The position numbers and the translations under genes were made by a program. The notes beneath the pieces are model-generated. The model searched no databases. It saw nothing but the letters and a program-made list of their open reading frames with translations, and was not told where the DNA came from. A stretch of 64,000 nt of DNA from Geothrix sp. (GTDB taxonomy: Bacteria; Acidobacteriota; Holophagae; Holophagales; Holophagaceae), in assembly GCF_020622065.1 (NCBI RefSeq), contig NZ_JAHRYQ010000002.1, positions 1,175,905 to 1,239,904 of the forward strand, given 5' to 3'. Positions 1 through 64,000 of the stretch are shown in pieces; the stretch's first letter is position 1; every line of letters starts with the position of its first letter.

Positions 1-1
1 G

Positions 2-925
2 GAGACCGACACGCAGATCCGCCTGGCCCAGGCCCGGGCCGGCGCCGTCCCGGACTGGGTGGCGGCGGCCCGCCAGGCCCTGACTCCCTGGATGGCCCAG
101 GCCGAGGCGGCGGTGGACTACGGGGAGGACGAAGGAATCTCTGTGAATATGGGGCGCTTAATTGAAGCGCTTGCCCCGATCCGCGCCCGGTTCCACGTGG
201 AACAAGCCCGCGCCCGGGCCGCGCGGCACCTGCAGCATGGCCTCCGTCTGGCCCTGGTGGGCCGGCCCAATGCCGGGAAGAGCACCTTGTTCAACGCCCT
301 GGCGGGGGAGGACCGGGCCATTGTCACGGACATCCCGGGCACCACCCGGGATGTGCTGGAGGTTCGCTGCGAGTGGCGGGACCTGCCCCTCCGCTTGTTC
401 GACACCGCGGGCCTGCGCGAAACGGCGGATCCGGTCGAGCGCCTGGGCGTGGCCCGGGTCCGACCGGTGCTGGAGGGGGCCGACCTGGTGCTCCACCTCC
501 GGCCGATCCAGGATCCCGACCCCGATCCTGTGCTCCAGGAGGCCCTGGCCCCCTTCGCGGGCAAGGTTCTGGAGGTCCGGACCTTCGCGGACCAAGCTGA
601 ATCCGCGAGCCCGGTCTCCGGCGTGGCCATCGCCGCGCACCAGGGGGACCTGGACGCCCTGGAGACGGCATTGAAGGACCGGGTGCTGGGCGGTCTGGCG
701 CCGGACGCCTGTCTGGGGGCCCTGGCCACGGACCGCCAGGTGGAGCTGCTGGATGACCTGGCCCGGCAGCTGGACCTCCTGCTGGCCCTGCCGCCGGCCT
801 GCCCCCCGGAGCTGCCTGCCTCCCTGCTCCAGGGAGCCTGGGGCCTGCTGGCCCGGCTCACGGGGGAGGACCGCGCCGAGAGCGCCCTGGACGAGCTCTT
901 CAGTGGATTCTGTCTCGGGAAATAG
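2..925 (+). CDS. mnmE: tRNA modification GTPase MnmE, 3' part (5' end outside window)
   Basis: C-terminal two thirds of MnmE, which with MnmG installs the carboxymethylaminomethyl group on U34 of certain tRNAs. The frame is open to the left edge, so the true start lies outside. Visible: helical domain, the P-loop GRPNAGKST, switch region IPGTTRD, DTAGL (G3), and the C-terminal catalytic FCLGK end typical of the family. The distance from P-loop to C terminus matches E. coli MnmE. Oddity: the G4 motif, NKAD in E. coli, reads TFAD here. The 3' end overlaps the convergent EAL gene by 26 bases. A parS-like palindrome lies inside the gene. Identification is firm. Confidence 0.96.
   Translation, partial: ETDTQIRLAQARAGAVPDWVAAARQALTPWMAQAEAAVDYGEDEGISVNMGRLIEALAPIRARFHVEQARARAARHLQHGLRLALVGRPNAGKSTLFNALAGEDRAIVTDIPGTTRDVLEVRCEWRDLPLRLFDTAGLRETADPVERLGVARVRPVLEGADLVLHLRPIQDPDPDPVLQEALAPFAGKVLEVRTFADQAESASPVSGVAIAAHQGDLDALETALKDRVLGGLAPDACLGALATDRQVELLDDLARQLDLLLALPPACPPELPASLLQGAWGLLARLTGEDRAESALDELFSGFCLGK
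189..204. promoter_or_regulatory. parS-like ParB-binding palindrome inside mnmE
   Basis: The 16-mer GGTTCCACGTGGAACA contains the perfect 14-bp palindrome GTTCCACGTGGAAC, one base off the TGTTCCACGTGGAACA form of parS known in Pseudomonas and relatives. mnmE commonly lies in the origin-proximal gene set with mnmG, rsmG and parAB, which supports a real centromere site. No parB is in the window, so the cognate protein cannot be checked. Confidence 0.75.
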
Positions 926-1736
926 GCTCCGGGGGCTGGACGAGGCGGGCGGGCCGCCGCATGAAGCTGCGGAGGTGCCACTCCTGGGGGAAGGGATGCT
1001 CCTTCCAGAGGGCGATGGGTCCCGGAACCCCGAAAAGGTAGCCCTGGAGCAGGGTGACCCCCATCCAGCGGGCGATGCGGAAGTCCTCCACGCTCTCCAG
1101 GTTCTTCGCCAGAACCCGTCCGCCCATCTTGCGGGTCATGTCCACCAGGGCCTCCAGGATGGCCTGCCGCCGGGGGTCGCGGAGCAGCCCCCGGGTCAGG
1201 AGGGGGCTCAGCTTCAGGATGTCCGGCCGGATCTCCAGGATCTGATCCAGGTTGGTCTCGCGCACCCCCACATCGTCCAGCGCCACGCCCACCCCGTGGG
1301 CCCGGAGGTCCTCCAGGACATCGAGGTGCTCCGTGCCCTGCCCCGACCCGCTCTGGACATTCAGCTCCAGGATCAGCCGGGTGAGGGGGATGCCGGCCTC
1401 GGCCGCGCATTCGGCCAGGAAGACCGGAAATTCGGGAAGCAGGGCCAGGGTGGAGGTGTGGACATTGAGGGACAGGAGGGTGCTGTCCGGCAGCTCTCCG
1501 CCCGCCCTCAGCACCCGGGTGAGGCAGGCCACATCCAGGAGGGTGCGGTCCATGGCCCCGTCCCCGGGCGCGCCCATCAGGTCCGGGGTGCCGAGGAAGG
1601 ACTCGTCGGCACCGTGGGCGAAGCCCTCGAAGGCCGTCAAGCGCAGCACATCGCCCCGGAGCTCGAGGATCGGCTGGAAAAAGGCCTGGAGGTTCCGAGT
1701 GACGGCCAGCTGTTGCGCGGATTGGAACAGGGTCAT
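900..1736 (-). CDS. EAL-domain protein, probably degenerate
   Basis: 278 residues, an EAL (c-di-GMP phosphodiesterase) domain over nearly the whole length, with no sensor domain or signal peptide. The EAL motif reads E-G-F, but the Asn (LSLNVH), the Glu (LILELN), the DD pair (LDDVG), the Lys (LKLSP) and QGYLFG are recognisable. The usual KxD is KLS and the AEGVE segment is AKNLE, so two metal/substrate positions are altered and activity is doubtful; it may bind c-di-GMP or a partner instead. The start at 1736 is chosen for GGAG seven bases upstream; an in-frame ATG at 1838 is an alternative. It is convergent with mnmE. Confidence 0.85.
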   Translation of the reverse strand: MTLFQSAQQLAVTRNLQAFFQPILELRGDVLRLTAFEGFAHGADESFLGTPDLMGAPGDGAMDRTLLDVACLTRVLRAGGELPDSTLLSLNVHTSTLALLPEFPVFLAECAAEAGIPLTRLILELNVQSGSGQGTEHLDVLEDLRAHGVGVALDDVGVRETNLDQILEIRPDILKLSPLLTRGLLRDPRRQAILEALVDMTRKMGGRVLAKNLESVEDFRIARWMGVTLLQGYLFGVPGPIALWKEHPFPQEWHLRSFMRRPARLVQPPEPISRDRIH

Positions 1737-1858
1737 GCCTGGCTCCGGTGACCATACCTTGCCCTCCGGGGCGGAAACCCCCGGAGTCGATAGACGGAAC
1801 TCCCAGGCCGGAAGGGTCCGGTCCAGCAGCCACACCATCAGGCTCGTGTGTAACGGCA

Positions 1859-1886
1859 AACATAGAGACGCGGTTGCCTTTAACAA
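1859..1886 (-). promoter_or_regulatory. possible sigma-70 promoter for the EAL gene
   Basis: On the minus strand TTGTTA, a 16-base spacer and TATGTT lie in an AT-rich patch of the 291-base divergent gap between the EAL gene and gatB. It would give a leader of roughly 115 nt to the ATG at 1736, or a very short one to 1838. I see no equally good promoter for gatB and nothing else in this gap. Confidence 0.35.
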
Positions 1887-2027
1887 GCCAAAAACAGGAA
1901 AGATGGCTTGAAAAACAAGGACTTTTTGTTGGTGTTTTTTCGATCTATGAAACACCTCCTGGAATCGCTGGGTTTGCCCGGAGGCCCGGATGGACCGCAG
2001 CCCGCCTACACTGGGGCGGGAGCGCCC

Positions 2028-3485
2028 ATGAATTCGGGGTTTGAAGCCATCATCGGTCTGGAGGTCCATGTCCAGCTGCGGACCCGGTCCAAGATGTTCT
2101 GCGCCTGTCGGAACAGCTATGGGGCGGCGCCGAACAGCCAGACCTGCCCCGTGTGCCTGGGCCTGCCCGGGGCCCTGCCGGCCCTGAACGGCGAAGCCGT
2201 CCGCATGGCCCTCGCACTGGGGCTTTCGGTGGGCGCCCGGATCCGGCCGGACAGTTCCTTCTACCGCAAGCAGTACTTTTATCCGGATCTGCCCAAGGGC
2301 TACCAGATCACCCAGGGGCCCGTGGCCCTGGTGGAAGGTGGCGAGCTGGAGATCCCCGGCGATCCCGCGGTCCGCGGCGGGGCCGGTCCGGTGCGCATCC
2401 GCCTCGAGCGGGCCCACCTGGAGGAGGATGCCGGCAAGAGCAGCCACGACCAGCGCCCCGGCGTCAGCCTGGTGGACCTCAACCGGGCCGGGGTGCCGCT
2501 GCTGGAGGTGGTGGGCGCGCCGGATCTCAGGAGCCCGCAGGAGGCCTCGGAGTTCATGAAGGCCCTGCACCGGCGGGTGGTCTTCCTGGGCATCTGCGAT
2601 GGCAGCCTGGAAGAGGGCAGCTTCCGCTGCGACGCCAATGTGAGCCTGCGGCGGGCGGGCGAGGCCTTCGGTACCCGGGTGGAGGTGAAGAACCTCAACT
2701 CGTTCCGCTTCGTGAAGCAGGCCCTGGCCTTCGAGATCGGACGGCAGGCCGGGCTGCTGGAGCGGGGCCTGCCCGTGCGCCAGGAGACGCGCGGCTGGGA
2801 CGCCCAGGCCGGGGAGACCCGGGCCCAGCGCACCAAGGAAGCCGCCATGGACTACCGCTATTTCCCGGAGCCGGACCTGCCGGTCCTGGGGATCCGGCCC
2901 GAAGAAGTGGAAGCCGTGCGGGCGACCCTGCCCGAACTGCCGGAGGCCAAGGCCGGCCGGTGGCAGGCGGCCTTCGGCCTGGGCCTGGATGAGGCCCATG
3001 CCCTGCTTCAGAGCCCGGCCTTCACGGCCTATTTCGAGGCCCTCACGGCCGCCTGCGGGAGCGGCAAGGCCGCCGCCAACTGGATGCTGGGCGAGGTGAG
3101 CCGCACACTGAACGAGCGGCACCTGGACATCGAGGCCTTCCCCGTGCCCCCCGAGGGCCTGGCGGGCCTGATCCGGCTGGTGGAATCCCACCAGATCGGT
3201 CATGGCGCCGCGCGCGATCAGGTCTTTCCGGCCCTGCTGGCGGGAGAGGGCCCGGCGGAGGCCATCGTGGCCGCCAAGGGGTTGACCCAGACGACCGATC
3301 GCGCGGCCATCGAAGCCCTGGTGGCCGGGGTGCTGGCGGCCCATCCCGGTCCCGTGGCGCAGCTCCGGGGTGGGAAGGAGGGCCTCCGGGGCTTCCTCGT
3401 GGGGCAGGTGCTGAAGGCCGGCGGCGGCAAGGTGGATCCGAAGCGGGTGAACGAGATCCTGGCGGAGGCCCTGGCCAAGGCCTGA
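2028..3485 (+). CDS. gatB: Asp-tRNA(Asn)/Glu-tRNA(Gln) amidotransferase subunit B
   Basis: 485 residues, full family length. GatB is the kinase and tRNA-binding subunit of the GatCAB amidotransferase, which converts mischarged Glu-tRNA(Gln) or Asp-tRNA(Asn) to the amidated forms. Family segments are all present: GLEVHVQL at the N terminus, the Cys pair CAC with CPVCLG, LPKGYQITQ, GVPLLEVV, RCDANVSLR, VEVKNLNSF, and a C-terminal YqeY-like helical domain ending in an Ala/Lys tail. The start at 2028 follows GGGAGCGCCC; the frame is open further upstream, but that part has no family similarity. gatA and gatC are not adjacent, so the complex is encoded at separate loci. Confidence 0.97.
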   Translation: MNSGFEAIIGLEVHVQLRTRSKMFCACRNSYGAAPNSQTCPVCLGLPGALPALNGEAVRMALALGLSVGARIRPDSSFYRKQYFYPDLPKGYQITQGPVALVEGGELEIPGDPAVRGGAGPVRIRLERAHLEEDAGKSSHDQRPGVSLVDLNRAGVPLLEVVGAPDLRSPQEASEFMKALHRRVVFLGICDGSLEEGSFRCDANVSLRRAGEAFGTRVEVKNLNSFRFVKQALAFEIGRQAGLLERGLPVRQETRGWDAQAGETRAQRTKEAAMDYRYFPEPDLPVLGIRPEEVEAVRATLPELPEAKAGRWQAAFGLGLDEAHALLQSPAFTAYFEALTAACGSGKAAANWMLGEVSRTLNERHLDIEAFPVPPEGLAGLIRLVESHQIGHGAARDQVFPALLAGEGPAEAIVAAKGLTQTTDRAAIEALVAGVLAAHPGPVAQLRGGKEGLRGFLVGQVLKAGGGKVDPKRVNEILAEALAKA

Positions 3486-3506
3486 TCCGCACCCCATGCT
3501 GACCCC

Positions 3507-3794
3507 ATGAGCAACGAGATCCCGTCCGCCCTCGCCGCCTACCATCCCGGTGTGGGCCATGTCTGCCACGGGTGCGGCCGCGTGGTCGTGGATGCCATCG
3601 AGACGCCCGGCGAGCCCTTCCGCTGCCTGGACTGCGGCAGCCTGATCCCCACGCCGGAAGACGAGCTGACCCGCGCGGCCATGGAGGACGGGGGAACGGT
3701 CGATGCCGCCGACGACCGGCCCACCGTGTGGCGGCTGGTGGTCGTGATCGCCTTCGCCGTGGTGGCCCTGGCCATCGTGTTCTGGAAGCGGTAG
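3507..3794 (+). CDS. small zinc-ribbon protein with C-terminal membrane anchor
   Basis: 95 residues. Two CxxC-type knuckles (CHGC near residue 20 and CLDC near residue 42) make a rubredoxin/zinc-ribbon-like fold, followed by an acidic linker and one hydrophobic helix from about residue 73 to 92 ending in WKR. It is therefore probably a tail-anchored cytoplasmic metal-binding protein. It starts 21 bases after gatB, on the same strand, and may be cotranscribed. No specific function can be assigned. Confidence 0.75.
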   Translation: MSNEIPSALAAYHPGVGHVCHGCGRVVVDAIETPGEPFRCLDCGSLIPTPEDELTRAAMEDGGTVDAADDRPTVWRLVVVIAFAVVALAIVFWKR

Positions 3795-3831
3795 GGCCGA
3801 CGGGCCTATCCTGGGGATCGGAGCCACGCCG

Positions 3832-5025
3832 ATGCCCAAGCCCTGGGGACCCACCACCACCGCCATCCACGCCGGGAAGCACTTCAATCCCACCCGGGCC
3901 GTGACCACGCCGATCTTCCAGACCTCCGTCTTTGAGTTGCTGGAGAATCGCGAGGGCGCCGAGTTCGCAGCCGCCATCGAGCCGCCCGCCTTCTACACCC
4001 GCTGGGGCAATCCGAACAGCAGCGAGGTCGAGGCCGTGCTGGCGGAGCTGGAGGGCGCCGAACGAGCCCTGGTGACGGCCTCCGGCATGGCGGCCTTCGC
4101 GCTGGTCTTCGAGGCTTTCCTCAAGGCGGGCGATCACCTGGTGGCCCCCGCCGCCATCTACCTGGGCACCGAGCAGCTCATCCGCCGCTGGGAGGCCCAG
4201 CGGGGCCTGACGGTCACCTGGATCCAGAACACACTGGATCTGGACGAGTGGGCGGCGGCCATCCGGCCCGAGACCCGCATGATCTGGGTGGAGACACCCT
4301 CGAATCCCACCCTGGCCCTCACGGATCTGGCGGCGGTGGCGGCTCTCGGGAAGCGGCACGGCATCCGCACCGTGGCGGACAACACCTTCCCCAGCCCCAT
4401 CCACACGAAGCCCCTGCGCTTCGGCTTCGACCTCAGCGTGGCCTCGGCCACCAAGTACCTGGCGGGCCACTCGGATGTGGTGGCGGGCGTGATCGCGGGC
4501 TCCGACGCGGATGTGGTGGCCTGCTGGCACCTCACCAAAGTCATGGGGCCCACCCTGGATCCCATGGCGGCCTGGCTGCTGCACCGGGGCCTCAAGACGC
4601 TCGCCCTGCGGGTTCGTCGGGCCTCGGACAACGCCCAGGCCCTGGCCCAGTGGCTGCTCTGGCAGCCCCATGTGGCGCGGGTGGACTACCCGGGCCTCCC
4701 CACCCATCCCGGCCATGAGGTCGCCGCCCGCCAGATGGAGACGGGCTTCGGGGCCATGATCGGCTTCGAGCTGCGGGCCGGGCTGCGCGCGGGCCAGTGC
4801 TTCTGCGAGGCCCTGGAGGTGATCACCCGCGGCGTGAGCCTGGGCGGCGTGGAAAGCCTCATCCAGCATCCCGCGAGCATGAGCCACCTGAAGACCGCCC
4901 CCGAGGTGAAGGCCCGCCTGGGCATTTCGGATGGCCTGCTGCGCTTCTCCGTGGGCATCGAGGATCAGCCCGACCTCATCGCCGACCTGGAGAAGGGCTT
5001 CCAGGCCGCCGCGGAGGCCCGGTGA
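3832..5025 (+). CDS. Cys/Met-metabolism PLP enzyme (O-acetylhomoserine sulfhydrylase / cystathionine gamma-synthase type)
   Basis: 397 residues, a complete fold-type I PLP enzyme of the Cys/Met metabolism family. Visible: YTRWGNP near residue 56, SGMAA (phosphate loop) near 84, the PLP-ring Asp in VADNTF (D183), the Schiff-base Lys in SATKYLAG (K208), and the C-terminal SLGGVESLI and HPASMSH signature. Sequence alone does not separate sulfhydrylase, gamma-synthase and gamma-lyase. The neighbour decides: its stop overlaps the start of a ThiS-like sulfur carrier, which favours homocysteine synthesis with protein-bound sulfide. It is preceded by the small zinc-ribbon gene. Confidence 0.9.
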   Translation: MPKPWGPTTTAIHAGKHFNPTRAVTTPIFQTSVFELLENREGAEFAAAIEPPAFYTRWGNPNSSEVEAVLAELEGAERALVTASGMAAFALVFEAFLKAGDHLVAPAAIYLGTEQLIRRWEAQRGLTVTWIQNTLDLDEWAAAIRPETRMIWVETPSNPTLALTDLAAVAALGKRHGIRTVADNTFPSPIHTKPLRFGFDLSVASATKYLAGHSDVVAGVIAGSDADVVACWHLTKVMGPTLDPMAAWLLHRGLKTLALRVRRASDNAQALAQWLLWQPHVARVDYPGLPTHPGHEVAARQMETGFGAMIGFELRAGLRAGQCFCEALEVITRGVSLGGVESLIQHPASMSHLKTAPEVKARLGISDGLLRFSVGIEDQPDLIADLEKGFQAAAEAR

Positions 5026-5222
5026 AGCTCCAGATCAATGGGGAGGTCCGGGAAACCCCGGCCCTGAGCACGGTGGCCGATCTGGCGGCCTGGCTGGCCC
5101 TGCCCGCCTTCGGGAGCGCCATCGAACTCAACGGCGAAGTCATCCGCCGCGCCGACCACCGGGCCACCCCCCTGAAGGAGGGGGATCGCCTGGAGGTCGT
5201 GCGGCTGGTGGGCGGCGGCTGA
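5022..5222 (+). CDS. ThiS/MoaD-like sulfur carrier protein
   Basis: 66 residues, beta-grasp sulfur carrier. It opens with the ThiS-type strand VKLQINGE, has the AIELNGEVI core, the EGDRLEVV strand and a C-terminal VGGG end, where carriers end in GG and are thiocarboxylated on the last Gly. The GTG start at 5022 overlaps the TGA of the sulfhydrylase, so translation is coupled. No thiG, thiF or thiH is nearby, arguing against a purely thiamine role. A carrier dedicated to methionine sulfur transfer is the inferred alternative. The extra third Gly might need trimming or be tolerated. Confidence 0.85.
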   Translation: MKLQINGEVRETPALSTVADLAAWLALPAFGSAIELNGEVIRRADHRATPLKEGDRLEVVRLVGGG

Positions 5223-5265
5223 GGGCGGGTTTCCGGCGCTCGCCGGTCCGTTTCCCGGGGGCCGG

Positions 5266-6945
5266 TCAATTCACGCTGATCGTGTAGCCGTAGGTTCCGG
5301 TGGCGGTGGTGGCCCCGGCGCGCACCCGGGCCACATAGACGCCGGCGGGCAGGTTGGAGGGGCTCAGGGTGCGGGTGCTGCCGGGGGTGCTGAAGCTGCC
5401 CATGACCCAGCCGCCGGGGCCGATGAGCTCCAGGTAGAAGTCCTGGCCGCCGGTGGGCGTCATGGTGATGGTGCGGGCCCCGCCCCCGTGGGTGAAGCGC
5501 CAGGCCTGGCTCTGGTTCCGGTCGTAGTAGAGGTCGGCGCTGGGGGCGTAGGTCTGGAGCGTGCCCGCGGCGCTGAGGGGCAGGCCGCTGGTCTGCCAGA
5601 GGGCCGTGCCGGCGAAATAGGTCGCGTTGGGGTTGGGCACGGCCTCGAGGGCCAGCTCGGTCAGGATCGTGCTCCAGGTGGAGGTGCTGACGCGGCTGGC
5701 CACGCCCTGCAGGTAGGTGGGGTAGCAGCCCAGGGTGGCCTGCTCGTACTCGCCGGTGCCATCGGCGTAGGGCGTGGTGGAACGAACGGCGGCCCAGAGG
5801 GTCTGGAGGCCCGGCTGGGCGCCCCCCAGGGCGTTCTTCCACAGGCCCCAGAGGCTCACGGCGATGGAGCCGCGGGTGAACTCGCCCTTGGTCGCGAGGG
5901 GCACGGCGCCGTGGCTGCTGAGGTCGAAGGTGTAGACCTGGGCCACGCCACCCGCATCCACATAGCTGTCCAGGAGGCGGCTGTCGTTCCGCACGGCCCC
6001 GGCCAGGAAGTCGGAGAAACCGGCCACGAAGGCGGCGGTGGATTCGCTCTGCTCCGTGCGGTCCACCCACACATTGTCGTTGTCCCGGCGCAGGAGGGAG
6101 AGGCTGCTGCTGCCATCGGCCTTGTAGCTGTGGTCCGCGAAGAGGAGGCGGGCGAAGCTCTCCTGCAGCACCCCGTCATCCCACTCGTCGGTCTCCGTGT
6201 TGGCGGCGCCGCTGCCCAGGCCATAGACGCCGTGGCTGAAGATGGCGCGGTTGCTGTCGGTCACCAGGTAGGTGTTCCCGGGGGCCGGGGCCAGGGCGGG
6301 GTAGGTGCGGGCCTGGTCGGCGGGGTTGGTGCTGGTGGTCCAGAAGGTGTGCAGGTTGGGCAGGCGCAGCGAGGCCGAGCCGTCCATGTCGCGCACGGCC
6401 GCCCCGAAGGCCACGGCCTGGTCCGCGATGTTGAAGGCTCCGGCGATGCGGTTCCCCGCCAGGGCGGTGACGGCCAGGGTGCCGTCCTGGTTGGCGAGGA
6501 AGGCGCTGCTGGTGACGCTCCATACGGGAATGGCGCTGAAGGTGGCCAGGTCCGTGGTACCGGGCAGCGGGGCGTTCTTCACGCTGCCCCGCAGGAAGAA
6601 GCTGTTGGGATCGGCGCTGGGCACCTGGTACTGGGCATAGACCCGTACGAAGACCTGGGCGCCCCGGGGCACGAAGGCCGTGCCGGTGCCATCGCTGCCG
6701 AGGTAGCCCGAGGCCAGCAGGGCGCTGGATCCGGCGTCCCGCACCTCGGCCCAGCAGTAGCGGGCCGGACGCAGGGTGGTGGTCCCGAAGCCCGCGGGCG
6801 TGAGGGGTCGCTTCTCGAACTGGGCCTGGAGGGTGATCTTGGCATCGGAGTAGGCGGGGACATCGCTCCCGCCGCCGCCGCCGCAGGCGGCCAGGAGCAC
6901 CAGGGCGGTGAGGCCGGTGAGAAATCGCCAGGTTGGAAGGCGCAT
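5266..6945 (-). CDS. large secreted lipoprotein with C-terminal PPC-like domain
   Basis: 559 residues. The N terminus is a type II signal peptide with lipobox LAAC followed by a poly-Gly linker, so it is lipidated and exported. The C-terminal 80 residues (from about 475) look like a bacterial pre-peptidase C-terminal beta domain: a run of Thr/Gly strands ending in GTYGYTISVN. The middle is rich in Ala, Thr and Asp with no catalytic motif that I recognise. The start follows GGAGCCCCC-ATG. It stands alone, convergent with the ThiS-like gene. Function unknown; a surface-exposed binding or substrate-processing protein is a guess. Confidence 0.85.
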   Translation of the reverse strand: MRLPTWRFLTGLTALVLLAACGGGGGSDVPAYSDAKITLQAQFEKRPLTPAGFGTTTLRPARYCWAEVRDAGSSALLASGYLGSDGTGTAFVPRGAQVFVRVYAQYQVPSADPNSFFLRGSVKNAPLPGTTDLATFSAIPVWSVTSSAFLANQDGTLAVTALAGNRIAGAFNIADQAVAFGAAVRDMDGSASLRLPNLHTFWTTSTNPADQARTYPALAPAPGNTYLVTDSNRAIFSHGVYGLGSGAANTETDEWDDGVLQESFARLLFADHSYKADGSSSLSLLRRDNDNVWVDRTEQSESTAAFVAGFSDFLAGAVRNDSRLLDSYVDAGGVAQVYTFDLSSHGAVPLATKGEFTRGSIAVSLWGLWKNALGGAQPGLQTLWAAVRSTTPYADGTGEYEQATLGCYPTYLQGVASRVSTSTWSTILTELALEAVPNPNATYFAGTALWQTSGLPLSAAGTLQTYAPSADLYYDRNQSQAWRFTHGGGARTITMTPTGGQDFYLELIGPGGWVMGSFSTPGSTRTLSPSNLPAGVYVARVRAGATTATGTYGYTISVN

Positions 6946-7021
6946 GGGGGCTCCGGGGTGGGATGGCTTCCAGGTTCAAGGGTCGTGCCAGGACCTCGCA
7001 GGGGCCAGTCTGGCGTACAGA

Positions 7022-8152
7022 CTAACGCCAGACTTCCCAGCGTCCCCCGGGCCATCGGGCCCGGCCGCGAAGGGCCCAGGAGGCCGGCAGCCTGAGGTCC
7101 AGCGGGGTTCCGCCCGCGGGCGCGTCGCTCTGGAAGCGATGGAATTCATCGGCGAGGCCCTGCTCGAGGAAGCCGCGGACCAGGGTGCCCCCGCCCTCCA
7201 CGAGCACCCGCCCCACGCCCCGGGCCGCGAGTTCGTGCAACAGGTGACGCAAACTGCATCCCCGCGAGCCCGGCGGCAGGCGCAGGTCTTCCACGCCCCG
7301 CAGGGGCTCGGGATCACCGGTGACGGCCCGGAGGGCGGGCTGGCCGGCGACGGGCTGCCAGACCCGGGCCCCGGCGGGCACCTGACCCGCGTTGTCCAGA
7401 ACCACCCGGTGGAAGATCCGGTGGGGCGCCGTGGGCGCGGACCAGCGGTCGGTGAGCTGGGGATCGTCCACCTCGGCCGTGTGGCGGCCCACGACGATGG
7501 CCTCGGCGGCCCGCCGCAGGGCATGGCCCAGGCGCTGGATGTCCGGCGGCGTGATGGGCGTGGTCCGGCCCGCGGGCCCCAGCGCCCCGTCGGAGCCCAG
7601 GGCCAGCTTGAGGCTCACCCAGGGCAGGCCCGTGCGGATGAGCTTGAAGAAGGGGGCGTGGAAGCGGGCGCACGCCTCCCCGAGGACGCCCTCCTCGACG
7701 GCGAGCCCCTGGGCCCGGAGGATGGCCAGGCCGCCCCCGTCCACCCGCGGGTTGGGATCGCGCACCCCCACCACCACGCGCACCACGCCCGCCTGGATGA
7801 GGGCCAGGGTGCAAGGCCCCGTGCGCCCCTGGTGGCAGCAGGGCTCGAGGGTGACATAGGCCGTGGCACCGCCCACATCCGCATCGCGGGCCTCGGCGTC
7901 GCGCAGGGCCATGATCTCGCCGTGGGGGTCGCCGGCACGGGTGTGGACCCCGGCGCCGATCACCCGGTTCCCCTTTACGAGCACGCAGCCCACGGGGGGG
8001 TTGGGGCTGGCGAGGCCCACGCCCTTCAGGCCCTCGCGCAGGGCCAGGGCCATGAAGCGGGCATCGCCCGTCAGGGCCTCCGGGTCGGGCCAGGGGCCGC
8101 CCGTGGCCAGGGCCCAGGCCAACTCCGGCGTGAGGATCGGGTCGTCAGGCAT
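7022..8152 (-). CDS. ribD: bifunctional riboflavin biosynthesis deaminase/reductase RibD
   Basis: 376 residues. The N-terminal deaminase domain carries the zinc signature (HGE in GDPHGEIMAL, then EPCCHQGRTGPC) and NPPVG. The C-terminal reductase domain has the LKLALGSDG strand and the VLVEGGGTL motif near the end. It converts 2,5-diamino-6-ribosylamino-pyrimidinone phosphate to 5-amino-6-ribitylamino-uracil phosphate. The start overlaps the ftsY stop by 8 bases, so it is translated from the ftsY transcript. ribF is elsewhere in the window; no ribE, ribBA or ribH is present. Confidence 0.95.
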   Translation of the reverse strand: MPDDPILTPELAWALATGGPWPDPEALTGDARFMALALREGLKGVGLASPNPPVGCVLVKGNRVIGAGVHTRAGDPHGEIMALRDAEARDADVGGATAYVTLEPCCHQGRTGPCTLALIQAGVVRVVVGVRDPNPRVDGGGLAILRAQGLAVEEGVLGEACARFHAPFFKLIRTGLPWVSLKLALGSDGALGPAGRTTPITPPDIQRLGHALRRAAEAIVVGRHTAEVDDPQLTDRWSAPTAPHRIFHRVVLDNAGQVPAGARVWQPVAGQPALRAVTGDPEPLRGVEDLRLPPGSRGCSLRHLLHELAARGVGRVLVEGGGTLVRGFLEQGLADEFHRFQSDAPAGGTPLDLRLPASWALRGRARWPGGRWEVWR

Positions 8153-9062
8153 CGAGCAGGCCGTCCACGAAGGCCTCGGCGTCGAAGGGGATCAGGTCGT
8201 CCACCCCCTCGCCCACGCCCACGAAGGCGATGGGCAGCTTCAGGCGGTCCAGGATGGGCACCACCACGCCCCCCTTGGCGCTGCCGTCCAGCTTGGTGAG
8301 CACCAGGTCGGTGACGCCGGCGGTACGGGCGAAGACCTCGGCCTGCTGCAGCCCGTTCTGGCCCGTGGTGGCGTCCAGCACCAGCAGCACCCGGTGGGGG
8401 GCCTCGGGAATGACCTTCTGGAGGCTGCGCCGGATCTTGTCCAGCTCCTTCATGAGGTGGTCCTTGGTATGGAGCCGGCCCGCGGTGTCGATGAGCACCC
8501 AGGGGGTGCCCTTGGCCTTGGCGCTGGTGGCCCCGTCGAAGGCGATGGCCGCCGGGTCGCCGCCCATCTGGTTGCGGATCACCGGCACCCCGGCCCGCTC
8601 GCCCCAGCGCTCCAGCTGGTCGATGGCGGCCGCCCGGAAGGTGTCTCCGGCCACCACCAGCACCCCCTCGCCCCGGGCCTTGAGGTGGGCCGCCAGCTTG
8701 CCCAGGGTGGTGGTCTTGCCCACGCCGTTGACGCCCACCAGCAGCACCACCTGGGGGGTGGCAGCCACGAAGGGCTGGGCGGGGCGCTGCCGGAGGAGTT
8801 TCAGCAGCTCGTCCTTGAGCACGGCCTTGGGATCGATCTCCGTGCCGCCCTTCAGCTCCGTCCGGAGCCGGGCCATGAGCCGGTCCACGGCCCCCACGCC
8901 CAGGTCCGCCTGGAGCAGCAGATCCTCCAGCTCCTGGAGCTGGGCCTCGTCCAGGCGCCGCAGGCCCAGCAGCCGGCCCATGGGCGCCAGCACCAGCTCC
9001 TGGGTGCGCTTCAGGCCCTGCTTGAATTTGTCGAACAGGCCACCCAGAAGACCCACGCCCAC
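8145..9062 (-). CDS. ftsY: signal recognition particle receptor FtsY
   Basis: 305 residues, the NG core of the SRP receptor GTPase without the long acidic A domain of E. coli. N domain: helical, with LLGLRRLDEAQL. G domain: P-loop GVNGVGKTTT, DTFRAAA insertion-box motif, DTAGRLHTK and TKLDGSAKGG. It docks ribosome-SRP complexes at the membrane Sec translocon. The N-terminal stretch with GLLGGLFDKFK may form the amphipathic membrane-binding helix. It overlaps ribD downstream. Confidence 0.97.
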   Translation of the reverse strand: MGVGLLGGLFDKFKQGLKRTQELVLAPMGRLLGLRRLDEAQLQELEDLLLQADLGVGAVDRLMARLRTELKGGTEIDPKAVLKDELLKLLRQRPAQPFVAATPQVVLLVGVNGVGKTTTLGKLAAHLKARGEGVLVVAGDTFRAAAIDQLERWGERAGVPVIRNQMGGDPAAIAFDGATSAKAKGTPWVLIDTAGRLHTKDHLMKELDKIRRSLQKVIPEAPHRVLLVLDATTGQNGLQQAEVFARTAGVTDLVLTKLDGSAKGGVVVPILDRLKLPIAFVGVGEGVDDLIPFDAEAFVDGLLDA

Positions 9063-9113
9063 CTCGCGGCTCCAGTCTACCGAATCGCCGGCCCTTCCTG
9101 CCTCCGCAAGTGG

Positions 9114-9129
9114 TGTTCCACATGGAACA
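9114..9129. promoter_or_regulatory. second parS-like palindrome
   Basis: TGTTCCACATGGAACA is a perfect inverted repeat of TGTTCC/GGAACA and differs from the TGTTCCACGTGGAACA parS form by one central base. It lies between ftsY and the next upstream gene, about 9 kb from the first parS-like site. Chance alone is unlikely for two such 16-mers in 9 kb, but the central mismatch could weaken ParB binding. Confidence 0.6.
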
Positions 9130-9165
9130 TACCCGGTGGCCGCGGGCGCAGGGCCGCTTCGGGGG

Positions 9166-9474
9166 TCAGTGCGGGTCCAGGCGCTTCACCTCCGGGGGTC
9201 GCGTGTCCACGCTGCCCCCGGTGGCCCCGCTCAAGAGCAGGCCCGCCACCCAGATGGCCGTATCGATCCGGGGGCCCACCAGGTACCGCCGCTCGGCCCT
9301 GGGGGTGGAGAAGCGGGGCAGGTTCGGGACGCGGATGGGGCGCAGGGTCGGCGGCCGGCCCAGCTCCCGCGCCTCGCAGACCAGCTCGTAGGGCGGGTTC
9401 CAGGGGGAAGGTGCCGCCGGGCTGAAGGCCAGGGGCGGCAGCTGCAGCACCAGGGAAAAGGCCTCGGTCAGCAT
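9166..9474 (-). CDS. hypothetical protein, doubtful
   Basis: 102 residues, Pro- and Arg-rich, no domain or motif recognised. It lies in the 475-base gap between lon and ftsY, in the same direction. It has a plausible GGGGGTG ahead of its ATG. The short region of low-complexity composition and lack of family similarity mean that it could be a chance open frame. If it is not a gene, this gap holds only the parS-like site. Confidence 0.4.
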   Translation of the reverse strand: MLTEAFSLVLQLPPLAFSPAAPSPWNPPYELVCEARELGRPPTLRPIRVPNLPRFSTPRAERRYLVGPRIDTAIWVAGLLLSGATGGSVDTRPPEVKRLDPH

Positions 9475-9537
9475 GGACGCACCCCCGGGAAAGGGTACGG
9501 CCCGATGCTTCCCGAGGCCAGGAACCTGAAATGAAAC

Positions 9538-11940
9538 CTAACGCTTTTTTCGGGTCGGCTTGAGGGCCTCGGGGCGTTTCCAGCCCACCAGCGCGTGCTC
9601 GAAGACTTCCTCCACATGCTTCACGGGGTGGAAGCGCAGCTGCTTGCGCAGCTCAGGATCGATCTCCTCGAGGTCCTTCTGGTTGGCGTGGGGGATGAGG
9701 ATGTCCTTGATGCCGAGCCGCAGGGCCGCCAGGGACTTCTCCTTGAGGCCGCCGATGGCCAGGGCCTCGCCGCGCAGGTCGATCTCGCCCGTCATGGCCA
9801 GGGTGTTCCGCACGGGGACATCCTTCAGCACGGAGAGCAGCACGGTGGCGATGGCGAGGCCGGCGCTGGGGCCGTCCTTGGGGATGGCGCCCTCCGGGAA
9901 GTGGATGTGGATGTCCTGCTTCTGGAAGACCTCTGGATCGATCTGGAAGGCGTCGCCCCGGCTGCGGATGTAGCTGAGGGCCGCCTGGGCGCTCTCCTTC
10001 ATGACATCGCCCAGCTGGCCGGTGAGGATCAGCAGGCCCTTGCCCGGCATCTTCAGGGCTTCGACGAAGAGCACATCGCCCCCCACGGAAGTCCAGGCCA
10101 GGCCCGTCACCACGCCCACGCGCGGGGCCTTCAGCCGCTCGTCCTGGAGGAGCTTCACGGGCCCGAGCAGCTCGTGGATGCTCTTCTCGTCGAGGGTGAG
10201 CTTCTTCCTCAGTGTCTTCTCCGCCACGCGGCGGGCCACCTTGCGGCACACGGCGCCGAGTTCGCGCTCCAGCTGGCGCAGGCCCGCCTCCCGCGTGTAG
10301 CCCGTGATGATGGCCTTCAGGGCCTTCCGGGGGATCGCCACCTGCTTGTGGGTGACGCCGTGCTTCTCCATCTGCTTGGGGATGAGGTGCTGCTCGGCGA
10401 TGCCGACCTTCTCCTCCAGGGTGTAGCTGCTGAGGTAGATGATCTCCATGCGGTCGCGGAAGGCCGGGTGGATGGGCTCGAGCTCGTTGGCGTTGGCGAG
10501 GAACAGCACCTGGCTGAGGTCCAGGGGCACATTCAGGTAGTGGTCGCGGAAGGTGTGGTTCTGCTCGGGGTCCAGCACCTCCAGCAGGGCCGCGCTCGGG
10601 TCGCCGCGCATGTCGCGGCCGATCTTGTCGACCTCGTCGAGCATGATCACGGGGTTCATGCTCTTGATCTGGTGCAGGGCCTGCACGATGCGGCCGGGCA
10701 TGGCGCCCACATAGGTGCGGCGGTGGCCGCGGATCTCGCTCTCGTCATGCACGCCGCCCAGGGAGATGCGCGCGTACTTGCGGCCCAGCGCCCGGGCGAT
10801 GGACTTGCCGAGGCTGGTCTTGCCCACGCCCGGAGGGCCCACGAAGCAGAGGATGGTGCCGCGGAGATCCGGCTTGAGCTTGCGCACGGCCAGGAACTCC
10901 AGGAGGCGGTCCTTGATCTTGGAGAGGCCGAAGTGATCCTCGTCCAGCACGGTCTTGGCCTGCTTGAGGTCCAGGTTGTCCTCGGTGACCTGCCCCCAGG
11001 GCAGCTCGGTCATCCACTCCAGGTAGGTGCGGGTCACCGCGGTCTCGCTGGAATCCGGGTGCATGCGCTCGAGCTTCTTGAGGTTGCGCTCGATCTCCAC
11101 CAGGGGCTCGTCGGGCACCTTCATCTTGGCCAGCTTGTCGCGGAAGGCCGCGATCTCCTCGGAGAGCTCCGAGCCCTCGCCCAGCTCCTGCTGGATGGCC
11201 TTCAGCTGCTGGCGGAGGTAGTACTCCCGCTGGCTCTTGTCCATCTCGCCGCGGGCTTCCATGGTGATCTTCTGCTGCACTTCCAGCAGCTGGATCTCCC
11301 GCATGAGCAGCTCGTTCACGCGCTTGAGGCGCAGGCCCGGGTGGGCGATCTCCAGCACTTCCTGGGTCTGCTGCAGCTTCAGGTCCAGGTTCGAGGCCAC
11401 CAGGTCCGCCAGGCGGCCCGGGTTGTCCAGGTTGCCCGCGATGACCAGCACCTCCTGGGGCAGCGTCTTGCCCAGGGCCACGGCCTTCTCCAGGGTCTGC
11501 TTCACGCTGCGCATCAGCGCGTCCTGCTCCAGGTCCGGGGACTTCAGCTCGGGTTCAGCCAGGGGCTCCACCCGCGCCTTGAAGAGGTTCTCGGTCTCGG
11601 TGAAGTACTCCACGCGCACGCGCTGGAGGCCCTGCACCAAGGCGCGGATGCGGCCGTCCGGCAGCTTCAGCACGCGCATGATGAGCGCCGCCGTGCCCAC
11701 CTGGTAGAGGTCCTCGGGCCGGGGGTTGTCCATCTCCACCTGCTTCTGGGAGAGCAGGAGGATCATGCGGTTCTCCACCAGGGCCGTATCCACGGCTCGG
11801 ATGGACTTCTCGCGGCTCACGCTCAGCGGCAGGATCACATAGGGGTAGACCACCACATCCCGCAAGGGCAGCACCGGCAACTCTTCCGGCAGCTTGGGGG
11901 ATTCGTCGGGCGGGGGGGGCAGGAGTACATCGTCGGCCAC
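9538..11940 (-). CDS. lon: ATP-dependent protease Lon
   Basis: 800 residues, full length for bacterial LonA. N-terminal substrate-recognition domain (PVLPLRDVVVYP), AAA+ module with Walker A GPPGVGKTS and Walker B VIMLDEVDK, and the C-terminal Ser-Lys protease with PKDGPSAGL (catalytic Ser) and GGLKEKSLAA (Lys). It degrades misfolded and regulatory proteins in the cytoplasm. It starts at GTG with GAGG upstream, 27 bases after the nrdR stop, and so is probably in an osmC-nrdR-lon transcription unit. Confidence 0.98.
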   Translation of the reverse strand: MADDVLLPPPPDESPKLPEELPVLPLRDVVVYPYVILPLSVSREKSIRAVDTALVENRMILLLSQKQVEMDNPRPEDLYQVGTAALIMRVLKLPDGRIRALVQGLQRVRVEYFTETENLFKARVEPLAEPELKSPDLEQDALMRSVKQTLEKAVALGKTLPQEVLVIAGNLDNPGRLADLVASNLDLKLQQTQEVLEIAHPGLRLKRVNELLMREIQLLEVQQKITMEARGEMDKSQREYYLRQQLKAIQQELGEGSELSEEIAAFRDKLAKMKVPDEPLVEIERNLKKLERMHPDSSETAVTRTYLEWMTELPWGQVTEDNLDLKQAKTVLDEDHFGLSKIKDRLLEFLAVRKLKPDLRGTILCFVGPPGVGKTSLGKSIARALGRKYARISLGGVHDESEIRGHRRTYVGAMPGRIVQALHQIKSMNPVIMLDEVDKIGRDMRGDPSAALLEVLDPEQNHTFRDHYLNVPLDLSQVLFLANANELEPIHPAFRDRMEIIYLSSYTLEEKVGIAEQHLIPKQMEKHGVTHKQVAIPRKALKAIITGYTREAGLRQLERELGAVCRKVARRVAEKTLRKKLTLDEKSIHELLGPVKLLQDERLKAPRVGVVTGLAWTSVGGDVLFVEALKMPGKGLLILTGQLGDVMKESAQAALSYIRSRGDAFQIDPEVFQKQDIHIHFPEGAIPKDGPSAGLAIATVLLSVLKDVPVRNTLAMTGEIDLRGEALAIGGLKEKSLAALRLGIKDILIPHANQKDLEEIDPELRKQLRFHPVKHVEEVFEHALVGWKRPEALKPTRKKR

Positions 11941-11967
11941 GGAAAACCTCGGCCCTATAGAATACCG

Positions 11968-12579
11968 CTACTTCTTCCGCGTCCTCAGCACGGGGGCCTC
12001 GGCCTCGCCCGGGAACAGCGCCTGGGGCATGGGCTTGGCCGATTTGGAGGGCTCCAGCGCGGGCGGGGCGGAAGGCGAAGCTGGAGCCGGGATCGGCGCG
12101 GCCGAGGCCGCGCGCCCCGTGGCCGCCTCTTTGTGCATGAGGCCCTCGAGGGCCTTCACGAAGTCCGGCAGGTCCTTGAAGTCGCGGTAGACGCTGGCGA
12201 AACGCACATAGGCCACCTGGTCGAGGCCCTTCAGCTCGTCCATGATCAGCTCGCCCAGCTCGCGGCTTCGGATCTCGCGGTCGGGGCGCTCCATGAGCCG
12301 GGCCTGCAGGTCGCCCACCAGCTGCTCGATGCGGGCCAGTGACACGGGCCGCTTCTGGCAGGCCAGGAGCAGGCCCTTCATGACCTTCTGGCGGTCGAAG
12401 GGCTCGCGCCGCCCATCCTTCTTGAGGATCACCAGCGGCACCTCCTCCACCCGCTCGTAGCTGGTGAAGCGGCGGGCGCAGGACAGGCACTCCCGGCGGC
12501 GGCGGATGGAGTCGCCCTCGCGGGACTCCCGGGAGTCCACCACCTTGTCCTCCAGGTGACCGCAGAAGGGGCAGCGCAC
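11968..12579 (-). CDS. nrdR: transcriptional repressor NrdR with C-terminal extension
   Basis: 203 residues. The N-terminal zinc ribbon (CPFC near residue 3 and CLSC near residue 31) is followed by an ATP-cone domain (VILKKDGRREPF, KVMKGLL). NrdR senses dATP/ATP and represses ribonucleotide reductase genes. Family members are about 150 to 160 residues; here an Ala/Pro/Ser-rich tail of roughly 45 residues ends in RTRKK, of unknown role. The start is GTG, seven bases after the upstream OsmC gene. No nrd gene is in the window. Confidence 0.95.
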   Translation of the reverse strand: MRCPFCGHLEDKVVDSRESREGDSIRRRRECLSCARRFTSYERVEEVPLVILKKDGRREPFDRQKVMKGLLLACQKRPVSLARIEQLVGDLQARLMERPDREIRSRELGELIMDELKGLDQVAYVRFASVYRDFKDLPDFVKALEGLMHKEAATGRAASAAPIPAPASPSAPPALEPSKSAKPMPQALFPGEAEAPVLRTRKK

Positions 12580-12586
12580 GGGGGCC

Positions 12587-13033
12587 TTAGACCTCCACGA
12601 CGCGCGGCTCCATCACCGCCTCGCAGGTGACGGAATTGGCCACGAAGCAGTACTTGTGGGCCTTCTCGAAGAGCTCCACCACCTTGGCCATGCTGGTGCC
12701 GCGGGGCACCCGGATGACGGGGCGGAGGTGCACCTGGGTGATGCGCGTGACCTTGTCCACGGTGTCCAGCACGGACTCCGCGTGATCCTCGTAGCCCACC
12801 ACATCGACCTTCGCCTTGGCGCAGAGGGCCAGGAAGGTGAGCATGTGGCAGGTGGCGAGGGCCGAGCCCAGCAGGTCCTCGGGGTTCCAGCGGGTGACCT
12901 CGCCCGCGTACTCCGCCGCACTGCTGACGGCGATGGGGTGCTTGCCGGGGGCCGTGACGGTGGCGTTGCGGGTGTAGGAAGCGTCGTGGGTGCTGCCGGT
13001 CCAGGCGAGGGTGAGGGGATAGCGGTGGGCCAT
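12587..13033 (-). CDS. OsmC/Ohr family peroxiredoxin-like protein
   Basis: 148 residues. OsmC family: substrate-facing Arg in the N-terminal strands and two reactive Cys, one in LATCHMLTFL (helix) and one in NSVTCEAV near the C terminus, the usual hydroperoxide-reducing pair. Probable role is detoxification of organic hydroperoxides in the cytoplasm. The start follows GAGGAGTACCCC. It leads a likely operon with nrdR and lon and is divergent from the CsgG-like gene; its upstream gap to that gene is only 79 bases. Confidence 0.9.
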   Translation of the reverse strand: MAHRYPLTLAWTGSTHDASYTRNATVTAPGKHPIAVSSAAEYAGEVTRWNPEDLLGSALATCHMLTFLALCAKAKVDVVGYEDHAESVLDTVDKVTRITQVHLRPVIRVPRGTSMAKVVELFEKAHKYCFVANSVTCEAVMEPRVVEV

Positions 13034-13112
13034 GGGGTACTCCTCGGGAAGCCTGCGCCCAGCATGCCACAGGCCGCCTCATGCTAGCCTGGGGCGGCCC
13101 TCCGGAGTCCCC

Positions 13113-14306
13113 ATGCGGCTGCTGATCCCCACGACCCTGGCCCTGCTGTCCCTGCCCGTCCAGGCCCAGTTCTGGAGCGAGCTGGCCAACCCCAAGGTCG
13201 AGGTGACGGTGGTCCACCCGCCGGGCCTGGGGCTCAAGGTGGAGCGCCTGGCCTTCGCACCCTCCCGCGACCTCAACTCCCGCGAGCTGGCGGACGCCCT
13301 CACGGCCGACCTGGTGCAGAGCCGCCAGGTGGAGGTGGTGGACCGCGCCCACCTCGACGCGGTGCTGAAGGAGCAGGAGCTGGGCGCCAGCGGCTTCGTG
13401 GAGCCCGCCACCATCGCCAAACTGGGCAAGCTGCTGGGCCCCAGCGTGCTGGTGATCGTGAATGTGAACCGCTCCGACCTCAGCCGCAACCAGTCCGTCA
13501 AAGAGGAGCGCAGCACCGACTACAAGACCAAGCAGGAGATCGTGCGCCTCAAGCGGACCAGCATCACCAGCCTGGATTTCAGCGCCACCGTGCAGGTGGT
13601 GGATCTCAGCACCGGCCGCGTCTTCGGCGCCCAGCGCCTGGAGGATGCCCCGAGCCTGAGCAACACCTCGTACGAGGGCTTCCCCGCCTATCCCCGCGAT
13701 TCCGAGGTGCGGCGCCTGGCCTTCGAGACCGCCAAGGTGAAGGTGCTGCGCATGCTCCTGGCCTGGAGCGAGGTGCGGAAGCTCACCTTCTTCGACGACG
13801 AGGTCTTCGGCATGGCCAAGGCCCACGACCGCCTCAAGGCCCGCGACCTGCGCGGCGCCCTGGACCTGGCCCTGGACGGGCTGGAGCAGTCGAAGCGGGA
13901 CAAGGGCCAGAAGCCCAAGTACTACCCCCGGGCCCAATACAATGTCGGCATCATCCGCTTCAGCCAGGGTCAGTACGAGGAGGCCCTGCCCTACCTCCGC
14001 GCAGCCCTGGACATGCAGCCCGACGCCAGCATCTTCCAGACGGCCCTGCGGGAGTGCCAGGATGCCATCGGCCTGCAGGAGGCCCTGCGCCGCGCGGAGG
14101 CCACCCCGGCCCGGGCCGAGGTCAAGCCTGAATCAAGGCCCGAGACGAGGTCCGAGTCCAGGGCAGAGCCCAAGTCCGAGCGTGGACCCGCCGCCCAGGC
14201 CAGCCCCGAGGCACGCCTGCAGAAGCTCCAGGAGCTCTACAAGAAGGGCCTGCTGGACAAGAAGGACTACGAGGCCAAGAAGGCGGAAATCCTCAAGGAG
14301 CTGTAG
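13113..14306 (+). CDS. secreted CsgG-like / TPR protein with C-terminal SHOCT-type segment
   Basis: 397 residues. Signal peptide at residues 1-20 (cut near VQA-QF). Residues about 40-200 resemble the CsgG-type periplasmic fold (short strands, LTADLVQSRQVEVVDRAHL, and a VLVIVNV strand). TPR-like helices follow at about 270-320, then a charged low-complexity stretch, and an end of about 30 residues (LQELYKKGLLDKKDYEAKK) that matches the SHOCT motif. Outer-membrane or periplasmic export assembly is possible but not shown. The start follows GGAGTCCCC. The stop codon TAG overlaps the left end of the inverted-repeat element. Confidence 0.85.
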   Translation: MRLLIPTTLALLSLPVQAQFWSELANPKVEVTVVHPPGLGLKVERLAFAPSRDLNSRELADALTADLVQSRQVEVVDRAHLDAVLKEQELGASGFVEPATIAKLGKLLGPSVLVIVNVNRSDLSRNQSVKEERSTDYKTKQEIVRLKRTSITSLDFSATVQVVDLSTGRVFGAQRLEDAPSLSNTSYEGFPAYPRDSEVRRLAFETAKVKVLRMLLAWSEVRKLTFFDDEVFGMAKAHDRLKARDLRGALDLALDGLEQSKRDKGQKPKYYPRAQYNVGIIRFSQGQYEEALPYLRAALDMQPDASIFQTALRECQDAIGLQEALRRAEATPARAEVKPESRPETRSESRAEPKSERGPAAQASPEARLQKLQELYKKGLLDKKDYEAKKAEILKEL

Positions 14307-14573
14307 GGTCTGTTTTCAAATTCCACGACGCCGCGCTGGGCGGGCAGCCGAGCGAAGCAAGGAAGGCGACGATGGCCTTGGTGGTTCCAAGGTCGAGGAG
14401 CCTGACGCAGCATCGCGACAGCTGCCCACCCAGCCCTTCGGGACGAGGCCATCCGGGCGCCCCGCGGCGTCAGGGCCCTTGGACGATGAACCACATCGCC
14501 CTGCGGGCCCTTTCCTTGCGGTGCATCCCGGATGGCCTTCGTCGCGGTGCCGTGGAATTTGAAATCGGACCCT
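14305..14573. repeat. MITE-like element with terminal inverted repeats
   Basis: 269 bases bounded by imperfect inverted repeats of about 23 bases: the left end runs GGGTC, then TTTTCAAATTCCACG to 14327, and the right end starts CGTGGAATTTGAAATCGG at 14551, with about 20 of 23 positions matching. Further partial complementarity inside (a GCGACGA-GGCC block near both ends) suggests a folded structure. It holds no transposase or credible gene. No target duplication is visible. It fills most of the 311-base gap between the CsgG-like gene and rsmB; the remaining 44 bases hold the rsmB ribosome-binding site. Confidence 0.65.
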
Positions 14574-14617
14574 GGGCCCCAACGCGGGATAATCGGGGTT
14601 CTGCCTTTCGGAGCCCC

Positions 14618-15919
14618 ATGCCCACGCCCGCCCGCCTCCATGTCGCCCACGCCCTGCACGAGGTCTTCGGGGAGAAGGGCCGGGTGCCGGACATCTGGGA
14701 CCGCGACCTGGGCGAGGACGCGCACCTGGCCCAGGCCCTGCTCGGCCTCTGCCTGCGGCGCTGGGGCCGGCTCCAGGCCTGGGTGACGCCCCAGCTCAAG
14801 GATCCCAGCCGCGGCGTGCCCCTGGGCACCCGGGTGACCCTGGCCATGGGGCTGGCCCAGCTGGCCTGGCTGCCCGGCGTGAGCGACCACGCCGCCGTGA
14901 ACGAATCCGTGGATCTCGCGGCGGACCGCGATCTGGGCTTCGTGCCCCACAAGGGCCTGGTGAACGCCCTCCTGCGCCGGGCCGCCAAGGATCGTGCGGC
15001 CCTGGCCGCGGCGCTGGACGCCCTGCCCGCCACCCTGGACCGCCCGGCCGCCGCCGAGCGGGCCCTGCGGGCGGCCCTGGCCCCCCACCAGGCCCCCCAC
15101 CGGGCCCCGGAGTTGGCTGAAGCCGAGCTGGAAACCCTCTGGACCCGCCTGCAGCGACCGCCCCGTCCCGCCTTCCGCCTGCTGGCGGGCGAGGCCCCCG
15201 AGGGCCTCACGCCCGATGCGGACCTGCCCGGCTGCCTCCGCTTGGCGGACGAGGCCCCCTTCCCCCGTCCCTGGCTGGAGGCGGCCCAGGGGATGGTGCA
15301 GGACCGCAGCTCCCAGGCCCTGCTGGCCTATGCCTGGGAGCGCCCCGTCACCCGCATCCTCGATGCCTGCGCCGCCCCCGGCGGCAAGACCACCACCCTG
15401 GCCCTGCGCCACCCCAGTGCCGCGCTCACGGCCCTGGAGGTGCATCCCCGCCGCGTGGCCCGGCTGCGCCAGACCCTCCAGCAGCGGGGCCTCGAGGCCC
15501 AGGTGATCCAGGCCGACGCCGCCGAGTGGCTCGAAACCACCGACGCCACCTTCGACCTCATCCTGCTGGACGCGCCCTGCAGCGGCAGCGGCACCCTGCA
15601 GAAGCACCCCGAGTGGCCCTGGCTGGCCCACGACGACCTGCCCCGGCTGACGGGCCTCCAGCGCCGTCTGCTGGCCGCCGCGGCCGACCGCCTGGCCCCG
15701 GGCGGGCTCCTGATCTTCGCCGTGTGCTCCTGGCTGCCCGAAGAGGGCGAGGCCCATCGCGAGTGGCTGGCCGAGGCCCGGCCGGACCTGCGCCCCGCCG
15801 CCGTCTGGCCCGCAGCCCTGGGGGCGGATGCGGATGGCGCCACCACCGCCTTCTTCCGGCCCCACCCCCTGCGCTGGGAGGGCGAGGGCTTCCAGGCCTT
15901 CGCGGTCAGCCGGGGCTGA
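14618..15919 (+). CDS. rsmB: 16S rRNA (cytosine-967-C5) methyltransferase RsmB-like
   Basis: 433 residues. N-terminal NusB-like helical domain and C-terminal Rossmann methyltransferase. SAM motif I DACAAPGGKTT, catalytic motif IV DAPCSGSGT and motif VI VCSW (nucleophilic Cys), as in the m5C family. The nucleotide-substrate-binding segment before motif I (MVQDRSSQALL) is typical. The start follows CGGAGCCCC. The gene is convergent with the CMD gene, only 14 bases apart. RsmB versus a related rRNA m5C enzyme cannot be settled, but the NusB-type N terminus favours RsmB. Confidence 0.9.
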   Translation: MPTPARLHVAHALHEVFGEKGRVPDIWDRDLGEDAHLAQALLGLCLRRWGRLQAWVTPQLKDPSRGVPLGTRVTLAMGLAQLAWLPGVSDHAAVNESVDLAADRDLGFVPHKGLVNALLRRAAKDRAALAAALDALPATLDRPAAAERALRAALAPHQAPHRAPELAEAELETLWTRLQRPPRPAFRLLAGEAPEGLTPDADLPGCLRLADEAPFPRPWLEAAQGMVQDRSSQALLAYAWERPVTRILDACAAPGGKTTTLALRHPSAALTALEVHPRRVARLRQTLQQRGLEAQVIQADAAEWLETTDATFDLILLDAPCSGSGTLQKHPEWPWLAHDDLPRLTGLQRRLLAAAADRLAPGGLLIFAVCSWLPEEGEAHREWLAEARPDLRPAAVWPAALGADADGATTAFFRPHPLRWEGEGFQAFAVSRG

Positions 15920-15933
15920 GCGGCCCGTCGGGG

Positions 15934-16284
15934 TTATTCCGCCTTCGGCGCCACGGTGGCGAAGGCGTCCATGACCCGGGCCGAGTAGACCAGGGCGGCG
16001 CCGGCATTCACGGCGATGGCCACGCCCAGGGCCTCCATGACCTCTTCCCGGGTGGCCCCGTGCCGCGCCGCCAGCTCCGTGTGGGTGGCGATGCAGCCGT
16101 CGCACTGGCGGGTGACCGCCACGCCCAGGGCGATGAGCTCCCGCGTCTTGGCGTCCAGGTGCCCCGTCTTTCCCCCGGCCTCGCCTAGCTCGCGGTAGCC
16201 GCGGATCGTCCCGGGGCTCAGCCGGCCCATCTCGCCGAGGGTCGAACCCAGCTGCGTTCGGTAGGCTTCCCAGTCCAGCATCAT
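15934..16284 (-). CDS. carboxymuconolactone decarboxylase / AhpD-like protein
   Basis: 116 residues, single CMD domain. Helical, with the signature CDGCIATHT (CxxC plus His) and RELIALGVAV ahead of it. AhpD-like members use the two Cys in thiol redox, reducing peroxiredoxin partners. A tandem ATG at 16284/16281 is preceded by AAGGGGGTG; longer starts lack family similarity. The VOC gene lies 71 bases upstream on the same strand. No partner peroxiredoxin is visible nearby. Confidence 0.9.
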   Translation of the reverse strand: MMLDWEAYRTQLGSTLGEMGRLSPGTIRGYRELGEAGGKTGHLDAKTRELIALGVAVTRQCDGCIATHTELAARHGATREEVMEALGVAIAVNAGAALVYSARVMDAFATVAPKAE

Positions 16285-16355
16285 GCCGCACCCCCTTCCA
16301 GGTTCCGGGCCCGACGATGACACCTTTTCGGGGCCTGGGAAGGGGATTGGTTCCG

Positions 16356-16739
16356 CTAGACCTGGTACAGCTGGAGCAGGTTCCCGCAGGTGTCCTCGAA
16401 CACGGCCACCGTGGCCGGCCCGGCCTCGGTGGGGGGCATGCGGAAGGTCACGCCCTGCCCCAGCAGCCGCTGGTAGTCCGCCTGGATGTCCTCCGTGGCG
16501 AAGGCCGCCAGGGGGATCCCCGCCTCGAACATGGCCGCCTGGAAGGTGGGGGCGGCCGGGTGGCCCATGGGCTCCAGCAGCAGCTCCAGGTCGTCGGGGC
16601 CCTCCGGGGAGACCACCGTCAGCCAGCGGACCTCGCCCATGGGGATGTCGGTCTTTTTCACGAAGCCGAGGGTCTCGGTGTAGAACCGCAGCGCCGCGGC
16701 CTGGTCCTGCACGAACACGCTGGTGAGCTTGAGCTTCAT
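16356..16739 (-). CDS. VOC superfamily (glyoxalase-like) protein
   Basis: 127 residues, two beta-alpha-beta-beta-beta modules of the vicinal oxygen chelate fold: N-terminal VFVQDQAAALRFYTETLGF, then FEDTCGNLLQLYQV at the end. Family members include glyoxalases, dioxygenases and resistance proteins; the substrate cannot be inferred. The start at 16739 follows GGAGCCCCC. It lies upstream of and parallel to the CMD gene, possibly cotranscribed. Confidence 0.88.
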   Translation of the reverse strand: MKLKLTSVFVQDQAAALRFYTETLGFVKKTDIPMGEVRWLTVVSPEGPDDLELLLEPMGHPAAPTFQAAMFEAGIPLAAFATEDIQADYQRLLGQGVTFRMPPTEAGPATVAVFEDTCGNLLQLYQV

Positions 16740-16767
16740 GGGGGCTCCGGGAAAGGCCGGGGTCAGG

Positions 16768-18030
16768 TTAGCGCGGCCCAGGCGCCCGCGGCGGCACCGA
16801 CAGCACCGGTGGCAACGACGGATCTGGCGACTCCGGCGGGAGGGCCCGGCGCGCGGGGCCACCCGGGGGATCCTTCGGCCGGGCGAAGGCCGAGTCGTAC
16901 AGGGCCTCCCCGTTGGGCAGGTCCTTCAGGCGCTCGGGGTCGGCGAGCACCAGCTCGCGGCGCACCAGGGCCTGGAAGGTGAAGGCGGCGTTCCGGGTCT
17001 CCCGCAGGAAGCGCAGGCGGTTCTCGTCGCCGGTCTCCTGGAACTTCCCCTGGGTGGCCGTCTCCAGGGCCAGGTAGAGGGCGCTGGCGATCCAGGGCTC
17101 CAGGGCATCGCCGCAGCGGCTCCAGGGCAGGATCGGCACCTGGATCTCGACCTCGTACTCCTCGTCCGTGGCCTGCACGAGCAGGCGGCCGTAGTGGGCA
17201 TCCAGCCCCGGCGCGAGCCGGTAGCGGGCCTTGCGGTCGGCCGCGGCCAGCCGCTGGACGAGCGCCTGCAGGCTGGGGGAGTGGGCCAGGGTCCACCGGG
17301 TGACCCTCAGGATCTGGGGGTCCGATCCAGGCGCCAGGGGTAGCCCGCCGGCCTTGGCGGCGGGAGGCGGGGCCGGCACCGCGAAGGGCACGCCCTCAAG
17401 CATGGCGGCGGAGACCCCGGCGGTGACCTCGACGGAGGCCTCGGCGGGCAGCGCGCGGCGCCGGGGGCTGCCCGAGGGATCCCGCGCGGGGGCGAAGCCC
17501 GAGTCGTAGAGCTTCTTCCCGTCCGGCAGGTCCTTCAGGCGCACCGGGTCGGCCAGGGCCAGCTCGCGGCGGACCAGCGCCTGGAAGGCGAAGGCGCCCT
17601 GCATGGTCTCCTTCAGGAACAGCAGGCGGTGCTCATCCCGGGTGGCCCGGAACTTCCCCTTGGCGGCGGTCTCCAGGGCCAGGTAGAGGGCGCTGGCGAT
17701 CCAGGGCTCCAGGGCATCGCCGCAGCGGTTCCAGGCCAGGATGGGCACCTGCACATCCACCTCGTAGTCGGTCTCCGTGGGGAGCACCAGCAGGCGGCCG
17801 TAGTTCGGCTCCAGCCCCGGCACCAGCCGGTAGCGGGCCTTCCGCTCCGCCGCCGCCAGCTGCCGCACCAGCTGCCGCAGGCTGGGCGAGTGGGCCAAGG
17901 ACCACCGGTAGGCCCCCAGCACCCGGGGATCCGAGCCCGGCAACAGGGGCAGCTCCGCCGAGGCTCGGCTGGCCGGGGCGGAGGTCTGAACCGGCACTTG
18001 GGCTGGAGGCGGCGGAAGGGGGAGGAACAT
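16768..18030 (-). CDS. protein of two tandem copies of an unknown domain
   Basis: 420 residues made of two closely related halves, about residues 27-193 and 230-398, joined by an Ala/Pro/Val linker. Each half runs GSDP, RW-LAHSPSL, RKARYRL, GRLLV, CGDALEPWIASALYLALE, KGKF, FQALVRREL, KDLP and YDS. The two are so alike (DNA too) that an intragenic duplication is clear. No signal peptide, membrane helix or known motif is seen. The start follows GGAGGCC. It lies next to the cassette array but is GC-rich like the core genome. Function unknown. Confidence 0.8.
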   Translation of the reverse strand: MFLPLPPPPAQVPVQTSAPASRASAELPLLPGSDPRVLGAYRWSLAHSPSLRQLVRQLAAAERKARYRLVPGLEPNYGRLLVLPTETDYEVDVQVPILAWNRCGDALEPWIASALYLALETAAKGKFRATRDEHRLLFLKETMQGAFAFQALVRRELALADPVRLKDLPDGKKLYDSGFAPARDPSGSPRRRALPAEASVEVTAGVSAAMLEGVPFAVPAPPPAAKAGGLPLAPGSDPQILRVTRWTLAHSPSLQALVQRLAAADRKARYRLAPGLDAHYGRLLVQATDEEYEVEIQVPILPWSRCGDALEPWIASALYLALETATQGKFQETGDENRLRFLRETRNAAFTFQALVRRELVLADPERLKDLPNGEALYDSAFARPKDPPGGPARRALPPESPDPSLPPVLSVPPRAPGPR

Positions 18031-18186
18031 GGGCGAAGGCCTCCAGGTCAGGGGTCTGGAATCAGGCTCTACCTGCGAGATGCAGCAAACCAGACCTGCC
18101 CCATCGAGGTGCCGAACAGGGATGAGGACATCAAGGATTGAAAGGGGGTGAAGACCATGCTGGCGGAGTCCGAGGTGAGTGGAGGG

Positions 18187-18639
18187 TCAGGAAGGCTGGT
18201 TGGCTGAGAATAGATTGATGACGGATTCGCGATTAAACACCACCAAAGAAAGAACACCGAGGGCCGTGCCATACGGAATTTCGAGGCAAGATATACCTGC
18301 AATCACCATGCAGAATGTCCGAGAAGTCCGGCGCTGAATGCGGCGAGCGACCATGAATTTCATGGAAGCCATTGCAATCATGAGAAGGAACATGAAGGCG
18401 CCCATACCAAAGAAAATCCATCCAAATTCTGGCGGTGGAGCACTGTTGGGCCCGTTACTTGGCATGTTTTTGAATGAAGTGATGAACAGTACGCCCATAA
18501 ACATATACATTGCCCCAAAGAGGGAAAAGAATGCGCAAACACCAGCGCTGATGTAGTAGCCCAGGGAGAGCATCTTCAAGTGCTCTGAATCGATGATTGA
18601 TTGACGAGACTCTTCGGAGGGTTGAACTTCGGTTTCCAT
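18187..18639 (-). CDS. small multi-pass membrane protein (array edge)
   Basis: 150 residues. Charged N terminus (about 30 residues), then three or four hydrophobic helices: about 27-55, 75-95 and 112-138. A segment FCMVIAGISCLEIPYGTALG is striking and I believe conserved in unannotated membrane proteins of environmental bacteria, but I do not know a function. Composition is AT-richer than the flanking core genes. It lies at the 3' end of the attC array with no attC after it, so it is either the last cassette with its attC lost or a flanking gene. The 156 bases between it and the duplicated-domain gene hold nothing that I recognise. Confidence 0.75.
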   Translation of the reverse strand: METEVQPSEESRQSIIDSEHLKMLSLGYYISAGVCAFFSLFGAMYMFMGVLFITSFKNMPSNGPNSAPPPEFGWIFFGMGAFMFLLMIAMASMKFMVARRIQRRTSRTFCMVIAGISCLEIPYGTALGVLSLVVFNRESVINLFSANQPS

Positions 18640-18663
18640 TGGATCGATCCTAGGAGTGGGGCT

Positions 18664-18771
18664 TCCTAACGAAAGCAGCTAACTGGCCCTATTGCTGCGG
18701 AACACAGTTGCTTAATTGTTTGAGGACCCTATCGCGCAGCGATAGGGTCCGAGTTGAGCGGAAGGTTAGGC
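18664..18771 (-). other. attC site A (integron recombination site)
   Basis: 108 bases between GTTAGGC core (18765-18771) and TCCTAAC (18664-18670). Outer segments match the other array sites (CTAACTGG and GAGTTGAGCGG). It has its own central hairpin at 18724-18750, 12-bp perfect stem around GGACCCTATCGC. The R-prime side on the minus strand reads GTTAGGA, a departure from GTTRRRY. It is the terminal attC of the array in the minus direction. Confidence 0.8.
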
Positions 18772-19229
18772 CAATCGGGGCGAAGATTGTGAATATGTTC
18801 CCGGCAGCCCCATGCGAACTGGCGAAGAAAATGGACATCTATCGAGAGAATTTTATCTTCATGCACATACCTCCATTCAACAAATGCCTCTCCCAGTTCA
18901 GCAAGGCGCTCTTCGAGAAAGGTGAGCGGAAGAGACAAATTGACATAGGCACCACGAATGAAAAATAGAATTCCCTCTTTGTCCTTGGTTGGTAGTTGGC
19001 TAAATAACTTTAAAAGGTCATGGCCTTTGACATTTGATTTTCCAGAAATTTCTAAAAGGCACTTCAAGTAAAGCTCGACTGAAAATGCGGCGCACACAAT
19101 AAAAGGCTGAACTGCAAACATTGTTGAATCTGGAATGCGAGTGAATTTCTCGATAGCTCCGGCACCGACTGAGAACTGCTTGGCCGAATGGTAAATCAAA
19201 AGGTCTTTAGGTAGTGGTGTAAGAACCAT
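18729..19229 (-). CDS. HEPN-like cassette protein
   Basis: 166 residues, integron cassette gene. The helical middle (FSVELYLKCLLEISGKS, then GHDLLKLF) resembles the HEPN/AbiV-type helical fold often found in toxins and defence proteins. The RxxxxH RNase signature is not clear (only RYVHED). The ATG lies 7 bases after attC B with no strong ribosome-binding site. The stop codon lies inside attC A, a common arrangement in cassettes. AT-richer than core genes. Function is uncertain; a defence or toxin role is inferred. Confidence 0.65.
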   Translation of the reverse strand: MVLTPLPKDLLIYHSAKQFSVGAGAIEKFTRIPDSTMFAVQPFIVCAAFSVELYLKCLLEISGKSNVKGHDLLKLFSQLPTKDKEGILFFIRGAYVNLSLPLTFLEERLAELGEAFVEWRYVHEDKILSIDVHFLRQFAWGCREHIHNLRPDWPNLPLNSDPIAAR

Positions 19230-19236
19230 GGGATTG

Positions 19237-19360
19237 GCCTAACGAATGAAGCTAACCGGACCCGCCTGCACCGAGGCGCTGAACGAAGCCGAGGAAGCGG
19301 AACGAAGAGAAAGAGCGGAAGGCAATGCAGGCGGGGTCCGAGTTGAGCGGAGGGTTAGGC
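19237..19360 (-). other. attC site B (integron recombination site)
   Basis: 124 bases with GCCTAAC at 19237 and GTTAGGC at 19354, inner GCTAACCGGACC and GGTCCGAGTTGAGCGG pairing as the L boxes with one extra base on one side, and a variable centre rich in GAAG/AGCG. It sits between the stop of the membrane cassette gene (19377) and the start of the HEPN-like gene (19229). Confidence 0.92.
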
Positions 19361-19376
19361 CGCGACGCGAACACCT

Positions 19377-19871
19377 TTAGCCACCGATTGGCGCAGTGAT
19401 ACCCGCGTTGGCGAACCAGGCTGCCAATTGGTCGGCGTATTTACCAGATGCAAGGTGAATAGATTTGCCTTCGCTCATATCGTTCAAGGCTAGGGAACGG
19501 CCGATCCATTCAAGCGCTACCGAAGCCTTGGGGCAAACAAGCCGTTGCGTGATGCCAAGGGGAACCAGGATTGGCCCAATGTTGAACCATGTCGTTGGAA
19601 CCTTGTGAAAAACGACTGAATCACCTTCAAGACTAACTTTTCTTGGGAAAGTGCGAATGGCATAGGTGGCGAGGGCAAAATATATCCCTCCGTTGAGGAT
19701 TGCAGTGGCGAGGTGCCAAAGGCTTCGCTGGTTTATGGAGTCATAGAGACCACTAGCCAGCGCTAAGACTGCTCCGAGCTGAAGGAATCTCTTCATGAAC
19801 AGGAGGAGACCAGAGAGCTCGATGACGAACTCTGAGCCATTTGCACCTACCGGCGATTCAGTTGGATTCAT
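19377..19871 (-). CDS. membrane-anchored cassette protein
   Basis: 164 residues. Two hydrophobic helices at about 22-45 and 53-75, followed by a soluble C-terminal part of about 85 residues that is PH-like in strand pattern (EGDSVVFHKVPTTWFNIG), ending in a short basic/Gly tail. No motif was recognised. AT-richer than core genes. It lies between attC C and attC B, close to both, as expected of a single-gene cassette of about 640 bases. Confidence 0.75.
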   Translation of the reverse strand: MNPTESPVGANGSEFVIELSGLLLFMKRFLQLGAVLALASGLYDSINQRSLWHLATAILNGGIYFALATYAIRTFPRKVSLEGDSVVFHKVPTTWFNIGPILVPLGITQRLVCPKASVALEWIGRSLALNDMSEGKSIHLASGKYADQLAAWFANAGITAPIGG

Positions 19872-19876
19872 GAGCT

Positions 19877-20000
19877 GCCTAACGAATGAAGCTAACCGGC
19901 CCCGCCTGCCCCGAGGCGCTGAGCGAAGCCGAGGAAGCGAGAAGCTGAGAGAGAGCGGAAGGCAATGTAGGAGGGGTCCGAGTTGAGCGGAGGGTTAGGC
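19877..20000 (-). other. attC site C (integron recombination site)
   Basis: 124 bases, same plan as site B: GCCTAAC at 19877, GTTAGGC at 19994, inner CTAACCGGCCC and GGTCCGAGTTGAGCGG. By eye it matches sites B and D at most positions, differing mainly in the central stem-loop. Its outer boundary overlaps the stop codon of the HNH gene. Confidence 0.92.
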
Positions 20001-20819
20001 ATCGTTACCCCGGTCTTTAAATATTAAACAATCCAAGACGACAGATGCTCCCCGATTTGGGTATTTAGATAATAAATAACCTTTATCGCAACCAACTTTG
20101 AGTCCTCCCCATTCAAACTCGGGCGACCGCAGGCAAGCAGAAAAATCCTCTTCATCCGCAAAGTGTTCGCGAAGCGCACAATAGAAAGCCACCTCATGCA
20201 ACCCGTCGCCTTCAAAGTGATTAATCAGGTTTAAGGATTTTGCATAATCAAAAAATTCATCATAAAGAATGCTAAGGCCGAATAGTCCGGTTCGAGAGTA
20301 TGAATCGCCTCTTCTCACCATCAAGTCGATCGAATCGATACCCATCTGGGCGCCATGTTTTCGAACCAAAGAAAATATTTGCTGCCCCAGTTCATTACCT
20401 TTGGGTGTATTCCACAGCTTGTTTCCTAAAAGTACTGCCTCTTCCAAAACAAGATTGATTGTTTTATTTGAGGTTTCTTCAACGGGCGGAATCATTCTTG
20501 AACCCGCCACCATTGATTCCAATTTCTCGAATCTTTGCAATAATGTTCCTTTATTATTCGACTTGAGAAAACTTTTATATTCATGAAGCGATTTTTTATC
20601 AATTACACCCGCATGAGCCATCTTATGATGCTTATCACATAGCAGGATCAGGTTTTCAAGCCGATTGTCTACTCTGTTCTCATTAATGTGATGTATTTCT
20701 AGATATGTGTGCTCTGGGCAATGTCTAATTGCACAGTTGTGCCCGGCCTCGACCTTCACCGCCCTAGCTAATTCCGCAGGGATTACCGGTCTCGAGTCGT
20801 CATACTTTTTATCTGGCAC
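19995..20819 (-). CDS. HNH endonuclease cassette gene
   Basis: 274 residues. An N-terminal HNH-type zinc nuclease fold: C29 and C34, the LEIHHI core (H43, H44), DNRLENLILLC (N52, N56, C61) and HH at 64-65. The remainder (about 75-274) is mixed and may bind substrate or a partner. It starts at GTG with GGAGCG upstream. The TAA stop lies within the R box of attC C. Markedly AT-rich codons, unlike the core genome. Restriction or anti-phage activity is a reasonable inference, not a demonstrated one. Confidence 0.88.
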   Translation of the reverse strand: MPDKKYDDSRPVIPAELARAVKVEAGHNCAIRHCPEHTYLEIHHINENRVDNRLENLILLCDKHHKMAHAGVIDKKSLHEYKSFLKSNNKGTLLQRFEKLESMVAGSRMIPPVEETSNKTINLVLEEAVLLGNKLWNTPKGNELGQQIFSLVRKHGAQMGIDSIDLMVRRGDSYSRTGLFGLSILYDEFFDYAKSLNLINHFEGDGLHEVAFYCALREHFADEEDFSACLRSPEFEWGGLKVGCDKGYLLSKYPNRGASVVLDCLIFKDRGNDA

Positions 20820-20837
20820 TGACGCTCCATGCGAGAT

Positions 20838-20961
20838 GCCTAACGAATGAAGCTAACCGGACCCTCCTGCACCGAGGCGCTGAGCGGAGCCGAGGAAGCG
20901 AACTGCTGAGAGAGAGCGGAAGGCAATGCAGGCGGGGTCCGAGTTGAGCTGAGGGTTAGGC
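20838..20961 (-). other. attC site D (integron recombination site)
   Basis: 124 bases: GCCTAAC at 20838, GTTAGGC at 20955, inner CTAACCGGACC and GGTCCGAGTTGAGC. Nearly identical to site B, with differences in the centre and one base in the outer box (GAGCTGAGGG). It overlaps the stop of the DUF1398-type gene. Confidence 0.92.
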
Positions 20962-21378
20962 ATCGCTGGGCTTGGCGCCGGGGAACCATTCAGTATGTTG
21001 ATCTCCCTGACGACCGAAATAGGTCACACGCTGCCCTCGGAGGAAGGCAAGGTAGCCTTGGACTCCGGCAGCGACAGCTCGTTTGGAGAAATCTCGAAAT
21101 TTCTGGCCATGTTGCTGGCTATCAACAATGGCGGCTCGCAGTGAGACCTTGTCGAAGTCTTCTGCGATGGCTGGAAGATCCTCGAAAGAAAGTGGAGCAT
21201 GCGCCGCAGCACCTTCAGCGCTATAGAAGGTAAATGACTTAGAGGCGTAATCCACCAAGTAATACTCCACTCCATTGCCTATGAGACTTGCAACGATCTC
21301 GGAGAACGGCATTGAGCCCGTGAGAGTGGCTTGGGCAGCTTTGAGGACTTGGTTCGCATCCACGGCCTGAACCTCCAT
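20956..21378 (-). CDS. DUF1398-like cassette protein
   Basis: 140 residues (start at the ATG at 21378; a TTG at 21387 would add three). The C-terminal pattern GVQGYLAFLRGQRVTYFG, then TEWFPG resembles the DUF1398 (YbcV-like) family, small soluble proteins of unknown function frequent on mobile DNA. No catalytic residues are known. It is flanked by attC E upstream and attC D at its stop. Composition is close to core genes, unlike the AT-rich HNH cassette next to it, which suggests a different source. Confidence 0.7.
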   Translation of the reverse strand: MEVQAVDANQVLKAAQATLTGSMPFSEIVASLIGNGVEYYLVDYASKSFTFYSAEGAAAHAPLSFEDLPAIAEDFDKVSLRAAIVDSQQHGQKFRDFSKRAVAAGVQGYLAFLRGQRVTYFGRQGDQHTEWFPGAKPSDA

Positions 21379-21399
21379 GGTGAACAATGCTGGGGCGAC

Positions 21400-21465
21400 G
21401 CCTAACGAATGAAGCTAAGCGGACCAGGCGCTTGCGCCTGGGTCCGCTTGAGCGAGAGGTTAGGC
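21400..21465 (-). other. attC site E, 66-base type
   Basis: Compact attC of 66 bases: GCCTAAC, AAGCTAAGCGGACC, a GGCGCTTGCGCC hairpin tip, GGTCCGCTTGAGCG, GTTAGGC. It is the size of the short attC sites of mobile integrons, unlike its 124-base neighbours. It is the attI-proximal attC of those visible. Confidence 0.93.
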
Positions 21466-21713
21466 ACGGCGAGATGCGAGGGAGAGAGAACGCCCGAATT
21501 CGCGGCTCCTAGATTTGAAAGGGAAAGAACAGACCTTCAGAAACTGTGGACCCAAAGGCTTTAAAAGCTGGGCGTGGACCCAGGTTGCCGACCAGGATGG
21601 ATGATGATGACAAGAGTCTTAGTGTTTCTGGGTGGGCCACTGCGAACGGTGTTGGTTCGACGGGCGAACGGTAACTGCGGACAAGCAGGGGTAGAAAGTT
21701 GGTGAGGCCTAAC
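21466..21713 (-). other. candidate cassette without a convincing gene, ending at a lone core site
   Basis: The 498-base gap to the M28 gene begins with about 240 bases upstream of attC E in cassette orientation. No minus-strand ATG frame is present; the best candidate is a 43-codon GTG frame (start near 21637). At 21707-21713 GCCTAAC (minus GTTAGGC) recurs without a partner box, which could be the edge of an ORF-less cassette, a degenerate attC or the core of attI. Confidence 0.5.
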
Positions 21714-21963
21714 TAAGAATTAGACGACTAGCCCCGCCGCGCAGAGAGGTCGCCCAAGATGGTTATGGTTCGGTATAAATATTGAAATAAGCTTGAATGG
21801 ATGATTCCACCAATGGTTATGCAAACCTGAACAAAGGCGGACGAACCCCATTACTCTCGACCGCTCGACAAGCTGGGGCTGAGCCGACATCTCGGGCTCC
21901 TGGGGGGATTCGCCCCAGGATACTCGAAGGATTGGCGGGGGAAGGGTCGGGTTTTCGCGCGAA
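21714..21963. other. non-coding region between the array and the M28 peptidase
   Basis: About 250 bases. It holds a weak stem-loop (CCTGGGG at 21899-21905 pairing with CCCCAGG at 21913-21919), no T-run, possibly the tail of the peptidase transcript, and an AT-rich patch near 21770. An open frame runs through it from the peptidase side but has no domain and no start of its own. No integrase, promoter or attI was recognised. Confidence 0.4.
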
Positions 21964-23574
21964 TTAACGGGCGGACTTGAACGAGGGCTTGGTGGGGGCG
22001 TTGGCCACGGCCTGGCCCAGGTCGAAGGTGAACTGGGTCTGCTGCACCATGCCACGCAGGTCCCAGGTGGGGTCGTACTCGTCGGTCACCTGGTGGTAGC
22101 GCTTGCCGTAGGCGGCGGCCTTGGCCTTCAGGGCGGCGGGATCGGCGCCCAGGTAGTCGCGGCCGCCGCCCACGGAGAGGGCGGGCACGCCGGCCTGCAC
22201 GAAGCTGAAGTGATCGGAGCGGAAGTAGCCGCCGCCCAGGTCGGGGCGCGGGGGGGCCACCGTCAGGCCCGAGGCCTTGGCCACGGCCACGCCCAGGTCG
22301 CCCAGGGTGCTGCGGTTGGCGAAGGGCAGGCCGATGTCCCGGGTGGGGGCCACGAAGTTGAGGCTGTCCAGGTTCAGGTCGGCGGCGGTCTTCGCCAGGG
22401 GCCAGAGGGGATCGGCGGCGTAGGCCTTCGAGCCCAGCAGGCCCTGCTCCTCGGCGCAGACGAAGAGGAACATCTGGCTGCGCTTGGCGGGCGCGTGCAG
22501 GGCCGTCTGGGCCATGGCCAGCAGGGCCGCGCAGCCCGAGGCGTTGTCCACGGCGCCGTTGTAGATGTCGTCGTGATCGGGGTGGGTGTCGGCCGAGGTG
22601 CCGCGGCCCAGGTGATCCCAGTGGGCGGAGTAGATCACCGTCTCGGCCTTCAGGGCCGGGTCGGTGCCGGGCACCACGCCCGCCACATTGAATTGCGTCA
22701 CGGTGCGCACGGCGCTGTGGAGGGTGCCCTTCAGGCGCAGGTCGAGGGCCACGGGGCGGAAGTCGCGGCGCTGGGCCTGGGCCCGCAGGGCGTCCAGCTC
22801 CTGCCCGCCCTGCTGGGCGAGGGCGCGGGCCAGGTCCTCCGTGACCCAGCCCTGGAGGGGCGTGCCCAGGGGGCCCTGGGCCAGCTGGAAGCGCTCGGCG
22901 TCCCAGCCGTTGCGCACCACGGGCCAGCCGTAGCTGGCGGCGGGGGTGGTGTGGACCAGCAGCACGCCCAGGGCGCCGTGCCGGGCGGCCTCCTCGAACT
23001 TGTAGGTCCAGCGGCCCTGGTAGCTGAGGTCGGGGCCGTCGAAGAGGTGGGGCTCGTCGGCGGTGGGCGCGGGCTCGTTCACCAGCATGAGCAGCACCTT
23101 GCCCTTCACATCCAGGCCCTTGTAGTCGTCCCAGCGATCCAGGGCGGAGCTGATGCCGTAGCCCACGAAGACCACGGGGGCGTCGAAGGCCTGCTCGGCC
23201 CGGTCCAGCCCGGCCCCATAGACGATGTCGGTGCCGAAGGCCGGCGTGGCGCAGGCCCCGCCCCCCAGGAAGCTGAGGGTGCTGCGGCCCGTGAGGGTGC
23301 GCAGGCCCAGCAGGGAGACGGGCTGCCGGTAGCTGTCGCCCTTGGCGGGGCGCAGGCCCAGGGCCTCCATCTGGGTCTCCAGGTAGCGCACGGTGAGCTC
23401 GGCCCCGCGCTGGCCCGTGCCGCGGCCCTCCAGCAGGTCATCGGCCAGGAAGGCCAGGTGGGCGCGGAGGGGGGCTTCCTGGATGGTGGCCTGATGGGGG
23501 CCCGCCGGGCTCTGGGCGAGCAGGGCGGCCGGAAGGAGAAGGCCGGCGGCCAAGGAAGGCGGCAGTACACGCAT
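21964..23574 (-). CDS. secreted M28 family zinc aminopeptidase
   Basis: 536 residues. Signal peptide of about 20 residues, then a protease-associated insertion (about 140-250), and the M28 catalytic domain. Zinc ligands are recognisable: His in SAHWDHLG, Asp in VDNASG, Glu pair in CAEEQGLLGS, Asp in LNLDSL and His in YHQVTDEYD. It would act outside the cytoplasm on peptides. The start follows GGGAGCCTCC; a longer in-frame start at 23610 lacks a signal-like fit. It lies next to the cassette array but has the core genome's GC-rich codon use. Confidence 0.93.
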   Translation of the reverse strand: MRVLPPSLAAGLLLPAALLAQSPAGPHQATIQEAPLRAHLAFLADDLLEGRGTGQRGAELTVRYLETQMEALGLRPAKGDSYRQPVSLLGLRTLTGRSTLSFLGGGACATPAFGTDIVYGAGLDRAEQAFDAPVVFVGYGISSALDRWDDYKGLDVKGKVLLMLVNEPAPTADEPHLFDGPDLSYQGRWTYKFEEAARHGALGVLLVHTTPAASYGWPVVRNGWDAERFQLAQGPLGTPLQGWVTEDLARALAQQGGQELDALRAQAQRRDFRPVALDLRLKGTLHSAVRTVTQFNVAGVVPGTDPALKAETVIYSAHWDHLGRGTSADTHPDHDDIYNGAVDNASGCAALLAMAQTALHAPAKRSQMFLFVCAEEQGLLGSKAYAADPLWPLAKTAADLNLDSLNFVAPTRDIGLPFANRSTLGDLGVAVAKASGLTVAPPRPDLGGGYFRSDHFSFVQAGVPALSVGGGRDYLGADPAALKAKAAAYGKRYHQVTDEYDPTWDLRGMVQQTQFTFDLGQAVANAPTKPSFKSAR

Positions 23575-23636
23575 GGAGGCTCCCGGGGGAGCCTCCAGCA
23601 TACCTCGCAAGTTGGGGTGTGGCCGGGTCAGATCGC

Positions 23637-24134
23637 TCAGATCTGGCTGGCGTTGGCGGGGAGGCTCACGCCGGCCACGCCCGCCACCTTGGCATTGCCC
23701 AGGAGCTTGCCGCCGGTGCCGGGGCCCACGCCGAGCACGGCCCCCTGGCGGACGCCCGCCTCGGTGGTGGCCAGGGTGGGGACCTTGGAGGCGGCCATGC
23801 GCTGGATCAGGAAGGAGGCGGCGCTGGTGCCGTCGCCGGCCACCTTGTCGCCCGCCACCAGCACCACCGCATCGGGGCGGCGGCCGCCGAGGGTGCCGAG
23901 GGCCTTGCCCATGTCCTGGGGGCCCTTCACATCGATGACGATGATCTTCATGCCGGTCATGGCGCCGCTGATGGCATCCACGGCGCCCTTGCTGTGGGCG
24001 GAGTCGCAGACCACGGCCACGGTGGACATCTGGGGCCAGGTGGAGCGCATGGCCTTGCCGAGGGCATCGTAGTCACCGGCGGACAGGGAGGCGGTCATCA
24101 GGGCGGCGGCAGACAGAAGGGTCACAAGCTTCAT
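23637..24134 (-). CDS. secreted ABC-substrate-binding-like protein (short)
   Basis: 165 residues with a signal peptide (residues 1-19, SLSAG). The rest alternates strands and helices as in periplasmic binding proteins of the ABC-type substrate-binding (COG2984-like) family: VAVVCDSAHSKG, IIVIDVKG, and PTLATTEAGVRQGAVLGVG. It is only about half the usual length, so a minimal or degenerate relative. No transporter genes adjoin. The start follows AGGAGA. It is separated from rsmE by 141 bases containing an AT-rich patch that may hold its promoter. Confidence 0.75.
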   Translation of the reverse strand: MKLVTLLSAAALMTASLSAGDYDALGKAMRSTWPQMSTVAVVCDSAHSKGAVDAISGAMTGMKIIVIDVKGPQDMGKALGTLGGRRPDAVVLVAGDKVAGDGTSAASFLIQRMAASKVPTLATTEAGVRQGAVLGVGPGTGGKLLGNAKVAGVAGVSLPANASQI

Positions 24135-24275
24135 GGAAGATTCTCCTCGGGGCCGTCCGAACGCACGCCGGACCGGGCACAAAGAGACTCATCGGCGGCG
24201 CGGGCGCATTCTTGAGCGATCCAAATCATTCATTTTGAATAGTTATAAATTACTTGATCGGGTGTGACCGGGCCC

Positions 24276-25019
24276 TCAAGGCCTGCCCAGCTCGAACTGC
24301 ACCGCCCCCAGGAGGGCCACGGGGGCCGTGACGGCCCGGAGGATGCTGCGGCCCAGGCTCACGGGCGCCCAGCCGGCGGCGGCCAGGGCCGCGAATTCGG
24401 CCTCGGTGATGCCGCCCTCGGGACCGCTGGTGAAGGCCAGGGCCTCCCGGCGGAGGGCGGGGTTCGCCTCCCCTGTGGCCAGCTCGTAGGCCACCCATTT
24501 CTGGGGGGCCTCCCAGGCCAGCAGGCCCGCGAAGGGGATCGGGGTCCGCAGCTCCGGACGGCGGCTGCGGTGGCTCTGCTCGCAGGCGGACTGGATCAGG
24601 CGGGTCCAGCGCTCCATGCGGGCGGCGGTCTTGGCGGCGTCGAACTCGCTGCGGGCATAGACCACGGGCTGGATCAGCGTGACGCCCAGCTCCACCAGGG
24701 GCGGCAGCCACTCGTCGAAGAGGCTGAGCTGGGCGGGGATGGGCAGGCAGGCCGCCAGGGCCACGGGGGGTTCGCGATCCTCGCGCAGGGGGGCCACCAG
24801 GCGGGCCACGGCCTGGCCGCGGTCCAGTTCCGCCAGGTCGGCGGTCCAGACCTGGTCGGCCAGCACCAGCTCCAGGGCCGCGCCGGGCTTCAGGCGCAGG
24901 GCCTTGAGGTGGCGCGCGGCCTCGGCCCCCAGGGGCAGGGCCAGGTTCTCGGCGGCGGGCGCCGGGGGCGGAACATCGAGGAAGAGGCGGGGGAGGCTCA
25001 CGGGGCCATGATCGGCCAT
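24276..25019 (-). CDS. rsmE: 16S rRNA (uracil-1498-N3) methyltransferase RsmE
   Basis: 247 residues, a trefoil-knot SPOUT methyltransferase. N-terminal PUA-like domain, then the knot: SEFDAAKTA, SACEQSHRS, FTSGPEGGITEAEF and SLGRSILRAVTAPVALL, all typical. Methylates U1498 of 16S rRNA. The start at 25019 follows GGGGACC; the longer frame reaches over the upstream gap and is not supported. Divergent from terC across 116 bases. Confidence 0.95.
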   Translation of the reverse strand: MADHGPVSLPRLFLDVPPPAPAAENLALPLGAEAARHLKALRLKPGAALELVLADQVWTADLAELDRGQAVARLVAPLREDREPPVALAACLPIPAQLSLFDEWLPPLVELGVTLIQPVVYARSEFDAAKTAARMERWTRLIQSACEQSHRSRRPELRTPIPFAGLLAWEAPQKWVAYELATGEANPALRREALAFTSGPEGGITEAEFAALAAAGWAPVSLGRSILRAVTAPVALLGAVQFELGRP

Positions 25020-25135
25020 GGTCCCCGCGGGGCGCAACGACTGGCCACCACGAGGTGGCGCAGCGGTGGGGAGCTGACGGGCGGGAAGGGGCCCCCCCTT
25101 CCCCGGTTCGTTAAGCTGGAAGGTCTGGAGGATTC

Positions 25136-26080
25136 TTGGTCGACGCACTGTTGCAAGCCGCTCCCTGGTGGGCCTGGGTGGGCTTCCATGCTTTCGTGTT
25201 CATGATGCTGGCCCTGGATCTGGGCGTCTTCAACCGGCGGGTTCACGCGCCCTCCATGCGGGAGGCGGGGATCTGGAGCGCGGTGTGGATCACGCTGGCC
25301 CTCATCTTCAACCTGCTGATCTTCCAGGCGGAGGGCACGCAGAAGGGCCTGGAGTGGTTCACGGGCTATGTGCTGGAGAAGTCGCTCAGCGTGGACAACC
25401 TCTTCGTGTTCGTCCTCGTGTTCCAGAGCTTCCAGGTGGACCTGCGCCACCAGCACCGGGTGCTGTTCTGGGGCGTGTTCGGGGCCCTCATCATGCGCGC
25501 CGCCATGATCCTGGCGGGCACGGCCCTGCTGAACCGCTTCGAGTGGATGATGTATGTCTTCGGCGCCTTCCTGATCTACACGGGCGTGAAGATGCTGCTG
25601 CTGAAGGATTCGGAATCGGATCCCACGCAGAACCCCATGGTGCGGGCCTTCCGGCGCTTCGTGCCCTACGATGAGAAGGGCGGCCACGAGCACTTCTGGA
25701 CGAAGAAGAACGGTCGCCACTTCGCCACGCCCATGCTGCTGGTGCTCATCACCATCGAGGTGACGGATCTGGTGTTCGCCGTGGATTCCATCCCCGCGGT
25801 GCTGGCCGTGAGCCGCGATCCCTTCGTGGTCTACACCTCGAACATCTTCGCCATCATGGGCCTGCGGAGCCTCTACTTCCTGCTGGCCAAGATGATGGAC
25901 CGCTTCCACCGCTTGAAGACGGGCCTGGCGGTGGTGCTCTCCTTTGTGGGCGTGAAGATGTGCATCGCGGAGTGGGTTCACATCCCCGTGCAGTACAGCC
26001 TGCTGGTGATCGCCTCGGTGCTGGCGGGAAGCGTCGTGGCCAGCCTGGCCTGGCCTGCCGAACAGGGTGGGACTGAATGA
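25136..26080 (+). CDS. TerC family membrane protein
   Basis: 314 residues, at least seven membrane helices. It carries the family hallmarks: an Asp in the first helix (LALDLGVF), EKSLSVDNLFVF, ITIEVTDLVFAVDSIPAVLA and SNIFAIMGLRSLYF. TerC proteins are linked to tellurite resistance and to metal (for example Mn) export at the membrane. TTG start with GGAGG five bases upstream. It overlaps ribF at an ATGA. I looked for a yybP-ykoY riboswitch upstream and could not support one. Confidence 0.9.
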   Translation: MVDALLQAAPWWAWVGFHAFVFMMLALDLGVFNRRVHAPSMREAGIWSAVWITLALIFNLLIFQAEGTQKGLEWFTGYVLEKSLSVDNLFVFVLVFQSFQVDLRHQHRVLFWGVFGALIMRAAMILAGTALLNRFEWMMYVFGAFLIYTGVKMLLLKDSESDPTQNPMVRAFRRFVPYDEKGGHEHFWTKKNGRHFATPMLLVLITIEVTDLVFAVDSIPAVLAVSRDPFVVYTSNIFAIMGLRSLYFLLAKMMDRFHRLKTGLAVVLSFVGVKMCIAEWVHIPVQYSLLVIASVLAGSVVASLAWPAEQGGTE

Positions 26081-27015
26081 TGGAAGTGTGGCGCCGCACG
26101 CTGGAGGCAGCCCCCGCTTCCGGGCCCTTCGTGGTCACCCTGGGCAATTTCGATGGCGTGCACGCGGGGCACCGGGAGCTGCTGCGCCTCGCGGCGGCCC
26201 GGGCGAAGGCCCTGGGCCTGAAGGCGGCGGTGGTGACCTTCGACCCCCACCCCACGGTGATCGTCGCGCCCCAGCGCAAGCCGAAGCTGCTGATGACGCT
26301 CGAGCAGCGGCTGGCGGCCTTTGAAGCCGAAGGCATGGACCTGGCCTGGGTGATCCCTTTCAGCCGGGCCTTTTCCGAACTGAGCCCCGGGGCCTTCCTG
26401 GACGCCCTGGGGCGGGCCCTCGTGCCGATGGAGCTCTATGTGGGCCGGGCCTTCGCGTTCGGCCGCGACCGCAGCGGCACCGTGGCGACGCTGGAGGCCT
26501 GGGGCGCCACCCACAACTGCCAGGTGCACACGCTGGCGCTGCTCGCCCCGGACGGGGGGCGGCTGTCCAGCACCCGCATCCGCGAAGCCCTGGACCGCGG
26601 GGAAGTCGAGGCCGCGGCCGACCTCTTGGGCCATCCCTACACCCTCACGGGCGTGGTGGTGGAGGGCGACCGCCGGGGCCGCCACCTGGGCTTTCCCACG
26701 GCGAACCTGGCCTGGGAGCAGGAGCAGCTGCCGGCCTTCGGGGTCTATGTGACCGAGGTGCACCTGCCGCATCACGGCGGCTCCCGCCTGGGCCTCACCA
26801 ATGTGGGCGAGAAGCCCACCTTCGAGGGCCGGCGGCTCACGGTGGAGACCCACCTGCCCGGCTTCGAGGGCGACCTCTACGGTACCCGCCTGGAGGTGCG
26901 CTTCCTCCACCGCATCCGCGGCGAGGTGCGCTTCGCCTCCGTGGACGAGCTGCGGGACCAGATCGCCCAGGATGTGGCCGCGGGACGGGCCTGGTGGAAG
27001 GCCCACCGGGGCTGA
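26077..27015 (+). CDS. ribF: bifunctional riboflavin kinase / FAD synthetase
   Basis: 312 residues, full length for RibF. N-terminal adenylyltransferase domain: TLGNFDGVHAGH, and LSSTRIREAL near residue 170. C-terminal riboflavin kinase domain: HLGFPTANL, NVGEKPTFEG and ETHLPGFEGDLYG. It converts riboflavin to FMN and FAD. The ATG overlaps the terC TGA by four bases, indicating translational coupling. The combination with terC is unlikely to be functional rather than positional. Confidence 0.96.
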   Translation: MMEVWRRTLEAAPASGPFVVTLGNFDGVHAGHRELLRLAAARAKALGLKAAVVTFDPHPTVIVAPQRKPKLLMTLEQRLAAFEAEGMDLAWVIPFSRAFSELSPGAFLDALGRALVPMELYVGRAFAFGRDRSGTVATLEAWGATHNCQVHTLALLAPDGGRLSSTRIREALDRGEVEAAADLLGHPYTLTGVVVEGDRRGRHLGFPTANLAWEQEQLPAFGVYVTEVHLPHHGGSRLGLTNVGEKPTFEGRRLTVETHLPGFEGDLYGTRLEVRFLHRIRGEVRFASVDELRDQIAQDVAAGRAWWKAHRG

Positions 27016-27057
27016 CCCAAAAGGGCCAAAGAACCTGGCGCCACGGGACGCCGGAGA

Positions 27058-27258
27058 TCAGCTGGCGGCGTCCACCCGCCAGCGGGTGAGGGGGCGCTCC
27101 GTCAGATCCCAGATCTGGAAGCCCAGGGGGAGGCGGCTCACGCCGAGGCGGCGCCGGATCTGGGCCTTGGCCGCATCCAGGCTGTCGGCCTCGATGGGGC
27201 CGTACTCCATGAAGTAGCCGCTGAACTTGTAGCCGAAACTGCGAAAGGGGGTCCGCAT
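27058..27258 (-). CDS. small conserved-looking protein, unknown
   Basis: 66 residues, basic N terminus (RTPFRSFGYKFSGYF), then EADSLDAAKAQIRRRLGV and a C-terminal hydrophobic/aromatic part. No domain assigned. It is well supported as a gene: GGAGCCCCC directly before the ATG at 27258, and a good promoter upstream. It is convergent with ribF. A nucleic-acid-binding role is possible from charge but is only a guess. Confidence 0.7.
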   Translation of the reverse strand: MRTPFRSFGYKFSGYFMEYGPIEADSLDAAKAQIRRRLGVSRLPLGFQIWDLTERPLTRWRVDAAS

Positions 27259-27284
27259 GGGGGCTCCGTTTGTCCCGTTCACCC

Positions 27285-27313
27285 AGTATTCGTCTTTTTT
27301 TCGTCTTCGTCAA
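27285..27313 (-). promoter_or_regulatory. sigma-70-type promoter for the 66-residue protein
   Basis: On the minus strand TTGACG, a 17-base spacer and AATACT, followed by GGAGCCCCC and the ATG at 27258, about 27 bases downstream of the -10 box. A strong match to the -35/-10 consensus with ideal spacing, in an AT-rich patch. Confidence 0.75.
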
Positions 27314-27350
27314 GGCCGGGATCGAAAAAAATCTGAATGGGGAGCCTCGC

Positions 27351-27378
27351 ACCACCCTCCCAGTGTCGGGAGGGTGGT
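27351..27378. terminator. hairpin with an 11-bp perfect stem, probable transcript end
   Basis: ACCACCCTCCC pairs with GGGAGGGTGGT around a six-base loop. It lies just past the stop of the 91-residue secreted protein on the minus strand. No immediate T-run follows; a run of T lies about 35 bases further, so intrinsic termination is only probable. Confidence 0.45.
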
Positions 27379-27405
27379 TGGACAAAGGCTGTCAAATGGC
27401 CGGAA

Positions 27406-27681
27406 TCATCGGATCCAGAGCTCCACGCGCCCCTGGAAGGGCGGCGCCAGCGGTCGAGGCAGGGGCCGGAAGATCACGCGACCTTCGTCGCAGTCGTCGT
27501 GGCGGTAGCGGCCGCGGTGTTCCCAGCGGTCATCGTCCCAGCGCCGGCTCCCCTCCCAGCTCCGGTAGGGACGGCAGGAGTCCTCGACCACCACCACGCG
27601 GCGGGGGCCGCGCCAGGGGCCGTGGGCGGACAGGGGGAAGGCCGCGAGGGTCACGAGGGCAAGCAGGACCAGGCGTCGCAT
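27406..27681 (-). CDS. small secreted protein, Arg/Trp-rich
   Basis: 91 residues. Signal peptide of about 20 residues (LLALVTLAAFPLSAHG) followed by a charged body with repeated RR, WR and DD pairs and two Cys. No family was recognised. AAGGAGG is positioned ideally before the ATG. The downstream hairpin may end its transcript. A periplasmic or surface role is likely from the signal only. Confidence 0.75.
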   Translation of the reverse strand: MRRLVLLALVTLAAFPLSAHGPWRGPRRVVVVEDSCRPYRSWEGSRRWDDDRWEHRGRYRHDDCDEGRVIFRPLPRPLAPPFQGRVELWIR

Positions 27682-27847
27682 GGGACCTCCTTCGGGGGTG
27701 GGGCGGCATCCGCCCCGCACTTGGGAAGGTCACAACCCGTGCCAAGCCGAAAAGGCGTTTGATGGCAGCTCTTTGGCGATTTCCACAGGGAGCGGTGCCG
27801 CGCGTCGTGCAACACGGGGCGGTCCTGGTGTGGCAAAGGGCGACGCG

Positions 27848-28462
27848 TCAGCGGGTGCGGCGGTCCCCCACCACTGTCGCGGGAACGCCGGCCACGATGG
27901 CCCACTCGGGCACATCCTTCGTCACCACGGCGCCCATGGCCACCACGGCGTGGTCGCCCAGGGTGACGCCGTCTGTGATGCCGGCATTGGCGCCGATCCA
28001 CACATCGCGGCCGATGCGGATGCCCCGCGAGCGCACGGGCTGGTCCTTGATGTCGCGGTCCGGCTTCAGGCCGTGGTCGAAGGCGTAGATCGCCGCGCCG
28101 CTGGCGATGCGGGTGCCGTCGCCGATGGCGATGCCCTTGCGCCCGCCATCGAGCCGGGCCGCCGCGTTCACGCTGACATCGTCGCCCAGGGTGATGGGCC
28201 CGTGGAGGAAGGCCTGGGCGGCGATGGCGCAGCGGTCGCCGATCACCACGGCCCGGCCGGGTTCGCCGAAGATGGCGGCGTCCGGCGCGATGAAGCAGCC
28301 CTGGCCGAGCTGAACGGTCTCCTGGGCCAGCAACTGAGCTTGCACTTCGCCCTGCCAAGCCTCAGCCCAGGCCCGGTGGCGGGGTTTCAAAGCGAAGTAG
28401 AGCCAGGGCATCCAGGCCAGGCGGCGCTTGTGCTGGTCCCGGAGGGCCTCGAGGTCACGCAT
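27848..28462 (-). CDS. left-handed beta-helix acyltransferase (hexapeptide family)
   Basis: 204 residues. An N-terminal helical part (about 50 residues) is followed by about seven hexapeptide turns ([LIV]-G-x4 periodicity: LGQGCFIAP, VIGDRCAIA, IAIGDGTRI, IRIGRDVWIGANAGI, VTLGDHAVVAMGAVV). Acyl-CoA- or acyl-ACP-dependent transferases of sugars or antibiotics belong here; the substrate is not known. The family catalytic His is probably in YAFDHGL. It is divergent from marC with a 21-bp inverted repeat that covers both start codons. Confidence 0.9.
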   Translation of the reverse strand: MRDLEALRDQHKRRLAWMPWLYFALKPRHRAWAEAWQGEVQAQLLAQETVQLGQGCFIAPDAAIFGEPGRAVVIGDRCAIAAQAFLHGPITLGDDVSVNAAARLDGGRKGIAIGDGTRIASGAAIYAFDHGLKPDRDIKDQPVRSRGIRIGRDVWIGANAGITDGVTLGDHAVVAMGAVVTKDVPEWAIVAGVPATVVGDRRTR

Positions 28463-28558
28463 GGGGCCATGGTAGCGGGGGGACCGAGGTCTGAAGTCCG
28501 GAGTCCTGACTCCAGTCTTCCGTTTTCAGCTTCTCCTCCCGCTACCATGGCCCCATGC
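28459..28558. repeat. 21-bp perfect inverted repeat embracing both divergent start codons
   Basis: 28459-28479 and 28538-28558 are exact reverse complements over 21 bases, including CATGGGGCCATGG and the start codons of the acyltransferase (28462) and marC (28555). 58 bases lie between the arms. It could be a dimeric operator, a hairpin that can hide both initiation sites, or the trace of duplication. Confidence 0.7.
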
Positions 28559-29241
28559 CCCACCTCGGCCCCCTGCCCACCTGGTCCTTCGCCCTCGGCG
28601 TGGCGACTTCGCTGTTCTCGGTGCTCAACCCCATCAGCGCGGCGGCCATCTTCGCCAGCGCCACCACGGGCATGGAAAGTCCGGCCCTGCGCCGCAGCGC
28701 CAAGAAGGCCGCCCTCACGGCGGGGGCGGCCATGCTGGCCTTCGCGCTGGTGGGGCAGTTCATCTTCAGCATCTTCGGCTTCACGGCCCTGGCCATGCGC
28801 TTCGTGGGCGGCGTGCTGGTGCTCTACCGGGCCATCTCCATGCTCTACGGCGAGGACCCCCGCGAGCGCAGCACCGAAGATGAGAAGGCCGAGGCCAGCC
28901 GCAAGCTGCCCGAGGACTTCGCCATCATCCCCTTCGGCATTCCACTGGTGGCGGGGCCCGGCACCCTGTCCACGGTGATGGGCATGATCGCGGGCGTGAC
29001 CTGGCTGGAGTACGGCGTGGTGCTCGTGGCCATCCTGCTGAACACCTGGATCGTCTATCTCTTCCTGCGCAAGGCCCCGGCGGTGTTCTCCCGCCTGGGC
29101 GCCATCGGCACCAAGGTGGTGAACAAGCTCATGGGCCTGATCCTCGCCGCCGTGGCCATGCAGTTCCTCATCAACGGCGTGAAGGCGCTCTACCTCGAGA
29201 TGCGCGAAGCGCCTCCGGCGGCCGTGGTGACCCTCAAGTAA
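28555..29241 (+). CDS. MarC family integral membrane protein
   Basis: 228 residues, six membrane helices. Family features: LFSVLNPISAAAIF near the start, IPFGIPLVAGPGTLST in the middle, and the NKLMGLILAAVAMQFLINGVK C-terminal helix. MarC proteins sit in the inner membrane and have no firmly established function (antibiotic resistance was not confirmed). The start has no strong ribosome-binding site; the inverted repeat covers this region. Confidence 0.92.
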   Translation: MPHLGPLPTWSFALGVATSLFSVLNPISAAAIFASATTGMESPALRRSAKKAALTAGAAMLAFALVGQFIFSIFGFTALAMRFVGGVLVLYRAISMLYGEDPRERSTEDEKAEASRKLPEDFAIIPFGIPLVAGPGTLSTVMGMIAGVTWLEYGVVLVAILLNTWIVYLFLRKAPAVFSRLGAIGTKVVNKLMGLILAAVAMQFLINGVKALYLEMREAPPAAVVTLK

Positions 29242-29304
29242 CTGGTCGGGGACCACGCGGAAGGGAAACCCTGTGCTTTGGTTTCCGCGCCTTCCGCGAG
29301 CAGC

Positions 29305-29859
<555 letters not shown>

Positions 29860-30029
29860 GGGGGCTCCGGGTGGGATTGGCAGTGCTGATTGGGTGCCGG
29901 CCGGGGGCGTTCCGTTCCGGGCCCGGCTGGGCGGAGGCTCCGGGCCCCCCGGCGGCCCCCGGGACCCGCCCGCCGGAAGCGCCCACTCGGGGCCTACGAA
30001 GAAGACCGGGCCTCGGGCATGCTTGCACC

Positions 30030-31121
30030 ATGCGCCTCGGCCCCCTCCAACAGCACTTCCGGGAGCGTCTGCGCCAGCGGACGCCCTGGGCCGTGGTGCT
30101 GGCCTTCGCCCTGCTGTTCACAGCCTTCCAGTTCGTGCTGGTGCCGGCCTCGGTCCAGCTCAAGCACCCGGGGGCCGTGGCCAACGCGCTGCTGATGCCC
30201 TTCCTGGTGTCGTTCTCCTATGGCTTCCTCAGCCCCCTGCCCTGGCGCTGGACCGGGGATGACCGCTCCCGGGCGCCCCTCGGGCGCGGGCTGGCCCAGG
30301 CCCTGCTCTTCAATGCGCTGGTGGTGCTGGTGCTGGTCACCCTCAGCTGGTTCATGGTGCGCCACGCCAACCTGAAGGCCGAGGCCCTGGGGCTGGCGCA
30401 GGGGGCCAAGGGCAGCTTCCGGGGGATCCTCATGGTCAACCTCTTCGTGGGGGCGCCCATGATGACCATCATCGGGGGCATCATCTCGTTCTCGGTGATC
30501 ACGGGCGAGGAAAAGGCGGCCATGGCGGCGAAGCTGGACGAGGCCCAATGGGTGCTGCTGCGGGGCCAGCTGAGCCCCCATGTCCTGTTCAACTCCCTGA
30601 ACGGGCTTGCGGAGCTGGTGCGGCAGGATCCCCTGGCGGCCGAGCAGGCCATTCTGGATCTGTCCGAGCTGTACCGGGCCCTCCTCCGCCATGGGGACCG
30701 GGCCACGGCACCCCTGGGTGAGGAGCGCAGCCTGGTGCAGCGCTTCCTGGCGGTGGAGGGGCTTCGGCTTGGCGCCCGCCTGCGGGTCCGCTGGGACTGG
30801 GATCCGGCCTGCGACGCGGTGCCCGCGCCGCCCTTCCTGCTGCAGCCCCTGGTGGAAAACGCCCTGAAGCACGGCATCGCGCCCCACCCGGAGGGCGGAG
30901 AGCTGGTGATCTCCCTCCACCGTGAAGGGGCCGGCCTCCGCCTGCGGGTGGAGAACTCGGGCCGCGGCCTGGGCCTGGTGCCCGGCACGGGGGTGGGCCT
31001 GCGCAACCTGGAAGCCCGGCTGCGGCTGGCCTACGGTCCGGCGGCGACCCTCCACCTGCGCTCCGAAGGCGACCGCACCGTGGCCACCGTGGACCTGCCG
31101 CATCTGGAGGTGCGCCGATGA
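30030..31121 (+). CDS. LytS-type sensor histidine kinase
   Basis: 363 residues. Four or five hydrophobic helices in the first 160 residues, no periplasmic domain of note, then the His_kinase module: LRGQLSPHVLFNSLNGL (phosphoacceptor His) and an ATPase with PLVENALKHGI, and GVGLRNLEARL near the end. Couples membrane or quorum input to the LytTR regulator encoded next, whose ATG overlaps its stop by four bases. The start is the ATG at 30030; ribosome-binding site is weak. Confidence 0.9.
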   Translation: MRLGPLQQHFRERLRQRTPWAVVLAFALLFTAFQFVLVPASVQLKHPGAVANALLMPFLVSFSYGFLSPLPWRWTGDDRSRAPLGRGLAQALLFNALVVLVLVTLSWFMVRHANLKAEALGLAQGAKGSFRGILMVNLFVGAPMMTIIGGIISFSVITGEEKAAMAAKLDEAQWVLLRGQLSPHVLFNSLNGLAELVRQDPLAAEQAILDLSELYRALLRHGDRATAPLGEERSLVQRFLAVEGLRLGARLRVRWDWDPACDAVPAPPFLLQPLVENALKHGIAPHPEGGELVISLHREGAGLRLRVENSGRGLGLVPGTGVGLRNLEARLRLAYGPAATLHLRSEGDRTVATVDLPHLEVRR

Positions 31122-31855
31122 AACCCCTGCGTGTGGCCCTGGCCGACGACGAACCCCTGGCGCGGACCCGGCTGGCGCGGCTGCTGCGGGAGGCCGGCTG
31201 CGAGGTGAAGGCGGAGTTGGCGGATGGTGCCGCGGTGTTGGCCTGGCTGCGGGAGCCCAAGGATGTGGACGCGTTGTTCCTGGACATTCAGATGCCGGGG
31301 GCCACGGGGCTGGAGGTGGCCGCCGAGCTGGCGGACGGCCGCCAGGGTCCGCCCGTGGTGTTCGTCACCGCCCACTCGGAACATGCGGTGCGGGCCTTCG
31401 AGGCGGCGGCTGCGGACTACCTCCTGAAGCCCATCTCCGCCGACCGCCTGGCCCGGACGCTGGCGCGCCTGCGGGAGGGCGCCCCCCGGCGCGCCGAGGC
31501 TCCCCCGGCGCCCTCCCTCCGCTTCCCCGTGAAGGCCGGGGAGGGCCATGTGTTCCTCGACCTCCGGCGCACCACCCACTTCGAGGTGGAGGAGGAGGTC
31601 GTCTGGGCCTGGGCACCGGCCCAGGGCACCCCGCAGCGCCATCGGACCGCCTGGACCACCCTGGCGGAGGTCGAGGCGGCCTTTCCGGGTGTGGAGCTTG
31701 TGCGCATCCAGCGGCATCTGCTCCTGCGGCCGGAGGCGGTGCTGGGCCTCCGGCCGCTGGAGGGTGGCCGCGCCGCGGTGCGCGTGGGCGAGGGCCTGGA
31801 CCTCGAGGTGAGCCGCAGCGTGACCCCGAGGCTGAAGGAGCGCCTGGGGTTGTGA
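31118..31855 (+). CDS. LytTR-family response regulator
   Basis: 245 residues. Receiver domain at 1-115 (ADDEP near residue 10, phosphoacceptor Asp in LFLDIQMPG, Lys in LLKPIS), then an Ala/Pro/Arg linker and a LytTR DNA-binding domain (EEEVVWAW, LVRIQRHLLLRPEAVL). It is translationally coupled to the LytS-type kinase, an obvious pair. Targets are not visible. 81 bases separate it from the PAS kinase. Confidence 0.93.
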   Translation: MKPLRVALADDEPLARTRLARLLREAGCEVKAELADGAAVLAWLREPKDVDALFLDIQMPGATGLEVAAELADGRQGPPVVFVTAHSEHAVRAFEAAAADYLLKPISADRLARTLARLREGAPRRAEAPPAPSLRFPVKAGEGHVFLDLRRTTHFEVEEEVVWAWAPAQGTPQRHRTAWTTLAEVEAAFPGVELVRIQRHLLLRPEAVLGLRPLEGGRAAVRVGEGLDLEVSRSVTPRLKERLGL

Positions 31856-31936
31856 TGGGGCTGTGATGGGACTGTGACCTGCGTCGCGCCGCGGACCGCC
31901 GGAGTGCGCTAGCCTCTTGGCAGCTGGACGACCCCC

Positions 31937-33295
<1,359 letters not shown>

Positions 33296-33339
33296 CGCGG
33301 GTATATGCGGGTCGGCCAGGGGCTGGCTAGGGGCTGGGC

Positions 33340-34476
33340 CTACTTCCTCAGCTTCAGGAGGTCGAGGAAGATCACCAGGGCCATGAGGGAGGCCAGCAGG
33401 AGGAAGCCTCCCGTGAGGATCTTCTCCTTCAGCTCGATGGTCAGGTCTTTGCGGCGGAGCTTTTCGTAGGCCAGCAGGGCCATGTGGCCGCCATCCAGGG
33501 CCGGAATGGGCAGGGCGTTGAGGATGGCCAGCTGCAGGCTGATGGCGCCGCACATGAAGAGGAAGGTCTCCCAGCCGTGCTGGGCGGCGCGGCTGCCCTG
33601 GCGGATGATGCCGATGGGCCCGGCCACTTCGGCACTCTTGGCCTGGAAGCTGACGAGCCGCTTGAGGAAGCCGAAGACCTGGCCCGTGAGGCGCCAGGAG
33701 GTGCCCACGGCGTAACGGCCACCTTCCAGCAGGTCGCCGGGCCGGAAGGGGCGGAACTCCAGGGGCGTGGGCACGGGCAGGGGCATGAAGCCCAGGCGGC
33801 CCTTGCCGCCCTCGGCGCGGGGCGTGAGGGGGAGGTCCAGGGGCTTGCCCTCGCGGGTGAGGCGGAAGGGGACGGGCTGATCCGCGTGCGCCTGGATGTA
33901 GGCCACGGCGGTCTCCCACTCCGTGCCCGGGAAGCTCAGATCCCCGATGCCGCGGAGCTCGTCGCCGGCCTTGAGGCCGCCCTGCTCGGCCGCGCTGCCG
34001 GGGACCACCTCGACCACGGTCCAGGTTTCCAGCACCTTGGTGACGCGCGCCTGGTGGATGCCCACGGCGGTGAAGAGCACCAGCGTGGTGGCCAGGTTCG
34101 CCAGAATGCCGCCGCTGTAGAAGAGCATGCGCTTGCGGAAGGGCTGCTGCAGGAAGCCGTAGGGATCCTCGGCGCCGGGTTCCTCGGGATTGAAGCCCGC
34201 CAGCTTCACATAGCCGCCCAGGGGCAGGAGGGAGAGGCGCACATCCGTCTCGCGCCACTTGAAGCCGAAGAGGCGGGTGCCGAAGCCCAGGGAGAAGACC
34301 TCCACGGGCATGCCCATGCTCTTGGCCGCCAGGAAATGCCCTCCCTCGTGGAGGAAGATCAGGCCGCCCAGCATCAGGATGGGGCCCCAGAAGCCGACGC
34401 CGGGCAGCTTGAAGGCGAGGACGGACACGGCGGCGAGGGCGAAGACAGACGACAGAGAGAGGCGAAGACGGTTCAT
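33340..34476 (-). CDS. rseP: site-2 metalloprotease RseP (M50)
   Basis: 378 residues, with at least four membrane helices. The zinc motif HEGGH is at residues 43-47 and NALPIPALDGG near the C terminus completes the active site. One PDZ domain (VVPGSAAEQGGLKAGDEL) rather than the two of E. coli, which accounts for the shorter length. It cleaves anti-sigma or signal-peptide remnants in the membrane. Downstream of dxr by 13 bases in the uppS-cdsA-dxr-rseP order known from many bacteria. Confidence 0.93.
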   Translation of the reverse strand: MNRLRLSLSSVFALAAVSVLAFKLPGVGFWGPILMLGGLIFLHEGGHFLAAKSMGMPVEVFSLGFGTRLFGFKWRETDVRLSLLPLGGYVKLAGFNPEEPGAEDPYGFLQQPFRKRMLFYSGGILANLATTLVLFTAVGIHQARVTKVLETWTVVEVVPGSAAEQGGLKAGDELRGIGDLSFPGTEWETAVAYIQAHADQPVPFRLTREGKPLDLPLTPRAEGGKGRLGFMPLPVPTPLEFRPFRPGDLLEGGRYAVGTSWRLTGQVFGFLKRLVSFQAKSAEVAGPIGIIRQGSRAAQHGWETFLFMCGAISLQLAILNALPIPALDGGHMALLAYEKLRRKDLTIELKEKILTGGFLLLASLMALVIFLDLLKLRK

Positions 34477-34489
34477 GGACACCCGAAGA

Positions 34490-35644
34490 TCAGGTCCGGG
34501 CTCGGACCCATCCTTCAGCATGACGCCTCGCGGCCTGGTCTGCATCCAGCACTTGGGGGAGCGACCCCAGGGGTTCTGCGGGGAGCCGGGACAAGGTGTC
34601 CCGGTTGCAGGCCTGGATGTCCCAGAATCCGAGGCGCCCTTGGAGGAAAGCGGCCACGGCCACCTCGTTGGCGGCATTCAGGAGGGCCGGGGCGGTGCCG
34701 CCCTCCCGCAGGGCCTCGAAGGCCAGCCCCAGGCAGGGGAAGCGATCCAGATCCGGGGCCTCGAAGGTCCAGGCGCGGGCCTCCTCCCAGGGGTAGGGCG
34801 CCACGGGGCCCGGCTGCTTGTCCGGGTAGAGCAGGCAGTACTGGATGGGCAGCTTCATGTCGTTGGCGCAGACCTGCAGCTGGTAGCTGCCGTCGTGGAA
34901 GCCGACCATCGCATGCACTTGGCTCTGGGGATGCACGGTGACGGCCACCTGGTCCGCCCGGAGGCCGAACAGGACGGAGGCCTCGATGACCTCCAGACCC
35001 TTGTTCATGAGGGTGGCGCTGTCGATGGTGATCTTGGGTCCCATCTTCCAGGTGGGATGGTTGAGGGCCTCTTCGATGGTGGCGGCCTGGATGCGGGCCA
35101 GGGGCCAGTCGCGGAAGGGACCGCCGCTGGCGGTGATGCGCACCTCGCGGATGGAGGCCGGGTCGCGCCCGTCCAGCAGCTGGTGCAGGGCCGCATGCTC
35201 GCTGTCCACGGGCAGCAACTCCCCCCCGCCGGCCAGGGCCGCCTCGTGCATGAGGGCGCCGCCCACCACCAAGGACTCCTTGTTGGCCACGCAGACCCGG
35301 CGCCCGGCCCTGAGCGCGGCCTCGGTGCTGGCCAGCCCGGCGCTGCCCACGATGGCCGCCACCACCGTGTCGGCCTCGGCATGGAGGGCGCAGGCCAGGA
35401 GGCCCTCGTCACCCCAATGGACTTCCGGCCGGTAGGAAAGGGCGGACCGCAGCCAGTCCGCATCCTCCCTGGACCCCACGGACACGCAGCGCGGTCGGAA
35501 GGTCTCGCACTGGTCCTTCAGCAGCTCCCGGTTCCGTCCCGCGGCCAGCGCCACCACGCGGAGCCGCTCGGGGTGGGCCTGCACCACCGCCAGCGTGGAG
35601 GTGCCGATGCTCCCGGTGGAGCCGAGGAGGGCGATCGCCCTCAC
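34490..35644 (-). CDS. dxr: 1-deoxy-D-xylulose 5-phosphate reductoisomerase
   Basis: 384 residues, full family length. NADPH-binding GSTGSIGTSTL at the N terminus, VANKESLV (substrate/metal loop), SGGPFRDWPL and HPTWKMGPKITIDSATLMNK in the middle, and a C-terminal helical domain. It makes MEP from DXP, the second step of the non-mevalonate isoprenoid pathway. GTG start, directly after the cdsA TAA. Confidence 0.97.
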   Translation of the reverse strand: MRAIALLGSTGSIGTSTLAVVQAHPERLRVVALAAGRNRELLKDQCETFRPRCVSVGSREDADWLRSALSYRPEVHWGDEGLLACALHAEADTVVAAIVGSAGLASTEAALRAGRRVCVANKESLVVGGALMHEAALAGGGELLPVDSEHAALHQLLDGRDPASIREVRITASGGPFRDWPLARIQAATIEEALNHPTWKMGPKITIDSATLMNKGLEVIEASVLFGLRADQVAVTVHPQSQVHAMVGFHDGSYQLQVCANDMKLPIQYCLLYPDKQPGPVAPYPWEEARAWTFEAPDLDRFPCLGLAFEALREGGTAPALLNAANEVAVAAFLQGRLGFWDIQACNRDTLSRLPAEPLGSLPQVLDADQAARRHAEGWVRART

Positions 35645-36529
35645 TTAATTGAACCCGTGCACGAAGTGGACATAGGCATAGAGCACCGGCGCCGCGAAGA
35701 CCAGGCTGTCGACGCGGTCGAGGATGCCGCCGTGGCCCGGGATGCTCACGCCCACGCAGGAATCCTTCACGCCGGCGCTGCGCTTCCAGGTGCTTTCCAC
35801 CAGATCGCCCAGCTGGCCCGCGATGCCCAGCAGCAGGCCCAGCGACACCACATCCACCAGGGACCACTCGGGGCAGACCGTGGCCTGCATGAGGAAGGCG
35901 CCCAGGAGGTTGCCGCCCAGGTTGCCGAAGGCCCCTTCCCAGCTCTTCTTGGGGCTGACCTTGGGGGCCAGCTTGCGGCGCCCGAAGTAGCTGCCCACGA
36001 AGTAGGCGGCGGTGTCGCCGAACCAGGTGATGATGAAGAGGGCCAGGATGAGGCGGCTGCCGGTTTTGGGCAGGGTGCCCTGCAGCATGAAGAGCTTCTG
36101 CTGGAAGCCCAGGCCGAAGCCCAGGTAGAGGGCGCCCAGCCAGGTGATGGCCTGGCTCGGCAGGGCCTCTTCCAGCTTCGGATCGAAGAAGAGGGCGCCG
36201 AAGTGGATCACCAGGGCTCCGGCGGCGAAGACGAGCCAGAGGGGCAGGGGATCGTGGCTGCCCGTGGCGAGGAAGAAGTGGGCCAGGATGCCGCAGCCCA
36301 CCAGGGATCCGGTGACCAGGGAGGGGTTGAAGCCCCGCACCCGGGCCATGAGGGTCAGCTCGCGCACGCCCATGACGGTGGCCAGGGCCATGAGGGCCAG
36401 GTAGGTCCAGGGGGCCCAGGGCCGGTCGCCGAGCCAGAGGAGGCTGAAGAAGAAGACCCCGAAGACCAGGGCCGTGCTCACGCGCACGGTCATGTTCTTC
36501 GTGTCCACCTTGGGCGTGGTCCGTTCCAT
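35645..36529 (-). CDS. cdsA: phosphatidate cytidylyltransferase
   Basis: 294 residues with eight or so membrane helices. The C-terminal CdsA signature KKSWEGAFGN, then GHGGILDRVDSLVFAAP is clear. It makes CDP-diacylglycerol from phosphatidic acid and CTP at the inner membrane. Its start overlaps the uppS stop (TGATG) and its stop abuts the dxr start. Confidence 0.96.
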   Translation of the reverse strand: MERTTPKVDTKNMTVRVSTALVFGVFFFSLLWLGDRPWAPWTYLALMALATVMGVRELTLMARVRGFNPSLVTGSLVGCGILAHFFLATGSHDPLPLWLVFAAGALVIHFGALFFDPKLEEALPSQAITWLGALYLGFGLGFQQKLFMLQGTLPKTGSRLILALFIITWFGDTAAYFVGSYFGRRKLAPKVSPKKSWEGAFGNLGGNLLGAFLMQATVCPEWSLVDVVSLGLLLGIAGQLGDLVESTWKRSAGVKDSCVGVSIPGHGGILDRVDSLVFAAPVLYAYVHFVHGFN

Positions 36530-37215
36530 CAGATCCCCCCGAAGCGTCGTTCGCGCTGGGCGTAGTCGTCGAGTGCTTGCTGCAGTTCCGCGGGACCGAA
36601 GTCGGGCCAGAGGAGGTCGGTCATGTGGAGTTCAGCGTAGGCGGACTGCCAGAGCAGGAAGTTCGAGATGCGGTGTTCCCCGCTGGTGCGGATGAGCAGG
36701 TCCACATCGGGCACACCGGCCGTCCAGAGCCGGGCGCCCAGGGCCGCCTCATCCACCTGCTCGGGCCGCAGGCCGTCCTCGACGCAGCGCCGGGCCGCCT
36801 GGGCCAGCTCCAGCCGGGACCCGTAGTTCACGGCCAGGTGGAAGGTCATGCCGGTGTTCTGGGCGGTGGCCGCCTCCAGGGTCTTCATGTCCGCCTGGAT
36901 GCCCGAAGGCATGCCTTCGAGGGCGCCCAGGTGGTGGAAGCGGATGCCCTTCTTGGTGAGCTGATGGACGAACATGCGGAGGTACATGCGGAGGAGGGCC
37001 ATGAGGGCCCCCACCTCCTGCGGGGGTCGCTTCCAGTTCTCGGTGGAGAAGGCATAGAGGCTCAGGTGCCGGATACCCGCATCCGAGGCGGCCTCCAGGA
37101 TGCGCTCCACCGCCTGCACCCCGGCCTTGTGGCCCTTGATCCGCGGCCAGCCCCGCTGCGCCGCCCAGCGGCCGTTGCCATCCATAATGATCGCGACATG
37201 GGTCGGCACGGTCAT
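36529..37215 (-). CDS. uppS: undecaprenyl diphosphate synthase
   Basis: 228 residues, the cis-prenyltransferase fold. MDGNGRWA with catalytic Asp near the N terminus, STENWKRP, RTSGEHRISNFLLWQSAYAE near the C terminus. Makes the C55 lipid carrier for peptidoglycan and polysaccharide. The ATG at 37215 follows AGGAG; a TGA overlaps it from the upstream mini-frame. First gene of the envelope operon. Confidence 0.96.
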   Translation of the reverse strand: MTVPTHVAIIMDGNGRWAAQRGWPRIKGHKAGVQAVERILEAASDAGIRHLSLYAFSTENWKRPPQEVGALMALLRMYLRMFVHQLTKKGIRFHHLGALEGMPSGIQADMKTLEAATAQNTGMTFHLAVNYGSRLELAQAARRCVEDGLRPEQVDEAALGARLWTAGVPDVDLLIRTSGEHRISNFLLWQSAYAELHMTDLLWPDFGPAELQQALDDYAQRERRFGGI

Positions 37216-37322
37216 CGCGTGCTCCTGTCCGGGGTGGGGCCAGGGCGGCCCACCAAGCCGGCCTCGTGTAGGCCCGCAGGGCATACCGAGATAATGATCG
37301 CCACATGGGTCGGAATGCTCAT
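37212..37322 (-). CDS. mini-frame 2 upstream of uppS (possible leader peptide)
   Basis: 36 codons beginning MSIPTHVAII, a near copy of the uppS N terminus, then diverging. Its TGA overlaps the uppS ATG by four bases as in translational coupling. An AGG lies before its ATG. Either a leader peptide or an evolutionary remnant. Confidence 0.4.
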   Translation of the reverse strand: MSIPTHVAIIISVCPAGLHEAGLVGRPGPTPDRSTR

Positions 37323-37329
37323 TGTGGGC

Positions 37330-37428
37330 CTAGATGCCGATCCGAGCGGCCGGTTCCTCATGGGCGGCCTCGCGCATCCCGGGAGGGGATGCCGAGAAAG
37401 GGATCGCGACTTGGGTCGGGACGGTCAT
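37330..37428 (-). CDS. mini-frame 3 upstream of uppS (possible leader peptide or remnant)
   Basis: 32 codons beginning MTVPTQVAIP, the same start as UppS apart from His-to-Gln, ending in a TAG just before mini-frame 2. It has GAGG about 10 bases upstream. No function is known; likely a decayed tandem copy. Confidence 0.35.
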   Translation of the reverse strand: MTVPTQVAIPFSASPPGMREAAHEEPAARIGI

Positions 37429-37555
37429 CGCGCCGGAAACCTCGAAAGGGTGAAAAAGGTCATGCTATCACGGGGTCTGAAGTGGAACCGAAGAGGCCAC
37501 TTGCCTTCCAAACCCCCGTGTTAGGCTTGACCCCATCTATCTTCCTGGCGACCCC

Positions 37556-39952
37556 ATGGTTCAGTTCAACACCCGAGCCAACGAGATCCTGCTCAAGCTG
37601 GTCTACTACGGGCCGGGTCTTTCGGGTAAGACGACGAATCTGAAGTCGTTGCACGCCATGTGCACCGACACGCAGCGGGGCGAGATGTTCTCCGTGAACA
37701 CCCAGGAGGACCGCACCCTCTTCTTCGACTTGCTGCCCATCAACCTGGGCTACATCTACGGCAACGCCATCCACCTGCAGATCTACACGGTGCCGGGGCA
37801 GGTGCAGTACGACGCCAGCCGCCGGGTGGTGCTGGGCGGGGCCGACGGCGTGGTGTTCGTGGCGGATTCCAGCGAAGCCAAGATGCAGGACAATGTCGAC
37901 TCGCTGTCGAACCTGTACCACAACCTCAACGCGAACCGCCTGAACATCAAGCAGATCCCCTTCGTGCTCCAGTACAACAAGCGGGACCTGCCGGACGCCA
38001 TGGCCGTGGGCGTCATGAACCGGCGCCTGAATTTCCGCAGCGTCCCCTACTTTGAATCCGTGGCCAGCCAGGGCACGGGCGTGCTGGATACCTTCCTGTC
38101 CATCACCCGCGAGACCGTGGGCTACACCTTCAAGAAGTACCACCTGGACAAGAAGATCAAGGACTTCGACGAGATGCTGAATCTCATCGAATCCAATGTT
38201 CGGTCGAGCATGCGGGAGCTGCCGCCTCCTTCCGAGACCGACCCGGCGCCGGCTCCGGCCCCGGACGCGACCGTGCTGCGGCACAGCAATGTCAGCGTCG
38301 CGGACCTGGTGCCCGGGAAGATCGCCGATGCCCAGGAGCTGCTGGAGGATGCCCTCAAGTCGAACATGGAGACGGCACGGCTCTACTCGGAGCTGAAGCA
38401 GGCCAAGGAGGCGCTGGAGAAGAAGAACGAGGAGTCGAGCCAGCTCTACGCCCAGCTCGACCGCGCGAACCAGGACAATCTGAAGACGCGGAAGTACCTC
38501 GAAGGCCTCGTGCAGAACATGGCCGAGGCGGTGATCTCCTTCGCGCCGGATGGCAAGATCCTCACCTGGAACATGGCCGCCGAGCGGATCTTCGGCTACG
38601 CGCGACCCGAGATCGTGGGCCGCAATATGGCGCAGCTCATGCCCGACCACCTGCTGGGCGAGCTGGAGCAGGTTGTCCTGCAGGTGGCCCGGGGCCAGGT
38701 GATCCACGACGCGGCCACCACGCGCATGCGCAAGGGGGGGCTGGCCTTCCCCGCCAGCATCACCTACGCGCCGGTGCGGAGCGCCGATGACCGGATCCTG
38801 GCCTTCTCCGCCATGGTGCGCGACACCAGCCAGACCCAGGCCCTGGAGGATCGGCTGGTCCATTCCCAGCGGCACGAGGCCCTGGGGCGCCTGGTACCCT
38901 CGCTCTTCCACGAGGTGGCCAACCGCCTGACGCCGGTGCTCCTGGAATCCCGCCTCATCGCCGAGGCCGCGATGGAGCCCCATCAGGCTGAACAGGCGAC
39001 CCGGCTGGTGCAGGCCGTGGAGTCCGTGCAGAGCCTGCTGCAGCCGCTCCAGACCGTGCTGAATCCCCCGGCCCCGAACCGGACACTCGTGCCGGTCAAC
39101 CGCCTGGTCCAGGAGGCCGCGGCCCTGGTGGAAGCGAAGGCCCAGCGCATGGACGCCAGCCTGGAGCTGAACCTGGATCCAGGGCTCCGCGAGACGAACC
39201 TGGATGCCACCCTGGTTCTCCAGGCCCTCACCAATCTGCTGCTGAACGGCCTGCAGTCCGTGGCCGGGAGTCCCGCGAAGCGCCTGCGGGTGGCCACCCG
39301 CGCCGCGGGGGGGAACCTGCAGGTGGTGGTCCAGGACTCGGGCCCGGTTCTTTCGGAGGCGCGCCAGGCCGAGCTGTTCGACCCCGCCGCCGCGGCCACG
39401 CCCGAAGCCCTGAGCCTGCCCGTGGTGGACATCATCGCCCGTCAGCACGGGGGGCGCCTCACGGTGCGGAGCCAGGAGGGGCTGGGGAACGCCTATCTGT
39501 TGGAGCTTCCCCTGGAGGCTTCACCGGTGGCCGCCCCCGTCGCATCGGCCGCCCCCGCCCCCGCGGGGTTGGAAGGCCGCCGGGCCCTGGTGGTGGACGA
39601 CGAAACCTTCCTGCTGGAGTGCCTCGTGGATGCCCTCGGCGCCTGGGGCATGGAGGTTTCCTCCAGCGCGCGGGGCGACGAGGCGATCCGGGAGCTGGAG
39701 CAGGGGAACTTCGACCTGATCGTGTCCGACATCCGCATGCCGGGACTCTCCGGCGTCGAGTTGTTCGACTGGTTGCGAACCCAGCGGCCCGCCATGACCA
39801 AGCGCATCCTCTACACCACGGGGGATTCCTTCGACGCCAAGACCCGCGGCTTCCTCGAGGGCAACCAGCTCCCCTACCTGGGTAAACCTTTCGATCTAAA
39901 GCAGCTGAAGCAAAGTCTCGAGCGCCTGATAGGGACTCCGATCGACGCGTGA
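37556..39952 (+). CDS. MglA-type GTPase fused to PAS, histidine-kinase-like and receiver domains
   Basis: 798 residues. Residues 1-195 are an MglA-like small GTPase: P-loop GPGLSGKT at 19-26, TVPGQVQYDASR at 78-89 and NKRD at 141-144. A linker and coiled coil (about 258-320) lead to a PAS domain (about 320-430), a HisKA-like region with HEVANRL (H452), a degenerate HATPase (NLLLNGLQ at 560-567 kept; G1 only DSG, no GxGLGL), and a receiver (DD at 681-682, phosphoacceptor D725, K777). So a polarity-type GTPase is joined to a two-component relay in one chain. No MglB partner adjoins. Start ATG at 37556. Domain order is read directly; signalling activity is inferred. Confidence 0.9.
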   Translation: MVQFNTRANEILLKLVYYGPGLSGKTTNLKSLHAMCTDTQRGEMFSVNTQEDRTLFFDLLPINLGYIYGNAIHLQIYTVPGQVQYDASRRVVLGGADGVVFVADSSEAKMQDNVDSLSNLYHNLNANRLNIKQIPFVLQYNKRDLPDAMAVGVMNRRLNFRSVPYFESVASQGTGVLDTFLSITRETVGYTFKKYHLDKKIKDFDEMLNLIESNVRSSMRELPPPSETDPAPAPAPDATVLRHSNVSVADLVPGKIADAQELLEDALKSNMETARLYSELKQAKEALEKKNEESSQLYAQLDRANQDNLKTRKYLEGLVQNMAEAVISFAPDGKILTWNMAAERIFGYARPEIVGRNMAQLMPDHLLGELEQVVLQVARGQVIHDAATTRMRKGGLAFPASITYAPVRSADDRILAFSAMVRDTSQTQALEDRLVHSQRHEALGRLVPSLFHEVANRLTPVLLESRLIAEAAMEPHQAEQATRLVQAVESVQSLLQPLQTVLNPPAPNRTLVPVNRLVQEAAALVEAKAQRMDASLELNLDPGLRETNLDATLVLQALTNLLLNGLQSVAGSPAKRLRVATRAAGGNLQVVVQDSGPVLSEARQAELFDPAAAATPEALSLPVVDIIARQHGGRLTVRSQEGLGNAYLLELPLEASPVAAPVASAAPAPAGLEGRRALVVDDETFLLECLVDALGAWGMEVSSSARGDEAIRELEQGNFDLIVSDIRMPGLSGVELFDWLRTQRPAMTKRILYTTGDSFDAKTRGFLEGNQLPYLGKPFDLKQLKQSLERLIGTPIDA

Positions 39953-40013
39953 AGGCCCCCCCTGCGGCATAATGGGGGTCGATCTCCACAGCACCCTCAT
40001 CGAGGAGTCCCCC

Positions 40014-41147
40014 ATGCAGCGCAGTTGGGTCTTGGCAGTCATCGTGGGGTCGGGCCTCCTGGCCCAGACGCCCCCTTCCGAACCTCCCCCCGTTCCCGCA
40101 CCGGCTCAGGCGCCGGCCGCCCAGCCCCCCGAGCCCAAGCCCGAGGAGGTCAAGCCCGAGGAGCCGAAGCCTGCGGCGCCGGTGTTGAAGGTCGGCGAGG
40201 CGAAGCCCTTCGACCAGCTCCGCCCCACCCAGCGCAAGCTGGCCTACACCCTCCAGCGTGCGGCCCTGGCGGCCCACGAGCTGGGCTACTACCGCAGCCA
40301 CCCCAAGGCGGTGGAGGTGCGTGAGGTTCTTGAAGCCCTGGTGCAGACCAAGGCCACCCTGCCCGAGAAGGCCCAGGCGGCCATCCCCGGGGTGGAGGCC
40401 TACCTGGTGCGTCTGCGGGCGAACCATGGCCTCTACGATGCGGAGGGGAAGAAGGTCCTCCTGGAAGGCACCTGGAAAGACCTCCAGGCTTCCGCCCGCG
40501 CCGCGGCCAAGCTCGGCGCCCCGGGCCTGGAAGCCCGTCTCCTCAAGGTGAAGGGCCTGCTCTTGGATCCCAAGGTCGATGCCGCCGCGCCCGTCTGGGC
40601 GGAACCTGAAGCGGCCGCCCCCGGGAAGAAGGGCAAGAAGGCTCCGAAGGGCCCCAAGGCTCCCGAGGGCTTCGCAGCCCAGAAGGCCGTGACGGCCCTG
40701 TGGGTGAAGCGGGCCCAGGCCTGGATCGAGAACACACCCCAGGAAGTCGAGGTCAAGGGCGAGAAGAAGATGCGCCGCCTGCCCGACCCTGCCCAGACCA
40801 AGGCCCTGAATGGCCTGCTCATCTGGTTGGAAAACGAGGACCTGGACCTGCTGAGGGATCCTGGTTTCGGCTGGATGGACCTGCGCCGCCTCGGCGCCGA
40901 GCCCGGCATGGGCCTGCTGGCCCATGCCGGCGACATGGCCACGGGCAAGGCTCCCGAGGGCCCCGCTGGGGAACTGACCCTGCTGCCCACGCTGGAACCC
41001 GTGGTCGGCGAGAGCAAGTTCGCCAAGGGCGAGGAGAAGCGGACCGTGCTCACCGAGGTGAAGCAGGGTGCCCCCGCCGCGAGCCTCGCCGTTCAGATGG
41101 CCGCGTTCGAGAAGCAGGGCCGGAGCCGGGAGCTCGAAGTCAAATAG
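40014..41147 (+). CDS. secreted Pro/Glu-rich protein, perhaps related to M49 N-termini
   Basis: 377 residues. Signal peptide (about 17 residues), a proline- and glutamate-rich stretch to about 55, then a helical domain. The segment RPTQRKLAYTLQRAALAAHELGYY and HPKAVEVREVLEAL resembles the N-terminal part of dipeptidyl-peptidase III relatives, but no HEXXGH zinc motif is present, so catalysis is not expected. GAGGAGTCCCCC precedes the ATG. It ends ahead of a strong shared terminator. Confidence 0.7.
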   Translation: MQRSWVLAVIVGSGLLAQTPPSEPPPVPAPAQAPAAQPPEPKPEEVKPEEPKPAAPVLKVGEAKPFDQLRPTQRKLAYTLQRAALAAHELGYYRSHPKAVEVREVLEALVQTKATLPEKAQAAIPGVEAYLVRLRANHGLYDAEGKKVLLEGTWKDLQASARAAAKLGAPGLEARLLKVKGLLLDPKVDAAAPVWAEPEAAAPGKKGKKAPKGPKAPEGFAAQKAVTALWVKRAQAWIENTPQEVEVKGEKKMRRLPDPAQTKALNGLLIWLENEDLDLLRDPGFGWMDLRRLGAEPGMGLLAHAGDMATGKAPEGPAGELTLLPTLEPVVGESKFAKGEEKRTVLTEVKQGAPAASLAVQMAAFEKQGRSRELEVK

Positions 41148-41161
41148 GGTTTCCCGCCTGG

Positions 41162-41191
41162 AAAAACGGGGCGCGATTGCGCCCCGTTTTT
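41162..41191. terminator. bidirectional intrinsic terminator
   Basis: AAAAACGGGGCGC, four-base loop, GCGCCCCGTTTTT: a perfect stem with T-runs on both strands. It separates the secreted-protein gene from the convergent OmpR-type regulator gene, serving both. Confidence 0.93.
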
Positions 41192-41910
41192 CATTCCTCG
41201 CCCTTGCGCTGCTTCCCTTCGGGATCGAACTGGTAGCCCACGCTGCGGATGGTGTGGACCCAGCGGGGGTGGTGGGGATCCTGCTCCATGACCCGGCGGA
41301 TGCGGACGATGAAGTTGTCCACGGTGCGGCTGGTGGGATAGGCGTCCTCGCCCCACACTTTGTCCAGGATGTCCGTGCGGCTCACCACCTGGCCCGGCCG
41401 CTCCATGAGCAGCTTGAGGATCATGCTTTCCTTCACGCCCAGCTGGAAGGGGCCCTGGGGCCCTTCGCCGCAGAAGTTGTCGAAGTCCACCCAGTGGCTT
41501 CCGAAGACCTGGCGGCTGCTGATCTCCCGGCTCTTGTACCAGGACTCGCGGCGCAGGATGGCCCGCACGCGCAGCAGCAGCTCGCGCACCTGGAAGGGCT
41601 TGCCCAGGTAGTCGTCGGCCCCGGTCTCGAAGCCGTGGACGCGGTCGTCGTCCGTGTTCTTGGCGGTGAGGAAGAGGATGGGCGTGAAGTTCTTGGCCTC
41701 GCGCACCTTCTCGCAGATGGTGAAGCCGTCCATGCCCGGCAGCATCACATCGAGGATCACCAGATCGAAGGTCTCGGCGAGGATCTGCTTCAGGGCCTGA
41801 TCGCCCCGGGGGATCCAGGTGCAGGCCAGGCCCTCCAGTTCCAGGTTGAGCTTGATGCCCTCGGCGAGACTGAGCTCGTCTTCCACCAGCAGGATCTTGG
41901 GCTCGGGCAT
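41191..41910 (-). CDS. OmpR/PhoB-family response regulator
   Basis: 239 residues. Receiver 1-120 (VEDE, phosphoacceptor Asp in LVILDVMLPG, Lys in LGKPFQ) and winged-helix DNA-binding domain with RTVDNFIVRIRRVM and IRSVGYQF at the end. Between them an insertion (about 125-155) is longer than usual. No histidine kinase adjoins, so it is an orphan at this locus. Divergent from the glycosyltransferase, 45 bases apart. Confidence 0.93.
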   Translation of the reverse strand: MPEPKILLVEDELSLAEGIKLNLELEGLACTWIPRGDQALKQILAETFDLVILDVMLPGMDGFTICEKVREAKNFTPILFLTAKNTDDDRVHGFETGADDYLGKPFQVRELLLRVRAILRRESWYKSREISSRQVFGSHWVDFDNFCGEGPQGPFQLGVKESMILKLLMERPGQVVSRTDILDKVWGEDAYPTSRTVDNFIVRIRRVMEQDPHHPRWVHTIRSVGYQFDPEGKQRKGEE

Positions 41911-41955
41911 GGGAAACTCCAGGTCAGGCTCCTAGAATAGGGCCTCGGAGCACTC

Positions 41956-42906
41956 ATGGACCCGTATCTCAGCATCATCATCCCCATCTACAACGAGGAG
42001 GAGAACATCCCAGCCCTGTGGGAGCGCCTCTCCCGGGTGATGACGGAGCACTTTGCGGACCCCGGGAAGCCCTGGGAGATCATCCTCACAGACGACGGCA
42101 GCCGGGACCGGAGCCTGGCCATGCTGATCGAGATCGCCAGGACCGAGCCCCGGGTGAAGGTGGTGGAGTTCAATCGGAACTACGGCCAGCACAGCGCCAT
42201 CTTCGGCGCCTTCGCCGAGGCGAAGGGCCAGATCATCGTCACGCTGGACGCGGATCTCCAGAACCCCCCCGAGGAGATCCCCAAGCTCGTGGCGAAGGTG
42301 GAGGAGGGCTTCGATGTGGTGGGCGGCTGGCGCCAGGGCCGCCAGGCCAACGACAGCTTCTTCCGCACCATGCCCAGCAAGATCGTCAACGCCGTCACCC
42401 GCCGGACCACGGGGGTGAAGCTCCACGACTACGGCTGCATGCTGCGGGCCTACAGCCGCGATGTGGTGGACGCCATGTTGCTCTGCAAGGAACGGTCGAG
42501 CTTCATCCCGGCGCTGGCCAACAGCTTCGCCAAGCGCATCACGGAAGTACCCGTGGCCCATGCCGAGCGGGCCGCCGGCGAGAGCAAGTACGGCCTCTGG
42601 AAGCTCATCAACCTCCAGTTCGACCTGCTCACCAGCTTCAGCCTTCTGCCCCTCCAGGCCCTCAGCGTGTTCGGGGTGCTGACGGCGGGCTTCGGCTTCC
42701 TGCTCTTCCTGGGGCTGGTGGCCTACCGCTTCCTGCACCCCGAAGGCACGGCCCAGGGCGTGTTCACCCTGTTCGCCATCCTCTTCTTCTTCGTGGGCTG
42801 CCAGTTCATCGCCTTCGGCCTGCTGGGCGAGTACATCGGCCGCATCTACCAGGAAGTGCGCGACCGGCCCCGGTACATGGTCAAGAAGGTCCACCAGGCC
42901 AAGTAG
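41956..42906 (+). CDS. family 2 glycosyltransferase, ArnC/DPM1-like
   Basis: 316 residues. GT-A domain: IIIPIYNEEENI, TDDGSRD, LDADLQNPPEEIP (DxD-type metal site), then two C-terminal membrane helices (about 230-255 and 265-290). Such enzymes move a sugar to undecaprenyl phosphate or dolichol-type carriers at the inner membrane. The acceptor fits with uppS being nearby, but the sugar is unknown. Confidence 0.92.
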   Translation: MDPYLSIIIPIYNEEENIPALWERLSRVMTEHFADPGKPWEIILTDDGSRDRSLAMLIEIARTEPRVKVVEFNRNYGQHSAIFGAFAEAKGQIIVTLDADLQNPPEEIPKLVAKVEEGFDVVGGWRQGRQANDSFFRTMPSKIVNAVTRRTTGVKLHDYGCMLRAYSRDVVDAMLLCKERSSFIPALANSFAKRITEVPVAHAERAAGESKYGLWKLINLQFDLLTSFSLLPLQALSVFGVLTAGFGFLLFLGLVAYRFLHPEGTAQGVFTLFAILFFFVGCQFIAFGLLGEYIGRIYQEVRDRPRYMVKKVHQAK

Positions 42907-42936
42907 GCCCGACCGGGCACGGGTCTCTCGGGGGGC

Positions 42937-43125
42937 TCACTCCTCCGGGATCGCTTCGCTCCACCCCTCGCCATGTTCTTCCTGGGGTTTCTCGGGGATG
43001 CGGTAGCTCTCGGTGGACCAGGCCCCGAGGTCCCGGAGGCGGCAGCGCTCCGAGCAGAAGGGCTTGAAGGCGTTCCCTTCCCAGGAGGTGGGGGTGCGGC
43101 AGATGGGGCAGGGTCGAAGGGTCAT
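42937..43125 (-). CDS. yacG: DNA gyrase inhibitor YacG-like zinc protein
   Basis: 62 residues. CPIC and FCSERCRLRDLGAW give the four-Cys zinc site of YacG, which binds GyrB and blocks gyrase. The start ATG at 43125 follows a weak site; ATG at 43137 is an alternative adding four residues. Acidic C-terminal tail. Convergent with the glycosyltransferase. Confidence 0.85.
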   Translation of the reverse strand: MTLRPCPICRTPTSWEGNAFKPFCSERCRLRDLGAWSTESYRIPEKPQEEHGEGWSEAIPEE

Positions 43126-43197
43126 GGAGGCCAGCATAGCTCGACTGATGTCTACATTGATCGAGAAGAAAATATGAGTAATTTTTAGAAGATTATA

Positions 43198-43225
43198 TTG
43201 ACACGGGCCCCATATCCCCTATCCT
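43198..43225 (+). promoter_or_regulatory. sigma-70-type promoter of dnaK
   Basis: TTGACA, 16-base spacer, TATCCT, in an AT-rich patch about 50 bases upstream of the dnaK ATG. A consensus -35 box. No CIRCE element (the TTAGCACTC/GAGTGCTAA motif) is present, and the HAIR motif of HspR (CTTGAGT-N7-ACTCAAG) is not seen in full. Confidence 0.8.
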
Positions 43226-43274
43226 CAAGAAGTCGAGGGCGGGTTCCACCCGGCCTCGCCCCAGGAGGAACGAC

Positions 43275-45164
<1,890 letters not shown>

Positions 45165-45174
45165 GTCCCACCCA

Positions 45175-45206
45175 AAAAAGGGGAGCCCCCGGGCTCCCCT
45201 TTTTTG
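45175..45206 (+). terminator. intrinsic terminator after dnaK
   Basis: A6 then GGGAGCCC/GGGCTCCC stem and a T6 run. It lies between dnaK and dnaJ, so dnaJ can be expressed from its own start or by read-through. A symmetrical A-run gives bidirectional capacity. Confidence 0.9.
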
Positions 45207-45242
45207 CGCACGGAACAAATCTGAGTGCTCTAGACTAAACTC

Positions 45243-46310
45243 ATGTCCCACCCCGACTACTACAAGATCCTGGGCGTGCCGAAATCAGCCTCGGAAGAGG
45301 AGATCAAGAAGGCCTACCGGAAGCTGGCACGGAAGCACCATCCCGACCTGAACCCGGGCGACGCCAAGGCCGAGGCCGAGTTCAAGAAGCTCTCGGAAGC
45401 CAACGATGTGCTGTCGGACCCCGAGAAGCGGAAGAACTACGACCTCCACGGCGATCCCAACGGTCCCGGGGCGCAGGTCCCGCCGGGCTTCCCCCAGGGC
45501 GGGGGCTTCTCCTTCGAGGATGTTTTCGCGGGCTTCGGGGGCCGCCCCGTCCGTCACGGCCCCGAGCGGGGCGAAGATCTCGTCCATGCGGTGCGCCTGG
45601 GCTTCCGGGAGGCCTTCGAGGGCACTCGCCTCAGCTTGCGCGTCAACCGCTCCGAACCCTGCCTGACCTGCCATGGCACGGGCGAGGCCCACAAGAAGCA
45701 GGAGCCCTGCCGCACCTGCCACGGCAAGGGCAAGCTGGGCGGCGGCTCGGGGTTCCTGTCCTTCGGCCGCACCTGCCCGGACTGCCAGGGCCGTGGCATG
45801 CGGGCTCCCGCCTGCCCCGACTGCGGCGGCGCCGGGCGCCATGCCCGCCAGGAGACTGTCACCATCGCCATTCCCGCAGGGGTGGAGGATGGCGCCCGGC
45901 TGCGGGTGGCGGGGAAGGGTGAGGCTGGCCGGCGCGGCGGCGGCCCGGGCGACCTCTTCCTGCAGATCAGCATGGAGCCGGATGCCCGCTTCGAGCGCCG
46001 GGGCCCGAACCTGTATGTGAGGCTGCCCATCAGCTTCTCCGAGGCGGCCCTGGGGGCCAAGGTGGAGGTGCCCACCCCGGAGGGGCAGGCCACCATCAAG
46101 GTGCCGCCCGGCACTCAGACCGGCGCCAAGCTCCGGCTCAAGGGCCAGGGCATGCCCATCCCCCGGGCCAGCCAGCGGGGCGACCTCATCGCCGAGGTGG
46201 CCGTGGTGACGCCCAAGGTCCAGGACGAGCGCAGCAAGGAGCTGCTGCGGGAGCTGGCCGACCTGAACGATGCCGAAGTGCGCGAGCAGCGGAGTGCGAA
46301 TCATGGCTAA
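45243..46310 (+). CDS. dnaJ: chaperone DnaJ (Hsp40)
   Basis: 355 residues. J domain with HPD motif ([10 protein letters not shown]), short glycine-rich segment, four CxxCxGxG zinc repeats ([32 protein letters not shown]) and C-terminal substrate domain. A TAGACT hexamer nine bases before the ATG suggests a leaderless or near-leaderless start. Overlaps hspR by eight bases. Confidence 0.96.
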
Positions 46311-46683
46311 AGATCCCCGCATGGGCGCCTACATGATCGGCGTGGTGTCGATGCGCTACAGCGTGCACCCCCAGACCCTGCGGCTCTACGAACGGGAGGG
46401 TCTGCTGACACCCAGCCGCACCGAGGGCAAGACCCGCCTCTACAGCGATGAGGACCTGGAGCGCCTCGAGTTCATCCTCAACCTCACCCGCGACCTGGGC
46501 GTGAACCTGGCGGGTGTGGAAGTGGTGCTGGGCCTGCGGGACCGGCTGAACCGCATGCAGGAGGATGTGGATCGCCTGGTGCAGGCCCTGGAAGCCGCGG
46601 GCCTGAAAGACATTCCGAAGCCGGGCACCTCGGCCACAGGTCTGGTGAAGCTGCCTTCCCACGGGCTGCGCAAGCGCAGCTGA
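46303..46683 (+). CDS. hspR: heat-shock repressor HspR (MerR family)
   Basis: 126 residues. N-terminal MerR helix-turn-helix: [26 protein letters not shown] and YSDEDLERL. It has the HspR-type feedback position, encoded in the dnaK cluster. HspR represses dnaK operons at HAIR sites with DnaK as corepressor. A degenerate HAIR half (CTGAGTGCTCTAGACT) lies just before dnaJ. The start is ATG 46303 with GGAG upstream. Confidence 0.9.
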
Positions 46684-46745
46684 ATGCGAGGCTTCGCTGG
46701 GAGCCGGGATCGCTTGCTATGCTGAACCTTCCTCCTAGGTGAACC

Positions 46746-47612
46746 GTGCCCCTCCGGCATCTCGAAGAGCGTTCGCTCGACAAGTACTTCGACTCCATCC
46801 GCCACCTGCCCTTGCTGACGGCGGAGGAGGAGCGCATCAACGGGCGGCTGTGGCAGAACGACCGCAATCCCGAGGGCCTGCGCAAGCTGGTGGAGGGCAA
46901 TCTGCGGTTCGTGGTGAAGGAGGCCCGGAAGTTTGAAGGCATGGGCCTCGACCTGCTGGACCTCATCAGCGAGGGCAACCTGGGCCTCATCGAAGCCGCC
47001 AAGCGCTACGACCCCGAGCGGCTGAACAAGTTCCTCACCTACGCCTCCTGGTGGGTGCGGCAGGCCATCTTCCACGCCTTGGCTGAGCACGGGAACAAGA
47101 TCCGCCTGCCCCAGAAGGTGGCGGGCCATCTGGTGCAGCTCAATCGGGTGACCCAGAAACTCAGCCAGTCCCTGGGCCGCACACCAATGATCAAGGAGAT
47201 CGCCGAGGCCGCGAACCTCAGCGTGGATGAGGTCCAGCGGCTGCAGGTGCTGCAGCAGACCACCTCCACCGTTTCGACCGAGCAGGGCCTGGGGGATTCC
47301 GACCTCACCGTGGGCGACAGCCTGGAGCAGGAGGTGGAGCCCTCCGCCATGCACACGCTCGACCAGGAGGCCTTCCTCGAGCAGATCGAAGCGAGCCTGG
47401 CGACGCTGAGCGAGAAGGAACGGAAGATCATCGCCCTGCACTTCGGCCTGGGCGGCCACGATCCCCTGACCCTCGAGCAGATCGGCAAGCAGTTCGACCC
47501 GCCCATCTCCCGCGAGCGCGTGCGGCAGCTGGAGGAGCGCGCCTTCTCGCGCATCCGCGAGCGCCGCCGCGAAATCCTGGGTGGTTTCCTGTGGGGCGGG
47601 GACGAGCCATGA
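46746..47612 (+). CDS. sigma-70 family RNA polymerase sigma factor (group 2/RpoD-like)
   Basis: 288 residues. Region 2 (LRFVVKEARKFEG, LDLISEGNLGLIEA, YASWWVRQAI), region 3 and region 4 (LGGHDPLTLEQIG, ISRERVRQLEERA) are intact; no region 1.1. GTG start with AGGTGAA before it. Sits after hspR and overlaps the next gene at ATGA. A stationary-phase or heat-shock role fits the position. Not the main RpoD, which is far longer. Confidence 0.9.
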   Translation: MPLRHLEERSLDKYFDSIRHLPLLTAEEERINGRLWQNDRNPEGLRKLVEGNLRFVVKEARKFEGMGLDLLDLISEGNLGLIEAAKRYDPERLNKFLTYASWWVRQAIFHALAEHGNKIRLPQKVAGHLVQLNRVTQKLSQSLGRTPMIKEIAEAANLSVDEVQRLQVLQQTTSTVSTEQGLGDSDLTVGDSLEQEVEPSAMHTLDQEAFLEQIEASLATLSEKERKIIALHFGLGGHDPLTLEQIGKQFDPPISRERVRQLEERAFSRIRERRREILGGFLWGGDEP

Positions 47613-48496
47613 AGGGCCGTCCCGACTGTCCCCGCTGCCAGGGAAAAGGCCTCATCTTCGATCCCGATCCGCAGAAACCGGTGGTCCTGTGCGGCTGCAC
47701 GGTGGACCTGGCGCCGGATGTCGAGACGCTGGGTCTGCCCGCCCGCTACCGCGAGGCGGAGTTCACCCGCTTCTGGAAGTGGTGGAACAACGCCCAGGCC
47801 AGCCATGTCCGCCCCCTGCTCGATCGCGTCGGCGACCTGGAGGAGCTGCTGGCCCGGCCGGCGGAGGAGGTGGGCGAACTGGAAGGGCGCGACGACCTCG
47901 TCAAGCTGATGCAGGCCCTCAAGCGGCGACCGGAGCACGGCATCCGCCCTGTCGGCGCCGAGGCCCTCGCCCAATGGGCGCTGAACGGGAAGCACAAGTT
48001 CCGCCATGGCTGGGAGCTCTGGTGGATCCACGGCCCCGCCCAGAGCGGGCGCAGCACCCTGGCCGCCGCGGCGCTGCGGGCCTGGACCGAGCGCGTGGGC
48101 AAGGGGGGCCGTTTTGTCTCGCTGCGGACCCTGAGCCAGTCCATCAAGGATGTCTATCACGACATCCGCAGCTATCAGAACCAGGCCTTCCAGAGCGTGC
48201 GCGACCTCATCGAGCCGCTGCAGGACCAACCCCTGCTCGTGCTGGACGACTGGGACCGCATGGATACCGACATCCGCGTCGCTCAGGCACTGGCGCAGCT
48301 GCTCGACCATCGCTACAGCGAAGAGCTGCCCACGATCCTTACCGCGGCCGGGCCTCCGGAGGCCCTGGATCGCCGGGAGAACCATCCGCTGGCCCGCCTC
48401 GAGGACGGGAGCCTCCTGGAGCGCCTCCGCGGGGCCGAGCGCGTGGAGATGGTACCGGCCCTCCGGTTCTGGATCGATCGCTTGGAGCGTCGTTAG
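47609..48496 (+). CDS. DnaC-like AAA+ ATPase with N-terminal zinc finger
   Basis: 295 residues. Two CxxC motifs at the N terminus (CPRC and CGC), then an AAA+ core: Walker A GPAQSGRST and Walker B LLVLDDWD. Similar in build to DnaC/DnaI-type helicase loaders and IstB. Overlaps the sigma gene at ATGA, so they are translated together. No replication gene adjoins. Start ATG at 47609. Confidence 0.85.
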   Translation: MKGRPDCPRCQGKGLIFDPDPQKPVVLCGCTVDLAPDVETLGLPARYREAEFTRFWKWWNNAQASHVRPLLDRVGDLEELLARPAEEVGELEGRDDLVKLMQALKRRPEHGIRPVGAEALAQWALNGKHKFRHGWELWWIHGPAQSGRSTLAAAALRAWTERVGKGGRFVSLRTLSQSIKDVYHDIRSYQNQAFQSVRDLIEPLQDQPLLVLDDWDRMDTDIRVAQALAQLLDHRYSEELPTILTAAGPPEALDRRENHPLARLEDGSLLERLRGAERVEMVPALRFWIDRLERR

Positions 48497-48499
48497 GCG

Positions 48500-51052
48500 A
48501 TGGACTCGCTGCTGCGCCGCCTGCTCCGTCTGCACCTCTCCCGGTCGCCGGGCCTCTGGCTCCTCACGGCCGGCCTGACGCTGCTGCTGGGGTTGGGCAC
48601 CCTCCGCGTAGAGCGGGCCCTGGATCTGATGAGCCTCCTGCCCACGGACCACCCGGCCGTGCGGGCCAACCTGGAGGCGGGCGTGGGTCAGCAGGAGTTG
48701 CTCTGGCTTGTGGCCGAGGGCGGCGAGGCTGATCTCGAGGCCCGCCGGGCCTGGGCCGAAGGCCTGGTGGACCGCCTGCTCCAGGAAGGCAACCTGCCCC
48801 TGAACGGCCTGGCGGCCGAAGGGCGCCTGTCGGACCCCGTCCCGGTGCCGGGCCCCGGCGGCCTGAGTCCCTGGCCCGCCCTGCTGGCCGTGGGCGCCAT
48901 CACGGAAGGGGATGCCGCCGTCAGCCGCCTCACCACGGAAACGCTCTATACGCTGGCCCCGGCCTGGCTGGGGGATCGCCTCGCCCCCCTGAATGATCCC
49001 GAAGGGCTGAGGCGCCGCCTGGAGGCCACGGCCAAGGCCCTGGCCTCCCCGGAGCCGCTGCCCGCGGCGCTGGCACGGCTGGATCCGCTCGGGCTGCGGG
49101 ATCTCGCGCCCCAGAACGGCGAGGGCATGGCCAAGGCCCGGGAGCTGGGTCGCGCGTTCACCCTGCGCATGCGCACGGGGTATCTCGAGACCAAGGACGG
49201 CCGCTTCGTGATGCTGCCACTGGTGGCCAGCTTCCCCGCCTCGGAGGTGAAGGCCACCACCCGCGCGCTGGTCTGGTTGGGGCGCGGTGGCGGGGGCCCC
49301 CTGCCCGCCACCGCCAGCCTCCAGGAGGTCGAAGCGGCCCTGGGGCCCCAGGCGGACCGGGCCTTCCCCCTCCAGGCCACGGGGGCCCATGCCATCACCG
49401 CCTGGGAATCGCACCGGCTCACGGGCGAGGTGCTGCTCAGCCTGGCTCTCAGCTTCGTCCTCATCGGCCTGGTCTATTGGCTGGGCTTCCGCACCCTGGC
49501 GGGCTACGGCTTCGTGATGGTGCCCCTCCTGGTCGGCATGTTCTGGGCCCTGGGCCTTACGGGCTGGATGCTGGGCCGCGTGAACCTCATGGCCGCGGGC
49601 TTCGGCGCCGTGCTGCTGGGCGTGGGCGATGATGTGGGCATCCTGCTTTTCAGCCGGTATCGCGAGGAGCGCCGGGCCGGCCGGCCGAAACCCCGGGCCC
49701 TGCGCGCCGCCCTGCTCGGCACGGGCCCCGGCGTGGTGGCGGGCGCCCTGGCCACGGCCCTGGCCTTCCTGGCCCTGGCCTTCGCGCCCTTCCCGGGCAT
49801 CCGCGACCTGGGCCTGACCACGGGCCTGGGCCTGCTGGCCTGCCTCGCGGCCACCTTCCTGGTGCTGCCGCCCCTGTTGATGGCCCTGGATCATGGCCGG
49901 GGGACCTTCGCCCCAGGCCCACCGGCACCCCTGCCGCACCGCCGGGCCTGGGCCCCCTGGGCCGCGCTGGCCCTGCTGGTGCTGGCTCTGGCGGGTGCGC
50001 CGCGCACCCGCTGGGAGGAGGACCTGCGCCGCTTCCGCGCCCAGGGCAACCCCGCCCTCACGCTCCAGGAGCGCCTGACCAAGAACCTTGGCGCCAGCCT
50101 CCAGCCCCTGGCCATCCAGATCCCCCTCGATGATCCCGACCGCCTGCCGGCCCGGTGGAACAAGCTGAGCCCGATCCTGCGGGAGGCGGGCCTGCCGGTG
50201 CCGGACTGGAAGACCCTGGATCCGGAGTTGCGCCATGTCCTGGGCTCTGAAACCTGGCGCCACCAAGTCCTGGAGGCCGCGACCAAGGCCGGGCTGGATC
50301 CCGCGGGCCTGGAGGGCCCCCTTTCCGCCCTGGCCGCCGCCGCCGCGGATCCGGCCCAACCCGTGCGGGCCCTCCAGTCCCTGCTGCCGCGGGCGGCCCA
50401 GCCGCCCGAGGGGAGCCATCGTTGGAACCTGTGGGAGGGCCTGCACCGACGCGGGAAATCCGCGCCGCTGGCCCCCGCCCTCACGGTGCCGATCCGCCTC
50501 GACGAGGCCTCCCTCACCCGCCTGACACCGGTGGTGGAAGCGGCGGGGGGGCGGTTCGTGGGCACCCAGCCCCTCTTCCGGGTGGTGAAGGGCATCGCCC
50601 GGGACGCGGTGCGGGAGGCGGTGCTGCTGGCCTTGGCGGGCATCTTCGCCGTCATCGCCTGGTTCGGGCGCAGCCTCCGCTTCGCCTGCCTCGCCCTGGT
50701 GCCGCTGCTGGCCAGCCAGGCTGGCGCCCTGGGGGCCCTCGGCTGGGGCGGAGAGCCGCTGACCTTCCTGTCCCTCATGGCCATCCCCATCGCCTTGGGC
50801 GTCAGCGTGGACACCGCCTTCAACCTGCTGCACCGCGCCCGGGGGGAGGCCGACGCCCCCCAGCGCGTGGCCCGCGTGAACGCCGTCTGCGCGGGCACGA
50901 CCCTCGCCGGATTCGGCGGCATGGTGTTCAGCGGCTACCGCGGCTTGCGGGGTCTCGGTCTCGCCTGCCTGGGAGGCGTGGCCCTGGCCTTGCTCCTCAC
51001 CCAGTGGCTGCTGCCCGTGCTGCTGGAGAAGTGGCCTCTGGAGAAGAAGTGA
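48500..51052 (+). CDS. RND/MMPL-type membrane exporter
   Basis: 850 residues. Two halves, each with a large extracytoplasmic loop and a cluster of membrane helices (about 12 in all). LGVGDDVGILLFSRYREERR near 370-390 and LGVSVDTAFNLLHRARGE near 770-790 are the paired polar motifs of MMPL/HpnN-type transporters that carry lipids or hopanoids. It starts three bases after the ATPase stop and ends overlapping the methyltransferase start. Confidence 0.9.
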   Translation: MDSLLRRLLRLHLSRSPGLWLLTAGLTLLLGLGTLRVERALDLMSLLPTDHPAVRANLEAGVGQQELLWLVAEGGEADLEARRAWAEGLVDRLLQEGNLPLNGLAAEGRLSDPVPVPGPGGLSPWPALLAVGAITEGDAAVSRLTTETLYTLAPAWLGDRLAPLNDPEGLRRRLEATAKALASPEPLPAALARLDPLGLRDLAPQNGEGMAKARELGRAFTLRMRTGYLETKDGRFVMLPLVASFPASEVKATTRALVWLGRGGGGPLPATASLQEVEAALGPQADRAFPLQATGAHAITAWESHRLTGEVLLSLALSFVLIGLVYWLGFRTLAGYGFVMVPLLVGMFWALGLTGWMLGRVNLMAAGFGAVLLGVGDDVGILLFSRYREERRAGRPKPRALRAALLGTGPGVVAGALATALAFLALAFAPFPGIRDLGLTTGLGLLACLAATFLVLPPLLMALDHGRGTFAPGPPAPLPHRRAWAPWAALALLVLALAGAPRTRWEEDLRRFRAQGNPALTLQERLTKNLGASLQPLAIQIPLDDPDRLPARWNKLSPILREAGLPVPDWKTLDPELRHVLGSETWRHQVLEAATKAGLDPAGLEGPLSALAAAAADPAQPVRALQSLLPRAAQPPEGSHRWNLWEGLHRRGKSAPLAPALTVPIRLDEASLTRLTPVVEAAGGRFVGTQPLFRVVKGIARDAVREAVLLALAGIFAVIAWFGRSLRFACLALVPLLASQAGALGALGWGGEPLTFLSLMAIPIALGVSVDTAFNLLHRARGEADAPQRVARVNAVCAGTTLAGFGGMVFSGYRGLRGLGLACLGGVALALLLTQWLLPVLLEKWPLEKK

Positions 51053-52113
51053 ATCCGCTGAACGAGCTGCTGCAGACCCGACTTTCCGCAGGCCCCGTCC
51101 CCGCCGCCGAGGTGATGGCCCTGGGCCTCTACCATCCGGAGCACGGCTACTACCGGCGCCAGGAGGGCCCCTGGGGCTTCGACGGCAAGGACTACTACAC
51201 GGCCCTGGATCTGGGACCCCTGCTGGGGCAGACCTTGGCCCTGCGTCTGGAAGCCGCGTGGGAGCGCCTGGATCGGCCCGCCCGCTTCACCGCACTCGAA
51301 CCCGGCGCGGGCCGCGGCTGGCTGGGCCGCGATGTGCTGAATGCCGTCTCAGGTCCCTTCGCCGAAGCGCTGATCTATGTGCACCGCGACGACAACCCTG
51401 CCGCCCACCGGGCGGCGGAAGAAGCCCTGGCGCCTTTCCTGATGGCGAATCGCGCGCGATTCGCCGCCGAGGACGAACCCCTGGAACCGTTTACGGGCGC
51501 GGTGTTCAGCAACGAACTCTTCGATGCCCTGCCCGCCCAGCCCTGGCGATGGGACGGCACGCGGTGGACGCGCGAGGTGCTGACGCCGGCGGGTCCCGAG
51601 TGGCAGGCGGCGGATCCCGGCGAGGCCGGAGCCTGGTTCGCCGCGCGGACCGATGGCCTGGAGCCCCGCGACGGCAGCATCTGGTGCGAGTCCATGCCCG
51701 GCCTGGTCCACGAACTGGCGCGGTCCCTGGAGGCGGGGCTCTTCCTGACCGTGGACTACGGCGAGGCCGCAGACCGGCTGCTGGCCAAGGGAGCCGACCT
51801 GCGCCGCTACAAGGCCCACAGCGTGGACGGCAAGTGGCACGAGGACCTGGGCGAGGCCGACCTGACCGCCGATGTGGACTTCACGCGACTCGCCATCCTG
51901 CTGGAACAGGAAGGGATGACGCAGCTCTCGCACATGGAGCTGAGCAAGTGGATCCGCACCCACGCGCCCCTGGAACGGTGGGGGGCTGAATGGATGACGC
52001 TGCCCACCCCCGAGCGCATGAAGCGCACCGAGAACCTCCTCCAGCTCACCCTCCCGGACATGATGGGCAGCCGGTTCCGGGTGCTGGAGGGGTGGAAAGG
52101 GCGGGCCGAGTAG
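51049..52113 (+). CDS. SAM-dependent methyltransferase, MidA/NDUFAF7 type
   Basis: 354 residues. DUF185-type fold: YYTALDLGPLLGQTLA near the start, ALEPGAGRGWLGRDV (SAM site), VFSNELFDALPA, and FLTVDYGEAADRL. Eukaryotic relatives methylate an Arg of complex I. GTG start overlapping the RND TGA (GTGA), so coupled. The partner in this bacterium is unknown; the family often sits near membrane genes. Confidence 0.9.
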   Translation: MNPLNELLQTRLSAGPVPAAEVMALGLYHPEHGYYRRQEGPWGFDGKDYYTALDLGPLLGQTLALRLEAAWERLDRPARFTALEPGAGRGWLGRDVLNAVSGPFAEALIYVHRDDNPAAHRAAEEALAPFLMANRARFAAEDEPLEPFTGAVFSNELFDALPAQPWRWDGTRWTREVLTPAGPEWQAADPGEAGAWFAARTDGLEPRDGSIWCESMPGLVHELARSLEAGLFLTVDYGEAADRLLAKGADLRRYKAHSVDGKWHEDLGEADLTADVDFTRLAILLEQEGMTQLSHMELSKWIRTHAPLERWGAEWMTLPTPERMKRTENLLQLTLPDMMGSRFRVLEGWKGRAE

Positions 52114-52148
52114 CTACCTCGTCGAGGTCCTCCGGCTCGCCCCTCGCG

Positions 52149-52667
52149 TCATCGGCTGCTTTTGGGAATCGACATCGGATCCAGCCAGAGGCCGCTCCAG
52201 TCAACGGATGCGGAAATGCCCATCCGTCTGCCGGGACGCAGGAGCCGGCTCTGCCAATCCCCGTCGAGGGGCACGACGAAGAAGCGCGGGGCCTCGGACT
52301 TCGGCTGGAACTTCAAGATGAGGAGATCATCGGTCCGCCGGGGGATGAGGTCCCCGACCCAGCGGCGGTAGGCCACGCGGGCCTTCAGGTTGCCGACGGC
52401 CTCGGCGGCCGCCGTGAGCGGCCGTCCGGGCTGGTTCAAGGAAGCTTCCCGGTTGGCTCCGGGCCAGGCCTTCTTGGGGCCCGTCCAGAACAGGACCGTG
52501 CATTCCGGGGGAGCATTCAGCACCTGGATCTTGATGGTCAGCTCGGCGGATCCCTGGCTGGCCGGGGTTTCCCAGCGCCACAGGAAAGCGAGGCTCGCCA
52601 GGAGGAGGGCGCACCACAGGGCGTAGTACCAGCGCCGCTTGTAATGAATGGAACGGATTTGAATCAT
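52149..52667 (-). CDS. membrane-anchored hypothetical protein
   Basis: 172 residues. Basic N terminus, one signal-anchor helix (residues about 14-30), and a soluble outer part with several Trp and Pro and a basic tail (KSSR). No family was recognised. Convergent with the methyltransferase and 43 bases upstream of the CocE-type hydrolase on the same strand. Confidence 0.7.
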   Translation of the reverse strand: MIQIRSIHYKRRWYYALWCALLLASLAFLWRWETPASQGSAELTIKIQVLNAPPECTVLFWTGPKKAWPGANREASLNQPGRPLTAAAEAVGNLKARVAYRRWVGDLIPRRTDDLLILKFQPKSEAPRFFVVPLDGDWQSRLLRPGRRMGISASVDWSGLWLDPMSIPKSSR

Positions 52668-52710
52668 CGGTGGCTCCGTGGCGAAGGCGATCCCTATGGG
52701 CGGAACGCCC

Positions 52711-54624
52711 TCAGGGCTGTTCCGGCCACCGGTGAAGGCCGATGCCGCTGGGTCTTGCCGCGTCGTGGAACACGGTGTGGGTGGCCTTCTGGTAGTCTTC
52801 GGCCCGGGCTTCGTTGATGTTGGTGAAGACCTGGGGATTGCGGTCCATCAGGGGGAACCAGGTGCTCTGGATCTGCACCATGACGCGGTGCCCCTTTTGA
52901 AAGGTGTGGAAGATGTCGTTCATGGACCAGGCCACGCGGGTGGGCTGGCCGGGCACGAAGGGGGTCGGGTGCTCCAGACTGTCGCGGAACTTGCCGCGCA
53001 TGACCTCGCCGCGCACCAGCTGTTGATAGCCGCCCATGGGGTTGGGCGTGCGATCCCAGGGTGAGCCGCCCTCCTGGAAGTCAGGGTTCCTGAAGGTATC
53101 GGGATAGACATCGATGAGCTTCACCACCCAGTCGGCATCGGTGCCGGTGGTGGCCACGAAGAGTTCGGGTCGCAGGGGGCCGGCCAAGGTCAAGTCCTGG
53201 GTCAGGGGCTCGGTCTGGAAGACCAGCACATCGGGTCGCCGCCCGGCGAAGCGCTGATCGGCGGTCATGTACTCCTTGGGCATGCCGATGGCGACCTGTT
53301 CGATGAAGGGCACGGGCTTGGCCGGGTCGGAGATGAAGGACTCGGCCCCCCCCTCGGCGGGGGGCGGCGCAAAGGACAGGCCCCCGCCGGGCTGGAGGTA
53401 GAGCCTGGCCTCTTTCGCCTGCTTCGGTGGCCAGGCCTCCAGCCGGTGCCAGCGGTTGGCACCGGTCTCGAAGACCGTGGCCTTGGCGAGATCCGGAGAC
53501 TTCTCCTGCTTCAGGTGGTGCATGAAGAAGGGGAAGAGCACCTCGGCCTGGAACCAGTCCGAGGTGTTGGAACCGAACTGCACGGGGCCCAGACGGTCCC
53601 CCTTGCTGCGCTCCCAGCCGCCATGGAACCAGGGGCCCATGACCAGGCGGTTGTCCGTGGCGGGGCTCTGGCGGTTGACGGTCTGGAACAGCTGGAGGGC
53701 GCCGTAGAGATTCTCCGCGTCGAACCAGCCGCCCACGGTGAGCACGGCGGGCTTCACGGCCTTCAACTGGGGCCGGAGGTTCCGGGCCTGCCAGAAGGCG
53801 TCGTAGGTGGGGTGGGCCAGCATCTCGTTCCAGAAGGCTACTTCCTTCGTGTACTGCCGGGTGGCGGCCGTGGGGCCCAGACGCAGGAACCACGCGTAGC
53901 CGTCCGAGGTGCCGTGCTGGAGCGGCGTCGGGTACTTCTGGGTGGGCTCCGGGCGGGGCAGGCCGAAGCTCGTCATGAAGTTGAAGGCATGGGGCAGCCA
54001 GAGGGCACCGTTGCGGTGGAAGTCGTCGCCCGTGAACCAGTCCATGATGGGCGCCTCCGGCGAGACGGCCTTGAGGGCTGGGTGGCCCGACAGCATGCCC
54101 ACGGCGGTGTAGAAGCCGGGATAGCTGATGCCCCACTGGCCCACGCGGCCGTTGTTCCGCTCCGTGTGCGCCAGCAGCCAGTCCAGGGTGTCGAAGGTGT
54201 CCGTGCTCTCATCCACCGCGGCGCCGCTGACGGTGCGCTGGGGCCGCATGTTCACGAACTCGCCTTCGGACATCATCCGGCCGCGCACATCCTGATAGAC
54301 GAAGATGAAGCCCTCTTCCTGGAAGCGGGCCGAGGGGCCCAGGTGGGGAGGGAAGGCGGCCTCGCCGTAGGGCCACACGCTGTAGGGGGTGCGCTGCAAC
54401 AGGATGGGGTAGGTGCGGTGGGCGTCCTTCGGCGTGTAGATGGCCGTGAAGAGCTTGACGCCGTCCCGCATGGGGATCAGGACTTCGCGCTTGGTGTAGT
54501 GGGTGCGCGGGGAGGGATCGGGGGCCCCGGCCTCTTGAGCGCGGGCCCCGGTCGAGCTGCCGGACAGGACCAGGGGCAAGAGCAGGGACAGGAGCGTGGC
54601 GCACAGGGCGCGGATCAGGGTCAC
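52711..54624 (-). CDS. secreted CocE/NonD family hydrolase (alpha-amino-acid ester hydrolase-like)
   Basis: 637 residues. Signal peptide (about 29 residues), alpha/beta hydrolase with catalytic Ser in GQWGISYPGF, Asp in VGGWFDAENLYG and His in MGPWFHGG, and a C-terminal jelly-roll (RVAWSMNDIFHTF). The family includes cocaine esterase, glutaryl-7-ACA acylases and Xaa-Pro peptidases. Export suggests nutrient or antibiotic-ester hydrolysis in the periplasm. Divergent from aguA. Confidence 0.93.
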   Translation of the reverse strand: MTLIRALCATLLSLLLPLVLSGSSTGARAQEAGAPDPSPRTHYTKREVLIPMRDGVKLFTAIYTPKDAHRTYPILLQRTPYSVWPYGEAAFPPHLGPSARFQEEGFIFVYQDVRGRMMSEGEFVNMRPQRTVSGAAVDESTDTFDTLDWLLAHTERNNGRVGQWGISYPGFYTAVGMLSGHPALKAVSPEAPIMDWFTGDDFHRNGALWLPHAFNFMTSFGLPRPEPTQKYPTPLQHGTSDGYAWFLRLGPTAATRQYTKEVAFWNEMLAHPTYDAFWQARNLRPQLKAVKPAVLTVGGWFDAENLYGALQLFQTVNRQSPATDNRLVMGPWFHGGWERSKGDRLGPVQFGSNTSDWFQAEVLFPFFMHHLKQEKSPDLAKATVFETGANRWHRLEAWPPKQAKEARLYLQPGGGLSFAPPPAEGGAESFISDPAKPVPFIEQVAIGMPKEYMTADQRFAGRRPDVLVFQTEPLTQDLTLAGPLRPELFVATTGTDADWVVKLIDVYPDTFRNPDFQEGGSPWDRTPNPMGGYQQLVRGEVMRGKFRDSLEHPTPFVPGQPTRVAWSMNDIFHTFQKGHRVMVQIQSTWFPLMDRNPQVFTNINEARAEDYQKATHTVFHDAARPSGIGLHRWPEQP

Positions 54625-54791
54625 GGGGGCCTCGGAATGGAAGCATCATGGTATGCGGCCTCGCGGTTCCTTGGGCAATTCCGGAGCCGATCCCTGTCAT
54701 CGCAGCAATAAGGCTCGACCTGGGGAGGGGCTTTTGCTGAACTGGAAGGTGGCTCCGCCTGGAGCCCATCCAGTCCCGGGGTCCCCGAGCC

Positions 54792-55817
54792 ATGTCCCAG
54801 CCATCCTTCCTGCAACCCGCCGAGTGGGATCGCCACAGCGCCTGCTGGCTGGCCTGGCCCGGCCATGGGCACCTCTGGAAGGAGAACCTGGGCCCGGCCC
54901 AGGCGGAATGGGCGGCCCTCTGCGTGGCCATCGCAGAGGAGGGGGGCGAGGCCCTCGACATCCTGGTGCAGGACCCCGCCACCGAGGCCGAGGCCCGCGC
55001 CGCCCTGGCCTCCGTCCTCGGCCAAGTGCGCTTCCACCGGGTGCCCGTGGGCGACATCTGGCTGCGGGACACGGCACCGATCTTCGTGAAGGATGGCAGA
55101 GGCGCCCTGCACGCGGCCTGCTTCGGCTTCAACGGGTGGGGCCGGAAGTACCTGCTGCCCGATGATGACCGGGTGGCGGGACGGGTGGCGGCCCTCAGTG
55201 GCGCTCCCCGGACCGACCATGCCTGGGTCCTCGAGGGGGGCTCCGTGGAGGCCGATGGCGAGGGCACCGTGCTCACCACGCGTCAGTGCCTCCTCAACCC
55301 CAACCGCAATCCCGGCCTGGACCAGGCCGAGATCGAGGCGGCCCTGCGCGATGGCCTCGGCGCGGACAAGGTGCTGTGGCTGGATGAGGGGCTCCTCAAC
55401 GACCACACGGACGGCCACATCGACACGCTGGCCCGCTTCGTGGCGCCGGGGGTGGTGGTGTGCATGCAGTCCCTGGATCCAGCTGATCCCAATGCCGCCA
55501 CCCTGGACCGCCTCGCCAGGGACCTGGCCGCCGCCAGCGACGCGCGGGGCCGGCGGCTCCAGGTGGTCCGCATCCCCTCGCCGGGCGTGGTGCTCGACGA
55601 GGAGGGCGGGCTCATGCCCGCCAGCTTCGTGAACTTCTACATCGGCAACCGCAGCGTCGTGGTGCCCACCTACGGCACGGCCTACGATGACGCTGCGGTG
55701 GCCGCCCTGGCGCCGCTCTTCCCGGGGCGCCGGGTTCTGGGCCGCTCCGCCCGGGCCATCCTCAGCGGCGGCGGCGCCTTCCATTGCATCACCCAGCAGC
55801 AGCCGGAGGTCCTGTGA
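54792..55817 (+). CDS. aguA: agmatine deiminase
   Basis: 341 residues. Pentein-fold guanidino-group hydrolase: WPGHG near residue 24, DIWLRDTAP near 88, LEGGSVEADG, NDHTDGHIDTLARF and the C-terminal catalytic Cys in GGGAFHCITQQQP. Makes N-carbamoylputrescine from agmatine. The stop overlaps the start of aguB. Confidence 0.96.
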   Translation: MSQPSFLQPAEWDRHSACWLAWPGHGHLWKENLGPAQAEWAALCVAIAEEGGEALDILVQDPATEAEARAALASVLGQVRFHRVPVGDIWLRDTAPIFVKDGRGALHAACFGFNGWGRKYLLPDDDRVAGRVAALSGAPRTDHAWVLEGGSVEADGEGTVLTTRQCLLNPNRNPGLDQAEIEAALRDGLGADKVLWLDEGLLNDHTDGHIDTLARFVAPGVVVCMQSLDPADPNAATLDRLARDLAAASDARGRRLQVVRIPSPGVVLDEEGGLMPASFVNFYIGNRSVVVPTYGTAYDDAAVAALAPLFPGRRVLGRSARAILSGGGAFHCITQQQPEVL

Positions 55818-56668
55818 AGCCCACGACCCGCGTCCGCGTCGCCGCCACCCAGTGCGCCTTCACGGGCAGCCTCGAGGAGAATGTGGCCCGGGTCGAGGCC
55901 CTGGTGCGCGAGGCCGCCGCCCAGGGAGCCCAGGTGATCCTGCCTTCTGAGCTCTTCGAGGGCTATTACTTCTGCCGCGAGGAGAAGGACGAGTTCTTCG
56001 ACTGGGCCAAGCCCGCCGAGGGACATCCGACGATTGCCCGCTTCCAGAAGCTGGCGAAGGAACTGGGCGTGGTGATCCCCGTCTCCTTCTTCGAGCGGGA
56101 TGGCCATGCCTTCTACAACAGCCTGGCCCTGGTGGACGCCGACGGCTCGGTGCTGGGTATCTACCGCAAGAGCCACATCCCGGACGGCCCGGGCTACGAA
56201 GAGAAGTTCTACTTCCGGCCGGGCAACACGGGCTTCAAGGTGTGGGACACCCGCTTCGGCAAGCTGGGCGTGGGCATCTGCTGGGACCAGTGGTACCCGG
56301 AGTGCGCCCGGGCCATGATGCTCCTGGGCGCCGAGATCCTGCTCTACCCCACGGCCATCGGCACCGAACCCGAGAACCCGGGCCTGGACACGAAGGACCT
56401 CTGGCAGCGCGCCATGATCGGCCATGCCGTGTCGAATGTCGTGCCGGTGGTGGCCTCCAACCGCATCGGCCTCGAAGGGGGTCAGACCTTCTACGGCCAT
56501 TCCTTCATCGCGAACCACCGCGGCGACAAGGTGGCCGAGCTGGGCCGGGCGGACTCCGGCGTGATCATGGCGGATCTGGACCTGGATGAGATCCGGCGCC
56601 ACCGCGCCTCGTTCGGATTCTTCCGGGACCGCCGCCCGGACCTCTACGGCCTGATCGCCAAGCCCTGA
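55814..56668 (+). CDS. aguB: N-carbamoylputrescine amidohydrolase
   Basis: 284 residues. Nitrilase fold with the Glu-Lys-Cys triad: LPSELFEGYY, YRKSHIPDGPGYEEKFYF and GVGICWDQWYPE. Produces putrescine, CO2 and ammonia from carbamoylputrescine. GTG start overlapping the aguA TGA: a two-gene operon for agmatine to putrescine, most likely for polyamine supply. Confidence 0.96.
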   Translation: MKPTTRVRVAATQCAFTGSLEENVARVEALVREAAAQGAQVILPSELFEGYYFCREEKDEFFDWAKPAEGHPTIARFQKLAKELGVVIPVSFFERDGHAFYNSLALVDADGSVLGIYRKSHIPDGPGYEEKFYFRPGNTGFKVWDTRFGKLGVGICWDQWYPECARAMMLLGAEILLYPTAIGTEPENPGLDTKDLWQRAMIGHAVSNVVPVVASNRIGLEGGQTFYGHSFIANHRGDKVAELGRADSGVIMADLDLDEIRRHRASFGFFRDRRPDLYGLIAKP

Positions 56669-56676
56669 CCTGGTCC

Positions 56677-57861
56677 CTAGACCTTGAACTGCCCCACCAG
56701 GTGGTTCTGGCTGTCGGCGACGCGGGCCAGTTCGGCGGCGGTGCCGGCGACCTCGGCCACGGTCCGGGCCATCTCCTGGGTGGCCGTGGCATTGTGGGCC
56801 ACGCGCTCGAGGTTGGTGTCGACCTGCTCGGCCACCTCGGCGCTGGTGCGGGCCTGTTCGTCGGCGGCAGCGCCCACTTCGAGGATCATCGCCGCCAGGC
56901 CCTCGATGTTGGACTCGATGGTGGCGAGGGCGTCCACGGTCGCGGCCACCATCTGCGCCCCCTGATCCACCGAGGCGTTGCTGCGCTCGATGAGCTCGCC
57001 GATCTCGCGGGCGGCGGCGCCGCTGCGCTCGGCCAGCTTGCGGACTTCCTCGGCCACCACGGCGAAGCCCTTGCCCATGGCGCCGGCCTTGGCGGCCTCG
57101 ATGGCGGCGTTGAGCGAGAGCAGGTTGGTCTGCCGGGCGATGTCCTGGATGAGGCGCACGGCGGTCACCATGGTGGCGGCCACCGTCCGGATGTCCTCCA
57201 TGGCCTTGGCGCTTTCGCGGCCCGCCCCGGAGCCCAGGTTCACGGCCGCGACCGCGGCTTCGGATTCCTGCTGGGAGCGTCGGATGTTGCCGGACACCTG
57301 CTCGATGGAGGCGGAGAGTTCGGTGACGGCCGCGGCCACCCGCTCAAACGCCGCGCGCTGGGCTTCGGAATTCTGGGCCAGGGAGTTGCTGGTGGCGGCC
57401 ATCTGCTCGCTGGAGGCGGAGAGCTGGGTGGCGCCGCTGGCCACGGAGGCCGAAGAGCCGGTGAGATCCCGGAAGATGGTCCGCAGGCGGCTGTTGTAGG
57501 CATTGAAGGCCGCGGCGGCCTGGCCCACCTCGTCCTCGCTGGCCACCGCCAGCTGAAGGGTCAGGTCGCTGCGCTGCAGGCCTTCAGCCAGGGCCTTCAG
57601 GGGCTGGGTGATGCGGAGGCTGAGGCGGTAGACCACGAGGAAGGTGACGATCCAGACGACGAAGGAGGCGGCGATGTTGAAGACGAAGGAGCGCCAGAGG
57701 GGCTGGGCCATGTCCAGGCCCCGCTCGACCAGGCCGGCGGCGCGCAGCTCCTGGTAGTTCCCCCAGGTGTCGTGCAGGTTGAAAAAGGCATAGCCGGCCA
57801 TGGGCAAGGCAAGCATCAACACTAATTTACCGCGTACGCTCAAGCGATCTGACCAGGACAT
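56677..57861 (-). CDS. methyl-accepting chemotaxis protein without a sensory domain
   Basis: 394 residues. Two membrane helices (about 12-30 and 58-80) flank only about 30 periplasmic residues, then HAMP and a cytoplasmic signalling domain with the hairpin tip [17 protein letters not shown]. With no ligand-binding module it may sense membrane state or act with a partner. Convergent with aguB, 8 bases apart. No che gene in the window. Confidence 0.92.
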
Positions 57862-57927
57862 CTACAACTCCATCGGGGCGAAACGGGCAACCCCTCTGCA
57901 TCGGAGGATGGCGGGGGATTCTGAAAT

Positions 57928-59100
57928 CTAGTTGAACAAGGCAAGGGTCGTGTCGAGGGTGCGGAGCACGCTCAGGATGTGGAAGGGCTCCACCACCAGA
58001 TGATCCACTGCCCCGGCGGCGATGGCACGGTTCCGTTTCAGCTCGGCATCCTCTTCCTGGCCGGCCAGGAGGACGGGCAGGGGACAACCTTCCTTCTTGA
58101 CCAGCCGCCGGCACAGCTCCGAGGCGGTGCCCGCGCGGATCCGCTGGTGGATGATCACGAGCTTGACGCGGCCCCAGTCCCGCTCGCCGGCCCCCAGGGT
58201 GGCGAGGCTGGGCTTGAGGAGGCCCTGGCTGCCATCCAGGGCGGCCACGCCGTACTTGCGGCCCAGGGCCTCCGCCAGTCGGGTGCAGAGGGCCTCGTCC
58301 TCGGCCACCACGAGCAGGAGGGGGTCCTTGTCCACGAGCAGGCGGGGGGCGGCGGAGGCGCGGGTGGGATCCGGCTTGCCGGGGATCCGCGTGGCCTCCA
58401 GGCCTCCCGGGTTGAAGCGCGAGCGGTCCTTCTGCTCCTGGCGGTGCCGCGCCTCCATCACCCACTGGCGATAGCGCCCGACCAGCTTGGGGTCGGCCGA
58501 ATCCAGGATGCGCAGGCCCCAGACCCGCTCGCCGAAGTAGGCCACTCGGACCGGCAGGGCCAGGCTGTCGCCCACGGCGGCGCGAAGCTCCACGGTGGAG
58601 GTGGCGTTGAGCCTCAGCATGTCGCCCAGGATGCGCGTGCCTTCCGGCGGGGCCAGCTCCAGGCCGTCCTCTCCGAACGCGGTGGCCGTGCCGTCCCGCA
58701 CATTGTTCTGCTGATCGCCGAAGGCGCAGGGCACGGGCCGGTCCGGGGAGAAATCCGCGAGCCGGTGGGTGTCCATGGCCCGCAGCATGCGGGGCAGGGT
58801 CACATGGCAGGCCTCTGCGCCGTGGAGCCGGCCGTGGCCCTGGAAATCCACCACGGCCTCGAAGGGCAGGCCCCGGTCCAGCAGGTTCAGGGTGAGCCGG
58901 GAGCCGGGTTTCAGGCGCCACTGGCCCCGCTCCACCTCGGAGATGCCGAGGATGACCCGGTCCGAGGCCTCGGCCAGCACGCGGAACTCCCCCTTGAAGG
59001 CCCCGAAGTGCAGCTCCACCTTGTCCTCGGCCTCGCAGAGGCGCTGGAACACCATGCGGATGGCTTCGTGGTCTTCCTTGTTCAGGCTGCGGCTTCCCAT
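57928..59100 (-). CDS. PilZ-like protein with a receiver-like C terminus lacking the phospho-Asp
   Basis: 390 residues. The first 220 form a YcgR-type beta-rich double domain (VELHFGAFKGEF, GSRLTLNLLDRG), with a weak PilZ motif (GTATAFGEDGLEL). The last 120 have a receiver fold (LLLVVAEDEA, VEPFHIL), but the expected Asp strand is VIIHQR, so it is not phosphorylated in the normal way. It could link c-di-GMP to motility together with the chemoreceptor upstream. Confidence 0.72.
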   Translation of the reverse strand: MGSRSLNKEDHEAIRMVFQRLCEAEDKVELHFGAFKGEFRVLAEASDRVILGISEVERGQWRLKPGSRLTLNLLDRGLPFEAVVDFQGHGRLHGAEACHVTLPRMLRAMDTHRLADFSPDRPVPCAFGDQQNNVRDGTATAFGEDGLELAPPEGTRILGDMLRLNATSTVELRAAVGDSLALPVRVAYFGERVWGLRILDSADPKLVGRYRQWVMEARHRQEQKDRSRFNPGGLEATRIPGKPDPTRASAAPRLLVDKDPLLLVVAEDEALCTRLAEALGRKYGVAALDGSQGLLKPSLATLGAGERDWGRVKLVIIHQRIRAGTASELCRRLVKKEGCPLPVLLAGQEEDAELKRNRAIAAGAVDHLVVEPFHILSVLRTLDTTLALFN

Positions 59101-59130
59101 GTCCCGCCTATCGGGTGAATGCCCTGCAAC

Positions 59131-60069
59131 TCAAGCTTCGCCCAGGATTTCCGCCACGGCCGAATAGGGATCGAGGGCCCGGTCGGCGATGGCCTGGATG
59201 GCGGCCTCCACGCGGGCCGGGCCCGCCTGGGTCTTGGCCCGCCGCAGGACTTCCTCCGCCAGCAGGGAGTCGAAACGGAGGCGGGCGCGCTCCCGTGCCT
59301 TGGCAGCCAACCCCCCGTGGACCCGCAGCCAGCGGCCGTGATCCCCTGCCCGGTCCAGCAGCGCCTGGATGCCCTCGCCCCGCTGGGCCACCGTGCGCAG
59401 CACCGGGGGATCCCAGCCCCGGGGCATGGCCAGGGACTTCATGGCCTCGATCTCCCGCTCCACCTGGTCGGCCCCATCCCGGTCGGCCTTGTTGATCACG
59501 AAGAGATCGGCCACTTCCATGATCCCGGCCTTGATGGCCTGGATCTCGTCGCCCATGCCCGGAACGAGCACCACGCAGCAGGTCTGCACGCAGGCCACCA
59601 CATCGACCTCGTCCTGGCCCACGCCCACGGTCTCGACGAGGATCGTGCCGAAGCCGGCGGCATCCAGGATGTCGATGGCGTCCTGGGTGGCGCGGGCCAG
59701 GCCTCCCAGGGCGCCCCGGGTGGCCATGCTGCGGATGAAGATGCCGGGGTCGGCCGCGATGCGCTGCATGCGGATGCGGTCGCCCAGGATGGCGCCGCCG
59801 CTGAAGGGCGAGGTGGGATCCACCGCCAGGATGCCCACCTTCTGGCCCTGGGCGCGGAGGGTGCGGGCCAGCTGGTCGGTGAGCGTGCTCTTGCCGGCCC
59901 CGGGGGCACCCGTGATGCCGATCACGACTGCCCGGCCCAGGTGGGGCCAGAGGCTGGCCATGAGGGGCCGGGCTCCCGGGTGGCCGTTCTCCATCCACGA
60001 GATGGCGCGCCCCACGGCGCGCGGCTCGCCGCGGCGCAGGGGCTCCAGAAGCTCGAGGGGGGGGACCAT
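59131..60069 (-). CDS. meaB: methylmalonyl-CoA mutase-associated GTPase MeaB
   Basis: 312 residues, GTPase of the MeaB/ArgK family. P-loop GAPGAGKST, DPTSPFSGGAILGDR, ETVGVGQDEVDV, NKADRDGAD. It loads and protects cobalamin-dependent methylmalonyl-CoA mutase. The mutase genes are not in the window. Convergent arrangement with none; next gene upstream is divergent. Confidence 0.96.
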   Translation of the reverse strand: MVPPLELLEPLRRGEPRAVGRAISWMENGHPGARPLMASLWPHLGRAVVIGITGAPGAGKSTLTDQLARTLRAQGQKVGILAVDPTSPFSGGAILGDRIRMQRIAADPGIFIRSMATRGALGGLARATQDAIDILDAAGFGTILVETVGVGQDEVDVVACVQTCCVVLVPGMGDEIQAIKAGIMEVADLFVINKADRDGADQVEREIEAMKSLAMPRGWDPPVLRTVAQRGEGIQALLDRAGDHGRWLRVHGGLAAKARERARLRFDSLLAEEVLRRAKTQAGPARVEAAIQAIADRALDPYSAVAEILGEA

Positions 60070-60170
60070 GAGCCCAGCATGCCAGCACCCCGCCAGGACC
60101 GGAACTCGCCCCCCGGGTCTGGATGCGGTACTCTGCTTGTTCCGGCCCCGGCCGCTGTGGGACCAACACG

Positions 60171-60575
60171 ATGATCAAAGGGCCGAAACCCTCCAATGAC
60201 CCCGAATCCGGGGAGGCGGTTCCCGCAACCGCCCCGGCGAAGCCCCCGGTCCTGCTGACCAAGCGGGTGGCCGTGGCCCCGCCGGACCCCAAGGCCCCCC
60301 GGGAGAAGATCTGCGCGGAGTGCGGCATGCACTTCAGGGTCGAGACGGGCCAGAAGTTCTACCTCTGCCCCGACTGCTACCGGCGCTCCTTCACCTACAA
60401 GCGGAAGGGGGGCAAGGATGCGGCCCGCATCCTCACCCACATCACCTGCGCCGTCTGCGGGGGTCAGGAATACCTGCCCTTCGTGCCGGAGGATCCCGCC
60501 AAGGCCCTGTGCCGTGCCTGCTACGCCAAAGAACGGCCGGAACCAAAGCCCGCCTCCGGGCATCCCCGTCGTTGA
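60171..60575 (+). CDS. small four-CxxC zinc-binding protein
   Basis: 134 residues. Pro/Ala-rich N-terminal third, then four CxxC knuckles (CAEC, CPDC, CAVC, CRAC) that would hold two zinc ions. A basic FTYKRKGG lies between them. Similar CxxC-CxxC modules are found in uncharacterised zinc-ribbon proteins. Start taken as ATG at 60171, because upstream codons are less likely. Followed by a secreted-protein gene after 13 bases. Confidence 0.7.
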   Translation: MIKGPKPSNDPESGEAVPATAPAKPPVLLTKRVAVAPPDPKAPREKICAECGMHFRVETGQKFYLCPDCYRRSFTYKRKGGKDAARILTHITCAVCGGQEYLPFVPEDPAKALCRACYAKERPEPKPASGHPRR

Positions 60576-60588
60576 CCCTGGAGTCCTC

Positions 60589-61716
60589 ATGCGTCTGATC
60601 TTCCTGCCCCTCGTGCTCGGTGCCACCCTCCTGTCCGCCCAGGGTGCCAAGGCCAAGCCCACCACCAAGCCCGCCGCCAAGGCTGCCTCCAAGACGAATC
60701 CCGATGCCGAAGCCGCCCGCCAGGCCTTCCGCCAGGTGCTCGATGCGGTGGATGCCGGCTGGTTCGGCCAGCCCTACCAGGGCATCACCTCCGTGCAGAT
60801 GCAGGGGACGCTCGGCGTGACCCTCAGCGGCGCCGCCGTGAACCAGAAGGTGGACAGCCTCAGCCAGGGCCAGGTGAAGGGCAACAGCCAGGGCGGCCAG
60901 GCCAACCTCCGGGTCAAGGGGATCTACTTCGCCAACGGCGACTTCAAGACAGACCTGGCCGGCGACTTCGGGACCATGCTCTACACCCGGCGCGGCAACC
61001 GCGGCTTCCTCTACAGCAAGGAGCAGAACGCCTACACCACCCGCGTGGACCTGCCGCCCTCCGATGCCCCCACGACCTTCATGACCTGGTTCCGGCAGAC
61101 CCTCAACGACATCCGCACCGTCTATGTGGATGCCCCCACCTTCCAGCCCAGTCTGGCCGGTGAGGACTCCGCCGGAGGCCGCACCGTCCAGCGCATCGTC
61201 TTCAACGCCCCCACCCAGCCCTGGGACGCGAAGAAGCGCGAGCAGAGCCTGGCGCAGAGCCTGGGCTTCTGGAAGCGCGGCCGCCTGGAGGTGACCGTGG
61301 ACAAGGCCACCAAGCTGCCGCAGCGCCTGGAGTTCCGCAACGATGAGCAGGGCGTCCAGACCCGCATGGACTTCAGCTACGGCGCCGGAGGCAAGCTCCA
61401 GTCCGTCAATGTGGGCAACAGCAGCCGCGGCTTCGAAGGTCCGGGCTGGCTGCGCCTGGGCTACGGCGGCGACGGCCTCATGTCCAATGTGGCGGGCGAG
61501 CTGGCCAGCCAGGACAAGCGCATCTCCTTCGCCATGGACCTGGCCTGGTCCAAGACCCGCACCGCCGCCGACATCGCCGCCATCCCCCCCGCCGGCGCCA
61601 CCAAGCGCGGGCGCGAGGAGATGGAAACCCAGCTCCTGGTGGGCCTCGCCGGCCGCATCTTCGACCTCCAGCGCGCCGGCCTCAACCTCCGCAGCGTCGC
61701 GATCAGCGGGAAGTAG
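60589..61716 (+). CDS. secreted outer-membrane-lipoprotein-like protein (LolA/LolB-type beta fold)
   Basis: 375 residues. Signal peptide (about 18), a Lys/Ala/Thr linker, then a long beta-rich domain: VQMQGTLGV, QANLRVKGIYFAN, LEVTVDKATKLPQRLEF, and RMDFSYGAGG. The strand order is that of outer-membrane lipoprotein sorting proteins, but no specific signature is clear. It could carry lipoprotein or lipid in the periplasm. The last gene before tRNA-Pro. Confidence 0.7.
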   Translation: MRLIFLPLVLGATLLSAQGAKAKPTTKPAAKAASKTNPDAEAARQAFRQVLDAVDAGWFGQPYQGITSVQMQGTLGVTLSGAAVNQKVDSLSQGQVKGNSQGGQANLRVKGIYFANGDFKTDLAGDFGTMLYTRRGNRGFLYSKEQNAYTTRVDLPPSDAPTTFMTWFRQTLNDIRTVYVDAPTFQPSLAGEDSAGGRTVQRIVFNAPTQPWDAKKREQSLAQSLGFWKRGRLEVTVDKATKLPQRLEFRNDEQGVQTRMDFSYGAGGKLQSVNVGNSSRGFEGPGWLRLGYGGDGLMSNVAGELASQDKRISFAMDLAWSKTRTAADIAAIPPAGATKRGREEMETQLLVGLAGRIFDLQRAGLNLRSVAISGK

Positions 61717-61733
61717 CGGTACACTGATGTCAT

Positions 61734-61810
61734 CGGAGCGTGGCGCAGCCTGGTAGCGCACCTGCTTTGGGAGCAGGGGGTCGAGAGTTCGAATCTCTCC
61801 GCTCCGACCA
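61734..61810 (+). tRNA. tRNA-Pro (anticodon TGG)
   Basis: 77 nt with a complete cloverleaf: acceptor CGGAGCG pairs with CGCTCCG, D arm with GGTAGCGC, anticodon stem-loop CCTGCTTTGGGAGCAGG with TGG, T arm GAGAGTTCGAATCTCTC, and encoded CCA. A TACACT hexamer eight bases before the 5' end could be its -10 box. Confidence 0.98.
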
Positions 61811-62126
61811 ATATCACCAACAGGCACAGTCTTTCGCGTGATGAACGCGTGTTGTCCGAAGAACCGCATTTCGCAGTTAAGTGCTGATTACATGATACCG
61901 CGGAGGGTCCCGGTTATCAGTAACCGGAGGTCCGTAGATCGTTGCCCCACTAGGCATTCAGCAAGCGCAGGCACGCCCCGGGAGGGTATTTCCGGGAACT
62001 CGATCTCCCATGCTGGAAAGGCACGGGGTGGTCAACCTTCATACCGAGGTCGTGATTCCGAGAGACGGGTTCGGGCTTTACCAGAGGGTGGGTAGGCTTG
62101 TCTTGATCCCCTCACTAAGGACTCGT
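61811..62126. other. 316-base gap after tRNA-Pro with one hairpin
   Basis: No gene is seen. It holds a perfect 7-bp stem-loop (CCGGTTA-TCAG-TAACCGG, 61910-61927). Base composition looks less GC-rich than to the left. I looked for an integrase or a repeat of the tRNA 3' end and found neither. Confidence 0.6.
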
Positions 62127-63449
62127 ATGCCTCGGACCAAGTTCCTTTTTGTGATGACCGTGCTGCTTGCGAGTCAGTTGACTCTGACGGCGCAGAAGGT
62201 TCAAGCAGTCCAGAACAAGCCCATTCCAACGGAACTCATCCTTGAACCCTGGATCGTTGGAAGCGAAACCGCAGCCCAGTGGAAAGGGTTGCTGCCCACG
62301 GTGAATGCGCCAAACTACCGTTCAAAGGCGTATCCGGGGCAGCACCTGACCATTGCCGTGGGTGCCCAAGGGAAGGACCGGGACTTGCTCCTGAAGGAAG
62401 GGACCTACGACTTCACCGTGGAGTTCGGAGGTGCCAGCCAGTCCTTTCGTGCGCTGCACCCAGCCCAATCTCGCCGCATCAAGGCTGACGGGGCGGATTT
62501 CGTCAAGTTCGTCATGAAGGAAGCCAAGGTGGAATCCAGTGAGCTTGATGACGCTGTGTCGATGGTCAGCCTCGCCCTTTTCGAGGTTGATTGGGTGGTG
62601 CCAGCGGACGCCAAGGACGGCACTGCGAAGATCCGTGGAACGGTCACCTCAAGCACCGGGAAGGTCGCCCCACTGAAGGAGCGCACTGTGGAAATTTGGT
62701 CCTTCGACCGGGTTGCGAAAGAAGGTGGGTTCAAGGATCAGAAGGAGAGCAATGAGTGGATGATGACCTATTACCAGCATCCAGAACCTCCGCGCCTCCT
62801 TCATGCGCTCAGACTGGATAAGGACAATCCAGCCAGCAAGCAGCCCAATGGGATCGCCTTCAATGTGGCAGTGCTGAAGTCCTCACCCTTGGCAGCCCAG
62901 GACCTCCTTCAACGGCTGAAGGGTGAAGATCGAGCAGTCCGTGGGTTTGCCCTCCTCCTCCTGTCAGAGGCGGGCTATGACCTGACCTCCTGCCTCAAGA
63001 CACTCCCGGAAGAGGAGCAATCCTGGTTTGCCAAGGCTCGGGAAGCAGCATCGGCACTTCCGGATCCCTACGACCTGACACCAGACGCCAGCGATCCCTA
63101 CAAGGTCACTACTCGAATGGACATGCTGTGGAGCTTGTTCCTGGTGACGGGGGACCAGAAGCCTGTCCGTGCCGTTTCACAGCCATTGGCATGGCGAGAC
63201 GACTGGAAGGTGTTCACGAAGATGCGGGACGAGTATCAGAAGACGGGGAAGCGGACCAACGGCATTACCCTCGAACTCGCCCGGGCAATGGCTTACGGTG
63301 CCTCAGGTTGGTCCCTCGGCTCCTTTGTTCGCCACCACCCCCTCGTCACTGACTTCGTGGATGCCTGGAAGCAGGATGCGACCGTTCCGAAGGTCATCCA
63401 GGAAGAACTCGGGACCCTTATCACTAACCCGGCTTTCAAGAGGCAGTAG
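62127..63449 (+). CDS. secreted protein of unknown function
   Basis: 440 residues. Signal peptide (about 22, ending LTAQK), then a beta-rich region to about 220 (YDFTVEFGGASQSF, FEVDWVVPAD) and a helical C-terminal half. No domain or catalytic motif was recognised. AAGGA precedes the ATG at 62127. Codon use looks less GC-biased than the core genes to the left, so it may be on an acquired segment. Confidence 0.75.
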   Translation: MPRTKFLFVMTVLLASQLTLTAQKVQAVQNKPIPTELILEPWIVGSETAAQWKGLLPTVNAPNYRSKAYPGQHLTIAVGAQGKDRDLLLKEGTYDFTVEFGGASQSFRALHPAQSRRIKADGADFVKFVMKEAKVESSELDDAVSMVSLALFEVDWVVPADAKDGTAKIRGTVTSSTGKVAPLKERTVEIWSFDRVAKEGGFKDQKESNEWMMTYYQHPEPPRLLHALRLDKDNPASKQPNGIAFNVAVLKSSPLAAQDLLQRLKGEDRAVRGFALLLLSEAGYDLTSCLKTLPEEEQSWFAKAREAASALPDPYDLTPDASDPYKVTTRMDMLWSLFLVTGDQKPVRAVSQPLAWRDDWKVFTKMRDEYQKTGKRTNGITLELARAMAYGASGWSLGSFVRHHPLVTDFVDAWKQDATVPKVIQEELGTLITNPAFKRQ

Positions 63450-63581
63450 ATTGCCAGGGCACTTGATGCTCGCTCTCAACCCCGAAGGCAGCATCAAGCA
63501 AGAGCGCTCGTTCCTAACCTGCAACATCGATGGACTCGGGGCTTGAGGGCGATGGGAAGCCTGCTCTTGGTCGTGGGAGCG

Positions 63582-64000
63582 TCACCAGAGCCAGTTACCG
63601 AGATAGCCCTGTAGACCTCTCACATGCCCCATCCAGTGCGGCATGAGGGTCTGGAGGTGGAACAGGGCATCGTCATGGCTGGTGTGCTCCCATCGCCATA
63701 GGAACGCCTCAAGGTCGCCTTGAATGTCTGCGAGGTCATCCAGGGCATCGCCGCACTCGATCTCCGCTTCCCCATCGTCTGGTTTGACCTTGGAGACGGT
63801 GTGATACCAGCCGAACCCCGGGAAGCCTGCTTCGAGGGCAGCCCTTGTCGCGGCGTGATCGGCGGAAGGAGGGTCGGGATAGTCTCGATCATCGAAGGAG
63901 TAGCTGGTCTCGTGACGGACCCATGCGAGGCGATCCAGGTGCCTCTCCAGGTCCAAGCCCCGTTCTACCGCCTCCATCGGCGGGTTCTTCAGGAACTGAA
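63582..64000 (-). CDS. DUF5063-like protein, 5' end outside window
   Basis: At least 138 residues in the window; the frame stays open to the right edge (…FLKNPP before the Met at 63977), so the true start is outside. DDRDYPDPPSADHAATRAAL, GFPGFGWYHT, DALDDLADIQGDLEAFL and HWMGHVRGLQ match the DUF5063 family of unknown function. Same lower-GC character as the gene to its left. Confidence 0.75.
   Translation of the reverse strand, partial: QFLKNPPMEAVERGLDLERHLDRLAWVRHETSYSFDDRDYPDPPSADHAATRAALEAGFPGFGWYHTVSKVKPDDGEAEIECGDALDDLADIQGDLEAFLWRWEHTSHDDALFHLQTLMPHWMGHVRGLQGYLGNWLW

Follow-up and report, generated by a model that had tools for sequence, protein, structure and literature searches.

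Introduction

MglA is a Ras-like switch protein that controls cell polarity and pili elsewhere. The route by which two-component signals arrive at MglA-type GTPases is known for few systems and, to our knowledge, always runs via separate proteins. The gene at 37556-39952 (+) of the window, the whole 64,000-nucleotide stretch of DNA from the soil bacterium Geothrix that was analysed, raises the question of how such signalling is organised when an MglA-type GTPase, a sensor, a kinase-like module, and a receiver share one chain. The source genome is complete, 3.35 Mb in size and of the Geothrix type, with G. fermentans, G. rubra, and G. limicola among its relatives.

Domain architecture of the fusion protein

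The gene is one intact open reading frame that begins with an ATG at 37556 and encodes 798 aa in the order MglA-type GTPase, long helix, PAS, DHp, degenerate CA lobe, and receiver. Pfam models match Ras/Arf at residues 66-186, PAS at 315-423 (8e-14), HATPase_c at 550-654 (3e-11), and Response_reg at 678-788 (2e-18). Together with structure matches, motifs, and alignment, these matches delimit the GTPase domain at aa 1-190 (37556..38125), the PAS domain at aa 313-430 (38492..38845; Pfam, AlphaFold2), the DHp (HisKA-like) helices at aa 431-515 (38846..39100; alignment), which carry H452-E453-V-A-N456, the degenerate CA (HATPase_c) lobe at aa 516-656 (39101..39523; Pfam, alignment, AlphaFold2), and the receiver at aa 675-798 (39578..39949; Pfam, alignment), all on the plus strand.

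The AlphaFold2 model, built from a 36-sequence alignment, has a mean pLDDT of 80.5 and a pTM of 0.41, at which the folds of the PAS, CA, and receiver domains are confident and the placement of the domains relative to one another is not reliable. The joint between the GTPase and the PAS domain, at aa 259-321 (38330..38518, +), is modelled as one continuous 63-residue helix or coiled coil, with block pLDDT values that lie mostly at 76-86 and reach about 90 where it ends, and its mean identity among receiver-bearing orthologues is 81%. The C-terminal 590 residues find NtrB/ZraS/AtoS/FixL-type kinases and receivers as matches, and Foldseek relates the DHp-CA part of the model to HK853 and ZraS. 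The PAS-DHp-CA-receiver unit is of NtrB/ZraS-like hybrid-kinase origin, and the Holophagaceae protein unites in one chain two signalling systems that normally reside on separate proteins. The open reading frame, the Pfam matches, and the conserved full-length orthologues bear out the preliminary description, which had read the gene as a GTPase joined to PAS, kinase-like, and receiver domains; the domain search and structure prediction that it had proposed likewise support the fusion, through the Pfam order and the MglA fold.

The MglA-type GTPase domain

The N-terminal 190 residues match the Myxococcus and Thermus MglA structures with E values of 1e-50 to 1e-55, at about 48% identity to the Myxococcus structure, and Foldseek aligns the GTPase part of the model with MglA structures at a TM score of 0.84-0.88. 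The features by which the MglA family is recognised within a Ras-like fold are all present, namely the P-loop GPGLSGKT (G24, K25, T26), the intrinsic arginine and switch threonine Arg53-Thr54 (DRTLFF), the catalytic Gln82 (TVPGQ), and NKRD (141-144). All catalytic and binding residues examined are invariant in 67/67 unique orthologues, including the P-loop, which had been described as intact.

In Myxococcus xanthus or Thermus thermophilus, MglA stands alone, is about 195 aa long, and acts with MglB, whereas the GTPase here forms the N-terminus of a 798-aa protein, well beyond the single-domain length of at most 240 aa adopted in a survey of the family (PMC4316618). No MglB (roadblock) gene lies beside the fusion gene, and the roadblock genes of the genome are located at C2:766130 and C2:1307733. 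Three other MglA-like proteins are encoded in the genome, one of which is stand-alone and adjoins an MglB gene, while two bear C-terminal extensions; given this separate MglA/MglB pair, the fusion is an addition rather than a replacement. The C-termini of the two extended proteins (L075:5689-6561 and L076:4203-5564; G000:C2:677884 and G000:C1:1882585) are Pro/Ala-rich and unannotated.

The kinase-like module

In the window protein, the His452-Glu453 pair of the H box is intact and an N box is present. Among the 48 receiver-bearing orthologues, position 452 is His in 35, a group that takes in the Geothrix-type sequences, and Asn in 13. This split is clean in the full-length tree, from which its polarity was judged because the backbone of the tree built on GTPase and PAS is weakly supported. 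The ATP-binding lobe is degenerate, as the preliminary description had stated: the G1 box reads DSGPV, with its second Gly lost in 48/48 receiver-bearing orthologues, the G2 box reads ALSL, with Ser620 as a further change in the window species, and the N-box Asn564 has been lost in 18/48. The full set of intact N, G1 (DxGxG), and G2 (GxGLGL) boxes that marks an active hybrid kinase is therefore absent. The CA lobe is the fastest-evolving domain, yet it remains under purifying selection (dN/dS about 0.42) and is modelled with a pLDDT of about 94-96.

Because the active site is eroded across the orthologues, the module is read as a pseudokinase that probably no longer makes phosphate. The physical fusion is borne out, but the proposal that GTPase state is tied directly to phosphorelay output assumes a working kinase, which the comparative data make improbable. 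The His-Glu pair of the H box is intact in nearly all sampled Geothrix sequences, given which some phosphotransfer role may persist in this genus.

The receiver and Asn456

The residues of a phosphorylatable receiver (DD, D, T, K) are found as D681, D682, D725, T754, and K777 and are invariant in 48/48 receiver-bearing orthologues, in keeping with the earlier observation that the receiver Asp is intact. HisKA kinases use the acidic residue that follows the His for kinase activity; the Asn at His+4 is required for their phosphatase activity alone (PMC3510030). Asn456 occupies the His+4 position, equivalent to CrdS-N375, and would be the phosphatase-side residue of the module. All receiver-bearing proteins keep it (48/48), the 13 without His452 among them, and in the receiver-less lineage g11 it is replaced by Ala or Ser in 5/5 proteins. 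Across aa 1-656 (GTPase, coil, PAS, DHp, and CA), 201 positions are invariant among the receiver-bearing proteins, and only two of these differ in each of the five g11 proteins, namely N456 to A/S and, conservatively, L318 to I/V.

Lineage g11 is nested among receiver-bearing genes, and no relic of a receiver was found behind its receiver-less genes, where the next gene starts directly after a clean deletion; the receiver was therefore most likely lost in this lineage. The concurrent loss of Asn456 and the receiver suggests a link to a phosphatase role and is only suggestive, as it reflects one loss event in one lineage and was noticed by inspecting the alignment. In another family, f3 (Acanthopleuribacter, Sulfidibacter), the absence of a receiver is accompanied by an eroded H box. 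Shortly behind the receiver-less fusion gene, f3 loci carry a gene for a single-domain receiver (L131:12552-12959, L133:13041-13448); considered as a partner in trans, this receiver was set aside and kept as a lead, with the full acidic pair missing and an apparent Glu at the acceptor site.

Proposed mechanism and alternative readings

We infer, with a probability of roughly 0.45, that the protein is a pseudokinase which dephosphorylates or reads its trans-phosphorylated receiver and is coupled to the MglA-type GTPase. The kinase module would make no phosphate, and Asp725 of the receiver would obtain its phosphate in trans from another kinase, or else from acetyl phosphate. The DHp helices would dock the receiver of the same chain, with Asn456 removing or reading its phosphate, and a signal through the PAS domain and the long helix would then determine which nucleotide the GTPase carries, which partners it binds, or where it sits. 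Since the kinase is probably dead, it is more likely that the receiver gets its phosphate in trans and serves as the input, and that the GTPase provides the output or the address. Of possible downstream targets, the machinery of type IV pili would be the likeliest, by analogy with Myxococcus MglA.

The conservation of Asn456 could also be preserved by receiver docking, which would suit a module without kinase or phosphatase activity that senses a phosphorylated receiver, its own or another, and signals backwards via the PAS domain and helix to the GTPase. Caulobacter DivL provides the parallel: it is a repurposed protein with a PAS domain and a DHp-CA fold that has lost the acceptor His and shows neither activity, engages DivK~P via its usual docking surface, and makes the signal run in reverse (PMC4211667). 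Replacement of the acceptor His in part of the fusion family, with the fold kept in AlphaFold2, resembles this situation, although the N, G1, F, and G2 boxes are preserved in DivL, a Tyr occupies its His site, and it has neither a GTPase nor a fused receiver (PMC4211667). Asn456 is nevertheless the single DHp residue that is invariant with the receiver and lost without it, a pattern that fits catalysis better, and the DivL-like reading appears rather doubtful.

If the protein were instead an active hybrid kinase in Geothrix, His452 would autophosphorylate and hand its phosphate on to Asp725, under regulation by the GTPase. The retention of His452, Glu453, and the N box in the window protein, the presence of His452 in 35/48 orthologues, and the occurrence of intact MglA-GAF-HisKA-HATPase fusions elsewhere in Acidobacteriota are in its favour, but the universal loss of the second G1 Gly, the degenerate G2 box with the extra Ser620 of the window species, and a CA lobe that is the weakest-constrained domain make it unlikely.

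Neighbouring genes

A gene for a 391-aa secreted-looking protein (39972..41147, +) starts 19 bp downstream of the fusion gene, is possibly co-transcribed with it, and has counterparts behind most fusion orthologues. No Pfam model matches the window copy significantly, and a longer homologue in branch L127 matches M49 (dipeptidyl-peptidase III). It is followed by the gene for an OmpR-type response regulator (41191..41910, -), a candidate partner that is syntenic with the fusion and retains this position at most Holophagaceae loci. Its copies within Geothrix are mostly 92-96% identical, and its conservation lies above that of most neighbours. Elsewhere in the window, the stretch 18000-22000 has a low GC content (about 51% versus about 70%) and short minus-strand ORFs (HEPN-like, HNH-like, DUF1398); it holds no rRNA and looks like a foreign island.

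Another protein, for example the OmpR-type regulator, could be the real output, the GTPase then being a mere address tag that places the PAS-pseudokinase part next to this target. The regulator's synteny in most Holophagaceae loci and the lack of an adjoining kinase gene in the gene list would be compatible with such an arrangement, but the neighbourhood says little because the same block also holds the unrelated housekeeping genes dxr, cdsA, uppS, and dnaK, and the invariance of the GTPase catalytic residues is at odds with a passive tag, which renders this reading improbable.

Distribution and selection

Of the 47 genomes sampled from the genus, 43 showed the fusion chain, at full length in 40 and partly in 3; two of the 4 genomes without it are at least 95% complete. 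It is present in most of the family Holophagaceae at one syntenic place beside uppS, adjoining uppS-cdsA-dxr-rseP throughout the family. The median dN/dS, estimated by simple pairwise counts and therefore rough, is 0.07 for the GTPase, 0.27 for the receiver, and 0.42 for the CA lobe, with every domain below 0.45. A frame error between the domains, which the preliminary description had named as a possible objection, is excluded by this presence across the genus, single syntenic place, and purifying selection, and a sequencing or assembly artefact or decaying gene, in favour of which nothing was found, is rejected as hardly credible for a chain that is open in other genera as well.

Among 247 genomes sampled evenly across the phylum Acidobacteriota, matches to the GTPase-PAS part (E below 1e-70) were obtained in 25, all of class Holophagae and none of other classes; PAS-type MglA fusions were thus found only in this class. 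Most of family f1 has the full chain, while its lineage g11 lacks the receiver and two branches (L127 and L048/L134) have GTPase-PAS alone, as does the sister family f2; f3 has GTPase-PAS-kinase-like proteins. The search for plasmid relatives returned generic PAS-kinase matches, none covering 80%.

A possible link to type IV pili

At three loci of family f2 (L140:6437-11224, L149:7834-11239, and L055:281-5221), an N-methyl pilin gene lies 14-17 bp upstream of the GTPase-PAS gene. In L140 the pilin gene is preceded by PilB-like (T2SSE+MshEN) and PilC-like (T2SSF) genes, in L149 an FHA-T2SSE gene lies upstream, and in L055 a PilC-like gene is found two genes upstream. No pilus genes were found near the fusion gene in Geothrix, and the f2 protein is a related, shorter protein of another family; five T2SSE-type ATPases and several CheW domains are encoded in the source genome. 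MglA of Myxococcus is reported to activate type IV pili via SgmX (PMC7668184). On the basis of the f2 pilin-gene context and this role of Myxococcus MglA, our best guess is that the fusion would act on type IV pili or polarity. As a tentative possibility, the protein might be pictured as controlling polarity or pili from one polypeptide that combines RomR-type input, a reset enzyme, and MglA-type output: its kinase-dead DHp would be the phosphatase or reader of its own receiver, and the phosphorylation state would be converted directly into GTPase state.

Comparison with known systems

The nearest functional parallel is RomR, the receiver-bearing regulator that, with RomX, is reported to serve as GEF partner of MglA, so that a receiver acts on MglA (PMC9481161, PMC6785124). 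RomR is a separate protein with an N-terminal receiver, an unstructured linker, and a Glu-rich C-terminal domain (PMC3441718), whereas the receiver of the fusion lies in cis at the C-terminal end of the chain, with the PAS domain and probable pseudokinase between it and the GTPase. Actinobacterial conservons (CvnA-D) also combine a kinase-like protein and an MglA-family GTPase in one system (PMC4316618, PMC13343842), but as four separate proteins that include an MglB homologue and a membrane-bound kinase, with no receiver in cis; of the conservon gene set (kinase, roadblock, unknown-function protein, and GTPase), no roadblock or separate GTPase gene stands beside the fusion. NtrB/ZraS/AtoS/FixL-type and hybrid kinases, the best family matches, share the PAS-DHp-CA(-receiver) order, and the fusion differs from these kinases in its eroded ATP site, unconserved acceptor His, and N-terminal GTPase.

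MglA-GAF-HisKA-HATPase fusions of other Acidobacteriota likewise join a GTPase, a sensor, and a kinase in one chain, but they have GAF in place of PAS, no receiver was seen in them, and several (L057 and L059 among them) have intact H, N, G1, and G2 boxes. MglA-type GTPases joined to GAF and/or HisKA-HATPase were seen at L057, L059, L073, L058/L143, L063, L067, L154, and L158 (Acidobacteriota and one Aminicenantes MAG). GAF-type and PAS-type GTPases form one broader clade apart from stand-alone MglA in a tree of uneven internal support, and the existence of both types makes the MglA-sensor fusion a recurring theme, within which the window protein belongs to a branch with an eroded kinase and a kept receiver.

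The exact architecture is undescribed in the open-access literature searched, which also yielded no characterised fused homologue with another role, a further possible objection of the preliminary description, no description of the GAF/HisKA-type fusions, and nothing specific on MglA-kinase fusions or on MglA of Geothrix. The standard survey of small Ras-like GTPases of prokaryotes left out sequences longer than 240 aa (PMC4316618), a limit by which it missed fused GTPases of this sort, examples of which occur in many Acidobacteriota.

Significance

With a GTPase, a probable pseudokinase, and a receiver naturally fused, the coupling of phosphate to GTPase could be measured directly in one defined protein. 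The family is itself a natural experiment, in which His changed to Asn with Asn456 kept and the receiver was lost together with Asn456, and this makes a phosphatase-only reading of the module testable.
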